Source: Cyanidiococcus yangmingshanensis
Lineage: Eukaryota; Rhodophyta; Bangiophyceae; Cyanidiales; Cyanidiaceae
Direction of reading: 5' to 3'
DNA: 64,000 bases
NCBI GenBank assembly: GCA_013995675.1
Contig: VWRR01000010.1
Coordinates: forward strand, 62,001-126,000
Part shown: positions 1-64,000 of the stretch, one piece after another
Layout of the letters: every line of letters starts with the position of its first letter
Position numbering within the stretch: the stretch's first letter is position 1
Notes under the pieces: generated by a model
Told to the model about the DNA's origin: nothing
Seen by the model: only the letters and a program-made list of their open reading frames with translations
Databases searched by the model: none
Translations under genes and position numbers: made by a program

Positions 1-2
1 CC

Positions 3-3000
3 TCCCCGCCAACGCTCTCCGACAGCGAGCAAGGTAACTCTGACTCGAAAGAGCCAAGCTCAGATGCTCCTTTGAGCGGCTGTGTCGATGACAGCATCTT
101 GGGGCAAGCCGACAGCGAGTTAGCCGCCGCTCCCGAGGAAGCAGGAACTGAAGATCGAGCTGTTACTGGGATTGATTCGCACGCGGAAGCCAATACTTGT
201 GGTTTTCCAAAACGGCTGCGTTACAGCAGTTCGAATACTGGTTGTGAAACGACAGCTGGGGCGGAGAGTGCAGCTCGTGGACCACCACCCTCGACGAGTC
301 ACGCAAACAGGCGATCTAACGCGGCGCAGCTCGGAGTAACGTTATCGCCTGGTGGCCGTGCAGGTGGCACTCTGACCACCAGCATGATGCTGACTCCTTC
401 GTTGATGCCGGCAGCAGGGATCGAAAGCACTCTCTCTAGGTCGTCTCTATCTCCAGCAGGAGCTGTCTCCGTGGCCTCCAGACAAGATGGGATCGCCGAA
501 ACGACCTCGAACTCGCGTCGGCAGTTGGAGCGTCTCGCTAACGTGCCGCATCCTCAGCATGTGAATAGGGCGAACTGTATCAGCGGCGATGACAGCTCTA
601 TGGGAACTAGCACTGGCGCGGAGACGATCGACACACCAAGGGCGGAAACCAAAAGCGTTTCACGGCCCCGAGTTCAGCCTATTCCTGCACCTGATTCTTT
701 GCGTTACATTCGGGCCGGACGGGCTGGACATGCAATGGTTGCGCTCGATGGCCGAGTTTATTTTTTCGGTGGTTATCGGGTCTCGAATGGAGAGCCGCAT
801 CCAAGTTCTCTGCCACCCGCGGGACTCTTTGTGCAAACTCCAGGTGAACGGAACAGGTATCGCATCCATTTCAATGATCTGGTAGAGTTTGACTGCGATA
901 CCCAGCGATGGCGTCTACTGAGTAACCCCGCAGACATTCAGCCGTCTCCGCGGCGACACGCGTCGATGGTCTCTTTTGCGGGAGCGCTGTACGTCTATGG
1001 GGGTTTCGATGCCAGCAACCGGGTCCTTGGTGATCTTTGGCGCTTTCGATCTCAGCATGGAGAGACATTGGGTGCTGGTGTCCTGCGTGAACCTGAGCAC
1101 AGCGCTTGGGAATACGTATCAGCATCCACAAGTATCCGTTCACACAGCGGATGCCGGCCTAAGAACAATGCCTGTCCCGGCGGAGCATGTTGGAGTAACC
1201 GACGAACAGACTAGAACTGCAACCACAAGAGTTGTGGAAAGAGACAGTTTCCGCACACCTGAAACGCGCACTGAGGACTACTCGTATACTCGACTAACCT
1301 TACCGCGAAATCGAGTGATGATCACGCCCCGAGAAACAACGCCAGAAGGAAGCCCCGACACTGAGGTGGCCACGATCGGCCCAGCCATTGGCTTGCCTGC
1401 AGGCGGCCCGAGTCCAGGACGGGCGGAGCATTCAGCGATTGTCTACCGCCACGTTATGGTCGTTTTCGGTGGATATGATGGTCGTCGCAAGGTGAATACA
1501 ATCGCTGTCGTCGACTTGCATTCTGGTCGGTGGTTTTGTCCGCGACCGCTTCATGAGACCCATGCGTCTGGCCGCCCTGGAGTAGATTACCCCCACCGAC
1601 GCTGCAAACACTCAGCTGTGGTTCACTGTAACAAAATGTATGTATTTGGGGGATTCCAGTACCGAAACAAAGTGAATTACGGCTGTTCAGATTTGTTTGT
1701 ACTCGATCTGAATACGTGGACATGGCAGGGCCCTCTACTGATGCACGGCGACGGGCCCCAAGCGATTCAAGGCCACGCGGCAGTAGCGTGTCTCGATTCG
1801 ATGTATGTCTTTGGGGGCAAGGTTCGAATGCAAAGGTCAATGGTCTCTGGACACGCGGTACCCTCGTCACCGGGACGCGCAGCGCTGCCAGCAGCTGGGA
1901 CAGCAGGCATCTCACCGACGCCACCAGAGCTGCGCTCATCCGGACTTAATGGTGATATCTGGGAATATCGCTTTGACGTGAACAAGTGGCGCCGAATAGC
2001 GTTTCACCAACGAACAGTGGCGTCGACGGGCGAGACATCGTCCGAGCGCATGCCGATAGAGCCAGAGCCGCGTCAGCTCGCTGGGCTTGCGGTCATTGCG
2101 GACCAGAACCCTCTGCGCTGTACAGTATACCTCTTTGGAGGTGTGAACAAAACCAAGGATCATTTCTTTGGCGATATGTATGCTTTTTACGGGCTGGGAT
2201 CGGACAACTATCGTGCGCTGCGTCCTTGTGCGCTATGCGCTGACCTCGGCAAAGCGTTGAACGATCCAAGTTTGGCGGACGTCATCTTCACGGTCGCGGA
2301 ACGGGTGCAAATGCCTATGGAAAACATGGCAGCCGTGCTGGATTCGGGCTCGAGTGAAGCCGCTCGGGCGCTGGGTGCCCCTCCTAGATCGTCGATGGCA
2401 GAAGCACCAACGCATCAGTATGATTCGATGGATACGAATACTACTGACTCGAGTATCGATGATAGTGACAATGATCGCGAGTCCTCAGCACACGTCGATG
2501 CTGAGCATGTCTCGAGCACGGACCCTATCGGTACGATATCGTTCCCAGCTCGGCAGCCGTGGCCAATGCGACGTTTCTATGCACATCGGGTGATCTTGGC
2601 GTCTCGTTCTGAGTACTTCGCGAACATGTTTCGCACAGGCCTCTGGGAGTCGGGCCATGGTAGTGGTCCTCGCGTAATCCATTTGCCGGGGATTTCTGCG
2701 GCGGTATTCGAGGCCGTTCTGCGTTACTTGTACACAGGCGAGCTGCACTATCCGAGCACGATCGTTGAAACGCCAGCCACTGGACACGTCACAGCAGCCG
2801 GAGACCCGCATGGAATCCGAAGCGACTCGGCCAGGAACAGCGAGCTGCGCGGGTATTTCATGCTGGAACTCTTGCAGGCAGCCGACATGCTACGACTGGA
2901 CCAGTTACGTGATCTCTGTGCGGCACAGGTTGAGCAAGCACTCTGTCCAGAAAACGTTGCTTTCGTACTCGAGATGGCCGCCCAGAGCCAAGACGGCATG

Positions 3001-3180
3001 GGCGGACTCAAGGCATACTGCGTCGCGTACATCATTCACCACTTTGCGCAAGTGATTCAGACGATCGCATGGCAGAATCTCCTGCGTCGGGATCCAGCAG
3101 GCCTCGGTCGAGAAGTACTCCAAGCCTATTACGAGTCGACGGCCGGTCCCGGATCCCAGCATTCCGCCGAGGGCCGATAA
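3..3180 (+). CDS. Kelch-repeat/BTB domain protein, 5' partial
   Basis: Six or so Kelch repeats are followed by a BTB domain, the layout of LZTR1-like or Kelch-BTB adaptors that hand substrates to CUL3 ubiquitin ligases; that role is inferred. The reading frame is open from base 3 with no ATG at the left edge, so the N-terminus lies outside. After about 220 low-complexity residues, blades with the FGGY, YGGF, FGGF, FGGK and FGGV cores run to about base 2200. The BTB part begins near 2270 (SLADVIF), is interrupted by an acidic insert, then continues with FYAHRVILASRSEYF and RYLYTGELHY. The gene changes frame between about 1115 and 1214. An intron from 1195 (GTAACC) through a GACTAAC at 1292-1298 to an AG at 1315 would be 121 nt and restore the frame, but its donor is weak; a one-base surplus is the alternative. 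The product class is secure, the gene structure is not. Confidence 0.8.
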
Positions 3181-3963
3181 AGCACCACGGTGCACGACCT
3201 GACCGACAATGGATCGTAGGAACAGAACAGTTCATCCCGCTCATGATGTTGCGTAGCGTGGGAAATCGCTCTAAAGCACCTCATCCAGTCACGAGCGGAT
3301 CGTGTCTCCAGCAAGCGCCATGATCGACATATTGGCGAGTCGGCGGCACATTGCCTGCAAAAGGCACACGGCGAACGTATATGCACCCGACCTGACCAAT
3401 AAATAGTTGATGATGCCTGGAAACGAATCGCAAAAGTACTTGTTCCCGCGGAAAAACAGCACCAGCATCATTCTGGAAACTGAAGAAATACGTCACCAGT
3501 CGATCAACCGATCACGTATTCGTATGCAGCAAAAACAGGGAATATTTGATCGAGGTCGTTAAGAGATTAGGCGCTGTCCCTATTCAACTAAATTGATGGG
3601 GAACCTTCTGCTACTGTCCTTATCCCGGGCTGCCAAGACGTTTATCAACGCGGACAGCCCGACAACATACCCTGTTCCGCCAGACGTATGCGGCGTTTCA
3701 TACTTCTGTTTGACAGGAAACTCAAGTCATCCCTCTGCAAACAAATATCCATAGAATATATTTCCATAAAGTCAGTCTTCACACCTGGCTGATCGAGACG
3801 TTACGTTGCATGAACAGCTCGACGACGTCATATCGGGAACGCTGTCAAGCAAAGTTGCATATCGCGTTTGCCGGTGTGTCGTCGAAGGAGCAATCGTAGT
3901 ATTTGGTCGCGGACTGAACGAGCGCAGGCACTGGGTATAGCGTGACGAAGTAGAATTCTCCGA
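3181..3963. other. Intergenic region, no gene recognised
   Basis: The 783 bases between two same-strand genes are more AT-rich than the flanking genes. Short minus-strand ORFs occur (one of 60 codons at 3289-3471), but none has family resemblance. It probably holds the 3' end of the Kelch-BTB gene and the promoter of the uS5m gene. Confidence 0.5.
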
Positions 3964-5376
3964 ATGCGCTTCGTTTCCTTGGTGGCACGGAGACTGCTGA
4001 CTTGGTCTCAGAGAAACGACTGGAGTCCCTGGCGAAGAGTACCTTGTCTGGAGCCGAGCCTGCCGCACCACTTGCCTCCATCGGGTGCAGGCACCTCCGT
4101 CGAGCGCACCCACGCTAATGGAGCTGCTCGATCACTGCAAGGATGGATAGGAGGTCCACGTCCAAGCTTGCACAGGTTGCTGGACAGACGTATGGTTGCT
4201 AGCTGGGCACTGCGGTCGTTGCCTGCTGGGTCTGCCACTGAGCGGGCTGCATCGAGTGGCTGGCCAACGTGCACGTACAACAACGCGCGTTGTCGCCAGC
4301 ACCAGGTTCGAGGCATGGCCACAGAGCCTTGGTCTTGTGTGGCTAGATTGGACGTTAAGGATATCCGTAGTGAACATGAGCAGGAAGTGCAACGGCTTCG
4401 GGTGTTGCTACAGGAGGTTAAGAGCGCCTACCCTCAGGAGTCGAGAACGCTCCAAGGCGCCATGCGGGCGCGCGTGGCGGCAACCTTATATGAAGCGAGC
4501 AAACTGGTCGAGACTTTATCAAACCAGCTACAGAGCTCCGCTGAGCAGCTGCTTTCTTTCGAACAGTTGGCGGAGGTCTATCGAACCCATGATGCGTTGC
4601 TTGATTTGGGCTCTGGCCTGCGGGTGGCGGTGCCAGTTGAGGCCTTCCCACCAGGAATGGTGCCTGTGGCCAAACTTGAAGAGAAGCGCCGCCTTAGGAA
4701 ACGCGATCGTATTTTGGCTGAACAGGAATCAGAGGCGGCGCTGCAAGAACGCAGCTTCCGCGAGCTGCATGGTCAAGATGTTTCGAGCGCTGGAGATACC
4801 GGGAGCGGAGGTTACGCCGAATGGTATGAAAAGTCTGTAGAGCCGCGCACCCTTCTACGTGGCTTCCATACAGTTCTCCTGGACATGCGTCGCGTGGCCA
4901 AAGTCACCAAGGGCTCGACGCGGTTGAGCTTCCGAGCAGCGGTGTGTATCGGCAACGGCAAGGGCATTGGTGGCTACGGCGATGGCAAAGCGCGCACCAT
5001 TCAGGGTGCAGTTGCGAGAGCCACACGCGAGGCTCGAAGAAACCTCATCTATGTTCCGCTACACCGACAGCAAACGGTGCCGCATGCAGTGAGTGCGCGC
5101 TTCGGGCGTTGTCTGGTCTACTTGTGGCCCCTGGGACCGGACGCTGGTCTACGCATGAACTACTTTTATCGATGCGCTCTGGATGTAATCGGGGTGAAGA
5201 ATGCTGGCGCCAAACTGCACGGTTCACGGAATCGAATCAATGCACTCAAGGCGCTCTTCGAGGCGCTCAAAGGTTTACACGATCCTGCCGAAATAGCAGC
5301 GTCCCGTGGCTACCGCGTCTTGGACCTTAGCGCTTACATCGAAGGCAAACTACAAAGTGCGTTGATGGCCCATTGA
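3964..5376 (+). CDS. MRPS5: Mitochondrial small-subunit ribosomal protein uS5m
   Basis: The C-terminal 175 residues are a bacterial-type ribosomal protein S5. From about residue 297, LLRGFHTVLLDMRRVAKVTK leads into the S5 double-stranded-RNA-binding fold with the glycine-rich GNGKGIGGYGDGKA loop. The C-terminal S5 domain follows (LDVIGVKNAGAKLHGSRN). S5 proteins sit at the mRNA entry and decoding region of the small subunit. About 295 extra N-terminal residues precede the core, as in other mitochondrial S5 proteins. The first stretch is rich in Arg, Ser and Trp and poor in acidic residues, as expected of a mitochondrial presequence. The first ATG of the ORF is used; an internal ATG near 4315 is a possible alternative. 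Plastid S5 of red algae is usually plastid-encoded, so a mitochondrial role is preferred. Confidence 0.85.
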   Translation: MRFVSLVARRLLTWSQRNDWSPWRRVPCLEPSLPHHLPPSGAGTSVERTHANGAARSLQGWIGGPRPSLHRLLDRRMVASWALRSLPAGSATERAASSGWPTCTYNNARCRQHQVRGMATEPWSCVARLDVKDIRSEHEQEVQRLRVLLQEVKSAYPQESRTLQGAMRARVAATLYEASKLVETLSNQLQSSAEQLLSFEQLAEVYRTHDALLDLGSGLRVAVPVEAFPPGMVPVAKLEEKRRLRKRDRILAEQESEAALQERSFRELHGQDVSSAGDTGSGGYAEWYEKSVEPRTLLRGFHTVLLDMRRVAKVTKGSTRLSFRAAVCIGNGKGIGGYGDGKARTIQGAVARATREARRNLIYVPLHRQQTVPHAVSARFGRCLVYLWPLGPDAGLRMNYFYRCALDVIGVKNAGAKLHGSRNRINALKALFEALKGLHDPAEIAASRGYRVLDLSAYIEGKLQSALMAH

Positions 5377-6032
5377 AGAGAAAGTGGATGGCTTGCACCG
5401 AAATGTATGGCTTTGTTGGTGGTTGGCATCCCGACCATCACGTGTTCGGCTGGCGACGACCGAGAGCCATGACCCGTTGTATTGACGCGGTTAGCGACTG
5501 GACGACACCGGCAGCAATCAAGCCATTGGCATCCAACAGAAAAACAATTCATCTCGGCCAGTCCGGTGTAGAGTCTTGAACGTTTCGTCGCTGGGTATAC
5601 CAACAGACCCTCGTGGGGGGCGTGAGCGCTCCTCAGTCCGAGATGCGAACGACGAGGCGCGACGACAGCCTGCAGGCCTCGCATATCCAAACGGTCGTCG
5701 TCAGACGTCTGACTTTTGTCAGTTTTATGTGTCTGTGATTGCGTCCGTGCCCGACTAGCGGGATCGGTTTTCAGTTTCAGAGAAAAAAATCCACTCGCGA
5801 CCGTTTTATACGACGTCCGTGATCAGACACTGCGATAGGATTCAACCAAGGCTATGCTCCGAATTTGAAGCAGCCCGGACGAGGTTCGCGTAACAAGATG
5901 GTGTCAGACGGCTAGGCGCCCTGGTGCGACGTGGCACAGGAACCTCTACCCATTCGGGTTGTTCACTCGCTGCACAGCGTCTGAAGACTGACCAGACCGA
6001 CACGCTACCTAAACAGTCAACAGCACTCGACC
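5377..6032. other. Convergent intergenic region, nothing recognised
   Basis: This spacer of 656 bases lies between the 3' ends of the uS5m and uL23 genes. Short ORFs in several frames look like noise, and I see no RNA gene signature or repeat. It presumably carries the two 3' UTRs. Confidence 0.5.
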
Positions 6033-6473
6033 TCAAATGATACCGATTTTATTCGCGACATCGAGCGCATCATAGTTCGCAGCCAGTCGAACATAGGCTT
6101 TCTTCTTTCCGTCGGGACGAATCAGTGTGTTGACTTTGCTTGCGTGCACGTCGTAGAGCTTTGCTACTGCTTCTCGAATCTTTCGCTTGTCAGCCCTAAC
6201 GTCGACGATGAAAACCAGTGTATTGTAGTCTTCCATCAGTTTCATGGCACTCTCAGTCGTCAAAGGGTGCTTGATAACTCCAAAGTCGTCGATCCAGGGC
6301 GTCGCTGGAGCCGATTTGCGCGGATACTTGGGCGCGCGCGCAAGCTTCAAAGTCTTCGGTCGCCGAAACCGCACTTTGTAGTGCGGCCTGGTTTTACGCT
6401 TACGTGGTCCCTCCACGCGAAGCGATTTCGCAGCAGACTTGGCTTTCGCTACCTTTTTCTTCTCCGCTGGCAT
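6033..6473 (-). CDS. RPL23A: Cytosolic ribosomal protein uL23 (L23a)
   Basis: This 146-residue protein is a full eukaryotic uL23 of the 60S subunit, which lines the polypeptide exit tunnel and binds SRP, NAC and other exit-site factors. A basic N-terminal tail ([17 protein letters not shown]) is followed by the conserved [20 protein letters not shown], the core [20 protein letters not shown], and the family-typical C-terminus ending [12 protein letters not shown]. The ORF extends 30 codons further upstream (to 6563), but that extension is unlike any uL23. The internal ATG at 6473 gives a normal length and a normal basic start. A TATA-like element lies about 130 bases upstream. Confidence 0.95.
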
Positions 6474-6601
6474 GAGCGTGTGTTCAACCGACGCAATACC
6501 GTCAACGAGTCTGTGCCGGAATTGCGGAAGACGTGCTGCGCCGAGCGTCGACGGGCGGGGCACCGATCAGTCCATTTCTGTCCATATTCGTATGCAAAAT
6601 C

Positions 6602-6612
6602 CATTTATATCC
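6602..6612 (-). promoter_or_regulatory. TATA-like element upstream of the uL23 gene
   Basis: The minus strand reads GATATAAATGG here, about 130 bases before the chosen uL23 start codon. It suits a highly transcribed ribosomal protein gene and would place the first 30 codons of the longer ORF in the 5' UTR. This rests on sequence resemblance only. Confidence 0.35.
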
Positions 6613-7095
6613 CTAGAGGTGCAAGATCTTGGTTTCGGTTGAAACGATGGAATCCCATCACGCGCGCTTCGTTCCGATACATCCCGATCCCCGGAGACCG
6701 AGAGACTCAAGCTCTTGAAATCGTTATCAGAAGATGTGGATTCTACTCTGATCCGTTTGAAACGTTGGCGGGACAGTGGGCGCATCGTCCTGGGTCGAGC
6801 ATTTGTTCCGATACATGCGACCCGGAGGATAGCGTTCGCGTAACGATCCCTTGATCGGCTTCATCCGATTCCTCAGTCCGCATGACCGAGATGGTTGCAA
6901 CTATACATTCAAAACAGCGTCCTCGGTGGGTGTCTGCAACTTGAGTGGGACACCCGCCGCCCAAGCGCCCCGGTCGAGTGGTGGATGTGAGCGCGAGCAT
7001 CACTTGCCGCTCTCTAAGGCACTGACGACCTTCGAGCTCGCATCTGGCCTCAAGTCCTCTTCAGTTCTCTCTCCGTTCGAGTACTCATCGGCAAC
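6613..7095. other. Intergenic region, nothing recognised
   Basis: These 483 bases lie between the uL23 promoter and the next minus-strand ORF. No family-like ORF, repeat or RNA gene signature is visible. Confidence 0.4.
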
Positions 7096-7407
7096 CTAGA
7101 ATCGCAACGAGACATGAGGGTTCAAAGGATGATCTCGCTCGATACAGAACAAGTCTGAATGACGTTCAAGGAAGCGTTTGAGACCACCATAACGAGTCTT
7201 GAATAGCATCTGCCAGGCATGTTTGCTCATGCGACTACGAAGCTGTTGGCCAAGTTCACCAACCAGAAGCGATCGGCTGCGTCGAAGCGTCTGCAAAAGA
7301 AATGCCAAAATACCAGCCTCTGATGTATCGAATTGAACAAGGAAGCGAACGTAGGCCAGATGCTCCTTCAGTTGTGCAACAGTCTGGCAAGATGAAAAGA
7401 CCGCCAT
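7096..7407 (-). CDS. Small protein or C-terminal segment of the upstream nucleotidyltransferase gene
   Basis: This 103-residue ORF looks like real protein. A helical N-terminal part (VAQLKEHLAYVRFLVQ) leads to a pattern reminiscent of winged-helix RNA-binding modules: SKHAWQMLFKTRYGGLKRFL, then a few residues, then FCIERDHPLNPHVSL. An in-frame TAG sits directly before its ATG. It begins only 11 bases after the stop of the nucleotidyltransferase reading frame on the same strand, and the third frame between them is also open. It may therefore be the C-terminal domain of that protein, reached by further one-base skips or an intron. I cannot assign a family with confidence. Confidence 0.5.
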   Translation of the reverse strand: MAVFSSCQTVAQLKEHLAYVRFLVQFDTSEAGILAFLLQTLRRSRSLLVGELGQQLRSRMSKHAWQMLFKTRYGGLKRFLERHSDLFCIERDHPLNPHVSLRF

Positions 7408-7418
7408 CTATATCTGCA

Positions 7419-9886
7419 TCAGAGTAGTTCCCTGTCCCCGTGGAGCGCGATCCCGCCGCCAGCGCCTTGCTGCTCTCTCGCGAGATGGCGTGCTGGCCCG
7501 AGGCCGTAGAGATGCAACAATGACCAGAAACGAGTAGACGCATCCCGTCGCCGTGTTGGGCCAAATCCCCCCTCATGTTCGTCAAATACGTCGCCCGTAT
7601 CTTCGTTGAACGAATGATCCGAAGAGGTGTCATCAAACGCACGCTGCAACAGCAGCGCCGCATCGTTTCCGAGCACATTACAGATCAGAGACCATACTGG
7701 CTCAAGTGCACGACTGACACCCCAGCACGCCTCCAGACTCTCTCGCGTCGGATACTGGCGAAACGACCAGAACTGACTCGCCGCCAGTCGAAACGCTTCC
7801 CGAAAGGCCTGCGCTAAGGCAGGTGTCGGCATCGCCTGCAGCCCAATGTTCCATTCAGGATCAAGTGGATCTAATACATTCAGGAAGAAGGGCGATACTT
7901 GTCCCGTGCTTTGGAAGGCGTTGCGGTTCCGGAACGCGCTATTCACGGCACCGAGGCCAGCAGTCGACGCCTGAATCGGAGTCCACGTCGCCAGCGACGA
8001 TAAGACTGCTGCCTCCGCACTCGTCCGACTCGAACAGCAGCTCGCGTATTCGATCAGGTGCGATCGCAATGTCCCCAGAGGCAGGAGGGGTAACCGCGAC
8101 GATGACGACGACGACACAGTCAGCAACGAACCCTGCTCGCCCTCATAAGGCCCATGTATCGACATGCCGTAACGAGACCAGTCTAGCTCAAATCCGTAGA
8201 ATTGAAATAGGCCGTGCAAAACCTGTACCGGATGCTCGCTCGGGTGTCCCACGCTATTCAAATAGCTCAGCAGCAGGGCAGCGAGCAGGGCCGATGACAG
8301 AGATTGTACTGAGCGCGGCTGCGCTGCCTGACCTGGCTCGTCGCAGGGCTGTATCGCCACCATGCTTTCAGAAGCAACAAACATCGAATGAATATATGTT
8401 TGTGCCCAATGATCTCATCGCACTCGGCCAGAAAAAGGGAACGACAGAGCGCCGTTGCAGGATTCAGCATTAACCGCACAGGACAGCCCATTGACTTGCA
8501 CAACGAATGACCGAGCCCGGACATGCCAGCATTCACAGCCCGCTCGATTGTGAGCGAGTCGATCGACTCCAGCCCAGGTACCAGGTCAGCATCCGTATCC
8601 GCTTGGCGTGCCTCCGAGCGATCTCGAACAAGCCCAGACAGACGACGCTCCGGCGACTGCTCCTCTCCCGACGAAGAATGTGAAGAGCCAGGCACCGTAA
8701 CATCCGCACACACCAGATGATCTGGCTCTGGAACGCATACCACACTAGCATCTCCATCGCTCGCCAATCGACAAGCAACACCCTGTTCCGACAAGGACAG
8801 ACAAGCGACCTCTGCTGGCAACGACACCGCTGATGCAGCAGTGTCCTCGCGCCGATGCCGTCGACGCCGTCGAGAACGCCTTCGTATGGGCGGCTGCAGC
8901 GTCATGCCACGACCCGCACGAGGACAGGCGGACGCCGAGGCAGCGAACCGCGGCATCCCAGCCATCGCATCTGCAGCGTCACTCGCACAACAGGATGACG
9001 CCGTCATGCGGGTAGCATTCAGCGGATCGTTCGGCGCGGCAACGATCTGTGGCTGGCGATAGGCCAGTCGGGCGGCGGCCTCGCATAGCGCACTGGCGAT
9101 GCGAACCGGCCACGCATCGTTCGGCGCAGGTGGCCTGTCGGGGTCGTCGACGACGCCGGCGAGGCGTGTGCGCGTCCCAGGCGCTGTCTCCAATGGCGCG
9201 GCCGGCGATTGCGCGGCAGGCGTCGCGGTGTGGACGCGCTCGGTGTCGTCGGAAGCTTCTGGAGGATCGAAACCCGCCAGAAAAATGCCAATGTCCAGAT
9301 CGCTCTCCCAGAGATAGGTTTTCTCGGTGTGTGCGCCAATGGCAAACGTGTGCGCACCGAGGGATCCTTGGGCGACGCTGCCGACTGTGAGGAGCGCGCG
9401 CTCGTGAAGCGCTTCGGTGTAAGTATTGGGGGCGATCAGGCTCACGAGTCGTTGAGTCCATTCATAGGTCAGGGGGTCATCGGGTATGAACGCTGGGTCG
9501 CGCGTTCGTTGCACACTGGTCATCGTATCGACGGCGACAAAACCTGGCAGTGGCAGCACAGCGGTGGCGTGATGGGTCACCCAGTCGATGGGCTCGCTTC
9601 GGGTGCGTGCATCGGGTGTGGGTATCGGCCCTGAAGATACCTGGCTCACGGAGCGATTCTCACAGGCGCGTATCGGTGTCTCGGTGGAGCGGTTGTCTTT
9701 CAGTTGGCCAGCTGCGAGGCGTCCATTCAGATCTTCTGTGATGCCATGGGTCATTTTTGATGTACTGGTGGGGCGCTGCATACAGGCTTGGGTCTCATGG
9801 TCGTTGACCGCCTCTGTGGGTGTACTTGTCGGATCCGTCGACTTGGGGGACGTCGATTTGTCGCCTTCGCCGCGATTCCGTGGCAA
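7419..9886 (-). CDS. PAP/OAS1-type nucleotidyltransferase (non-canonical poly(A) polymerase-like), frame-split
   Basis: The order matches the plant family of PAP/OAS1 substrate-binding-domain nucleotidyltransferases. There is a GS motif (VGSVAQGSLGAH) and a two-Asp motif (ESDLDIGIF) near 9300. A long low-complexity insert follows, then FLAECDEIIGHKHIFIRCLL with LKAWWRY, and in another frame SLSSALLAALLLSYLN, VLHGLFQFYGFELDW and NVLDPLDPEWNIG. The frame changes between 8384 and about 8290 with no room for an intron. Where plant members have VDISFN, supplying the third catalytic Asp, this protein has VRLMLN, so activity is doubtful. Location and substrate are unknown; family members add non-templated nucleotides to RNA. 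A PARN-like gene lies 164 bases upstream on the same strand. Confidence 0.75.
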
Positions 9887-10050
9887 GTAGACTGGCCTAT
9901 GGTCGGATCCGGTCGCAATGCAGTCCGCGAAAACGATCCATCACCGTCGACCAGCCATGGCGCTCGAGCAGGTACGCGAGCACAGCGCCTGTTCGAAAGG
10001 CGCGGAGGGCGGCCCCGCTCATGTGCTCAAAAAGTGTCTCCGGCAAGAGG

Positions 10051-11977
10051 TTAGGAGTCGGTCGTTACGTCGGCGGTGCTCTCCGTGTCCTCCAATGCAG
10101 CCAGAAGCTCCTGCGCATCGGTCGGATTTAGTGGAGCATCCGAAAAAGGGTCGAGTTCAGGTAGCGGCTCTAACTCTGTTGATGTCGTCATGACGTTGTT
10201 CTCGGTATGATTTTCTGGGCCCTTGGCCAATGGTACCAACAACAAGCTGGCGAACGCATCGTTCGCAGTTGGCTCATTGTTCTCAGAGAGCATCTCGTCC
10301 AGATGAATCGATGGCAGGGGTGCTGGTGCCCCCTCCGCCGCCTGGCCTGAAAGGCCCTCGTCTTCCGTCCCGCTGATGGGAGAGGGCAAGCGGCCGTCCG
10401 TTGTCTGCAGCGATGGTACCCGAATCACTGCTCGCTTCTCCTCAAGAGCCTGGGCTTCGCGCCGTAACGCCTTCGATCGCGGATGATTCACGAACCATTT
10501 GCCCCCGCGAATCGACTGCAACAGATGTCGATGGTTGACGATGGCACTTCTCAAGGCGATGCGCACCATACGCGCCAACAATCCGTCCCCTGACAGCTGC
10601 GGGGTCGTAGCCGCCATACCTGGGACCCGTTCGGAACGCTTCTCAGAAAGTTTCATGAGCGCAGCCAAGCAGCCTACATCCATCACTTGCGGCATCGTCA
10701 TAGCCAGTCTGGAGAGAAAAGCATCCAAGCTGGGTGGTAAAGGTGCATAAAAGGCCTCATACAATGACATAATGTCATAGAGACCATCGAAAAACACCAG
10801 CGGAATGTGGGATTCAGCGAGCATTCGAAAGAGGTGGGCGCCCTCGCCTTGAGCGAGCGTTGGTGGCAGCGGCATCCATTCATTGGAAGCGTCCCAGCTG
10901 CTCGAGCTCACTTCGTTCCCCACTAACGAGTGAGGGGTTGGCTCTCGGACGTGCACCCTCGTCGATAGCTCACGGATTTCACCAGCATACTGCGTTCGAT
11001 GGGGTTGTGTGTCGGGAAACGCTCTCAGCTGCAACGGCATTGTGGCTGCATTCGAGGGCTCACGTTCTCTATCCAGCAGCTTGCCAGCGCGGCGGTACAT
11101 AGCGAATACCTTGCCGCAGCGCAAAACTGAGCACATTTTCCGAGTGCGCCCTCGCTTCTCGGCATCTGGATGTCGTTGCGGCCTCTCGATGATCGCCCTT
11201 CGATGTTGTTGACTGATAGGCACTCGTGGACGCTGATGCAGTCACCAACTCAGCATCCACATCGTCCGTCTCATCACTTTCTCCCGAGTCGCTATCGAAC
11301 AGCTGTTCGGATGCGGTTGCAGGCTTGCCTCGCCAGCAGCCATCGCTGCGGTATCCAGGACGATCGCGAGCATGGCCGCTGAGTTGCTTCAGTGCTGTCG
11401 GCGTTGCCAGAAAACACGATACGACAGGCGTATCGTCACCATGATCCATGATAAAAATGAAGCGAAACGTCTGAACATCAAAAGCGGCCGGAGCAACAGC
11501 CGCTGGTGCTTTTGCTGCGGAATCACCCGCACCAGCGCTGACGCGCTTCAACGCGTCACGCGAGGCCTCGAGAGACTCGCGCTCCCCAACTTCTTTCGCT
11601 GTGTGTCGCGAACGATCTACAGGTTTTCGCCGAAAGGTCGCCAGGCCCAGCTCAACCACAGACTGTCTCAATATCCAGTCCCGATAGACGGCATAGCGTC
11701 GCTCGAGGGCTGCCGCCTCAGGATGATCCCGCGCACCAGCGCCGTCCAAAACAAACGGTGAACAGAGCGATTGTCCGTGTCCGTACCATCCGGTCTCAGT
11801 GGTTTGCTCCAAAAAAGGACCGCTCCCGTGAACAAGAGCGCGCTCACAGTCTCGAGCCGAAACCGTGGCACGTAGCGAGAGGGCCACAAACGTCGCCGAA
11901 CGAACTGCTGTTGCCACAACGGGCCAGGCAAGGTCCGCAAGCGTCCCATCACCCGTTACTAAGACGTCTCCACTCAT
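10051..11977 (-). CDS. PARN-family (CAF1-type DEDD) protein with degraded active site, frame-split
   Basis: PARN removes poly(A) tails using a DEDD nuclease fold. The PARN order is visible: an N-terminal strand block (ATFVALSLRATV), RYAVYRDWILRQSVVELGL, FDVQTFRFIFIM, GIRYVPPRW, and, in the second frame, PLVFFDGLYDIMSLYEAFYA with APLPPSL and MPQVMDVGCLAAL. In active PARN the first motif is D-x-E followed by F-(S/T)-G; here the same position reads SLR, so both acidic residues are gone. The C-terminal H-x-A-G-Y-D motif is not visible either, although the Asp of the middle motif is kept. It is therefore probably a pseudo-nuclease. The frame changes near 11069-11100, just after GIRYVPPRW, and one skipped base joins the two halves. 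The C-terminal 120 residues are acidic and low-complexity. Confidence 0.75.
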
Positions 11978-12342
11978 CTGCTTCTATACAGCGAACCATG
12001 GACGGGGAGAAAAAGCCCGAACTCCTCCCGACACCGCGAGAATAACCACGACGCTCATGAAATGGACAGGGGCGCCTGAAGCACCACTAGGTCTCCGACT
12101 CCGTCAGGCTTGGTTCGTTTGGCGCGCGAAAGGAAACAGCCCGCTTGACATTCAAGGACGTGAACTGGGACGTTTAAACACGTTTGATCAACGTGGCAGT
12201 GGTGTCGACACCCACTTGCCCAAGTGGAGCTACGAGCTCGTGCGCTTTTTCAGTTCACTCGAGTAGGCGCGTCGTTAACGGGCACCGGTCTACGGCCCGA
12301 GAGGACTTGATAGCGGATGACGTGCTTCGATCAAACTGAACT
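11978..12342. promoter_or_regulatory. Divergent promoter region between the PARN-like and dymeclin genes
   Basis: These 365 bases separate the start codons of two genes read outward, so they must hold both promoters. No clear TATA box or repeated element was picked out. Confidence 0.5.
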
Positions 12343-15115
12343 ATGGGCAACTCGTTGGATGCAGAGGCAACGCTGCCTGCGCAAGTCAAAGAACCGTTGC
12401 AGTCCTCGCGGTTGCGAGGGGAGTCGGCCCCTCCTCGTTTTCCAGTCTCGAGTCAACCCAACGTTTCGCCGAACGTGAGGCGATTGCCCGGTGTGGTCGG
12501 CTCACCTCCAGAGAGCGTCGCACAGAGCCTACGTCTATTGGCGACACGATACTGGCAGGAGGCGTTAACTCAAGCAACAGCGGGTTGGTCGACTGATTCA
12601 GAACCTTGGGGCGCAATACTGGATGGTGCGTCGACGACAAATACCGTGCGTTTCCTACCACCCGTTGGTGATCGGCTCTGGTTGCGCGCGCTCATCTCAC
12701 TAAGGCGTCAGTTGGGTGCTCAACTCGGACTTGGTTCTGACTCGCTGGGCGAAACCTTCGCTGAGACGGCTGCAGTAGAGACCGCTCTGGATGATGACCC
12801 GAGGGCTTCAGCGCTCGGTGCGCTGCTGCGATATTCGGGGGAGTCTCCCGGCAGTGATTCCGTGCTACCGGTTTTGTTTTTAGGGGTATTGAGTGCACTT
12901 GACCAGCTCAAGGCTATTTACGCCTTGCGTGGAAGCAGTGCATCCACTGGAGAGAGGTACAGAGAGCGACGACTGGAGTGCCGCTGTCAGTGGCGGGTGC
13001 TGGTTTCTGTGCACACTGCTGCTGCCATCGCTGCGATCACGTTGGGTGAGCAGTTCCTCAGGCATTCTACCTGACCAGGTCGCGCTTCAGCATTTTCAGT
13101 ACATCATTCTCGTTTTCAGCGCAGAGTACCTTCTTTTATCGGCTGATCGAGACCACGAGACATTTCTGCTCTCCAGCCGATTGCTGCTGCAAATGCTAGA
13201 CTGGCTTGATGCAGTTGGGAATACCGCTCTCATCCGATGGTTGCATCCATTAACTGACCGTTGCGTCCATCTGTTGCTCCATCACTTGATCAGAGATACG
13301 ATGGAATGCATTCACCGACAGGGCATACTCGAGACGCATGCTAATGTGGATGCTTCTGCAGGCGATGCCCTACTCTCGAGAGTGATCTATCAGGGGCTCG
13401 AATGTGATTTCCTGGGACTTGACCAAGCTCACTCGATGAACAAGCTGGCTGTATCACGGACTCGTGGCGGCGATCCGCATCGACCTCCAGAAACATCCAC
13501 GGAAACTGCCATGCCGGCCTGGTTACGGTTTTGGCCATTTTCCGCCTCCTCACCAAGGCCTGAGCACGACGGTCCGGACTCTACGGTTTCGAGCCAGTCG
13601 GGTATCCAGCCTTACATGTTTTCACCGGGCAATAACGTGCCTGCCAATCGCGCGCTTAAGATCGGATCGGATGAATCCGTCGCAGTAGTAGACGCTTTTC
13701 AAGAATCGAGCGCTTCGAACAACGAACAAGGACCTTGCCTGCCGACCGATCATCTGACTCGACGAACGCTTCTATGGATGACGATTCTGCTCGCTTTGCT
13801 GTCGTTCCCAGATGAGGAATCCGGTGAGATGGAGCTCCCGCGTTGCCACGATCGAGGCGTTCGTCAACCGTTTCGGCAGGCGTTCGCAGCGGCGCTCGAG
13901 CAGACGACCCCAGAATCACCGAGAAACGTAGCAGCGCATGGGGACAGAGGCCCCCAGGCCGCCCACGAGTCAACGCTGGATGTATTGCACAGACGTGAAC
14001 ATCGTCATATGCGATCGATCGTTCTGCCCCAGCTGCATGATGTAGTCGTATGGTGGTTATTTTATACCGAGGGCTCTTATTTACTCTATTTTATGACGCA
14101 TGACTCGGCGCGTCACTGGCGACGGTACCTAACTGCGCGAACGGACCCAGAGACGCTGCTTCTACCATTGCTGCGAATGCTGTATTTGGACGAAACGAAT
14201 ACGACCGCTGAGGTGCTACTCTCTACGTTGCTGATGCTCACCGACGACGACGGCTGGTCTCTGGCTCTCGCGAATCGAGTCTTCGAACATCCGATTCTCT
14301 GGTATCGGGAAGCACCGCTAATTCCGGGACAGTTTACGCTGGCCGATATCGCCATCTGTATCCTGGTGCGATTCATTCGACGCAAGCAAAAGGACGGACC
14401 ATTGGTGAGTCTGACCATCGCGACGCTGTCTGGCCTGGCCCCAGCGGCAGCGGCGGCACCACGACCGAGTCCCCCAGATGCACGGGTCGGTGTTCCCCGT
14501 CTCTTCCTGCTATTCGAGCTGTATTGGCGGCAGTGGAAACGATACCATGAGCAGTGGGACGATGCAGCTCGCACGCGCGTGCTCTGTCTTCTGGGAAGTG
14601 TGCTCGAACTACTGTTCGCTGTTTGGGTTGCAGCCGATTTCGAGCCTCGCCAGTGCGGCGTACTCGGCGACGACCTGATCAACGCTGCATCGCACATTCA
14701 ACAAGCTGTTCGACTCACTGGTCGAACGTGTACACCGATGGAGCGTTTCTTCACCACGCTGGTCCAGATGGTTGTCGCGACCGACCACGATTGGTGGGGG
14801 CCCAACCGAGAACACAACGCAGTTGAGCGCCCCGTTGAGGCGCTCGAGACGGATGCGTCGATATCTCCGTCTCAGCGTTTCCTTTACGCGTCATCAGCTC
14901 CCGTAGATGGGCAGGCTCCTGCCACACCAGAGTCTATTCGAGATGCAATATGCAGCTGGGCCCGCCACTGGCGCCGTCAGCAGTCGCGTACGATGCGGCG
15001 GTTGGTCTATCGGTTTGAGGAACAACCAGGGGCAGCTCGCGCTCGGCTAGGTCCGAACGTCTGGGCTCTGGTCGCTCGTCGCACTGGCTGGCCAGTAAGC
15101 GGAGCGCTCTCATGA
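12343..15115 (+). CDS. DYM: Dymeclin (Golgi-associated), frame-split
   Basis: Dymeclin is a peripheral Golgi protein needed for secretory traffic. The protein starts MGNS, fitting the N-myristoylation signal of the family. The most family-like stretch is near 14130-14400: ARTDPETLLLPLLRMLYL, LLMLTDDDGWSLALANRVFE, ILWYREAPL and DIAICILVRFIRRKQKDGP, aligning with human dymeclin in the same order. The end (GPNVWALVARRTGWPVS) also matches the family C-terminus. The first 243 codons end at a TGA at 13072-13074. From there the frame shifted by one base continues directly (DQVALQHFQYIILVFSAEYL), so a one-base skip between about 12960 and 13074 is needed. No intron signals were seen there. Confidence 0.85.
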
Positions 15116-15778
15116 TCGATCAACGAAACGTATTCGCTTTTGTGCTGAACGACAGGCGCGTACACTTGTTTTCAGTCTTGTGTCGAACCGAAACTTGTTC
15201 GCAGACGTTCGAGAACGCACGCGTCCCGAAGTTGCGTATTCCAGTCTAAGAATGAAGAGGATTCACGGACGAGAGTGCGGTGCATCGGAAGCATGCTGAA
15301 CAACGTACGCATACACGAGCGATAGAAAACAGTCCATCGTCTCGACATGCACGATCTCGGAGGTCGGTCTCCTTACTCTGATCGAACCATGAGCGCTGGG
15401 TTGCGTCGTCCTCGTCACATCCCACACCGACCAGAAAGGAGAACCAAAGGAAAGCTATGCGCTTGATTGACGTCGAGTTCGTTTCAGCCCACTTTGTAAA
15501 GACCTGGAGGCTCGTGTCTAGTCGGATCGTCGCATGGAATACAATCGCTACCAGAGCACCCTTTTTCTATTCTACCAAGGGTTTGTATTTCTTTGGTGCT
15601 CCGTGGCGACGTCGAATGCAACACAGGATCAAAGAGGAAACGCGCTTGCGGGTTATCTTTCATGCCAGCGATACAGCCCTGCAGTTGAACGATCAGAGCC
15701 TAAAGAACACTTCGGAAAGCGCGAATAGGATGTCAAGCTTGCATGAAGATATTCCCGAACGAAATTCCATGATAGCAT
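15116..15778. other. Intergenic region before the minisatellite
   Basis: No gene is recognised in these 663 bases. A 113-codon plus-strand ORF (15457-15798) has no protein-family look and runs into the repeat array. It ends with ATTCCCGAACGAAATTCC, a sequence nearly repeated just after the array. Confidence 0.45.
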
Positions 15779-16163
15779 CTATCGTTATCGTGTCCTGATC
15801 AACTTCGTATCCATACAAGGCGCTCTGTATGAATCTATCGTTAACGTGTCTTGAACACCTTCGTTTCTATACGAGGTTCTCCTTCTGAGTCTATCGTTAC
15901 CGTGTCCTGATCAACTTCGTATTCATACAAGGTTCTCCTTCTGAGTCTATCGTTACCGTTTCCTGATCAACTTCGTTTCTATATAAGGTTCTCTTTCTGA
16001 GTCTATCGTTATCGTGTCCTGATCAACTTCGTATCCATACAAAGTTCTCTTTATGAATTTATCGTTATCGTGTCCTGATCAACTTCGTTTCTATACAAGG
16101 TTCTCTTTCTGAGTCTATCGTTATCGTGTCCTGATCAACTTCGTTTCTATACAAGGATTCCCT
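15779..16163 (+). repeat. Minisatellite, 56-bp unit, about seven copies
   Basis: Units begin CTATCGTTA at 15779, 15835, 15891, 15947, 16003, 16059 (one base changed) and 16115, an exact 56-base spacing. Each unit carries TCGTTATCGTGTCC, the palindrome TGATCA, CTTCGTTTCTATACAAGG and a TTCTC-rich tail. Copies differ by a few substitutions, with no length change visible. The last copy is incomplete. Similar 17-base sequences ending AACGAAATTCC flank both ends. It sits 150 bases upstream of the shikimate-pathway gene. Confidence 0.9.
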
Positions 16164-16309
16164 AACGAAATTCCTTGAGGGAATGCATCCGTCCATTGCG
16201 GAATGGCCTGCAGGCGACGAACCGAGACCTTTGCCCCGTGGAACGAGGGCGAGGTCAAGACTTGCGTTTGGCGTAGGTTCAGGGTTGCGGGACACTGCAA
16301 GTTGGCTGC

Positions 16310-17938
16310 ATGCCCCTCCAAGGGTCAGTCTACCGATGCCTCATATGCACTTCAATTACATCAAATACAGTAGATGATGCGATAGCAGATATGTACGAGG
16401 CGCGTAGGACCGGCGCTGACCTTGTCGAGTTTCGGGCCGACTACCTCTCGGAGGGCGAGCCGTGGGAGCGGGTCGTCGAGCAACGCCCCCTGCCCATGAT
16501 CTTCACCTACAGACCAGTTTGTGAGGGTGGGCTATCGGATATGAACGATCACGAACGGGTTCGTTTGCTTCAACGAGCTGTGGAACGCGGGGTCGAATAC
16601 GTCGACGTCGAACTGGCGAACATGGACCTGTTTCGGTTTCCGGAGAGCGTGCGGCAACAGGACGCATCGACCCGTCCGAAACTCATCGTCTCTTATCATA
16701 GCTTCACGCGTGCGTTAAATGAGGCTGAATTGGCGGAACTCTACACCGCCATTGTAGCAACTGGAGCTGATGTCTGCAAAATCGCCATGATGTGCCACGA
16801 TCTTTGTGATAACGCCCGGCTCTTTGACCTGTTGAAGCGTACGGCAGGGAGCAAACCAACCATTGCTATTGGTATGGGGGAACACGGTCAGATGAGTCGC
16901 ATTCTAGTGGCCAAGTTTGGACCAGCCATGCTGACGTTCACCGCCCTGAGTGAGGCTCGCGCTTCTGCTCCGGGCCAGCTTCGTACCGATGAGCTGGTCC
17001 AACACTATCGATTCCACAGCTTGAACCCGGATACAACGGTGTATGGTGTGATCGGTGCTCCAGTGTCGCACTCGATGAGCCCGCGAATCCACAACCATGC
17101 TTTCGGTTTGTTGCGTTTGAACCATGTCTACTTACCTTTTCTGGTTCAAGATGGAAGTAAGCTGGGACATTTTCTGGATACCATGACGCGTTATGGCCTG
17201 CGTGGTGCAAGTGTGACGATTCCGCATAAGCAACGGGTCATGGAGTGTCTGGATGAACTCGATGATATCGCGAAACAGATTGGTGCGGTCAACACCATCG
17301 TGGTCGATCCGTTGACCGGACGACGAAAGGGTTACAATACGGACTGGCAGGCAGCGATTGATGCGGTCACAGACGCGCTCGAAAGGGATGGGAAACTCGA
17401 GACAGTACGCTCAGAGGCACTTCGACGACGGCACGTGGTCTTACTTGGTGCGGGGGGTGCGGCCCGTGCGATCGCTTTCGGAGCAGTTCATCGACACTGT
17501 GGCAAACTCACCGTCATCAATCGAACTCTGGAGCGAGCGCAATCCCTCGTGAATGACCTGGTCGCCTTTGGGGAGACGGAACTGGTGGCTCGCTCGCTGG
17601 AAGACTTTTGTCGCATCCAGTTGAATCCTGAGACGCGCGAACACATTGATATTCTCATGAATTCAACCTCGATCGGGATGTATCCAGAGACAGATACGAT
17701 TCCCATTCCCAAAGAGATCCTGGAGCCGCACCTGTTGGTTTTTGACGCCATTTACAATCCGATAGAGACAAAGCTGTTGAAGCTAGCGCGCCAAACTGGC
17801 TGCCGCACGATCGATGGCGTTGAGATGTTTGTCCGACAAGCAGCAGCGCAGTTCACGCTCTGGACCGGGTTAACGGCACCCATACAGGAGATGCGAGCCA
17901 CGGTGATGCAGGAACTAGGCCAAATGGCTCAGCACTGA
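16310..17938 (+). CDS. Bifunctional 3-dehydroquinate dehydratase / shikimate dehydrogenase
   Basis: This is the plant-type fusion for steps three and four of the shikimate pathway, probably in the plastid. Residues 8-230 are a type I dehydroquinase: CLICTSITS, DLVEFRADYL, the catalytic His in SYHSF and the Schiff-base Lys in ADVCKIAM. Residues 245-535 are shikimate dehydrogenase: YGVIGAPVSHSMSPRIHN, the catalytic Lys in VTIPHKQ, GYNTDWQAAI with the partner Asp, the NADP-binding LLGAGGAARAIAF and the C-terminal DGVEMFVRQAAAQF. The ORF is intact. The first ATG leaves almost no transit peptide, so an upstream exon or another import route is possible. The 56-bp repeat array lies just upstream and may affect the promoter. 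Confidence 0.95.
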   Translation: MPLQGSVYRCLICTSITSNTVDDAIADMYEARRTGADLVEFRADYLSEGEPWERVVEQRPLPMIFTYRPVCEGGLSDMNDHERVRLLQRAVERGVEYVDVELANMDLFRFPESVRQQDASTRPKLIVSYHSFTRALNEAELAELYTAIVATGADVCKIAMMCHDLCDNARLFDLLKRTAGSKPTIAIGMGEHGQMSRILVAKFGPAMLTFTALSEARASAPGQLRTDELVQHYRFHSLNPDTTVYGVIGAPVSHSMSPRIHNHAFGLLRLNHVYLPFLVQDGSKLGHFLDTMTRYGLRGASVTIPHKQRVMECLDELDDIAKQIGAVNTIVVDPLTGRRKGYNTDWQAAIDAVTDALERDGKLETVRSEALRRRHVVLLGAGGAARAIAFGAVHRHCGKLTVINRTLERAQSLVNDLVAFGETELVARSLEDFCRIQLNPETREHIDILMNSTSIGMYPETDTIPIPKEILEPHLLVFDAIYNPIETKLLKLARQTGCRTIDGVEMFVRQAAAQFTLWTGLTAPIQEMRATVMQELGQMAQH

Positions 17939-18177
17939 ACAAGAAGATACTCATCGCCGCTCTCTCTGTTGAGCGTCTTTCCTGAAGAGAAGCTGCGAGA
18001 GCCTGCCTGACGCTTCATTCAGTTGAATATGGAACTCGTCGTTGATATCGAGCGTCGAATCGTTGCTTGGTGGACGTTCTTCAATTCTCTCGAATGGTAG
18101 CGTACGCTAACCTTGAGCATCCAGAGACAGCTACTTTGTTCGGGTCTGCGCTTTTTAAACCCAGAGCGGGTTATTGT

Positions 18178-18541
18178 TTAGAGACCGAGATATTCAGTGA
18201 TCCAATGGCTTGCAGGTCGCCACTGAGGCTTCGCGGTCTGACCGATAACTGTGTTAGCGATCGAAAGGAGCCGACACACAGAACGGTATGCGGCCGCTGA
18301 CAGACGCCCGGTTCGAGTACCTCGTTTGAGGGGCTGCACTTGATGGCCATCCGACCAAGCGACTTGGAGAACGCGATAGATGCCCAAACGTAGCATTGCT
18401 GCGTCTTCATCAATCACGTCCAACTGGTTTCTACATGTTTGCTTGTTTGTCCAGTGATTAGCATAGAGAAAAGCGCTCGTCATCTCATACACTTACCTGG
18501 GGCCATATTTCGTTACAGTGTTCGCGTCGATACTGCTCCAT
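18178..18541 (-). CDS. Candidate small spliced gene (unknown protein)
   Basis: On the minus strand an ATG at 18541 opens a 15-codon reading frame (MEQYRREHCNEIWPQ) that ends exactly at a perfect CAG/GTAAGT donor (intron from 18496). A TGCTAAT-like branch sequence is followed by two in-frame AG acceptors, giving a second exon from 18441 or 18423 to the stop at 18178. That exon contains the protein-like stretch LDVIDEDAAMLRLGIYRVLQ. The spliced product would have about 96-102 residues; the intron would be 55 or 73 nt. No family is recognised. The opposite strand of the donor reads ACTTACCT, the sequence of a U1 snRNA 5' end, but no Sm site or U1 stem-loop follows. Confidence 0.3.
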
Positions 18542-18599
18542 CGTATCCGTTCACTTTCCCTACGCAGGATATTCTCTTCGAACTGCCTGTTGCTGGATC

Positions 18600-20693
18600 A
18601 TGAACGAAAACAAACGCCATGTCTCGCCACTGACCGAGTGCCGAACGTTGCCACGACGACCGTGTGGAACGATGAGCGCTGGACGGATGCCACTTGCTGC
18701 AGCTGAACGACCCGTCATGGCCACTCAGACGGTTGTCATAGGCTGTGACGGAGAGGTCTGGCCGACACCACAACCAGTAAAACAGGGTCGATTCAAGGAA
18801 AATGAAGCGTTTCTTGGTCCCGTACGAGTCTGCCCGTTGAGAGGGTGGCGATCACTCGCTCGTCGTTCGAGACGCACTTCACGGTGCGGGCAGTACCATA
18901 GGCCAAGTCTGCGAGGTTGCACCACCACGGAGGTGTACTCGAACGCCACGGAAAGGACGAAACCCCTCTTGCTATGTTTATTGTGTTTAAGTAACGGTCA
19001 CGGTGAGGACCTCGTTGCAACTCAGGTCTTGCGGGCGCTCTATCGCAACGCACCCGTTCCGCTCTGGACGGATGCCCTACCGCTTGTCGGCGCTGGCGAG
19101 GCCTACAAACGTCTGGCTCAAGACCAGTCGATTCACTATCTAGAGGAGCCTTTGAATGCTTACGAAAGCGCGAGTTCGGGGAGCACGGAGTTGCTGACGC
19201 GCTCCTCGCTACGTTTGCTGGAGCCACGAGTGACGCTCCCCAGTGGCGGCTTTATTTATGCTCGACCGCTGACCTTCCTAAAAGACATAGCTGCTGGTCT
19301 CTTTGCGTTGGTCTATCTTCAGTGGCGACGCTGCCGATATTGGCTCTCTGAGAAGATGAAGTATGTGAAGCGTGTGGGGGCATCGAAGCGCTGCTTCTTC
19401 GTCCTCGCCGTTGGAGACGTATGGCCGCTGTTTCTCTCTGTACTCACTGGTGTGCGTCTCGGAGCGTTTATCGGGACTGCGAAATCAGACCTTTATTTGC
19501 AAACTCCATCCGGTGTGTGGTTGTTCATGCAACCGTATCCACATCGCTGGACGAGCGATCGATGGGTCTACGGTTTGACCCCGACGGAACTGGAAGCGTT
19601 CCGACTAGAAGCGGACGAGACATCCAAATTGCCCGCTTGGATCATATGGTGCTGGCGTTTCTGGCGTCTCCTCGTCGTTGACCTTCGATACGCTCTCTTT
19701 CTCTATCGTTATCGGCGTGTTTGGCGAGCTCCGTTTCTCTGGCGCCTCGCAAGACTTGGCGAGGCTATCGGCGCTGGTGCGAGTGTTTATTTGCCGTGGG
19801 AACGTTGGCTTTTACGACGGTCCGGCACACTGGGCATCTACGTGCGTGATACACTGACTGCAGAACGCCTAAACCGTCTTGGTATCAGGGGAGTCGCGCC
19901 ACTGGCCCTGAATCCCATGATGGACGACATTGTGGTGCAGCATGGTCTGAATTTGCAAGCACCAGATGATGTTGGCTCCTTTTACGTGACCATGCTACCG
20001 GGATCGCGAGCTCTTGAGGCCTATCAGAACTGGAGGCGAATGCTTCGCGAACTACAAGGTGCTTTATCGGAATCAAATGGCATTGCATTTAGAATAGAAG
20101 TGCCTGTTGCATCGACCTTGGCAATCTCTGTGTTGAAGGATATTGCTCGGGATCAGGGCTGGCGTGATATCGACGCTGTCGACGCAGCCACATTTCCAGG
20201 AGCAGATTCAGTTCCGGCTTTGTACGAAGATATGATCTATCGGCATGGCACCAGTCATTGTCTGCGTCTGTGGTCGCCACCTCGTTCGAACACGGAGGCA
20301 CGAGTGCCGCATCCCTTTGCAGCATGTCTTCATCGGGCAGCGGTGGTCTTCGCCTGTGCCGGCACTGCTACGGAACAAGCGGTAGGTGTTGGCAAACCCG
20401 TCATCACTTCACCAGGTGCTGGTCCACAGTTCAATCGATCGTTCTGGGAGGCCCAAAGTCGACTACTTGGACCAAATATCATCCTTGCAGACCCGAGTCG
20501 CGAGCATCCCGATGCCGTCTCCCAGGCGTTGGTGCACCTCTGTCAAGCCCTACAGGACACTCAACATCGACAGGCACTTGTTTTGTCCTGGCGTCAGCAG
20601 GCAGAGGCAGTGATGGGTCACGCTGGTGCGGCAGATTACATCGCTCGAAGCGTATTCGAGCGACTCGAACGGTCTATTCCATTTCAACGCTAG
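18600..20693 (+). CDS. Lipid-A-disaccharide-synthase-related protein of cyanobacterial type
   Basis: The protein matches the cyanobacterial and plastid family related to LpxB (a GT19-like fold). LCLSNGHGEDLVATQVLRAL comes near residue 128, followed by PLVGAGEAYKRLA, PSGGFIYARPLTFL, LAVGDVWPLFLSVLTG, AFIGTAKSDLYLQ, LPWERWLLRR, ALNPMMDDIV, MLPGSRALEAYQNWR and a UDP-sugar-site-like FACAGTATEQAVGVGKPVIT. In cyanobacteria this family is widespread but its reaction is not established, so a glycosyl transfer is inferred from the fold. About 125 residues precede the core and contain several Arg- and Ser-rich segments, consistent with plastid import. Which of several early ATGs is used cannot be settled. 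The ORF is intact, and a 66-bp duplication begins 7 bases after the stop codon. Confidence 0.8.
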   Translation: MNENKRHVSPLTECRTLPRRPCGTMSAGRMPLAAAERPVMATQTVVIGCDGEVWPTPQPVKQGRFKENEAFLGPVRVCPLRGWRSLARRSRRTSRCGQYHRPSLRGCTTTEVYSNATERTKPLLLCLLCLSNGHGEDLVATQVLRALYRNAPVPLWTDALPLVGAGEAYKRLAQDQSIHYLEEPLNAYESASSGSTELLTRSSLRLLEPRVTLPSGGFIYARPLTFLKDIAAGLFALVYLQWRRCRYWLSEKMKYVKRVGASKRCFFVLAVGDVWPLFLSVLTGVRLGAFIGTAKSDLYLQTPSGVWLFMQPYPHRWTSDRWVYGLTPTELEAFRLEADETSKLPAWIIWCWRFWRLLVVDLRYALFLYRYRRVWRAPFLWRLARLGEAIGAGASVYLPWERWLLRRSGTLGIYVRDTLTAERLNRLGIRGVAPLALNPMMDDIVVQHGLNLQAPDDVGSFYVTMLPGSRALEAYQNWRRMLRELQGALSESNGIAFRIEVPVASTLAISVLKDIARDQGWRDIDAVDAATFPGADSVPALYEDMIYRHGTSHCLRLWSPPRSNTEARVPHPFAACLHRAAVVFACAGTATEQAVGVGKPVITSPGAGPQFNRSFWEAQSRLLGPNIILADPSREHPDAVSQALVHLCQALQDTQHRQALVLSWRQQAEAVMGHAGAADYIARSVFERLERSIPFQR

Positions 20694-20699
20694 GTTATG

Positions 20700-20850
20700 T
20701 AGACCGAACGAATCGCCAAGCTTGTATATAGACGCTTGATCGCTCAATCTCTAGAGCATGCTGTTAGGAGAGACTTGGGAATGGAGACCGAACGAATCGC
20801 CAAGCTTTTTCATAGACGCTTGATCGCTCAATCTCTAGAGCATGCTGTTA
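20700..20850 (+). repeat. Direct duplication of a 66-bp sequence
   Basis: AGACCGAACGAATCGCCAAG and the bases after it, through CTCTAGAGCATGCTGTTA, occur at 20701-20766 and again at 20785-20850, separated by 18 unrelated bases. The copies differ only over a few bases after the common CAAGCTT. Lying directly after a stop codon, the pair may be in the 3' UTR of the LpxB-like gene. Confidence 0.85.
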
Positions 20851-21566
20851 TGCTATTCCGGCGCTGCCGTTGCAAGTGCTGACAAGTGCGTCTACAGGTC
20901 CTATCCACGTCAGTGGTTATTCCAAGTCGAGGAGCTATCAACAAGTCGCACGCTTCGGTGAAGAGCGTTGGGAGAGCACTCGCTTGCCGTTCCTCCCTGG
21001 TGCGCTTGCGACGAAACCGAAGCGTACTTCATCGCTTGATGTCTAGAGTCGATCTATGAAGAGCTGTTAATCATTGAACTCTAGACGTGCTCGTCCAATG
21101 CGCTTGCGCTTTGGTGAAGAGCACATCGCTCGGATTCGAGCGCGTCACGACTTGTGTGCCACCGCTCCAACGAGCTCAACGTCCACAGACGCAAAAACAC
21201 ATTTTCTAACCAAAAAGTAGCCACGAAGCACATTGGCTCAAGGGTACCCCAATCGAGTCACCGAATATTGCGTCCCAACTTGGATGGGCCAAGGTCCAAA
21301 ACTGCCTCCCGCGAGCGTCCCTCTAGAGCTTGGCTCCTCGCTGGACTGGGCGTCCTCAGTCGAATGACATCGGCACACCACACTACTTTATCAAAGAACT
21401 TGATAACATCTCCACCTTATCATCAGAATCATTTGATCTCCCTTTTCCTAGTCCAGACTAAAAAAGTCTGCTTAGCGAAGAAAAGAAACCCCAGACTCCC
21501 CAACAAAGCGTCCATTGTTCAAAAAGTCGCTGGGCGCATCCGCGTTCTCAACGTTCCTTTCCGTTT
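20851..21566. other. Intergenic region with scattered CTCTAGA motifs
   Basis: These 716 bases show no convincing gene. An inverted pair TCTAGAGT/ACTCTAGA lies near 21041-21092, and further copies of TCTAGAG occur in the duplication upstream and near 21320. A 145-codon ORF (21154-21591) runs into the next gene in a different frame and has no family look. Confidence 0.4.
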
Positions 21567-22377
21567 ATGGGCTCTCTATGGCGTTTGCTGATACAACGGA
21601 CGCCTTTGGGGCTATCAAGTCCAAGTTTAACTCAAGTAGGGTTCAAAGTGTCGAGTCCTGGTACTTTACTACGCCATTCGTGGACGCGGTTTTCGGCAGT
21701 GCGGTCCAGTTGCTGGCTACCAACTCGGCCGTTTCGTTCGTCGCGTGTACTGCAGCAACCACCGGGGCCTCGCATCGCTTTTGATACGCTCAAACTCGTC
21801 AGAGCGTTTGAGGCATCCGAATTCACTCCTAAACAAGCCGAAGCGTTATCAAGTGCGCTTTCGCAGATCATCGCAGAGGCGCTCGCGTACAATACCGAGG
21901 TTGTTGCGACCAAGGCCGAGTTCTCGGCCCTGAAGAGCGAGATGCAGATCCTCGAGAAAGCTGATTTTGCCTGTCCTTCGGAGTGATTTACAGCTCGTCG
22001 AGAAGAAAGTTGAGACGTTTATGGCGCAGATCTACACCGAGCTCGAACGAATTGAGAATCGTGTGATCAAGTGGGTTATCGGTGCAGCCGGGACAGCGGT
22101 GATGCTGATTCTGGGTATCATGCGAGCGCTGGGCGGTGGCACGGGCGGTCCTAGCAACCACGGTGCTGGACTATCTGCAGAGAGCGCTGTAACGGAGCAT
22201 TCAGTGGGACCAAAAACTGATTGGCCAGTCTTCATCTCGTCGCTACAGTCGCAATTCCGAGCAGTCTCTACGAGTCTGGTCATGGAGCGAGCGACGAAAC
22301 ATCTACCTTCTCCGCAGAGACGAACCTCTGCTTTACCAGATCAGGATCGAACTCAGATGACGCCGAGCCATGGATAA
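21567..22377 (+). CDS. MCUR1/CCDC90-like mitochondrial coiled-coil protein (DUF1640), frame-split
   Basis: The family includes MCUR1, a regulator of the mitochondrial calcium uniporter and of respiratory-chain assembly, and CCDC90B. An Arg- and Ser-rich presequence-like N-terminus of about 70 residues is followed by the family signature FDTLKLVRAFEASEFTPKQA, then AEALSSALSQIIAEAL and QILEKADFA. In the next frame come VLRSDLQLVEKKVETF, a coiled coil and a transmembrane segment (VIKWVIGAAGTAVMLILGIM). Skipping one base near 21972 gives an unbroken match across the junction, so the break lies there. The residues after the membrane segment are low-complexity. The ATG at 21567 is preferred because it supplies the basic presequence. 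Confidence 0.75.
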
Positions 22378-22678
22378 TGGTTACCACATGGTATCTTTCC
22401 TGGACGGAGCTTTGCAGTCCTTGGTGATTCAGTCTCGAGGCGTCGGTTGTCTCGGAGACTCGCTTGATTGCAGGCGATGCCATGCGCTCTCAAGTGTGTC
22501 AGAACGCTAGACGACAACAATCAACGACAACAAGTTCCTGTTCTATTCGAGCGAGCAGGTTTTCGCTCAATCGAGTGATCATACCGACTGGATGCTCGAT
22601 GTGTACTCGGGAGGAAGCGTGTCCATTGGTGCAGGTTATCCTACGTTGACAAGGTACTTGGCCCCGGATCTTCAATGA
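22378..22678. other. Convergent spacer
   Basis: These 301 bases lie between the 3' ends of the MCUR1-like gene and the giant TPR gene. Nothing beyond presumed 3' UTR sequence is seen. Confidence 0.4.
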
Positions 22679-25600
22679 TCAATGCTCCAAGGTACCATGC
22701 ATAAACGCGACTGGCACCTGTTGGTGGAGACAGCTCATCAGAAGCGCATGAATGAGTTCTTGGACAGAGCGCGCTTGTCCAGTGTGGTTGCGATACCGGA
22801 GGGCCCCAATCATGGCAGCTTTGAACCACTCCATTTGGCGAATCGGCACAAAAACCACAATGGTATTGGGACATAGAGCTCGCATTTCCAATAGAATCCT
22901 TCCTGGTTGAGCCAAGTCGTGATACGGAAAGAGACAGATGGCGGTAATGGTATCAACAGCAGCGCGACTAGCACCGCTGCCACTGTTATGGGTTTGGGGC
23001 AGGCGTCCAAAAGCAGTGCTGGATCCCAGGCGGCTTTCAGCGTGCTCGCCGCTGGTCAGTTTTCCGAGACAAGTACCTGCCAAAAGTGCCGATCCCGAAC
23101 GAACTTGTGCCGGAACACTGTTGCTCGATGAACGACGAGCGAGCAGCGCTCGGGCACTCGACCAGAGACGCTCGCCACTCTCTGTCAATGGCCGGAGAAG
23201 ACGACTCGTGTCATGGGCTGGCACCAGACTCGAGCACGAGCCGCCGCCGCCGCTGCCACCAGGCGGAAGACATGGTCGCTCATGTCCATACAGGCTGGTT
23301 TCAGGACGGACCTGCGTATGCTCGCCTACCAGGCTGCCGCGCTGGCTTGGCTCCATGCACGACACCGGGAGAACCTGAACCATGGGTCGAATGGAGGAGT
23401 CTTCCATCGGTGTGGGCGGCTTGGCGCTCGTCTCTGCCGAGGCGACAACCCTTCCTCGGGTCTGCATTGAACGCTCAAACTGCTCCGCTTTGGTGGCGTT
23501 CAGTAACGAGACTGGTACAGACACACCAGCGCTCGGTCGATTAGTGGCCTCCAAAGAATCCGTTGCAAGTGAGGTTGCAACGACTGCAGTCCTGCTGTTC
23601 GGGGGGGATGCCAACGACAAGTTCGCTCGTACGCTGGTCGACTCGGGTGGCCGATAGGCGCCCGATGCAACCGTAGAGACCTGTTTGGCGAATGTCGCTT
23701 CCAGGCGGTCACTCGAGTCGGACGAGTGTGCTCGTTCCGATGCCCAGTCGGTCGCACAACATGCAGGCAATGTCACTCGCGACCTGCAGACGGCTGTATG
23801 GGTGCTGGTGTCGCTCAACGATGCCGTCATGGTATTCGGCGCAAGTGTCGGAACGGAATGAGCGGGCGCTCCATCAGCAGCTGGGCTGTGGAGAGGGCTC
23901 GACTCCGATTCATTCCTCTCGAGATGAAACATAACAATTTGTGAAATATCTGATACATCGCAGTGAATGTATCGTTGTCGTTCGAGGTAATCTTGGAGAG
24001 AGCATGCGCGCATCAGTGGCGCCTCCAGGAGCAACTCCCAAGGAACGAGGTAGAGCGTTGGGTCGCAGAGCAAGAGACCCAACGAGCGTTCCCGACGATA
24101 GCGCTGCGGTCCACAACTCAGCCATTGATCACGTTGAATCCCTAAAAGTGAAGCGATATCACTTGAATGCCAGGAGCGTTGTGGTTGGTCAAGACAGGAC
24201 GCTGCACACGCAACCGTCTGACCCGTTACAAGCCATGGAGTCTGGTCGATTGCTATCGGCAAGAAGAGCGCTGAATGTCCTTCCAAACGTTGAAGTCGAC
24301 CGAGTGGTGCAGTCTCCGACGACATCGAGCCAGGTACCCCGCCAAGTGCAAAGCTCTGCGGCACAAGGCAAAAACCATCCTGGCTTGTATCGTTATCGCT
24401 TGCGGTGGCTTGACCAGACGCCCAAGCGAAGAGATGGCGAAAACCGTTCAGCAAGTTATAGACACAGACGAGTCCACCGACGTTGCATACGTAGAGCATG
24501 TCGGGCGCAATGGCCTGCAAGGCAAGCATCGTCGTTGCTTCGGGTGTACCACTGCTCGACATTGCCGCTGATGTGATGGACGCGGACGACAACTCCGATG
24601 GAAAGCTTGTCCATGTGCTCGTTGCAGGGATGGTCGTCGCGTTGGCTGCTGCTTCCGTCTTCATCTTGATTGGGCCTGCTCCAGTCGTTGGCATTCGTTC
24701 TCTCAGTTTGCCCATCTCATGCAACCAAATTTCCAGGGACTCTTCGTTGTATCGAGCGAGTTCCGAGGTAGACACTTCGCCACGGCGATAACGTTCTGTC
24801 TGCATTTCAAAGCGCTGCTGCATAGACCAAGCGACTTGCACAGGATCGTCCGAGCCGAAGAGCTCGTTGAGTGCATTGGGTGAGTTGGCCTCGTGCCAGT
24901 CCAGTTGCTGGAGCAGTGCGCATAGTTGAGCGGTCTCGCTTCGTCGAGTATCATCGAGTACATCACGGACGATACGAGCACAGGCTTGTTCAAACAGGGC
25001 TCCTAGTGCAGCACTTTCCGCCAACGATTGCTGATCAGAAGAGATCGTCGCAGTACCGCTCGTCCGTCGCTTGTCATTCGTGTTGGCGGATGACTTGATG
25101 CGTTCTCTATGCGGCAACAGAACGCAATTCGTTTCCACAGGCGCTGGGGTTGCTGTCGAATCGCTTCCAGCGATAAGCAACCCAAACGTCGAGTACTGCT
25201 GTTGATGTGCTCTCTTTTCAGCGGATTCCAAGGAAGGACGCTCGGATTCTGGAGATGCCCGTTTGGCAGCATCCGCCTCCATATTCGTTTGGCAACCTGG
25301 TTGCGGCGTCCGGATCGGTAGCTCTTTTGTCGAACGCTGATGCAGTCGAGAAGCGTCTTGCTTGTTCTGTGTTGCAGCCTCGTTCAGTCTGGTGTCTCCG
25401 GATGCATGGGAAGCAGTCCGAGTACGCTCGAGCCGCTTTGAGGTCATTCCGAGGGAGCGCTCACCACGGAAGAGCGCAGATGGCTTCAACCGTCTCAGTG
25501 CTCCTGTGGAGCGTAGCCAGAGGGAGGTCAGACGATTCCGTCGAGCCGGCTTCTGTCCACTGGATGGCTCCGTCGTCACCGCTGGAGCAACACCCGAATC

Positions 25601-28600
25601 GATAACGTCGTGCAGTGCATGCAACCCTTTCGCAGAGCCGCTTCCAGCACTGTTGAGAGCATCATGTCTTGATGAAGCGTGCAACTCGTCTTCAGCAGAC
25701 GGATGAGGTCGATTGAGCGCGTCTACTGTTGCAGGTCTCGGTCTTGAGCGATCGATGCGGAGACCTGTCGACGTACAACTCGCCACCCCATTCTCTGCGG
25801 ATCGCTGCTGCCAGCGATATCGTTCATCGGATGCTGAATCTCTACTCGACAGGTTGGCTCGAGTTGCATGTCGCGACTCGGCCAGCACCGTCTCCAGTAC
25901 GAGCTGGTTATGCACATCGAGGAGGAGCTGCATCTCGAGACACATTCGAGACGGAAGACAATACAGAACCAGCACCATTCGGTTGAGCAGTTGCCGCAGC
26001 TCTTTGACCAGCATCGGCGACGCCATGCCTGAAAAGGCAAATCGAGCTGTTCGAGCATCCACATAGAGCGAATAAAAGGTGGCCCAGGCTTCACGCAAGA
26101 AAGCTATGCCAGCATCGGGGTAACGTCGCAGAAGCATCAGTTGGGCCATGGTGACGCTGACCTCCATCGATGCCTGAACCAGATTGGTCTCCATGAAGAC
26201 ACTCGCAGCCTCGATGAGGCGTTCCTCACACAACTCCAAGTCGAGCTCATTCCCTGTCCAGGCGTCATTGGACGACTCGGAGCGCGCTGCTCTCGTCTGC
26301 TCGATGGAGCTGTCCGCACGAACGAGACGACGAAAGGCCCATTCAACATCCGTTCGCAGAGCAGAGACCGTTGATATGGCGGCATAAATTTCATCTGCCA
26401 TGACGCTGTACAGGTGGGCGGCAGCATCGAAGGAGCGACGAGCCGACACAACGACATCAAGCACCGTTGGAGGTTCCACGTCCGGTCTCTGGGCCAAGCG
26501 AGCAATCCAGCGCTTCCAGACACGCTGCATGGTGTCAGGGAGTTGACGTAAAAGCTTCATGGGTGGTATCAGATGCAATCGACTGGGGCAGAGACGCTCG
26601 CGTGGCTCCATGAAGACGTGCTTCAGCGACGATGTTGACGGCACCGAGTGCGTACACTCAAGACGACAGGCTATCTCGCAAAGTACTTGGCCACGGAGAT
26701 GCATCAGACGAGCTAGGTTTCGAAGCCGTCGTGAGTTGGTCATCTCGGTTGCACAGTCGATCTCTTCGAGCGCGTCCATGTAACGCTCCTCATAGAGGAG
26801 CGCCAGGATGGTTGCTTCTGGAGGCGGACGACTCCGCACCACTCCGTGACTCGACGGACATAGCAAGGGGTCAACCGACATAGCCGAGGATGCGCTCATA
26901 CGGCTGGCACAGTGCACGTTTCCCTCTGGTTTGGGACCAGCACTCGGTTTCGGGCCAGGCGAGGAATACGTATCGAGCGCTTGGTGCCATTCGCATCCAC
27001 TCGATGGTTGGTCTACCCAGATCTCCTCCGGCGCTCTAGTGAAATCTTCAGTAGGAGTACTGCTGCTCACTCCGGTGGGTGCAACGGATACGCCCACCGA
27101 ACTTGACCAACTCTTTGCCAGATAGCGCAGATAGGCTTGTCGGCACGCTGCCGTGTTGCCCAGTCGCAGCCAGATATCAGCGAGTTTGCGGTCGATGATT
27201 GCTTGTCTTCTCGGCGGCAACAAGTATTGGAGCTGAAACAGCGGTTGTAATGCTGACTCGGCATGGCCTGCTCGAACGCGTACGTCAGAGAGCAGGAGAA
27301 GAATGTCGGAGAGATGGCACTCGACCGTTCTTCTTTCGGTTCGCATCGAGACCGGAGCACTCGTAGAAGCATGATTCCTTGGGTCCACGACATTTCCGAG
27401 CGCAGACTGCTCTGGACGCTCCGATGGATGTATCAAAGTGCTCAGATGAGTTTCACTACGTTGTTCGCGGTCCATCAGCGCAGAGGAGCCTGGTAACTTG
27501 CCCGATGCCAGCACAGTCGTCGGAACGATAACTGCTTTCGTCAAACCGGGTGCGGCGTCCTCGAGCGCTTGCCACACCGCTGTGAGGAGCTGCTCGGCTC
27601 GGATGAACCAACCAGCCTCTACGAGAATATGTCCGAGACGCAACGTCACATGAATTGCCTGCAGCAACTGTCCCTCGAGACAGATCGTCCTGAGCAGAGC
27701 AATATTGGCTTGGATTGCTCGTACATAATCCTGCTCAGACAGCGCTAGTTCACTGATTCGTTGCAAGAGAAGGTTCGACTCGTGACCCAAACGCTTTCGG
27801 AAAGCGTCTGCAGCGGCAGAGAGCGCTGCGACAGCGTAGCGATACTTTGCACCATGACGAAGCGTCTCCGCATATCGCTCGAGAAGACTCTGGGCAAACT
27901 CCGATGCACATGGAGAGTCGTCGGCAAGAGCAGGACAGCTAGACAACACAAAAAGTGCTTCGAAATAATGCGACTCCGCTTGACTAGATCGTTCGTACAG
28001 GCTTGAATAGTGTCCGAGTAGCGCTGAGCAACGACATCGGGCCTCGCAGTATGTCGGCAGCCAGGGCATGCACTGTCGGATGAGAAACGTACAGAGATCA
28101 GCAGGTGTGTTGAAATGCTGTTGGAGTGTCAGAGGCAGCATACGGGATAACGTCCTGAGCATCTCATCCGATTCGAAGAAATCGTAGTCTAGAGGCTCTA
28201 AGTTGAAGGGTGAAATACCGTGGAGAAGCCAATAGATCAAGCAAGCTGCCCGAGCAGTGACATGACTCGGTCCAAAGTCCTCTACAGCTGACGGACACTT
28301 TGAAGTGCGCACTTCATCCAAGTGGTCTCCGCTCGCCTCGATATCGAGGGTCCCTTCGTGTTTCCTATCTAGGGAAGGCCCAGAGAACTGGAGCAGGCAC
28401 CGGAGCGGTTGTAGATAGACTCGATCCCAAAAGGTCGCCGGAGCCAACGAGAAGCACGCTGGCCCCAGATGAATGAGTGTCTCTGCGACGAGCAAACGAC
28501 ACTGCCAGTGCAGTGCGGGGACAGTCGCTGGGCTCAGCCGAGCGATGATTCCCTCCAGTAAGGAAAGGAGTTTCGCTAGTTCCGCCCGAGGTATTCCATC

Positions 28601-30708
28601 GAGACCCAGCAAACGCGGTAATAGGATACTCCAAGCTGGAAGGAAAAAAAGCACCCAGCCATGAATGTAGCCCTGCTGGTGCATAACCTCGTGCCAGCAG
28701 CTTATCGAAATGCCGAAAACAAAGGTACATCATCTGCAGCGCTGCCATGGACTCTTGCTCACGACATAATCGAGCACACTCGCGTATCTGGGCAATGCTG
28801 AGGACAGTGAAAAGCGCCCAGCATGAAGCCTCATCTTTGGCGTCCGGATGGATAGACTCAACTGCCTCACTTGCATTCAGGATGGCGAGACGCTCCAGGC
28901 GCGACAAACTATCCAACCATCGGGTTGCGTTTGGAGGCAGAAGCGGATGATCATATGCAGAATATGTGCTTGCAGCGATGAGACCCACAAGCCATAGCTC
29001 GAGTTCTTTCTCACCAAACTGGATCGCCCGTGACTCTGGAATACGCAAATACACCAACGAGGACGGGCGAGGATAGCGCACAATAACGTTTCCTCGATAG
29101 AGCGTACGAGCACGATCTACGATACGGAAAAATGCCGGAATCGCTCCATCTTCGAAGGAGACAGCGGACTCTCCATCGAAAGAGTACGCGGAGGGCACGA
29201 ATCCTCCCATCGTCCGCGCTTTGTCTGTTGTAGACCGGTTCGTCAGACTCTCGAGGTTCGTATCCCAATCCGAGTCCGAGTCGCTGATCGAACTGCGACT
29301 TGTACCACTGGACTGCTCGGACGTTATCGACGCGGATCCTATCCCAGCAGTTTTGGTGATCGGTGTGCAGCCACCTTGATGTGCTGAAGCGTTCGTCCGA
29401 ACGGACTGGATGGGTACTCTGGCGCTCTTTCGATCGATTGGGGCCCCCAAGTTTCGACCGAGAGTAGGCATTTTCAGGTTCGTCTCCAATGGCATCAAAG
29501 ACAGAGGAGATGTCGCGTGCTACAGCGGGTCCAGCGTCGAGACAGCTGCCGCTTTTTGGTGGCTCCGTGAGACTCGCCGTTCTTATCAGCATCCGGGTTC
29601 GCGGAGACAACGAGGCCGCCACCAAGGTCTCAGATAAGTTGTTGGCATGACGAGTGCGCATACCCCCTGGTGATCGGCTTTCCGAGAGCGCTTCCGGACA
29701 GACCCCAAGTCGATTCGAGAGCGTCGCTCCGGTCTGAGGAACATGAACATCAGTTGGCGACGGTAACTGGGTCGCAGTCTGCTTGGAGGCCATGCTACCA
29801 ACATCGATGCCTCGTTCATGACCAGCAGCTACAGCCGATGAATGCTGAGCGCGAATGTCGTCATCCATTTCGTCCCGAGTTCTCCGACTCGAGGAGTCGC
29901 AAGCAGGTGTTTCAATGGGAAATACTGGCGCGGAGGGTACGCGAAAGAGCGTGGCCACTGATGTTGAACGAACAGCATCGACGAGCTGTTCTCGAGATGT
30001 CCCCAATGGCTTGTTCTCAGGAAAACAAAAGTCTCCTGTCCAGTCGGCTGCTTCGGCAATCGCAACACGGCCGATGATCGCATCTACCACGGCAGCTCGG
30101 TTACGACTTGGTCCGTCTTTAGCACGAAAATCACGAGCAGGTCCGTTGACCATTCGTCCTCGACGTCCGCTCGGTCGTTTTCGGCTTGCCCTGGGCGTTG
30201 TACTCGTCGATGCGCTGGTCGAAGATGATGACGAGTCCAGCCTGTTGGCGGCAGCGAGCTGACCTAGTTCTGCAAGCGTCGACGAGGAGCGTGTTGACGG
30301 TAGACGCCCGCGAGAACGATATCGAACGGCCGGTCGAGCGAAACGAGGATATCGGCTCCAGGATGAGTCGGTGCGACTAGTCGGTGCACCCGATGTGGGC
30401 CGTGCCTCGGAGATGATATTCCGATTGGTGCCGATCTCGGATGAGCTCTCTCGAACCCGAACTGGAGAAACGGATCTTCGAAGGGAAAGCTCCAGCGGCT
30501 GCGCTTCGTAGCGAGTTGTCGGTCGCGCAGTCATAGAGGCGCTTTGTTCTCGATCCGAGGGTGGCGTTGATGAACGTAAACGCGCCAGTCTATCTAGTTC
30601 GTCGAGTAGCGCAAGCTCCTCAGCAGAGGGCCGAGTCGAGACGCTTTTGCGGTCCGCGTCAGACCCCGTTGCGCCGCTCTGGGCACTTGCTATCTCCGGT
30701 GCCATCAA
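22679..30708 (-). CDS. Giant TPR-rich protein, unknown function, frame-split twice
   Basis: Three overlapping minus-strand frames (30708-29011, 29498-28365, 28684-22679) read as one protein of about 2,660 residues. The N-terminal 450 residues are Ser/Arg-rich and disordered. From about 29100 downward the sequence becomes helical, with repeated TPR-like units such as SQAESHYFEALFVLSSCPAL, QDYVRAIQANIALLRTICLE and HAESALQPLFQLQYLL. Later parts alternate helical blocks with disordered Ser-rich spacers. Near the C-terminus ERSLGLLLCDPTLYLVPWEL resembles the strand-helix start of CHAT or separase-type protease domains. However, no catalytic His-Gly or Cys-Asp motif follows, so no protease is claimed. 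The first frame change is near a G4C5 run at 29439-29448 or somewhat downstream. The second is at a run of seven A (28644-28650), where removing one base joins AGLHSWLGAFF to LPAWSILLPRLL. Confidence 0.65.
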
Positions 30709-31877
30709 TAGTGGTTGGAGTTCTTGGTTTTGGATCGAAGTCCGCAGCGTCTGCGCGCCCGCCAGTCAGGTTCGTCAGCGTAGAGGTGGCGTTCGAGCCC
30801 CGTGAAGCACCGTGAAGCGCCCAAAGTCTCCGCCCTTTATCCAGTTGAATTCAACTGACTCACCTAGAAAGGAAGGTATAAAGGCACTTGAAAGAAACGA
30901 TCGAAACGCAGAGAAACGTTCTTCAAAAGCCGTTCATCAACGACCCCGTCCATGGTTCAGTGCTGGCGTTCTCGGGGACGCGGCGCTGGCCATCGCACGG
31001 GTCGCCACCGAGATGTGCGCACCCGGGCACTGAATGCGGGTTTGAGTCAGGGAATCAGGTTTGAACGAATCGAACAGAGAGCATCAACAGACCGAATCAG
31101 AGAATTATCTTTTGAATTTATGTAGTTGAGCGTAGATGCAATAAAAAGACACCAACCCAGGAATTCAGAGGAGGTACTGGATATGGGCGGGGTGCCGTGT
31201 GCATACCAAGCGTTCAGCACCCTCTTCAGGGGCGATTCAGTGACCGAACGATGATCAGGCCACGCCAAACCAGGTTGTACGAGTCTGGTATACGCTCCTT
31301 TCTGTCCAGGGCGCGTGCCTTCTCCTGTCCTCGTGGGTACCCGTTTCGTGAACCGGTCTTTTATGGTCAGCGCCATGGTCGTGTCTCCGGCCTCGTACGC
31401 CGTTCGAGTTCGTGAGCGGTTGCAAGGTGCGCGCGCACCAAACATTCGGTCTCTGTTTGAACCGAGCTGGGCATCCAAGCCCGAAGCAAAATACAGCGGA
31501 GCACCACGATATTCTTGTTCAGTCGCGGGAATCAGGCTCAGCACGCTAGCAGTGCCAATGAGGATATCGATCGAATACAGGTTCTGATGAGAAGGTGCAT
31601 CGATGCTGCGTTGGAGCGGTGCAGCTCGTCGCGGAAGGAGGCTAGTACCTTTTACGCTTCCTGGGATGCAATCGCCAAAGCATTGAGCGAGACAGGATTG
31701 TCCACGCCCATAGACCAATTCACCTGACCTGAACAAACCATACTGGCTCCGAGGAGCATGATAGATCTGCTTGCCAGCTCGGTTCGATGTTTGGCGAGCA
31801 GGTAGCACGCCGCGTCGCATGCCCATTTGGAAGCGCTGCCGGGGACAGGATCGCCGTATATCGTCTGTTTAGGTGAA
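30709..31877. other. Intergenic region, no convincing gene
   Basis: These 1.17 kb precede the giant TPR gene and follow the CpcT gene. The longest ORF is 259 codons on the minus strand (31047-31826); its composition is not clearly protein-like and no motif is recognised. A TATA-like GGTATAAAGG occurs on the plus strand near 30875. I cannot exclude a frame-broken minus-strand gene, because a second minus frame (31652-31978) also looks mildly protein-like. Confidence 0.35.
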
Positions 31878-32687
31878 TCACCAATCCAGGTTTGCCGGAG
31901 GCGTCGGCACTTCATCACTCCACGAGTTTCGTACCACAAAGTCGAATGGCCCAGACACCGCACCCCAGAGTTGCTCATGCGTCTGGGGGCAGCGACCTAT
32001 ATCCAGAGATGTGCAGCGTGTTGCAGAGAGGGTCATCTGGGCATCCAGATAGCTGTCTCGATCGCCGCGTCGCACCATGCATTTGCAGCCGGGACGCGTC
32101 TTGCACCGATACAGTTGTTGGGATTCGACCCATTCAAATACGGCGTTGCAGGTTTCGGGAAGTCTCACACAACGATTCCCCTTACGGGGATGCGCTTCCC
32201 GCACCAGCTCCGCCAACTTGGTGCGGTCAAAAGCGGCCGTATAAAACTGCTCCACGCCTTCGACCTTGTACGACTCGGTTTCCAGCGCACCTTGCTCGTC
32301 GCGCACAATCTTGATGATCGTCGCTCTGTAGGGAATCTTGGGTGCGTAGGTGTAAATGGACTCGACGTAGAATGCGTAGCCATCTAAAAAGTCCCAAGGA
32401 AGCGGCCGATAACTCACCCGAATATGCGCCCAAAACGGTGGATTCGCCAAGTGCTGATCATAGTTGTCCCACTCTTTGGCCAGCCAGCGTGCCAAGTGAT
32501 ACGACGTATACGGTTTCACGGTCACCAGTGTCGACTCGAGACGCACACGACTTGCTGTCGCGACACGCGGTCGAATCCGTTGCAGACGAAGCGACCAGGA
32601 CTGCCCCGTCACCTGGTCACCTCGCCGCAAAGAACGGACACCAAAGACTGACACAAACACCATGGCAACAAACACTTGGGGCCACAC
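31878..32687 (-). CDS. cpcT: CpcT/CpeT-family phycobiliprotein chromophore lyase
   Basis: CpcT-type lyases attach phycocyanobilin to a beta-subunit cysteine of phycocyanin (Cys-153 in the classic case). The ORF carries the full family from about residue 62: SYHLARWLAKEWDNYDQHLA, NPPFWAHIRVSYRPLPWDFL, YAFYVESIYTY, PYRATIIKIV, a Cys-rich QLYRCKTRPGCKCMVRRGDR segment, SYLDAQMTLS, SLDIGRCPQTHEQLWGAVSG and PFDFVVRNSW. The N-terminal 60 residues begin with a hydrophobic stretch and then many Arg, fitting plastid import. Nuclear coding of a lyase acting on plastid phycobiliproteins is as expected for a red alga and is the best single organism marker in this window. An upstream minus-strand ORF in the same frame is separated from it by a stop. 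Confidence 0.9.
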   Translation of the reverse strand: MWPQVFVAMVFVSVFGVRSLRRGDQVTGQSWSLRLQRIRPRVATASRVRLESTLVTVKPYTSYHLARWLAKEWDNYDQHLANPPFWAHIRVSYRPLPWDFLDGYAFYVESIYTYAPKIPYRATIIKIVRDEQGALETESYKVEGVEQFYTAAFDRTKLAELVREAHPRKGNRCVRLPETCNAVFEWVESQQLYRCKTRPGCKCMVRRGDRDSYLDAQMTLSATRCTSLDIGRCPQTHEQLWGAVSGPFDFVVRNSWSDEVPTPPANLDW

Positions 32688-33170
32688 AACCTCCTCGCCC
32701 GTTCACGAGCGTGCCAAGGCCCCAAACCCGTTGACGGGATCGCGGAACGCAACGTTGGCGTCGGCCCGCTGGCGCGCAAAGCCGCATTCGATGATCGCCT
32801 GCGTACAGGGCGCCACCGCTGGCCGCGCGGCCATGGCTGTCCGTCCCGCGAGGAGCGCTCGACGCTTGGACGCATCCGCGTTTGCGGACACGTCACGCCA
32901 TCGGCGGTCGGCAGCGATCGCGTGCCCGCGCATCTCGGCCGGGCCGAGGCGTCCGTATCGCGGTGCGATTCGCGGCCAGCGAGCACACGCCTGGGTGAGG
33001 ACTCCGTCCGCGGCGCGAGATCGGATGCCGCAGCGGCTCAGCTGGTCCGGCGAGGGCATGGACGGCGTGTGCAGCGAGCAGCGCCATCGCATCGGCCTTG
33101 CTGGAGTTCGTTGGTATTATCGTTGCAACTTGCTGCAAGGCTGGTGCTGTACCAGTTCACTTGACGGCAG
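32688..33170. promoter_or_regulatory. Divergent promoter region, GC-rich
   Basis: These bases separate the starts of the CpcT lyase and the lumen protein, two plastid proteins read outward. Several ORFs overlap here because the sequence is GC-rich and poor in stops; none resembles a known protein. Shared regulation of two photosynthesis-related genes is possible but not shown. Confidence 0.4.
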
Positions 33171-33185
33171 CACACACACACACAC
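33171..33185 (+). repeat. CA dinucleotide run next to a start codon
   Basis: About eight CA units end one base before the ATG at 33187, so the run forms the last part of the 5' leader of the lumen-protein mRNA. Confidence 0.8.
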
Positions 33186-33186
33186 C

Positions 33187-33654
33187 ATGTTCATTGGAAA
33201 TAGCTTATGCTTGAGTGGTCGCTCGACGGTTTTGCGTGAACGCAAGTGTGCGGTTCGAATGAGCGCGGCGGTACCTGATCCGGAGCGCCGGTCTCTGTTG
33301 CGTGCTACAGCGGGTGTGGCGCTGGCGGGTCTACTGGCGGCTGTGTTGCCTGGCGCGACCCCGAGCTTGGCACTGACACGTGAAGCTGCAAAACGTAAGG
33401 AAGAGGAGCCGAAGCTTGACGACCAAAAGGAGCTTGATAAGTACGTGAGTGGTCTGAAGTACGAAGAGGAATTATACGAGAACCCTGACCCTGCAGAGAA
33501 GGAGATCTATCGGACCAAGAAAGCCGAGAAGGAGCCTGACTACAAGAAGAAGGAGGACGAGATCTTGAAGAAAGAGTCGAGCGTGTTGAAGGAGGAGGCA
33601 CGTGAGGCGGCCAAAGAGAGTGAAGTTCTCCGAGGAGAGTTCGAGAAGCACTGA
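33187..33654 (+). CDS. Tat-targeted thylakoid lumen protein, unknown function
   Basis: The chosen ATG gives 155 residues with a bipartite plastid signal. A stroma-type part (MFIGNSLCLSGRSTVLRERK) and an AVRMSA cleavage-like site are followed by a twin-arginine signal (DPERRSLLRATAGVALAGLL) ending at TPSLA/LT. The mature part of about 90 residues is almost all Lys and Glu with no hydrophobic core: KRKEEEPKLDDQKELDKYVS, then KYEEELYENPDPAEKEIY, then repeated Lys/Glu helix. A Phe near position 2 is common in red algal plastid transit peptides. A small soluble or photosystem-associated lumen protein is inferred; no family is recognised. The in-frame extension upstream to 32662 is GC-rich and unlike protein, so it was not used. 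Confidence 0.75.
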   Translation: MFIGNSLCLSGRSTVLRERKCAVRMSAAVPDPERRSLLRATAGVALAGLLAAVLPGATPSLALTREAAKRKEEEPKLDDQKELDKYVSGLKYEEELYENPDPAEKEIYRTKKAEKEPDYKKKEDEILKKESSVLKEEAREAAKESEVLRGEFEKH

Positions 33655-33695
33655 ATGTGCCGAGTCGGATCATGCGCTATCTCCCAATGGTAGGC

Positions 33696-33837
33696 AGAAG
33701 ATGGTATGCTCCTGCCAATTGTCTCTTCAAAATCCTACTGTAGTGAAGACTCGGTTCGTTGAGGGAAGAAGATGGTATGGCCCTGCGAATTGTCTCTTCA
33801 AAATCCTACTGTAGTGAAGACTCGGTTCGTTGAGGGA
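33696..33837 (+). repeat. Tandem duplication, 71-bp unit, two copies
   Basis: The block beginning AGAAGATGGTATG and ending GTTCGTTGAGGGAA starts at 33696 and again at 33767. The copies differ at about two positions. Each copy contains CTTCAAAATCCTACTGTAGTGAAG, whose ends (CTTCA/TGAAG) can pair into a hairpin. It lies 42 bases after the stop codon of the lumen-protein gene, so it is probably in that 3' UTR. Confidence 0.85.
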
Positions 33838-35019
33838 AAGCGTCCAGTGTGACAGGGTAAAGGGAGCGTTTTCAGAACACAACAACCCCCGTACAACAAC
33901 ATCCGTTCACGAAAATGCATTTTCTTCATACGTGCCTGCGTCATGAGCACCCCTATTCATCCGTCATCGCATGGCTAGGTGATCGGCCCAGTGGTATGCC
34001 AACATCCAGCCGTCATCGCCTGCACCGCGACCGCGTCGCGCGCATCGAACGGATGCTGAACACGAATCATTGAAGCGCAAAGAGTTGTTCGAGACGGCAC
34101 AACGGCTCTCGTCGCACGCTTCCACCACAAAGGAGTCAAGCGAACAGGCAACATTGTCGACCCGTTTCTGGACGATACGATTTTTCCAAAAAAAAACACC
34201 CCTCCTCAGGTCAAGAACCGGAAAGAACGCAGCTCGGCTCAGCGCGCAGCGTCGCAGACACCACCCGGCGTACGCAGACAGACGATCGGCGCCATCCCAG
34301 ATCCGAGCACGTCTGCAAGCGTGTAGCTGCCGCGTTCTCTTGGCTCGATTTGCATCCACCCTTTTCCAATTCAACCAAAGCCGCTAAGAGAATGTAGGAT
34401 GATCGATAGATAGGAGTATGACGCATCGAAATCGACCGGACTCGAATGCTCTATTCGCTCTAACGACGCCCCCGCGGTCACCAAAACCCACGAGGTACTG
34501 AACCTACTTGCTTGCCCCGATAAAGTCTCGACCATTCATGCCCTAGTTCTGTTCTTTCACTCCCTGATCCATGAGAATCACTTGCGGCTCCATTCATTCG
34601 CGAGGAGCAAGATCGGCCGAGCCCATCTTGCTCGATCAACCGATGAGGCCGTCGGGGGCCAGCCAGCCAGCCAGCCAGCCAGCCGCCCCGATGATCGGGG
34701 CGCCTCGTGGCTGTGCGCCGACGGCGTCGGCGGGGCGATTTGTCCGAGACGCGGACGGGAGGGCGTCTAGCGGCCACAGCGCCCCCCCCCTCAAAGGATT
34801 TGGGGTTCGTTGTCCGGCTCGCTGGCTTGCACAGCCACGGACGGGTGGTTGCTCCAACGAACGGCCAAGTCTACCAGCGTTTGACCTTGTATTCATATCG
34901 GGTGTACACTTGGTTCCAGCGTCTCGGTATTGCTGGAAGGAAACCGCTCAATAAGACGTTGGAAAGCCAGCATAGCTCACCAAAACAATTGTGACGTTGT
35001 GATTGTCTCAGCACGGACC
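33838..35019. other. Long intergenic region, no gene recognised
   Basis: Some 1.2 kb precede the mitochondrial peptidase gene. ORFs overlap in all frames without family resemblance. Simple-sequence tracts are present: a tetranucleotide array at 34659-34684 and a run of nine C near 34783-34793. The rest shows no clear signal. Confidence 0.45.
34659..34684 (+). repeat. (CCAG)n microsatellite
   Basis: Six and a half perfect CCAG units lie within a GC-rich intergenic stretch. Confidence 0.9.
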
Positions 35020-37032
35020 ATGTTGGCGCTCGTTCGTTGTGGTGTAACGGCCTCGCTGACGGCGATTGGTCGTTCGCGTGCGCCAGTTGCTGTCGGCCTA
35101 CGATCGTTACGTCACTATGCAAGTGCGGCGGATGATGTCGGTGGGGATGGTTCTAGTTCGCTGGAACGTCCACCATGGCTCTGGCGCAAGCTGCAAAGCT
35201 GGCTCGGTTTTGAAGTTCCCCTGTCGACGGCGCTGCCACAGGTGCCGCAGCCAACGCCCTCAGAGCCGGTACCGCGGCCCAGCGGTTGCCGTGTAACAAC
35301 CCTCAGTAACGGTGTACGTGTTGTGACCCCTGTGAACGCATCTGCCAAAGCCTTTTCTGCAAACGATTTGGTGACGTCGTTTGGTGTCTATTTCCATGCG
35401 GGATCGCGACACGAGAACCATCGCTCGGCGGGGAGCACGCACGCTCTGGAGGCGTTGGCGTTTCGGTCTTCAACGCTTGAGCGCTCGCGTTTCCGCATCG
35501 CTCAGGATATTGAGCGTACCGGCGGTTCGGTTGGCTGCGCGGCAGCGCGGGAATCGCTGGCCTTTACTGGTGAGTGTATGCGAGAGATGGCACCATCGTT
35601 GATTGCACTGGTGTGCGAGGCTGCAGTACGGCCCCAGATCGTCGCCTACGGAGAAGTTTCAGCCGCGGTGGATGATTCAATTCGAGCAGAATTGCAGGAT
35701 GCGTTGAAAGTGATTGAATATGAACAACAACAGACCATGGGCAAAGATACACAATTGCAAATGGTGGAAACACTGCACGCTACTGCCTACCAGGGCAACA
35801 CATTAGGTAAGTTTATCATGTCCGCAGTGAAGCCACACCGAAGCACCTTCGGCATAGAGAGTGCTGAGGGGCGTTCTGACTTTTGGTCGCGCTCCGCCCC
35901 TTGCGCTGGTTACGCTTCGGAGAACAAGATGTCCCGGTTCGCTTTGGCGAACGGCGTAGGTTGACCACCACCAAGTGACACGTTCTGTGTTGGTTGGTGG
36001 TTGCTATGCGATCGCAAGCTGGTCACCTGCGGACTTCATCGGATGCGCGCTAGAGCAGGCCGAGACTGGCGCAAGATGAATGCTGGGATCCTCGGACTGT
36101 GTCGGAGTGCACCCACAGACACATGGACCATACTAGAACTGGATACTAACCGTGATCATTGGAATACGTAGGTTTGCCGCTTTTCATGAATGAAAAAAGA
36201 CGGAAAAAGTTGGTACCAGAAGCAGTGAAAGACTTTCTGAGCCAGCGAATGCAGAACCCGGCGAATATCGTGGTTGCTGCAGTAGGTATCGGTCACGACC
36301 AGCTGCTGCGTGTCGTCGACAAGGCGCTGGGCTGGTTGCCAACCACCGCGTCAAACAAAGGCACGGTCGACATGGCAGCACAGTACACTGGTGGGGAGGC
36401 ACGTCTCGACGGAGACGGCCTTGCACAAATTGCGGTCGCTTGTGAAGCGGTCTCTTGGTCAGACCCTGATCTTATTCCAGTCGCAGTCCTGAATACCCTG
36501 CTCGGTGGTGGTGGCTCGTTCTCCGCTGGCGGGCCCGGCAAGGGCATGTATTCGCGACTCTACACGAGCGTATTGAATCAGCATCCCTGGGTACAGTCCT
36601 GCACTGGATTCAATCACTGCTACACTGATTCGGGTCTTTTTGGTATCCACGCAAGTGCAGAACCCTGACCGATTACCTGAACTCGCTGAAATCATTTGCG
36701 AAGAGATCTCCAAGATGGGCCAAGTGACCCGAACGGAACTTGCACGCGCCAAGAATCAAACCAAAGCCTCCGTTTTTATGAATCTCGAGAGTGGGACGGT
36801 CACTTGTGAGGACCTCGGAAGACAAATCCTGACCGCAGGTCAATATGTGGAGCCCGCTACCCTGTATACCGCGATTGAAAAGGTCACCGAGAAAGACGTT
36901 TTTAGGGTGGCGGCGCGGCTGCTCCGTTCGCGTCCCACTGTGGTCCTGTACGGCGAGATGTATGGAGCTCCATCGTATGAGCAAATATCAGAGGCCGCTG
37001 GCATGAAAGCGCTTCAGAGCGGTACAGCGTAA
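35020..37032 (+). CDS. PMPCA: Mitochondrial processing peptidase alpha subunit, one intron, frame-split
   Basis: MPP-alpha binds and presents presequences to the catalytic beta subunit in the mitochondrial matrix. Exon 1 (35020-35806) has a basic presequence, TTLSNGVRVVT and SAGSTHALEALAFRSS, where the metal-binding HxxEH of beta subunits is absent as expected. Exon 2 begins at 36172, and the join reads YQGNTLG/LPLFMNEK, exactly the conserved MPP sequence. The alpha-specific glycine-rich loop follows (LLGGGGSFSAGGPGKGMYSR), then CTGFNHCYTDSGLFGIHASA. The frame changes at CCC (36663-36665): dropping one base gives AEP-DRLPELAEIICEEIS and restores the reading to the stop at 37030-37032. The ATG at 35020 is chosen because it begins a typical presequence; the ORF itself has no earlier ATG. 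Confidence 0.9.
35807..36171 (+). other. Spliceosomal intron in the MPP-alpha gene
   Basis: This 365-nt, phase 1 intron begins GTAAGT, has TACTAAC at 36144-36150 and ends TACGTAG. Removing it restores the family-conserved LGLP across the junction, so it is supported by protein homology as well as by signals. It is the best template in this window for local splice signals. Confidence 0.9.
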
Positions 37033-37906
37033 ATACCTTTGTTCCCTGCAGCATCAGTCGATCGGATCGTTCTTCCTCACACGAACGCCTTTCCATTTCG
37101 AGGTTCGACAATGTTCGCGGACAGTGTTGTCGATGGGGGTCGTAGCCTACACGTCGCTCGATTGAGATGCTGTGCTTCGTCCGAGTCGGATCATTCACGT
37201 CTGGTTGATTGTCTGTCGTTACGCTGGCCTCATAAAGGCAACCCTTAAAACGTTGATCCGTCCGGGTTCGTCGTCCAGAAAGCCAAACGCCGCTCGTCCG
37301 TTCAGCAAGTCGCTCACAACCGAAATGCGTGCTGTTTGCATGTCTTTGGCCATCTCCCGATCTGCCTGGAAAGGGGTTGCCTTCTCGCCTGTATCGATAC
37401 CTATTTCGCTGACGATTGGCCCAGTACTCCTCTTGACCTTTCAACACTTCTCCGGTATGTTTTTGGACAACTCGCCCCGAGTCACCGCTTCAGCTGAGAA
37501 CCGTCCACTACCCTCTTTCTGCAAGGGAATATGAAACGTCTCCCTGGCGCACGAGGTATTGCCAGTGTCGGTACGGAATGAACGGGAGAGCATTCCAGCG
37601 GATGCCGGTGTGCGTGGAGTTGACGCCTCGAACCACCTGTTGACTTGGTTGGTGGTATGGTCTCGTCCGAGACCTGAGGACGATCGTGAGAAACCGATAG
37701 TTCTCAGCAGGAGTACGACAAGCTCCACCGAACGACGTGGATACATCACTCGAGCATCGTTCACTCGGTGCTCATCGCCGTACCTCGTCCAAAGCCTGCC
37801 GAAAAATCCAGTACGATCCGCTACCTATGAACTGCTCGTAGAGCAAGCGTCAACCTTATGGAATTTGAATCAACTCAGCGCCAACACACGAGTCCAGAAG
37901 AACGCC
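37033..37906. other. Convergent intergenic region, nothing recognised
   Basis: These 874 bases separate the 3' ends of the MPP-alpha and SEM1 genes. Overlapping ORFs lack family resemblance, and no repeat or RNA signature was found. Confidence 0.4.
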
Positions 37907-38269
37907 TCACGACTCCATGCCCGTCGTCTGCTCGCCACCGGTGTACCCGTGCTGTCCAAGTTCTGCCGCGAGCTTTGCAGCAAAGTCCTCATCCTGGTCA
38001 ATCATATCCCAGTCATCTTGCCAATCCAGGTCTTCCTCTTCGACAGCAGCTTGATCAGGCTCCCAGTTATGCAGTTCGAACTCGTCAAAGTCATCGTCTT
38101 CGTCGAAGGTTTCAAAGTCTTCCTCAGACCGATCGTTTCTGTCGGCCTGCCCGTTTGCCTGCTCTGGTGACGGCTTCGCATCCTCCTCGTCTCGCTGCTG
38201 TTGCCGCTCTCGCTGCTTTCCTTGTTCATCCTTCTGATTGAGCCTCATTTCAGGAGGCGTCTCCGACAT
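37907..38269 (-). CDS. SEM1: 26S proteasome subunit SEM1/DSS1
   Basis: SEM1 is a small acidic intrinsically disordered protein that stabilises the proteasome lid and also serves BRCA2, TREX-2 and other complexes. The 120-residue product shows the two family motifs: FETFDEDDDFDEFELHNW with its acidic-aromatic pattern, then EEEDLDWQDDWDMIDQDEDF, and the C-terminal helix AAKLAAELGQHGY that matches human DSS1. The first 45 residues are a Gln/Arg/Glu-rich extension longer than in animals. The ORF is intact. Confidence 0.9.
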   Translation of the reverse strand: MSETPPEMRLNQKDEQGKQRERQQQRDEEDAKPSPEQANGQADRNDRSEEDFETFDEDDDFDEFELHNWEPDQAAVEEEDLDWQDDWDMIDQDEDFAAKLAAELGQHGYTGGEQTTGMES

Positions 38270-39317
38270 GTGGCCTCTAGCGCGAACCAGTCACCGATAC
38301 AGAACGAGCGTTGGGCTTCAGTATCGAACGATTCGGGTGCACACGCCTGTGGCACTCCCCCAGGGCCGGACACGACCGACTTTCTCCTGTTGTATTTTTG
38401 TGCCTTGTTGGAGGCGCGTTCAGGACGATGAGAATTCTCCTCCAAGATATCATCCGATGAGCTCTTCAGAGGCTGTTTCTTTACCTTGCACGATCCGAGG
38501 TGGTAACCATATATTTCGATGCCAGCGAACGGCATACAAACTCGCTTGCCGCAGTATACGTAGAGCACGCTCCTCTGTCGTCTTCATGTTAGGTCTGTTT
38601 CGCTTGATACGGCGCGACTGGTCAATGCCTTGTGATGGCTCTCTTTGGGAACTGCTCATTCGGTACGTATATGCTGGTGGTCTTGTCTTCTTCGAATGCT
38701 CCATGCCGCCTGTCAGTAATTGCGAGTACCCAAACCGACAAGATAGCTTGGTCTTGGCCGAGTTCTCTGGACTGGTCTAGCATCGAAAAACACTCATTCG
38801 GACTGGAGTTTCGTCTTGGCCGAGCTGCACGAATACCGCATATCCATGCGACCGGAGCAATGCCAGTCATTACTCTTGACGAGGACTCTCGGCGAAGACC
38901 AGGATGCCGCCCAACGCCTTCATCCAAAGATATCAGCAACAAAGGATCGAATGATTCCTGAGCGACCGCTGCAATCATGGACGCTGGAAGCAGAAGAGAC
39001 GAATCTGTTCTCCTCAGAGACATGTTGATCTCCATCTCTTATCCATAAACATTCTGTGGTTTCCATGGACCAGACAGCTGTTTGCTCCGAATAACCTTCA
39101 TGGTTACTGATGAGCGGACGAGATGGTAACCCTTCGCAAAAGTACACGGTCTCGTTGGGCGCGGCACCGAACGCTGGACTTGTGTGGGTAACGGCTGGCT
39201 TGCGACATAACCAGTCGTTCCAGGAAAACATCGAGTCGGGTCGCGCTTCAACCGAAATCGCAAACGCTTCAGCGTCTGAGACAGAGTGGGAGCTAGCGAC
39301 TCGTCGTCGTGGTGTTG
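38270..39317. other. Divergent intergenic region, no gene recognised
   Basis: About 1 kb separates the start codons of SEM1 and the zincin gene. A 180-codon ORF (38238-38780) overlaps the SEM1 start and looks like chance. Both promoters should lie here. Confidence 0.4.
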
Positions 39318-42300
39318 ATGTCGTCAGCCTTGTCACGAGAGCCAATCGATGCGGCTCTTCGGAGGCGACTTCTGGAGCCGGTGGGCGTATCAAGCGATGC
39401 GCGGGCAGCAGAGCACGTTGACCAGGCTGCCTTTATCGATCCAGAGACAGAAGTTCAAATTCAATATGCAGGGGAGCCGAGTTCGATTCGAGCCGGAGCT
39501 GGAGCGCAGCAAGTGGCTTCGAGCACTGCCTATGACTACCTGGGCGCTGCACCTATGTCGCCAACGATGCGAGCTGATCGCGCTTGGTGGAAAAAGTCCT
39601 CTCATTGGCTGGGACGCTGTTGCGGAATCACGCTCGTCATCGCGCTGTTTGTGTTAGCTCTGTGGTTCATAACGCTTCTCGCGTGGCAACTACGCGACAG
39701 ACGAAGGGATGCTGCCGCACGCAAGCTCCTGCCCCAGGGCGTTATCTCGAGCAAAGTCCCTTTGATGGATGAGAAGCGCTGGCGGCAAGTTTCCAGAACG
39801 CGGTTTACCTGTTCCGATCAGAGGGGTTATTTTGGTGTCTGTGTCGGCACGGGAACCTCCAACGAGACCCAGAATCGCGTTCTGTTACAAGTGCCGATGG
39901 CAGAGTTAGAACGACCTTTTGTGATCGATGCTCTGTTTACCCGTGGCGATGCCGAAGCGTCCCTCCTGCACTCACCGGCAAAGCAGGCTTCACAGAACTG
40001 GTTCGCTTTCCGTTTTGGAGAGCCGCATCCAGTTCGTACCCTTGATGTGTATCGACCACAACTGGACATGCGCATACAGACGAATGAGTCAGAGCTGGCA
40101 CAGTCGTACGCGGCCGGCACTTGGACCGGGTGGATCATAAGTCTTCCATTGGTTGCAATCATAACACCGAATACATCTTCTGTATTCCAATCGAGTCGTG
40201 CCGAGAGCGGGCACAATGAAACGCTGAACTGGCGGCTTGTGGTAGATCTCTCTTCCTGGGTTGCTAACGGCTTCTCGATCATGTCCGTCAATCCTTCGGC
40301 AGTCGCCATGGAATCCAAAAGTAAGCCTGCTGCCCGCAAGTGGGCTTGGCGAGCCGTCGCTGCCAAAGCGTTTCCGAAAAATGTACAGGTCAGCGTCCAA
40401 GCGATCATCACGCGAACCGACATGGTGAGTCATACGAATTCACAGCAATACTCTGCCGCTGAGATCGCTTTTCAGTTGATTCGTCTGCCTGAGGAGCCGC
40501 TTGCTCTGCGGCTCGCTGATGAGCGTATTGGCTACTTTACCACCTCATTCCTGTTACTGGATCATGAACAGGGTCTTCATGAGCGGATCGACGTCATCAA
40601 TCGTCGGCGACTGCCTGCTGTGTACTACATCGATCCGACGGTTCCGCGTCGCTGGCGACCATATCTAAAGCGCGGCGTTGAAAACTGGCGCACTGCGTTC
40701 GAGCAAGCTGGTTGGGAGACCTCAGGGTCAGCGCAGGAGCCACCTATTCGAGCAGTTCTTCCCGAAGATGCCGACTGGCCATCGGACTATGACATTGCTG
40801 ACGTGCGGTACAACACGATCAGTTGGTCGCCGTCGACGCGTAGTGTCTTTGCGCTGGGGCCCAGCAACACCGATCCACGCACAGGTGAAATTCTCAACTC
40901 AAATATTATCTTCACTCACGGCTGGATTCGGAGTATTATGCGTCAGTATACGAATCTGGTAGCTGCTCAGCAGCGTACGGCCTGCAAGAATGGCTCCAGT
41001 AGACTCCAGAGGCTTCGGAGCAGGGAGCTGAATCCAGCCACTGCATTCCAGGTGGCCTTCACGGAACCGTCGCTTTCAAGTACTCATGTGGTCGATGAGG
41101 CTCGTCTGGATGCACTCTCCTTTGGCGTACTGGAGATGGTCGCGCTTGTCTCCGATATAGGTGACGTTCCCGAGCGTTTTATCGGCGAATCACTCACCGA
41201 TACAGCCATGCACGAAGTCGGCCATACCCTCGGCCTTCGACATAACTTTCGAGCGAGTGCCAATGTACCTTGGCAGCAGTTAACTGATCCCGAGTACGTA
41301 GAGCGTCACGGCATTACGTCGTCAGTGATGGACTACCTTCCCATTCTGATTCTTGCCGACCAACAGAAGCAGACGCGCTATTTCCAGCATGTCGTTGGTG
41401 AATACGATGTCATGGCGATCCGTTACGGATACGGAGCGAGCCATTCGTCACCAGGGGTGCAGCAGACGCAACGGACGATGTCATTCCGGGTGGCGATTGA
41501 CGAGGCGCTGGCGGAACATCGCAGTGAACTTGACGTTTTGGCACAACAAGCCGTGGAGCGAGGACTCCATTTTGGCACCGATGAGGATGACCCGAGTCCA
41601 GAAGGGATCGATGTTTACGTGTCACAGTGGGATTTGTCGGACGATCCGCTCCAGTACCATGAAAATGTTGTCTCGCTCCTCGAGCGCGTTGTGCCCAAAC
41701 TTGGAGAGCTTGTTTACCAGCGTCATCTGTCTTGGGCGGACTATACCGAGCTGATCCGATACGCGATGGTCTTTGCATCGCGCAGTGCCCTGTACACGAC
41801 CAAGTTTTTCGGTAGCATTGAATTGCGACGGAGTCATCCGACTGGTTTCACCTTGACGCGGACAGCGACGGCTGCACAGGTACCGCGAAAACCAGTCGAT
41901 GCGGAGACGATGCGTCGAGCGCTCACCCTGCTACATCGATTGCTATCGCCATTCGAACCGCACGCCTTCCTTGGCGGGGGCTATCCTGGATGGGCCCAAG
42001 AACTCGTGGAAGCCTCCGGCCAATGTAAGGGCGTAGAGACGTACTGCATGGGCTTGCGACCGGTGCCAGTCCTAGACATGCTTCGGCACACGCGTCGCCA
42101 AGTACTCCGCATGGCGCTGGATCCAAAACGTTTAATGCGTCTTCGCGAGAACGCACAACTCGGACGTGCTGTTACCCTTCCACTCAATACCTATTTGGAG
42201 TCCCTAACAGCGATGTTTTTCGGGAATAGAAGCATCGGAGATTCGAAGGAAACGTTGCCGCTCGTGTTGGACGCGCAAGCGGACTATGTGCTCACCTTAC

Positions 42301-42557
42301 GAGAAGCGCTTCAGAACCTGACCAAAGAGAACAGAGATCCAGTTGCGGTGCTTGCAATGACTTTTGAATTGCGTCGGCTGCATTGTGTGGTGCGCAGCGC
42401 ACTCGGCACAACCGGTGGCTCTGATAGGAACACCGCGGAAGACGAGACGTATCGAGCACACCTCGTTGGTTTGAGCTCACTGCTCGCAGACAAGTTTCCG
42501 CCGTTGGATGAGCGCGGTCTCTACGGAGCTGCAACCACAACCTGTCCTCCTCATTGA
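39318..42557 (+). CDS. Membrane-anchored zinc metalloprotease of the DUF4953/DUF5117 type
   Basis: The 1,079-residue protein has one transmembrane segment near residues 100-125 (ITLVIALFVLALWFITLLAW), giving a type II topology, and a long exoplasmic part. The zinc site is HEVGHTLGLRHNFRAS near residue 632, an HExxHxxxxxH motif. Nearby are KRGVENWRTAFEQAGW, ADVRYNTISW and, downstream, SSVMDYLPI, which supplies the metzincin-like Met. This set matches a zinc-dependent protease family best known from bacteria. Substrates are unknown. The ORF starts formally at a GTG at 39309, so the first ATG (39318) is used. The gene is uninterrupted; bacterial origin is possible but would need a tree. Confidence 0.8.
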   Translation: MSSALSREPIDAALRRRLLEPVGVSSDARAAEHVDQAAFIDPETEVQIQYAGEPSSIRAGAGAQQVASSTAYDYLGAAPMSPTMRADRAWWKKSSHWLGRCCGITLVIALFVLALWFITLLAWQLRDRRRDAAARKLLPQGVISSKVPLMDEKRWRQVSRTRFTCSDQRGYFGVCVGTGTSNETQNRVLLQVPMAELERPFVIDALFTRGDAEASLLHSPAKQASQNWFAFRFGEPHPVRTLDVYRPQLDMRIQTNESELAQSYAAGTWTGWIISLPLVAIITPNTSSVFQSSRAESGHNETLNWRLVVDLSSWVANGFSIMSVNPSAVAMESKSKPAARKWAWRAVAAKAFPKNVQVSVQAIITRTDMVSHTNSQQYSAAEIAFQLIRLPEEPLALRLADERIGYFTTSFLLLDHEQGLHERIDVINRRRLPAVYYIDPTVPRRWRPYLKRGVENWRTAFEQAGWETSGSAQEPPIRAVLPEDADWPSDYDIADVRYNTISWSPSTRSVFALGPSNTDPRTGEILNSNIIFTHGWIRSIMRQYTNLVAAQQRTACKNGSSRLQRLRSRELNPATAFQVAFTEPSLSSTHVVDEARLDALSFGVLEMVALVSDIGDVPERFIGESLTDTAMHEVGHTLGLRHNFRASANVPWQQLTDPEYVERHGITSSVMDYLPILILADQQKQTRYFQHVVGEYDVMAIRYGYGASHSSPGVQQTQRTMSFRVAIDEALAEHRSELDVLAQQAVERGLHFGTDEDDPSPEGIDVYVSQWDLSDDPLQYHENVVSLLERVVPKLGELVYQRHLSWADYTELIRYAMVFASRSALYTTKFFGSIELRRSHPTGFTLTRTATAAQVPRKPVDAETMRRALTLLHRLLSPFEPHAFLGGGYPGWAQELVEASGQCKGVETYCMGLRPVPVLDMLRHTRRQVLRMALDPKRLMRLRENAQLGRAVTLPLNTYLESLTAMFFGNRSIGDSKETLPLVLDAQADYVLTLREALQNLTKENRDPVAVLAMTFELRRLHCVVRSALGTTGGSDRNTAEDETYRAHLVGLSSLLADKFPPLDERGLYGAATTTCPPH

Positions 42558-43576
42558 TGAGGCTGATTCGATGTCGAGACTGGGCCCGATGACTTTCTCT
42601 CGTTCCCCGTACTTTGGTGTCTTCATTCATCGTGAGCTCGGGCACGCGCTTTCTCAATCCGGCTGATTCATCGCTGGAACCGTATTCGAGACGTCTCCTC
42701 CAAAAATCGACCAGCACTGGTGAATGGAAAGGCTTCCGCTGCTGACGCTGGTGGTCAATGACAGGTACAGCGACGAGTCACGAACTGCATGCTTTCGCAA
42801 GCCTGACCGTTGTGGCCCAAAGCGACTCGCGACAGCGTCATCGATGCGTCTATCGTGGGATGCTCGTGCTGGCAGGCAATGATTCGAAGAATTGATTCCG
42901 CTTTCTCGCGACGCTCGAAAAGCCACCTCTTGTCGACTACATTGGTCCGTACGGTGGAGCATGAACCGGGTTTGCGCACGATCCCATTCGCTTATATGAT
43001 TGGGTGAGTATCGAACCAAGTCACGGACGCAGCCGCGCAGCATACTGATCTCATCCGGACACTTCTCAGCAACGTCGTTCTGGACGGAAACTACAACGTA
43101 GCAGGCTGCGCTGCTCTAATCAACAGGGGTTTGTTCGATTTCCTCCAAACGTATTCGTCCGTTAAAATCGAAGCATCGGAAGGATCCTTGTGATACGCAT
43201 GACGAGGCTCGTGCCAGCAAGCGTTGATTCTGCCTCAATGATGGAGGTTGTGACTCAGTCGGCCATGGTCTGGGTTCTAAACTGCCGTCGCGAGCGTTCA
43301 ATCCAATACCAAGAGAGCCTCTTTTCACGACTGGTGCCTGATGATACCGCTGCAGCTACTAGCGAACCGTCTTTTGCACATCTCCTGAAATATCTGCGCG
43401 AGTCATCAAGACGCGCTGGTGTACACAACGTAACGCAGCAACTTCGAAGGCTCGGTTCGAGACCCGGCTACAAGCATTGCGGATTTCGAAGACGTGTCAG
43501 ACCCGCTCGGGGTCATTCTGTTCGGTCACTCATGGTGTCAAAGGCGTCAGATGCAGATCGTTTTCGAATCGTCTAC
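42558..43576. other. Convergent intergenic region, nothing recognised
   Basis: About 1 kb lies between the 3' ends of the zincin and enoyl-CoA hydratase genes. ORFs up to 158 codons occur on the plus strand (43190-43666), but this one overlaps the hydratase gene antisense and has no motif. Confidence 0.4.
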
Positions 43577-44461
43577 CTAGGCATTCGTCCATTTCGGGTC
43601 GCGCTTATCGACAAACGCAGTCATCCCCTCTTTCTGATCCTGAGTCGCAAACGTCGCCTGGAATAGCGACCGCTCGTAGAGGATGCCGTTGCGAAGAGAC
43701 ATGTCTTCCGCTGCATTCACCGCTGCTTTGGCCATTTGCACAATAGGCTGCGAGAGCGAAGCAATCTTGCCTGCAGTCTCAAGGGCAGCTGCAACGACCT
43801 TGTCGTTTGCGTGTATGGCCGAGACGAGTCCCCATTCCTCCGCCTCCTTGGCTGAGATTCGTCTTCCGGAGAGGATCATCTCCATCGCTTTGGCTTTACC
43901 GACAGCTCGGAGGAGACGTTGGGTACCACCCCATCCCGGAATCGTTCCGATTTGAACCTCTGGGAGACCAAACTGAGCATCCTCGGACGCGTAAACGATG
44001 TCGCAGGCCATGGCGAGCTCACAGCCGCCACCCAGCGCATAGCCCCGCACCGCAGCGATCACTGGTGAACGCAACGCTAGAAACAAGTCCATAAAAGCAC
44101 CAGCATTTCGACGACGCGTCTGCACAAAACTGCGATTCGCCATTTCCTTGATATCTGCTCCGGCTGCGAAAGCTCGGTCAGTCCCGGTGAGCACAATAGC
44201 ACCGATGGTGCTGTCTCGATCATACTGTTGCAGAGCGTCTGCAAGCTCCATAGTGGTCTCGTCATTAAGGGCATTCAAGGCGGCTGGTCGATGGATGGCC
44301 ACCAACCCGACACTTCCTCGAACTTCCACCTGAAGATTGTTGTAGCTGTTCGAGGCGGCCGAAAAGCGGCGTCCTCCGAGACCCACAAAACGGTGAACGA
44401 TTCGGGATAGCTGTCCAGCAGACGACCGCAAACCAGACTCGAAAACTACAGCAGCGCTCAT
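43577..44461 (-). CDS. ECHS1: Enoyl-CoA hydratase, mitochondrial type
   Basis: The crotonase-fold enzyme hydrates trans-2-enoyl-CoA in beta-oxidation and branched-chain amino acid breakdown. All landmarks are present: AALNALNDETTMELADAL, the oxyanion-hole AFAAGADIKEM, RGYALGGGCELAMACD with the first catalytic Glu, FGLPEVQIGTIPGWGGTQRL with the second, and the C-terminal KEGMTAFVDKRDPKW. The first 38 residues (MSAAVVFESGLRSSAGQL, then Arg-rich) fit a mitochondrial presequence. Length and residues match short-chain enoyl-CoA hydratase closely. The gene is intact and shares a short divergent promoter with the IMPACT gene. Confidence 0.93.
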   Translation of the reverse strand: MSAAVVFESGLRSSAGQLSRIVHRFVGLGGRRFSAASNSYNNLQVEVRGSVGLVAIHRPAALNALNDETTMELADALQQYDRDSTIGAIVLTGTDRAFAAGADIKEMANRSFVQTRRRNAGAFMDLFLALRSPVIAAVRGYALGGGCELAMACDIVYASEDAQFGLPEVQIGTIPGWGGTQRLLRAVGKAKAMEMILSGRRISAKEAEEWGLVSAIHANDKVVAAALETAGKIASLSQPIVQMAKAAVNAAEDMSLRNGILYERSLFQATFATQDQKEGMTAFVDKRDPKWTNA

Positions 44462-44653
44462 ACGATCTGTTTCCCTATAATTAACTTGAGTATGGAGTTA
44501 TCCGACGAGGTATGTTGTGGCTCTGGGGAGACGTCCAGCCACCGCTGTCCGGTCGGGTTGCGTCGCCACGGGTGAGAGGACCGCGGAGCATCGCGAACGA
44601 CCCAAGCCGATGGGGCGGACAACGGTTACCGTTTGCTTTCCCAGAACCTGTTC
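44462..44653. promoter_or_regulatory. Divergent promoter between enoyl-CoA hydratase and IMPACT
   Basis: Only 192 bases lie between the two outward-facing start codons, so the promoters must overlap or share elements. No specific box was recognised. Confidence 0.5.
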
Positions 44654-45703
44654 ATGCGAAATGAATCGCTAGAAGAGGAACTGAATACGTTGAGACTCAT
44701 CTATGGAGCGGAATCGGTTGCTTTCTCGGAAGAGACCGGAAAACTCCGGTTGCACTTACCAAGCCAAACGAACAACCATGACTTGGTGCTGCAGTGTTGC
44801 ATTCGGGCGGGGTATCCAGCCACGGACTCTTTGTCCAAGGCGGACATGGCTTTGGAAGCGTCTTGGCTAGCGGATGATCAAGTGCAGGCTCTTTGGCGAG
44901 CACTTTGTAGGGCAGTAGACCTCGAGGATACGACAACAACGACGGTAGCGCCGAGGGCTCCTGCTGGCACGCTCTGTTCGGTGGCTTCGTGGCTCTACGA
45001 AGCTCGCCAACGCATCCTAGAGGAACGGGACGCCAACCACAAAGAGAGGCAGCAAAGTGAGTCTATTCGATCAACGGATGAAGGGAACATTGCTCGTTTA
45101 AAGGGTTCGTATCGCGCACGGAGTGGACCGTTGCTCAATAGTCTTGCTGATGATCGAACAGAGACACAATCGAGCACCGAGACGACCGTCAAGGCTGTTC
45201 CAGTAACAAGGTCAAATCCGGAACAACAAGCAGGGGTCGATCAAGTACGGTCTCTGTCAGCCTCCATGGAACGCTTGGTACTGGTGTCCGCAGAGCCTTT
45301 CACGGAACGCAAGTCGACGTTTCAGGGGCACGCCGCGATCGTGACATCCTCGCCAGCCGTTGAGCATTGCTTACAAATGCTTCGCGAGAATCGTAAAGGA
45401 CGTCATGCGACACATGTGATGTGGGCCTTTCGAATCGATCTGTCTGAAGGCATCTCGCTTGAGGAATGTGACGATGACGGTGAGCACCGTGCTGGCCGGC
45501 TGCTCCTGGAACTTCTTCGGAAGATGTGCCAAAAGAACGTCTTGGTCTGCGTCAGCCGTTGGTTCGGAGGTGTCCTCCTCCACGAGAGACGATTCTACTG
45601 CATTCAACTGGCTGCGAAACGGGCCCTTGCAGCATTGCAGGCCGCGGACAAAGTAAGTCTCTCAAGGCAAGCCGCTGGTCATGGGTCGTCGGCGCATGCC
45701 TAG
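44654..45703 (+). CDS. IMPACT: IMPACT/YIH1-family protein (RWD + UPF0029)
   Basis: IMPACT and yeast Yih1 bind GCN1 through an RWD domain and restrain GCN2-dependent eIF2alpha phosphorylation. Residues 4-80 form the RWD domain (SLEEELNTLRLIYGAESVAF). A charged linker of about 120 residues follows. Residues 215-335 are the UPF0029 fold: VSAEPFTERKSTFQGHAAIV, GRHATHVMWAFRI, DDDGEHRAGRLLLELL and VLVCVSRWFGGVLLHERRFY. The usual GGR of this family reads AGR here. The first ATG in frame is 44654. A GTAAGT lies in the coding region at 45653-45658, after the conserved domain, so an alternative 3' exon cannot be excluded. Confidence 0.85.
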   Translation: MRNESLEEELNTLRLIYGAESVAFSEETGKLRLHLPSQTNNHDLVLQCCIRAGYPATDSLSKADMALEASWLADDQVQALWRALCRAVDLEDTTTTTVAPRAPAGTLCSVASWLYEARQRILEERDANHKERQQSESIRSTDEGNIARLKGSYRARSGPLLNSLADDRTETQSSTETTVKAVPVTRSNPEQQAGVDQVRSLSASMERLVLVSAEPFTERKSTFQGHAAIVTSSPAVEHCLQMLRENRKGRHATHVMWAFRIDLSEGISLEECDDDGEHRAGRLLLELLRKMCQKNVLVCVSRWFGGVLLHERRFYCIQLAAKRALAALQAADKVSLSRQAAGHGSSAHA

Positions 45704-47353
45704 CTTGGCCCCGTCGGAAAAAGAAACTCAAACTACGGCTTCTATTGGCCACGATGGAACCTAGGGATGCGAGTTGATCCAGTACACGGTGCTTGTCGCA
45801 GCGAGCGAGGATGTAGGGCCGCCCAGAATAGGACTTGATCCCCGTCGAACATGTCGAGATGGGTCCCCAATAAAGCCAGCATGAGCAAGTGTGGAACCGA
45901 TCGCTGCGATACCCATAGTAGCGGCCATCATTTCATCGGCGACATGAACAGCCACGGATTCGCTCTTTAAGACACCCCAGACACAATATACAGCCTCTAT
46001 GGTCATGCAGAGGAAGCAGATCAGATCGAAACACGTCTTGAATGGAGCGCTTTGGTCGTTTCCAAACAGTGCAACGCTAACGTCAGTGTAACGTCCGGGT
46101 CGTGCCTCTACCTAGCCTGCAAGTTCTCTCTGCGTCTACCTGTTCAAGCGTCTCGATCATTGATCGACAACGTCTGGTGTTCGAGCGTCCGAGACACCGA
46201 TGGGGCAACCGCTTGGTCGTCTCTGGCTGCGCTAGTGCTACTTCATGCTATGTTAGCTTGTGTCGAAAACATATCGCGGGTGCGTACCAGTGGCCTGAAG
46301 TAGTACAATGCATACGATGTACGTGATGGCGCTCACCCGTTGTTTGTACAATCGGCGTCAGCATGCCGCAGGGTCACATCGTGCGAGCAAGTTCTGCCAG
46401 ACTCGATTTTCATAGAAACAAAGCTAGCAATTTCTCAGCCATGACGATTATCGCACGGAAAGCGAAGTTGGTGTACGTTCGGATCAGTCTCGCGAAATCC
46501 AAACGGAGCCAGGACGCTCAGCGTTGTGGAATGGCAGTCCCTTGGGCTGGTGAACACTGAAACCCGATCCCATAAACCCTCCATAGGTGATCTTCTGGTA
46601 CGTGTACCAACAAAGCAGGACTTTTGCTTGTTCGCGAAAGGAAGCAAGCACTGCTGATACGTCCTCGCAGATACCCCAAGTAGCCGAGTATCGCTCATGT
46701 CGCTCGCTGAAAAGGAGCGGCTCGAGGATACGAACTGTTCGAAATGATCCGCCTGATGATACCTTGCACTCGAAGACATAGATTCTGTTAGCATCAACCC
46801 TTAAGACTGGGCGCTGTGGTGGATGACGCACGTCGCTGACCAGCACAAGACGCAAACGAGATCATTCGATAGGGCTTTGGCAGCGTTCCCGCCTCGTTCC
46901 GATTGAGTTCGTATCGTTGTGATCGGTCGGTTTCCTCGTTTGACGTTTCGGGTCGTGCCCTTTCCAATTCATCGAGAATGGCTTCGATTGACCGTGAAAA
47001 AATGGACTTGTGGTTCAATCAAGGAAGCAAGTCCAGTTGCAATAGTGAATTCCAAGGAAAACGAATGCCGCAGGTCGGTGAGCGGTTGCAACCAGCGTCC
47101 TCGGGGGGGTCTGTCCTACCACGGGAGAACCGAACAATCAAAAACGCACTCAATTACGTTGCCCCGGTGTCGCTGCATTATTGGAGGCGGACTTGTTGTG
47201 ATCATCGACCTCAGCGTGATCGAACTTGTGCGAAAGCGAACTGGTCAAGACAGAGCCGGCTTTGTCGTGGGTCGCGAGCGACGTGGCGAGCCAGCCTCGA
47301 ACTGCCTCGCGACGGAACCGAGGCCCGCGTCAGAGGAGTTCCTGAAGAGACTG
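45704..47353. other. Long intergenic region with one protein-like minus-strand stretch
   Basis: About 1.65 kb lies between the IMPACT and glycerate kinase genes. On the minus strand 46855-46484 encodes 123 residues that look protein-like (RIYVFECKVSSGGSFRTVRI, then VLLCWYTYQKITYGGF). It opens at a TTG with an in-frame stop just upstream, so if real it is an exon or a broken gene. The glycerate kinase frame is open from 46919, but its first 145 codons lack an ATG and family resemblance. Confidence 0.35.
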
Positions 47354-48416
47354 ATGCAGAGTCTGACGACTTCAAGCGCCTCGTTGTTGCGCTTTATAGA
47401 AAGCGGGCCGCTCGCCGGGGTCACCCCAGCACCTGTATCGCCCAGCCGCCTACGCTCTCGTTGGCGAGCCTGGGGCGACTTTCTCTTCAAGGAACTGGCT
47501 TTGGACGGAACGCAGGAGACAAGTCGTGTTCGGGTCTATCATTTCTATCTACCTATTTTCGCCTGGTGTCTGGATGTTGTGAATCGGCTGCAGCGAGAAC
47601 CGCGAAGGAAGCACCATGGCGTTATTATCGGCAGTGCAATGTCCGCAGGGCGGTGGCAAGACTACGTTGACCACAGCGCTGCAGAAGCTCTTTACGCTCG
47701 AACGACTTGAGTGTGTTTCGCTGAGCATTGATGATTTTTATCTCACCCGCAGGGAGCAGGAAGCGCTCGCGAGAGCCTTTCCCGAAAATCCTCTACTAGA
47801 GTCACGCGGCAATCCTGGCACGCACGACATCTCTCTGGCGTTGCAGACTCTAGACCAGCTGGTTACCGCACCGCGTACCAAGGAGGAATCAACGATAGCG
47901 GTTCCGCGTTACGACAAGTCGGCCTATCAAGGACGAGGTGATCGTGCATCGCCTGAGAGCTGGCAAAGCTACGAAAGACCCGTTGATGTAGTCTTCTTAG
48001 AGGGATGGTGTCTCGGATTTCGACCCCTCGAGCTCCACCATCGATCCGTAGAGATGGATCCGGTGTCGCTGCGAAATCTCATGCAGGTAGATCGATTCCT
48101 CGCTCAGGATTTCTGTCGTCTGTATCCGCTTTTAGATGCGTTTATTGTGATCGCTTTGGACGGCCCAAACTTGGCAGAGTCGCTGCAGACCGTTTATCAA
48201 TGGCGCCTGGAGGCAGAGCAGCAGATGCGAGCAGCCGGACGACCTGCCATGACCGATGAACAAGTCTATGCTTTCGTGGACAAGTTCATGCCTGCATATC
48301 GGGCGTACTTGAGTGATCTGTACTGGAGCCCCCCGCTGACCGGTGATGCGTCTCGTGAGCTCCGAGTCGGTATTGATCGTACCCGAGCGCCGACTCGACG
48401 ATTTCCATGGTCCTAG
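47354..48416 (+). CDS. GLYK: D-glycerate 3-kinase, frame-split
   Basis: GLYK makes 3-phosphoglycerate from glycerate, the last photorespiratory step, normally in the plastid. The N-terminal part matches plant GLYK: SLLRFIESGPLAGVTPAPVS, then YHFYLPIFAWCLDVV. The P-loop PQGGGKTTLTTAL, then LSIDDFYLTRREQEALA, SRGNPGTHDISLALQTLDQL, VPRYDKSAYQGRGDRASPES, VVFLEGWCLGF and QWRLEAEQQMRAAGRPAMTD follow. The frame changes just before the P-loop: omitting one base near 47639 joins HHGVIIGSA to CPQGGGKTT, close to the family sequence ISAPQGCGKTT. The open frame reaches back to 46919 without an ATG, so 47354 is the first in-frame ATG and also the start of family similarity. A transit peptide could lie upstream in another frame or exon. 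Confidence 0.85.
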
Positions 48417-49633
48417 CTGCATCTTTGATGTTGTTTTTGCGGATGGCTGTTGCCTTGGCAGAGCATTGATTTGACCAGAACACAGCGCTGGATGAATTGT
48501 CGAGCTCGCGCTGCGAATCTAGCGCAAGTATGATCGTAAGCGGTCGCGTTCGTCGCCCGTCCTAGTGCAACTCATGCTTCCAGTACTCGGAACGAGGAAT
48601 TGGTTTGATCGATCCTGCAACGGAGACGCAAAACGTGCAATCCCAGCGCCGTGCATTCAATACCGAGCGCGTTGGCTGGAAAAAGAACGTGGTGAATCGG
48701 TTCTTGGCTTGACAATGCGTCCTTGGCTGATCAGAGACAGACCATGGGAAGCGGGCTCGTCCCTAAACGATGACGCTGGTGCGTTCGACCACATGAATAT
48801 GTTTTTCCAGCGCATAGCGGGTTTCGACCAGCGGATGGAGGTGTTTCTCGTCTGCTTGGAAGCGCCTCATCTGCTGTCCATAAGAGACGATCATCGCGAC
48901 CAAGTTCGACGGATCTGCTCGAGGCGAAGTCAACACGGGTGTGCAATAAACAGCATACAAACCTGGTACTCTATGCGAACTGGAGACTCTGGCCCAACCA
49001 GGACACCCAGGTCGGGCGAATAACCGCCATCGTAGGATGAATGGCGAGCGGTCGTGCAATCCCAAGCGGATCGACCACGCTGTTCTATCATTTGCGGAGG
49101 ACGTGTACGCTGCAACGCCGGGCGATGAACGTTACTGTGAATTTCAGCGCCCGCCTCAGATGATCCGAAGCATACACAGCCATGCGATGCGAGAACGTCT
49201 ATGAAGCGACATCCGCGAGGCATGCGGTGAAAACAGGCATCCATCGTTTTTATAGCTTCTGGCGCTTTCATACAGACTGCCTTGCTTTGCGTTCAGTCCA
49301 GCACATCAGTCAATATCGACGCAATCGTGCGTTTGCGTTCCAGAGACAATCAGGATCGATCAAGCCAATGATCGGTTCTCAGTCCATCCATTCGTTCAAA
49401 TACTACAAAAGGTTAGTATTCATGTTCAAGAGCACAGCGAAGCATCATACCGACCCAGCCGCCTCGGCATTGGAGCCGTCGCGATCTTGAGGATTGTGAA
49501 AAACCCCAAGATCGTAACGGCCCATCTTCATGCGTGAGGGTGACGGGGCCTTTTGAACCCGTCCGATGCACAAGCATCCAGTGTGGGTCAGCGATTCCCT
49601 TTGACTCTATCACCATGGCACCATAATGGGGAG
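48417..49633. other. Intergenic region with an orphan intron 3' end
   Basis: No gene was assigned in these 1.2 kb. On the minus strand a perfect TACTAAC (49418-49412) is followed by CTTTTGTAG, ending at 49403, the same signals as in the MPP-alpha intron. Upstream of it a 27-codon frame from an ATG at 49531 (MKMGRYDLGVFHNPQDRDGS...) ends before a GTATGA near 49450, but the intron would then be only about 48 nt. A minus-strand ORF at 48763-49065 is mildly protein-like (NLVAMIVSYGQQMRRFQADE). Confidence 0.35.
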
Positions 49634-49988
49634 CACACCGCCAGAGTAAGCCCCATTCTGTTCACGAGCCGTCTTCAACGAGAGAAGCGCGCACTCGCTC
49701 GTTCCATAGCTGCTCTGATGCAGCGCCCAGCAGGCCAGACAGACCTGGTGCAAGCACCGCGGCTCGGCCGCTGACAAAAACGCTGCCTCCTCGACAAGCG
49801 ACGTTCTGCAGCACGCAGCATCCTGGACCTGACTGTGACGTCAGACATCGCAGTTAAGTCACAGAACGAGCGTGCTCAGAGACGCCCCGCTTCCACTTAC
49901 CACGGAAACTCTCTGACCCAGTGTCCGGGGACTTTCACCCAGAGCCAAGCGCGGCCTCGGCAGGACGAACCCGCTCACCGGCAGCGTG
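49634..49988 (-). ncRNA. RMRP: RNase MRP RNA
   Basis: RNase MRP RNA is the RNA core of the nucleolar enzyme that cuts pre-rRNA. On the minus strand the CR-I region GGGTGAAAGTCCCCGGAC (49940-49923) is nearly identical to the human MRP sequence. It is followed, as in MRP but not P RNA, by the CAGAGAG motif (GARAR type, 49915-49909). The CR-V region ACAGAATGGGGCTTAC lies at 49661-49646. CR-I and CR-V form the P4 helix: AAG-U-CCCC pairs with GGGG-CUU, keeping the universal bulged U. The outermost strands CACGCTGCCGG (49988-49978) and CTGGCGGTGTG (49644-49634) pair over 11 positions with three or four G-U pairs, giving a P1 helix and the ends used here. At about 355 nt it fits known MRP RNAs. Exact termini are inferred. 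Confidence 0.85.
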
Positions 49989-50739
49989 GTCACCAAACCG
50001 CACCAAGGCTGTTCAGTGACCGTATGTAACGCTCTGTTACCAAGGAACGCTTAGCAGAGTCTCCCCAACAAGGCGCCATGAGCCGCAACGACTTGGAACA
50101 CTTACTATTCCCACGAGGAAACCTATCGATGCTACGCTAAACAACTCCTAGTACAGCCCATTTCTCCAACGTATCACCAGCATTTCTACCTTCGTACACG
50201 AAATTAAACTAGGTAACCTCCTTCAAGGCACCGAAACAGTTGTCATTGTTGGTTGATCGCGGCATAGACGTCCTTGACGCGCTCCGACACCCAAGGGTGC
50301 GGCTAAGCGCGCGAGCTTGCCCAGCGGCGTCGAGCGATGGATTGTCGGTCGGCGACGGCTCGGCATCGAGGATGGGCCAGTTGTCCCAAGAAAGATAGGT
50401 TTCATAGATAATATCGATCGCCAAGGCACACGGACGCGAGGAGGAACGACAGAACCGAAAGGTTCTCAAATTGATGAGCAAAACGATGATCACCAGACTC
50501 GTTGAAGGCAGGAAGCGGTTCTCGATCGTCCACTTGAATGAACAGCGATACGTAGACTCCAAACGACGAATGAGGGCGTCGAAGCGTCCGCCGTTGGCTG
50601 CCGAAACAACCCAGTACCAATCTTGTCCATAAAAATTTAGTATGTTCTAAGATGATCCAGCACCAGGAGGGTCGACTTTTCGTGACCGATTGAATCACGT
50701 GACATCCTCATTTTTGAAACGCCGCGCCAATCGGCGACG
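49989..50739. other. Divergent intergenic region
   Basis: These 751 bases lie between the MRP RNA 5' end and the MAD3-like start. Minus-strand ORFs (50209-50562, 50402-50698) show a mildly protein-like stretch ending HPWVSERVKDVYAAINQQ in a third frame, but no consistent gene could be built. Confidence 0.3.
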
Positions 50740-53700
50740 ATGCGTTCGAGACAGCGGGCGCGCTCGGCTCGGGCCAACACCTTGGTTCGCAGCGGCTCGT
50801 ACACTCGAAAGCGAATGCAGCCAACTTGGGAACTCGTCAAGGAGAATGTACAACCTTTGAAAAGTGGACGCTCTATGGAAAGACTTGAGTCAGTCTTGAG
50901 TGGATCTCTTGAGGGCCAACGGTGGAGCGACGGTAACTCGGAGGCGCCTCGTGCTGGGGCGCCAGGTCGGCCGCGCGCTGCATTGTCGAGCTCGTCACCA
51001 AACAAGGTCTGTAATCAGCGCGGTACTTCCATCGACGAGACCTGCTCCCGAGAGGTAAGCCGTTCATTGGGTTCTTCTCATCTGGAAAGTACGCACAAGT
51101 TTGAGAGCGGACGTAGCGCAACCACTCGAGCGGCTCCGACGATCGCTTTGGACGGGTCGCATGCTCAGTCCAGCGCCCCTGCCACATCATCCAAGACTGC
51201 TATTCAAGCCACGATCGATTGGTGGGAAGAGCGAATCGCACGTGCTGTGGAGGAAGTACCAACCGATCCTCTGGGCGTCTGGATAGCATACATCCGCTGG
51301 CGACAGGAGGCGTTTCCAAGTGGCGGCTTGCGAGCGCAACTCTCTGGCCTCATGGATCGGGCGTTGCGAAGCTTTGTGCAGGCCGAAGCGAGCCCCCTGA
51401 TGGAGCGTTACGTCGAGCAATACCGGAATGATCCGCGCTACGTACGTCTCTGGGTACAGTACGCAGACATGTGTCCGGACCCAACCGAGATCTTTCTGTA
51501 CATGCGAGCGCAGGATATCGCTCAGGGTTTGGCCCTTTTTTATGAGGCTTTCGCTTCCGTTCTTGAAGCGAAACATCAGTTCGCGATGGCTGATCGCTGT
51601 TACGCTGAAGGTATTGAACGCGGGGCGATTCCCTTAAGCCGCCTTGCTCGACGACACGAAGAATTCCAGGCTCGAATGATCCGCCGACTAGAGCGACAGC
51701 AACGAACTCAAAATCGGTCTGAGTCACAACGAAGCGAATATTCCAGTGGACGCGAGGCGACTCGTGCCCAAGCAACGCCACAGAGTGGCATGCGTCAGCA
51801 AAGCCAAGGAGAACAAGCCGATCCGCTCGCGCTTGGCGTTCGACCCGCGCTCGCGACGATTCGGGACAGTAGTGCTCCGCAACGAGCCACACAGGAAACA
51901 AATCGCAGAATCTCAGGTCTAGAGAGAACATCGGGCCAATTACGTTCCAGTGATCTCTCCACGGCACGAGAGATGACCCCGGGGCATTTCGAAGAGAATA
52001 GGCCTCCGATGCATCGAGCGCATGATCGCCTCTCTGCTCAGCAGCATCGTTCTGGCTTTACGGTTCATGCGGAAGATACGGTTCATTCAGAGCTGCTTGC
52101 CGATGCTTCAGCCGCAGTTTTGCCAGTGAAGCCCCATGAAAGTGGATTCTCTGCATCAGCGCTTCGGTTTCCAACCATGATCGAGGAACGGCATGAGAAT
52201 CGTGGACGCATCCAACCGTGGAATCAAGTTCGTCTGCCTCAAGATGATGGAACCCGAGTGTGTCGCCAACGCCCACTTGTTGGTGCGCTGCCCGACCCGC
52301 ACCGGGTCCGCTCTCTCCCATTCGAGGTCTATGTCGAGGAAGAACGTGATGCTGGAGAGGATCAAGTGCCGAACTCGGAGCTCGCCCGCTTGCCTGCTCT
52401 CGAGGATGCTCGCAATTTTTCGACGTGTTCGCCCGCGTTGCCCTCACTAGGCAGCACGGAGCAACGGCACTCGGTCGTTACTGATGATCATGGCGTGATA
52501 AGCTGCCCGCGGAGGCCGCGTAGCACCACTGCTGCAGGTGATCAGGTAGAGCAGCCCCAGTCTGCTGGCCATGGCGCTGATGCTCTGACCAAACGACCCG
52601 AATCGCTCGGTTTGGGGAGCAGACAAACAAATCTGGATACCTGTCAGAATGAGCCCCCGTTTCAAGACAATCTTCCAGAGACGCCGTGCTCGTCGTCCTC
52701 CTCCAAGTCGCCTGGACCAATGGAACTTGGTTCAGCTGAGCGGCAAGCCCATGCGGTGTCCCCAACTGTTCATACCCGGCTGGCGCTGGCAGATATCGAG
52801 TCCATGTTTAATTCGCCCATGCCTTTTGAAAGGGAGACGGAATCGACACCAGAGACATCATCTCAACGCGGTGCTCTTGTGCGAAGCGCTACGACTCGTG
52901 ATGCCCATCTGCCGGGTGACGAACCTGAACAGGCGACGGATGCAGTGAGCCCGTCTGTCCTGCGTAAGCGTGTTGCCAAATCACCGATAGGAACCCAGTC
53001 CTCAACGTCATCGGATTCAAGTTGGTCGTCGGTCGATGAGGCGCTCTCCGACAAGGAGAACTGTGCAAATGGACGAACTCGGTCGGAGGCTGCTCTTTTA
53101 CAGCCGCCTCAGAGGCCTACAGATTCAGCCGCAGCTGTATTGGCTGAAAGGCCGCAGAGTCCGCTCAAAGAGTCTGACTATATCATTGTCGACGAGTGCG
53201 CGGAATACGAAGAGGGTGTGCAGGTCGAAAGCCAAGCAGATAGCGGACAATGCGCCGGAAACACAGATACATCGACGGCGAGCGGCATAGCGAAAGCGCT
53301 TGTGGGCACGGTTTTTCCGTCAGTAGAGACGCCCCTGAGGATTGCCGAGGAAGGCTGTGACTCCAGAACAGCTCGGGTCGACGGGCCAGCCCCAGCACAA
53401 GAACTTGATTCGTCTTCGCGGATGACCATGTGGACGAATGGAGGCAAAAGCGTGCGAGCTCCGCAGCAGGCCGAGAAAAGTCCCCCCATTTGTTCCGAGA
53501 CTTGTTCAGAGGCGCTACCTTGCCATTCGGTTTCTCAACGTGAAGAGGCGTTTGCGTCTCGGGGCTTGTCTGCGAGCCCAGATCATTCCAGTGTACTCCA
53601 TTCGAGCGGCATGTCGACGGCGAGCACCCGTGCAGCGACTGCGACTGCCGATACTGGGCATGACGCGTCGTCTGCCGAGCGAGTGAGACCATCCATGGAG

Positions 53701-56397
53701 GCGCGGTTGTCGCCACAGCCTGCTTGTAACAATGGGTCAGGCTGTTCGGTGTCGCATCGTGCGTCCGCAGACCTGACTGGAGACTCGTTGCAACACGACG
53801 CTCTCAGTGAATGCGTACAGGAAGAAAGCGGATCAAACAAAGTCGCTGCCTTAGAGCAGGAACAGTTTGTTTTTCCTGCTCTGGACGCGTCTCCAGCTGC
53901 AACGCGCCTCTTCCAAAAGGATTCGACACCGTTCACTGCAGACTTGTCGAGTCGATTTCAGCCGCACTTGACGACACCGGAACGCGACGCGTTCTGGAAC
54001 GAGATGGAAGAGAGCACAACCTCTCATGCCTCTTTACTCCATCCGCAGGATTTCGTCGATGAATCCGTCTCAATGAATGCATGGTATCTCGATATCGGAG
54101 CTGATTCTCCGCCAGCAGCCACACTGGACGCCTCTCTGACGTTAACGCCCGCCACAGAGCGGCACTCGGCACTGTCGAGCGGCCCTGATCGCTCGCCAGA
54201 ACCGTTCGAAACAAGGCATCTGGCACCGGTGGCCAAGGAGCATTTCCGCAGCGTCCATCCAGAACGAACCGTTGATCGGGATGTGCAGCTGGGTGGCGAG
54301 CAACTCGGGAGCGTCGGCGCACATGATGATACCCAGACAGCCTCGAGCCAGACCCCAAAGCGGGCAACCTCGAATGACCCTACAGAACAAGGATCTGTTA
54401 CCGACCATGAAACGACTGCAACGCTGAGTGCGCTGCATCGCCAGCGCGCACTTGACGCTCCTGAGCGCGCTACGCGAACGACAGAAGTGGCCGTGATCGC
54501 GCGAGCGACCCCGGGAACCGTCTCCACATCATCGGGGTCTGCGACCATGCAAGCAGGCGAAGCCTCCCTGAACTGGGACTCGTGGCATATCCAGCTGTCA
54601 TCGGTGGCTCATTCGACGCCGTTGAGTCCCATCCCGGAAGAGTATGAATGCGGCCATCAGACAAACGTTTCATTCAGTGATGAATGCGGCCCAGATGCTG
54701 GTGCGAACGCGCAGCCGGCAACTCCACCTGAATCGTTATCAGTCTCCCTGTTGCTGCAAGAGGAGGGCGTGCAGGGAGCACCAGTGGCCACAGCAGCGAT
54801 ATCTCGCAACAAACAAGCTGGAACGAGTGTGGACGTACCACAAACTAGCCGTACAAGAGCAGCCATCGAGTCGTCGTCGTCGTCATTCGCTTGCTCACCG
54901 ACACCAGCAACAGGCTCCTGTACGGACTCGCCTACTCGGAGACCGATATTGCGTCCATTCACCCTAATGCTGCGACAGCGCCTGCTCGGTTGGCTCCGCG
55001 AACAAGTCCACCAATGTGCCCCTGGTGCGTTTCACACGCTCGAGACTACGCCAGATCTCCAGAAACAGGGCTTGTGTCGTGTTCGCTCGACGGGTCTCGA
55101 ACCGACCCAAGACTTTTGGTTCGTGCAGAGCGTGCTGAGCGTCAGCAGCAGTAGCGTTTGTGGCCCCAGCGACATGAATGGCAGCTGCGGCAGCATCGCA
55201 GAACAGGCCACCTACTACCTTGTCGAGCGCTCATCGACCCATGATCATAGAGCAAGACGCCGATGCAGTCAGACACCGCCTGCTCGTCCGAAGGGCACTC
55301 GACCTGATCATGGATATCGCTCTTCTCGACATAGCACTCGGTATGATGGGGCTCGCAACTCGTTCTCGGGTAACGCGATCGTATCTCGTCGGCGAACAGG
55401 GCCTGAAGTCCTCAAAGTACAGCCGGCTGCCAATGCACTCTCCGAGTTTGTCTTGTTGCGACGTCTCTGGCAGCGAGTGCAACAGCAAGACTCGCCGATA
55501 CACGCGCGGATGGTGACCAGTCTGCCGCGTGTCCAAGCCCTCTACGAAGCGACAGACACCCAGACATCGTATCTGTTCTTTCGCCAGCTGCCGAGTTGGG
55601 GAACCTTGGCCGATCTCCTCAGCCTGGTTCGTGTCCCGGGCTATATTGATCGCACTCGTTTCCAGTTGCCGTCGAGCCCGACTGGACGGTCCCACAGCCG
55701 CGGTCTCGATCCCGTATTCGTTGCCTTTGTCGCCCGAGAGCTGCTTCGGGTACTTGGTTGGGTTCACGGACAAGCGATCCTACACTGGCATGTTCGTCCG
55801 GAGAGTATCTGGCTCGTTCCGGGTCTTGCTGACGACCACCAGCCCTGTATTGTGCTCGCCGACTGGCAGCAAGCGCTCGACTTGACATTACTCGCGGAGC
55901 TTGAAGCTGTGGTCCAGCAACCCCAGAGCACATACGTCTGTCGTGGTGGTTGGGTTCCCAGTCCGTATCGCTGTCCGTCGATGCAGCAACACCAGCCCTG
56001 GGCGTTTGACGTGGACCTCTACGCGGTCGCGTATACGCTCTGGAGCCTTTTGGGTCACCAACGACGACCTCCTGTTACGTCGATGCACTCGCCGGACAAG
56101 CCAAACGACTCGAAAATAAGTTTACGATTCGGCTCAGCAGAAGATCGTTCACCAACAGCTTGGATTGAACCAGTCGTCTCGACGCTGACGGCTTGTCGCC
56201 CGACAAGCACGATGCATAGCCAGAAAACCTGCGAAGAGCTCTGCGAGAATATTCTCGATCCGTTCTGTAACCGCTACAGACAGCGAATACAGGATCGAGC
56301 TCGAGCGTACGCTTGGATACTGGATGCCTCTCGCGACCGAACAGTTGCTCGTTCGACGCTAGGGACGCCCTCTCGGTCACGTCGAACGTCCTTTTAA
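50740..56397 (+). CDS. MAD3: MAD3/BUBR1-like spindle checkpoint protein with pseudokinase domain
   Basis: This 1,885-residue protein carries the hallmarks of MAD3/BUBR1, the APC/C-Cdc20 inhibitor of the mitotic checkpoint complex. Residues 29-40 read [12 protein letters not shown], nearly the first KEN box of human BUBR1. Residues 150-310 are the Mad3/BUB1 TPR domain: [58 protein letters not shown] and [11 protein letters not shown]. A second KEN box is at 772-774 (SDKENC). A long disordered middle follows. From about 1565 there is a BUB1-type kinase fold, but the catalytic loop reads [13 protein letters not shown] (Asp to His, Asn to Ser), and the DFG region reads [10 protein letters not shown], matching the DLGQSID of BUB1 without a DFG Gly. 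It should be catalytically inactive, as in vertebrate BUBR1. The ORF is uninterrupted. Confidence 0.88.
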   Translation: [1885 protein letters not shown]

Positions 56398-56671
56398 ACG
56401 CATGTCTCTCTAACGCAACAACCTACACCCAAAATGATCGCGTCTTGGCTCGATTTGGCCTTGTGAATACTTGACGTGGTCACCGGGTTGCAGTCACTGA
56501 TATCACGGTGTATTCGGAGGCGAGCCGCAACCACGCGCGACCGATAGAGCACGCTGACCCAGACGAGGATGAATGGTTGTTGTTGGTACTGCCTGCTCCA
56601 GACGATGCATCCGTAACGCTGACGTGCTTCTCCTGGTCGTGCACACGCTCATGAATGGGGCGCCTCTAGGT
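56398..56671. other. Convergent spacer
   Basis: This short spacer lies between the 3' ends of the MAD3-like and RIF1-like genes. No signal was recognised. Confidence 0.4.
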
Positions 56672-59182
56672 TCAACGCTCTTGAGCCAGGAGTTTGGTTT
56701 GTAGGCCGCCGAGACGACGCTGATCGGGGGAGCGTTGTGTATCCAGCTCCATACCGCAGACATGATCGAATCCTTTGAAATGCACTGGAGGGTCGTTGGT
56801 ATCGCCGCTCGCTGGGCGATGGCGTTTGGACTCGGGCGCTCGACGAGCTTGGACGAAAGCCATCGACGAGGATGACCAAGGTGCGGGCGAGAGCGGAGAC
56901 AGCGGGCCCAGTTCAATATCTTCTCGAAAACGAACATGACGTGTTTGCTTGTGTGTTGCGGCAGGGCGTCCTGTCTCCTTGTCCCTTGAGCGATTCGGGA
57001 TCGCGTTGGGACTCGATGGCGAAGTCTTCAGGATGGAGACCGGCTCTGAGGCTTCATTTCGTCGGAGACGTGCAGCGATGGCTGGCGAGACCAACAACAG
57101 ACATTCGCGAACGCTGTTCGGATCCAGACGATAGAGATACGGGATCAGTTCGGGTGCCACATGAGCGGCCTCGACTGCGCAGAGGGGCAAAAGCGCCAGC
57201 GCATGCGATAATGGGATCCATTCGCGGTGGTGATAGAGTCGACGAGCCAGCTGGATCGCGTTGAGACTCTGACGTAGAGCCGGTAAACGAATGAAGGAGG
57301 TTTCGCCAAAGATGAGCGCAAAGCTAGCATCCGATGCACAGCGCTCACTGGTCGAGAAGGGGCCTTCATTCAACGGTGTCGTCGTCGCAACTCGTTCCGC
57401 CGCGAAATGGGCGAGGTGGCGGAGCATCCTGCCATCGTTGGCTGGTTCCAATACGTCGCATGTGACCCACAAGTCGGGCAGCGCCGCCGCAAGCGCATCC
57501 AGCCAAGGAGGCCAAGGGCCATCGCTCTGTGAGATCAACCACACGAGGACACAAGCTGGACTCAGACGTTTGGATCCGAATGGCGACAGCGTCAGAGCGA
57601 AAAAGGGCGAAGCAAGAAGCGACCATTCTGCATGGAAGCGGACCATGGCACCGCTGAGCTGAGCAAGTGCCTCGTCGGCACTGAGTCGATGCTCCGCGAT
57701 CGCCCTGCACATTGCCGTGAGTACGCGCTGGAGAAGGAGACAGCGACTGGGATCCGGAGGACATTCATTGCCGGCGTGGAGCAGTGCGAAAACGATGAGC
57801 GGTCCGAACCATACGGACGGTACCCTAGTCTCGTCTGGGAGCCACTCGCGAGCGATGAGTTGGCGATCCGCTCTCTGACGAGAGGCTCGTTCCGATGAGA
57901 TCTTGGGTGTGCAGGCAGCAAACTCGTCCACCAATGCATCGGGAGATTCGGGCCATGTCCAAGGTCGGTTCAGTGCCACTGGATCGTGTTCAGGAGACGG
58001 CTGGCTGAACTCGAAAGGTTGGCCGAGCTCGCGGTGCAGTGCTGCAAGCATGAGTGTTTCTCGTACTTGATCTCTTGTCTGCAACGCTTGAACGAGGAGG
58101 CTAAGGTCGCGATCATTGGCAAGATCTCGAGCGATATCGGCAATCGCTGATCGAATCGACTCGTTTGTATAGCGCAGATATCGATAAAAGAAATAGGCTA
58201 CGGTTCGCAGCAGTTCTTCACGGACGACTTGCCAACCATCGTTCGGATCTGTGCTGCAGTCGAGAACGAGCCGTTGTGCCGTTGGGCTCGACCAGGCAAC
58301 CAACGGGCGCAACAGCGCCCTGGTCCAAGGGCCTCGCTCTCCAGCGTGCAGCGGACGACACAGGACGAAACCGATCAAAACCCGCCACGCTTTCAGTGCA
58401 GTCGCGAGGACCATGGGCCGACGATCACAAAGCGCCGCTTCGAGGAAAACCAGCAGCTTGGTCGCGACTTGAGGTTCACAGAATTGCCGAAAACCCAACA
58501 GACGGACCAGATTCGCCCAAAATGCAGTCGCTACCATGCTCTCGCGATCAGAGGCGTCCTCACGTCGAAGCGAATGCCACATGGCTTGCAGTAAGGGACT
58601 AGAGTCCTGCACGAGCTGCGCGACAAGCCAATGACCAAGTTGGGTATCCGACTGGGACTGGTCAACAACCGCCAGGACCCATTCTCGAAGTTTGCAACAG
58701 GGATGTGCGAAGAGCGGAATCACGACGCGTGCCAGCTTCGCTCCCCATGGTGGCTTCTGGGCGTTCAAACCAGCCGCGAGCACGCTTGTGATCGTCTGCA
58801 ACAAGTCGGACTCGTCCGAGTGCGTGCCTGACGGGAACACGCCGCTGGGATCGCGTTCCCACAACAACAAGCCTGCGAGTAGTTCGTGAACGAGCCAGCG
58901 CAAGCGAGGTGGCCAGTCCACGATGGTGTTGTCGTCACGAGCACGCAGCGCGGTCAACGAAAGCGCACGGTTCAAGCTTGGTCTCGGCCGCGCCACCTTG
59001 GCATACTGCACGCCTACCCAACGAGGCAATACCTCCGAAACCGATAACGTCCCACTTTGCCGCATGGTCTCGTCGCTTGCCTGTTCGTTTGTAGCCGCTT
59101 CGGTTATTGGACTGGCTCGAACACTTGGCTGCGGTTTGTCCTCGACATCCGACAGTTGCACAATACCTCGAACCGCACCCAT
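56672..59182 (-). CDS. RIF1: RIF1-like helical-repeat protein with PP1-docking motifs
   Basis: RIF1 controls replication timing and telomere and break processing by bringing PP1 to chromatin. The 836-residue product is mostly helical repeats. The stretch AFWANLVRLLGFRQFCEPQV, then TKLLVFLEAALCDRRPMV and LATALKAWRVLI, resembles the conserved RIF1 N-terminal domain, where a Trp-rich AYxAW-xxLI motif recurs. Near the C-terminus VSILKTS is a SILK motif, and about 35 residues later TRHVRFRED fits the RVxF motif, the same pair in the same order as in animal RIF1. The C-terminus is disordered and short compared with animal RIF1. The motif pair plus fold makes RIF1 the best call, but weak repeat similarity means another HEAT-repeat PP1 regulator is possible. 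Confidence 0.6.
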   Translation of the reverse strand: MGAVRGIVQLSDVEDKPQPSVRASPITEAATNEQASDETMRQSGTLSVSEVLPRWVGVQYAKVARPRPSLNRALSLTALRARDDNTIVDWPPRLRWLVHELLAGLLLWERDPSGVFPSGTHSDESDLLQTITSVLAAGLNAQKPPWGAKLARVVIPLFAHPCCKLREWVLAVVDQSQSDTQLGHWLVAQLVQDSSPLLQAMWHSLRREDASDRESMVATAFWANLVRLLGFRQFCEPQVATKLLVFLEAALCDRRPMVLATALKAWRVLIGFVLCRPLHAGERGPWTRALLRPLVAWSSPTAQRLVLDCSTDPNDGWQVVREELLRTVAYFFYRYLRYTNESIRSAIADIARDLANDRDLSLLVQALQTRDQVRETLMLAALHRELGQPFEFSQPSPEHDPVALNRPWTWPESPDALVDEFAACTPKISSERASRQRADRQLIAREWLPDETRVPSVWFGPLIVFALLHAGNECPPDPSRCLLLQRVLTAMCRAIAEHRLSADEALAQLSGAMVRFHAEWSLLASPFFALTLSPFGSKRLSPACVLVWLISQSDGPWPPWLDALAAALPDLWVTCDVLEPANDGRMLRHLAHFAAERVATTTPLNEGPFSTSERCASDASFALIFGETSFIRLPALRQSLNAIQLARRLYHHREWIPLSHALALLPLCAVEAAHVAPELIPYLYRLDPNSVRECLLLVSPAIAARLRRNEASEPVSILKTSPSSPNAIPNRSRDKETGRPAATHKQTRHVRFREDIELGPLSPLSPAPWSSSSMAFVQARRAPESKRHRPASGDTNDPPVHFKGFDHVCGMELDTQRSPDQRRLGGLQTKLLAQER

Positions 59183-59365
59183 ATGAAAGTTTTTGTCCGT
59201 ATACCGTAACTAGCGTAGACAGCCGACCCTAAAGCCACGCAAACTGCAGCCAGGTACAAGTACGGACCTCAAGTCGCCACTAATAAACAGCAACGGTGTC
59301 GAGGCGGCACTATCGCCGCCTAGAGGGTGTCGACCTCGAGACGGCGCGCGGCTGATCGTCTTGAG
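59183..59365. promoter_or_regulatory. Divergent promoter between the RIF1-like and RSH genes
   Basis: Only 183 bases lie between two outward-facing start codons. No specific element was recognised. Confidence 0.45.
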
Positions 59366-61186
59366 ATGGACAATTTTGGCGCGAAAACACATGGCGCGGT
59401 CCCGATCAGTTTCGTTTTGGCGTCGATCCAGGCGGGTGCGCCATTTCGCCTTGGGCGTCGTCGCGAGCGCATCCCCATCGACGGCACGCGAACCTGCATC
59501 AATCGAGATGGTTCATACTTGGACAATGAGGTCTTGCAGGCGAATCGTCCTGTGAGGCGGACGCGCCGCAAGGCTTGCACGGCGTCGCGAGCGCATCCCA
59601 ACGTGATTCGCGAGCATCCGTCCGATTGCTGCGATGTGCAGACACGTTTCACGGTGGTGAAGCGGGCTATGCTTGTAGATAACGTTCGCGAACACGTCGA
59701 GCTCAGAACACTCGTTCTGCGAAGCATGGGTTTAGGGGGTCTCGGATGGGTATCTAGTGTGCCATGGTGCCGGCGAACTACCTCCAGAGGGCTGGACGCG
59801 GTTTGTGCGCCGCCCGTGCCCAATCGACTCGAGTGTCTGGCGAGGTCACGCAAGCGACGGCTATGTGACCGCTTCGGAGGGGCACGGCTCAAGGCGCTGT
59901 TGCCGATGCCATCCGTGCGTGAGGTTGGTCGGTCCCTTATTGAACTTGAACGGAAACCGAATAGTTCGGTTGAAGAGCTCTGGGCAATGCTCCGACCAGC
60001 GTGCGTGCACATCGACGCACCAGAGTCGCTGGAACGCATCTTTAAAGCGCTGCGACTGTGTGCCGAGTTGCCGGCGGAGCGTGCAGTCCCCTGCGTTCGG
60101 GTCGCTGCCTCTCTAGCGCGCCTTGGTGTGGACGACGATACAATCTGCACGGCGTTGGTGGATGCAGCGCCACGGACGTTGCTCAGATATCCCCCATTGG
60201 ACGGAGCGATTCGGGCAGTCGTAGAGGACCTGGACGCGCTTCGAGCGATTGAGCACGCTGCAATGGTGGATATTGGGGATCTGGATGAGCAAAATGCAGG
60301 ACGTCTTCGCGAGTGTATTCTGCTGGCACTGCGTGATGCGCGTGCTGTGCTTGTGCGCCTCGCACAGGTCCTGCACGACCTCCAAAGCAAGGTCGAATCA
60401 GGCTCGCCGGCATACGACCAGCAAGCACTGGCGCTCCTCGTGCTACAGGTTCACGTGCCGCTCGCACATGCATTAGGACTTGGGGCCGTCATGTGGCCGC
60501 TGGAGGATTTGAGTTTCCGAATTCTCTTCCCGTTGTCGTATCGGGCATGCGAATCGTGGCATGCGCATATCTGGGAACAGGCTGAGCAGCTATTGGCAGA
60601 GGCACGTTCAGCGTTACTCGAATCCCTCGAAAGTGACCCAGAACTGAAACGTTACCGGTACAGCATCTCGGGCCGAACGAAGAACCTCTTCTCTACGTTC
60701 AAGAAGATGCTGCAAAGCGGCAAGAGACGAGAGGAAATTCTAGACATTGTCGCGCTTCGTATCGTCATCGATGGGATCGAAGATGCTGAGGACGACCAGA
60801 CCGAGGTCTGTATGAAGGTCTACCGACACGTTGTCGCGCGCTGGCCAGAGATGCCCGGTCGTTTTAAGAACTACTGTACCAATCCGAAAGCGAATGGTTA
60901 CCGATCCATCCACACGACACTGAGGCATCCGCAGGGTCTTCCGCTAGAGGTTCAAATCCGTTCTCAGAAGATGCACACCGATGCAGAGTACGGTCTCGCA
61001 GCGCACAAGCTCTACAAGGGTCTAATCTCCACGAGTGCGTCGAGTATTCGCGAGTTTTCGGAATTCGCCGAGACGATCCGACTAGAGAACATGCATGTGC
61101 TAACCGACGCGTGCAGCTTCCAGTTCGATGGTTCGGCACCATCTCAAGACGTTTTCAACGTAGCAACTCTGGCCAAGCCTCTGTGA
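59366..61186 (+). CDS. RelA/SpoT homologue (ppGpp synthetase) with degenerate HD domain
   Basis: Plastid RSH proteins make the alarmone (p)ppGpp. The synthetase domain is complete: YSISGRTKNLFSTFKKM, DIVALRIVIDGI, RFKNYCTNPKANGYRSIHTT, then LEVQIRSQKMHTDAEYGLAA with the catalytic EVQIRS. The preceding region has the RSH helices (VLVRLAQVLHDLQSKV, VHVPLAHALGLGAVMWPLED). The HD hydrolase residues (HD and the ED of HDxxED) are not visible, so it probably only synthesises. No TGS or ACT domain follows, which resembles the short RSH4-type group of algae and plants. The open frame begins formally at a GTG; the first ATG is 59366. The first 150 residues are Arg-rich with little structure, fitting a plastid transit region. 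C. merolae is known to have several RSH genes; which one this is was not determined. Confidence 0.88.
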   Translation: MDNFGAKTHGAVPISFVLASIQAGAPFRLGRRRERIPIDGTRTCINRDGSYLDNEVLQANRPVRRTRRKACTASRAHPNVIREHPSDCCDVQTRFTVVKRAMLVDNVREHVELRTLVLRSMGLGGLGWVSSVPWCRRTTSRGLDAVCAPPVPNRLECLARSRKRRLCDRFGGARLKALLPMPSVREVGRSLIELERKPNSSVEELWAMLRPACVHIDAPESLERIFKALRLCAELPAERAVPCVRVAASLARLGVDDDTICTALVDAAPRTLLRYPPLDGAIRAVVEDLDALRAIEHAAMVDIGDLDEQNAGRLRECILLALRDARAVLVRLAQVLHDLQSKVESGSPAYDQQALALLVLQVHVPLAHALGLGAVMWPLEDLSFRILFPLSYRACESWHAHIWEQAEQLLAEARSALLESLESDPELKRYRYSISGRTKNLFSTFKKMLQSGKRREEILDIVALRIVIDGIEDAEDDQTEVCMKVYRHVVARWPEMPGRFKNYCTNPKANGYRSIHTTLRHPQGLPLEVQIRSQKMHTDAEYGLAAHKLYKGLISTSASSIREFSEFAETIRLENMHVLTDACSFQFDGSAPSQDVFNVATLAKPL

Positions 61187-61877
61187 CGATTGTAAAACAG
61201 ATGCGTATCCGGTGGGATGCCCCTGTCGCGCACGCCCAACGTATGGACGAGTGACCGGAGCCAGACTTCATCCGAGGACAATGATGGTTCCTGTCGCCTC
61301 CTTTTGATGGAATGCGTTTCGTCATCACGGCCTCATACTGGAAAAGTTCAGTGCGGTTGCGGACGATGGAGGCGTGACGCGTGCCGGGCAGGTAGCCGAA
61401 TCGAGCCAATCGGACACTGTTCACTACCCAATGCACCCTATCGATGGTATCGATGTCATGGTAAGGGGCGGGCTCGCCGAGTTCATCTGCCCGAATACCG
61501 GACGAGGTAGTACAAGGTTCACCAGGCTGCAGCGAACTCGACCGAGAGACCCGTTCCCAGGCCCGCTGTATTTGATCCAAGAACCGTAGCGGGGTACCTC
61601 AAATTCTCATCGACAGCGTCCTAAGAGCGCTCCTGCGTTGGACATCTCGCAGAGTTTGTCGGCAGCGGTTTTCCTGGTCAAATCAACATCACCCAGCGCA
61701 GGGTTATCCGCGTGATGGGTTGCATTCCGAGCGACAGCACCAGCGGTAGCTTTATAAGCGGGTCCGCTCGTCCAAGCGCCCGACCGCAATCGAACTGGCT
61801 TTTTGCGAATCAGTGAAACGTTTGTTTCAGTGACGTAGGACGCCGGCCAACGGTGAAAATCGTGCGCAGCGTCAGGC
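61187..61877. other. Convergent intergenic region
   Basis: These 691 bases separate the 3' ends of the RSH and FANCI-like genes. A 100-codon minus-strand ORF (61607-61909) overlaps the FANCI-like 3' end in another frame and has no recognised motif. Confidence 0.4.
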
Positions 61878-63998
61878 TCACGAGATCGCGAGCTTAAAAT
61901 CCCGGGCAAGCGGCCGACGCATGCGGCGAACTAGGCCACTGTCTCGGTAGGCACAACTCACGGCCAACAGCGTCTTATCAGCGTTCTCGAGCGCATAAAT
62001 CATCTGGGGGAAGAGTTGGCACTCGGCGCGAATTTTTGCCGACGACTCGTCTGCGGTGGGCTCACTCGCCGCAGTCATTATATCGTATGCGCAAGTGGCC
62101 AGCTCTTGGCTCGCCACCGAAACCATTCTTTTCCAGGCCGAACGGCAAAGCGCGAGACGTTTCTGCAAAATGGCGCGAGCCAAGCGGGTCAATGCCTGGA
62201 ATCCATGCGTCATTGCTCGAACAATAGCTCTGATGTAGGTCCACGGAGCGACAGCGACAACTCGTGGGATGCCAGCGAGCGGATCTGGTGCGTCAGGAGC
62301 CTCGCATTCCCGACCCGGCGTTCGAGCAGCCAGACGGGAGCCGTTTTCGACTCCGTTGCCGCAGGCGATCATGGTCATCAGGGCGAGTGCCCGGGCCCAG
62401 TCGGTCCAAACGCCAGCCAAGTGGCGAGTGAAATCTTTCGGTTCCGAAGAAGCTTCACAAAAGCGACTCCCTCGATCAACGAGCCAGTCGAAGTGTTGCG
62501 ACCACGTCTGCATCTGTAGGACGAAGAGTCGCATCACGTTCCAGTCGGGTCCTGAGGTTGCCGTCCAGGTCTGTATGATTTGTGACGCTATCGAGGTTAT
62601 TGTCTGATGGCTGTACCACGATGTTCGAGGTAGGGATGAACGCAGCGCTGCTCGGAAGAGGAGTCGAAGGTCGCTGCCTGCTGGCAGCAGGTGGCGAATC
62701 GCTGGATGGACAGGCAGCTTCTTCGACGCTGAAACACATCTGCGAACGCGGTTCCAAACCGAGGCGTCCCAGCACAGCTCAGTCATTTCGGTTGCAGCGA
62801 CCGCTGACATGGGGGAGCGCAGCGTGTCCAACAGAATAGCGCCCGCCGAGCAGGTTGACCATCGCTCGGTTTCCAGACCGCGCATTAGGGCTCGTTCAGC
62901 ACATTGCTGTAGTGAGCGCAGCAGGGCGTCATCGAGCGGCGACGGATCCGACCCTCGATCGCCAACTGCACAGGCGTCCGCGAGCATCTGGCCAGCAGCG
63001 GCACACTGGAGTGAGTACAAAGCAAGCACGGAAAGCAAGTGAATTGTTTCCGCATGCGGTTCAGGGAGCGGCGTATCACAGAGCTGTAGGAGCGCGTTCA
63101 CCAATGGAATCAGTAAGGGTGTTAAGACAAGAGGCTCTCGAACGAGCAGCAGTCTTCGAAGCGTGATCAGCGCGAGGACCATGTCCTCTGGGGCTGCAGC
63201 GCCGTTACAAACGGTTGCCGTGAGCGATTCGAGCGTTTCCTTCAGTGCCCGAACCGGGATTCGATCCGAATGAGGGAGCTCTGCCGCACTCGTTTCATCT
63301 CTGCACAAGGTATGCGGGCGACTGGGCGACGTCTTGCCTCCTCGTTTCTGAGGAGGATCCATTGATTTGCTCTGCGCCTTCATGGTGTCGCTACCGAAAA
63401 AGTTCTGCTCGACCTCGCCGCCGATATGACGCCAGATCATGAGTGGATCACCGAGTCGCTGCTCCACTCGCTGATGCAACCGGATCAACGAATTGCGAAG
63501 AGCGCGGGAGCAAGGCCAGTGGTTTTGCGTCGAAGGGTCGGGTGCATTCACGAGCGTCGACGCGATCAGGGCTGGCGACGGTTGTTGCTCGCATTGTTCG
63601 CTGTGAACTCGCCACTCCTCGTTTGGATGCTGCTCCAAAGGCGGTTGGCAGGCCTGTGACGACTCGGGCTCGCCAAGCTTGGCCCCAAAGTCGCCTGAAC
63701 TGCCGTTTTGGTTGCCCTCATGGGCGATTGTCGGGACGGCGTGCCAGCTGTATCCAGCCTCATGGATGCTCGTTGCATAAAGCTCATCGAAGCTTGGATT
63801 CGAGCACGCCCTCTGGATGCTATTCGCTGGAGATTCGACAACATGACTCTGCGGATCTGAATCCATTCCACAGGAAGGCATCGCCAAAACGGCTTCTGTT
63901 CTGTGCTTATGAGCCGGGTGCGCTTTCTCGCGATGAGTGTGTGGCCATACCAGCAGAGCAGTCTCGATGGTGTCCAGCAAACTGAGGAGCACGCGACG
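61878..63998 (-). CDS. FANCI: FANCI-like protein, C-terminal part, 5' end outside window
   Basis: FANCI pairs with FANCD2 as the clamp of the Fanconi anaemia interstrand-crosslink repair pathway. Over 700 residues of helical repeat are visible, and the reading frame stays open to the right edge. The clearest family clue is the C-terminus: CQLFPQMIYALENADKTLLA, then VSCAYRDSGLVRRMRRPLAR and DFKL. It parallels the FANCI ending in which a Pro-x-x-(I/V)-(F/Y)-x-I-E helix is followed by an Arg-Asp-Phe-(R/K)-(I/L) tail. The remainder has leucine-rich helices such as ALITLRRLLLVREPLVLTPL typical of the alpha-solenoid. The assignment rests mainly on the tail, and FANCD2 or another solenoid is the alternative. 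The monoubiquitinated Lys region was not identified. Confidence 0.5.
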   Translation of the reverse strand, partial: RRVLLSLLDTIETALLVWPHTHREKAHPAHKHRTEAVLAMPSCGMDSDPQSHVVESPANSIQRACSNPSFDELYATSIHEAGYSWHAVPTIAHEGNQNGSSGDFGAKLGEPESSQACQPPLEQHPNEEWRVHSEQCEQQPSPALIASTLVNAPDPSTQNHWPCSRALRNSLIRLHQRVEQRLGDPLMIWRHIGGEVEQNFFGSDTMKAQSKSMDPPQKRGGKTSPSRPHTLCRDETSAAELPHSDRIPVRALKETLESLTATVCNGAAAPEDMVLALITLRRLLLVREPLVLTPLLIPLVNALLQLCDTPLPEPHAETIHLLSVLALYSLQCAAAGQMLADACAVGDRGSDPSPLDDALLRSLQQCAERALMRGLETERWSTCSAGAILLDTLRSPMSAVAATEMTELCWDASVWNRVRRCVSASKKLPVHPAIRHLLPAGSDLRLLFRAALRSSLPRTSWYSHQTITSIASQIIQTWTATSGPDWNVMRLFVLQMQTWSQHFDWLVDRGSRFCEASSEPKDFTRHLAGVWTDWARALALMTMIACGNGVENGSRLAARTPGRECEAPDAPDPLAGIPRVVAVAPWTYIRAIVRAMTHGFQALTRLARAILQKRLALCRSAWKRMVSVASQELATCAYDIMTAASEPTADESSAKIRAECQLFPQMIYALENADKTLLAVSCAYRDSGLVRRMRRPLARDFKLAIS

Positions 63999-64000
63999 AT

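Follow-up and report, generated by a model that had tools for sequence, protein, structure and literature searches.

RNase MRP is a eukaryotic enzyme of ribosome maturation. Within the window (the whole 64,000-nt stretch of Cyanidiococcus yangmingshanensis DNA analyzed here), an initial annotation proposed a minus-strand RNase MRP RNA at 49634-49988, in an interval free of protein genes. This locus raises two questions: whether it encodes a genuine MRP RNA, and whether that RNA begins and ends where it was said to.

Model match and catalytic core

A covariance search recovered a minus-strand match to RF00030 (RNase_MRP) at 50062-49634, with 60.5 bits (E 2e-14; gathering score 50) and spanning model positions 1-266 of 266; RF00030 was the sole Rfam family above threshold in the 64-kb window. 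Scanning the whole genome (12,072,675 bases in 20 contigs) with this model returned the same single match (24 of 93 candidates scored), and a DNA search of the genome found no second copy of the gene. When the RNase_MRP and RNaseP_nuc models were compared, RNase_MRP scored above its gathering threshold and was the best model of its Rfam clan at the locus (one lower-scoring clan match, reported without a score, was dropped), and nuclear RNase P RNA returned nothing at E <= 10 among the 15 of 668 genome candidates scored. The locus, judged by its sequence, is a genuine RNase MRP RNA gene, and the name first given to it was correct. Weak matches to mir-3804, mir-1003, SNORD73, snR40, and SNORD35 fell below their own gathering scores and were judged to be chance.

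49627..50067, minus strand: RNase MRP RNA gene, comprising the RF00030 match (49634-50062) and an extension of P1; about 441 nt, with ends predicted from P1, not mapped
49936-49923, minus strand: CR-I, DNA GAAAGTCCCCGGAC, RNA GAAAGUCCCCGGAC; 5' strand of P4, with U49931 bulged
49913-49909, minus strand: GAGAG, following CR-I and fitting the MRP-specific element 5'-GARAR-3'
49661-49646, minus strand: CR-V, DNA ACAGAATGGGGCTTAC, RNA ACAGAAUGGGGCUUAC; 3' strand of P4

The core elements named in the initial annotation (CR-I, GAGAG just after it, CR-V, and a P4 helix with a bulged U) are all present at these positions; as read from the sequence, P4 comprises seven pairs. With up to two mismatches allowed, the CR-I pattern and the 14-base CR-V pattern ARAATGGGGCTTAY each matched once, and exactly; shuffled sequences gave means of 0.51 and 0.61 matches, respectively, figures that apply to the two-mismatch tolerance and not to exact matches. 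The GARAR element is described for MRP RNA in passages of PMC7351766 and PMC3737539, the latter calling it unique to MRP. The strength of the evidence lies in the combination of CR-I, GAGAG, and CR-V within a joint covariance-model match rather than in any single motif. A separate search for related loci with a CR-I plus GAGAGT pattern returned three matches in genome_contigs, none of the three with an Rfam match above threshold, which were dropped as chance, and no match in viral_contigs.

Shared with RF00030 are CR-I and CR-V, the P4 helix and its bulged U, the P1, P2, and P19 helices, the P3 loop UACAUACG, and GAGAG. The RNA differs in an enlarged, apparently two-armed P3 and an expanded substrate domain, and its gene lacks the Pol III-like signals that mark local tRNA genes. 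At a predicted length of about 441 nt it is longer than the human MRP RNA, given as 267 nt in a passage of PMC7277114. Red algal MRP RNA has already been published, and the Cyanidiococcus gene adds a member to a known kind; the available text of the open-licence literature on RNase MRP in Cyanidioschyzon, red algae, or Galdieria did not include this gene. What is gained is a revised model of the MRP RNA of a red alga with a small genome, at a locus invisible to protein annotation, in a species reported to be transformable (PMC13353863).

Ends of the RNA and its helices

The initial annotation had set the 5' end at 49988 and closed the molecule with an 11-pair P1, a placement that is probably wrong. 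Limited to 49630-49995, RF00030 scores 39.9 bits, below the gathering score of 50; the match then begins at 49962 rather than 49988, and the model leaves the proposed P1 unused. Adding the sequence 5' of 49995 contributes 20.6 bits. On this modeling, the gene start had probably been placed about 80 bases too late, with the predicted ends lying at about 50067 and 49627; the choice of the longer RNA follows from the 20.6-bit gain together with the P3 loop sequence. Its helices are as follows.

50052..50067, minus strand: P1 5' strand, UGGGGAGAC-U-CUGCUA; 15 pairs, interrupted by a single U.U mismatch and by G49634, which is bulged
49627..49643, minus strand: P1 3' strand, UGGCGGUGUGCUCCCCA, pairing with 50052..50067
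50044..50049, minus strand: P2 5' strand, CGUUCC; six Watson-Crick pairs with 49705-49700, aligned as P2 by RF00030
49700..49705, minus strand: P2 3' strand, GGAACG
50031..50036, minus strand: P3 proximal stem, 5' strand, CAGAGC; six Watson-Crick pairs with 49945-49940
49940..49945, minus strand: P3 proximal stem, 3' strand, GCUCUG
50021..50028, minus strand: P3 internal loop, UACAUACG, its letters identical to the Rfam consensus
49988..50021, minus strand: P3 distal hairpin 1, with an 11-bp outer stem; local fold probability 0.98-1.0
49950..49986, minus strand: P3 extra hairpin 2, predicted by local folding
49664..49698, minus strand: P19 hairpin, GCGAGU/GCUCGU stem of six pairs (two G-U); probability 0.60-0.69

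Beyond the reach of the RF00030 model, GGGGAG (50066-50061) pairs with CUCCCC (49633-49628), which brings P1 to 15 pairs. The rival view, an MRP RNA with ends at 49988 and 49634 and an 11-pair P1, draws its appeal from pairing strength: all 11 pairs are possible (three of them G-U), giving −19.2 kcal/mol by themselves, and the best duplex of this GC-rich stretch with its neighbors reaches −25.3 kcal/mol. The long P1 duplex has −24.1 kcal/mol and was equaled in 53 of 2000 shuffles, as against 162 of 2000 for the stretch containing the shorter helix; duplex energies so close, with such shuffle counts, cannot separate the two.

Because P4 crosses P2 as a pseudoknot, folds were run both with CR-I and CR-V blocked and with them free, on four stretches of 443 to 601 nt that include the 5' part, giving eight minimum-energy folds. 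All 15 P1 pairs, P2, and P19 were present in each of the four blocked folds with nothing forced; the free folds retained the outer seven P1 pairs in all four cases, and the inner part of P1, P2, and P19 in none. In the blocked ensemble, pair probabilities were 0.68-1.0 for the long P1 and 0.67-0.69 for P2, as compared with 0.10-0.18 (mean 0.17) for the 11-pair helix. When the interval 49634-49988 is folded alone, either nine or all 11 pairs of that helix form, yet none of them appears in any of the eight folds that include the 5' part. Forcing the canonical helices gave −187.3 kcal/mol, 2.8 kcal/mol above the unforced fold (−190.1); forcing the 11-pair P1 with P19 gave −186.4, a difference of just 0.9 kcal/mol from the canonical helices, and even then the outer seven pairs of the long P1 formed. 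The earlier ends would leave P2 and the P3 stem outside the RNA, and most of the 5' strand of the 11-pair P1 (49988-49978) falls within the predicted P3 hairpin 2, the rest lying at the hairpin junction. Taken with the subthreshold model score, these results make an RNA with the earlier ends improbable.

The weak point of the longer structure, as modeled, is P3, which is stable alone and missing from whole-molecule folds: the proximal stem has a probability of 0.95-0.99 when folded locally and 0.0 in the whole-molecule ensemble, and it appears in none of the eight folds with the 5' part. In dinucleotide shuffles of 49946-50110, P2, P3, and a perfect UACAUACG occurred in order in 0 of 200,000 cases, and in nine when one loop mismatch was allowed, by criteria set post hoc after the RF00030 alignment. 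This statistic is carried by the UACAUACG loop, since the P2 and P3 strands without it turned up in the right sequence in 3091 of 50,000 shuffles. The distal region occupies 70 nt, as compared with 20 model positions in that stretch of the RF00030 alignment, and P3 appears from the local folds to be enlarged and two-armed. The P3 region of MRP RNA binds Pop6/Pop7 in yeast.

The remainder of the molecule is taken up by the substrate domain.

49706..49908, minus strand: substrate (specificity) domain, expanded, with little resemblance to the RF00030 model

About 49904-49761 is an insertion in the RF00030 alignment, and the rest of the domain is aligned at low posterior probability. Folding places an extended hairpin within the domain at 49798-49888, with about 38 pairs and a few minor breaks.

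Protein partners and RNase P

The genome contains genes of five protein families shared by RNases P and MRP. POP1_N, Rpp29, and Rpp30 each score above their curated cut-offs, as do two Rpp14/Pop5 genes and two Alba genes, the latter known by family only and not as Rpp20/Rpp25. The RNA would close on P1 and form P2, the enlarged P3, the P4 active-site helix (CR-I with CR-V), and P19, with the MRP-type substrate domain carrying the GAGAG element. By homology, it would cut pre-rRNA as part of an enzyme assembled with Pop1, Rpp29, Rpp30, Pop5/Rpp14, and perhaps Alba-type proteins. It is very probable that the locus, the sole copy found, is a nuclear gene for a cyanidialean MRP RNA of about 441 nt with a 15-pair P1, predicted to assemble with Pop-type proteins in an enzyme that cuts pre-rRNA.

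Elsewhere in the genome, an ORF on the minus strand (C1:113169-114275) gives subthreshold scores for both RMP1 (23.4 bits; cut-off 27) and NEPRO_N (18; cut-off 24.9). It lies head to head, 199 bp apart, with an Rpp14/Pop5 ORF on the plus strand (C1:114475-114870) that scores 29.7 for Rpp14/Pop5, above the cut-off of 23, and 23.5 for Pop8, below the cut-off of 27.2. Human NEPRO is reported in a passage of PMC12819141 to be an MRP-specific subunit, structurally like yeast Rmp1. By its sequence, the RMP1/NEPRO_N-like ORF is a candidate MRP-specific subunit beside a shared one.

The catalytic domain of RNase P RNA (RF00009) is closely similar to that of MRP RNA according to a passage of PMC7351766, and the locus might be read as a nuclear RNase P RNA, or as a single RNA serving both enzymes. 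No nuclear RNase P RNA was recovered from the genome at E <= 10; this is a weak negative, since scoring covered 15 of 668 candidates and none of 14 control genomes rose above the cut-off. Against either version of this alternative, MRP is the best clan model at the locus, and the locus carries the GARAR element that PMC3737539 regards as unique to MRP. The genome also encodes an NYN ribonuclease with a subthreshold PRORP match, and a passage of PMC4264200 attributes PRORP to red algae. Together these points leave an RNase P identity, alone or shared, very improbable. The NYN ribonuclease is a 328-aa ORF (C14; L002:775-1761) with 66.8 bits for Zc3h12a and 23 for PRORP (cut-off 39.1), and it is a possible protein-only RNase P. 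An intact MRP RNA in a genome where nuclear RNase P RNA was not detected would allow a test of how work is shared between MRP and a possible protein-only RNase P.

Transcription signals and surroundings

U6 snRNA, sought as a Pol III yardstick, was not found in the genome, and the controls gave no match either; tRNA genes were therefore used in its place, with 16 tRNA matches in the genome (63 of 292 candidates scored). A run of four or more T begins within 20 nt downstream of 15 of these (window background 0.047), and TTTATA precedes 11, 14, and 15 of them by no more than 60, 100, and 200 nt, respectively (background 0.003, 0.005, and 0.013). The upstream TTTATA, often followed by AATTT, stands at 33-60 nt in 11 of the 16, and upstream signals of Cyanidioschyzon merolae tRNA genes described in a passage of PMC3978253 agree with it. 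An internal T4 occurs in one partial match (L030), so that Pol III may sometimes read through T4; an internal T5 occurs in none of the 16.

49776..49780, minus strand: T5 run inside the RNA, at which Pol III could terminate
49499..49503, minus strand: first run of four or more T past the 3' end (TTTTT), beginning 124 nt beyond 49627

The MRP gene departs from this tRNA-type pattern in each respect, with TTTATA absent from the 400 nt that precede 50069, no run of four or more T downstream before 49503, and an internal T5, a kind of run that base composition makes fairly frequent (0.25 expected in 443 nt). The internal TTTTT (49780-49776) precedes the P2 3' strand, P19, and CR-V; if T5 stops Pol III, a Pol III product would be a truncated RNA.

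We prefer the reading in which the MRP RNA may be transcribed by Pol II and trimmed at its 3' end, with a Pol III precursor carrying a long trailer as a possible alternative. Passages of PMC7277114 describe human RMRP as a Pol III gene and the Saccharomyces cerevisiae MRP RNA gene, NME1, as a Pol II gene, and the signals found here suggest, from sequence only, a likeness to the latter. The broader proposal that Cyanidiales make MRP RNA by Pol II, unlike human RMRP, so permitting an internal T5, and that the protein-binding domain of P3 is forked is offered tentatively, as somewhat more doubtful than probable. If the preferred Pol II reading holds, the polymerase of the MRP RNA gene would differ in more than one eukaryotic branch.

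The same signals bear on whether the locus could be a dead copy of an MRP RNA gene, given that its surroundings are unlike those of tRNA genes in this genome and that its expression is a prediction. A pseudogene would, however, have to be the sole copy found in the genome, and CR-I, GAGAG, and CR-V are intact and the core helices able to form, so that a dead copy is extremely unlikely.

The initial annotation was also right about the absence of protein genes: the interval lies between a kinase-like ORF (47616-48416) and a Mad3/BUB1 ORF (50740-56397). The latter, on the plus strand, is 1885 aa long with a Mad3/BUB1 region of 108.3 bits, and is directed away from the MRP gene. No Pfam match was found for the ORF at 47616-48416, which is D-glycerate 3-kinase-like; the closest among the listed proteins, 84% identical, is so named by its source, and the next is 60% identical. 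The best 120 of its 557 matches include Galdieria sulphuraria, Porphyridium purpureum, green algae, land plants, and oomycetes. An inverted repeat, CGATCTTG/CAAGATCG (49482-49489 and 49507-49514), was seen by eye beyond the 3' end of the MRP gene, its loop containing the first downstream T5 run.
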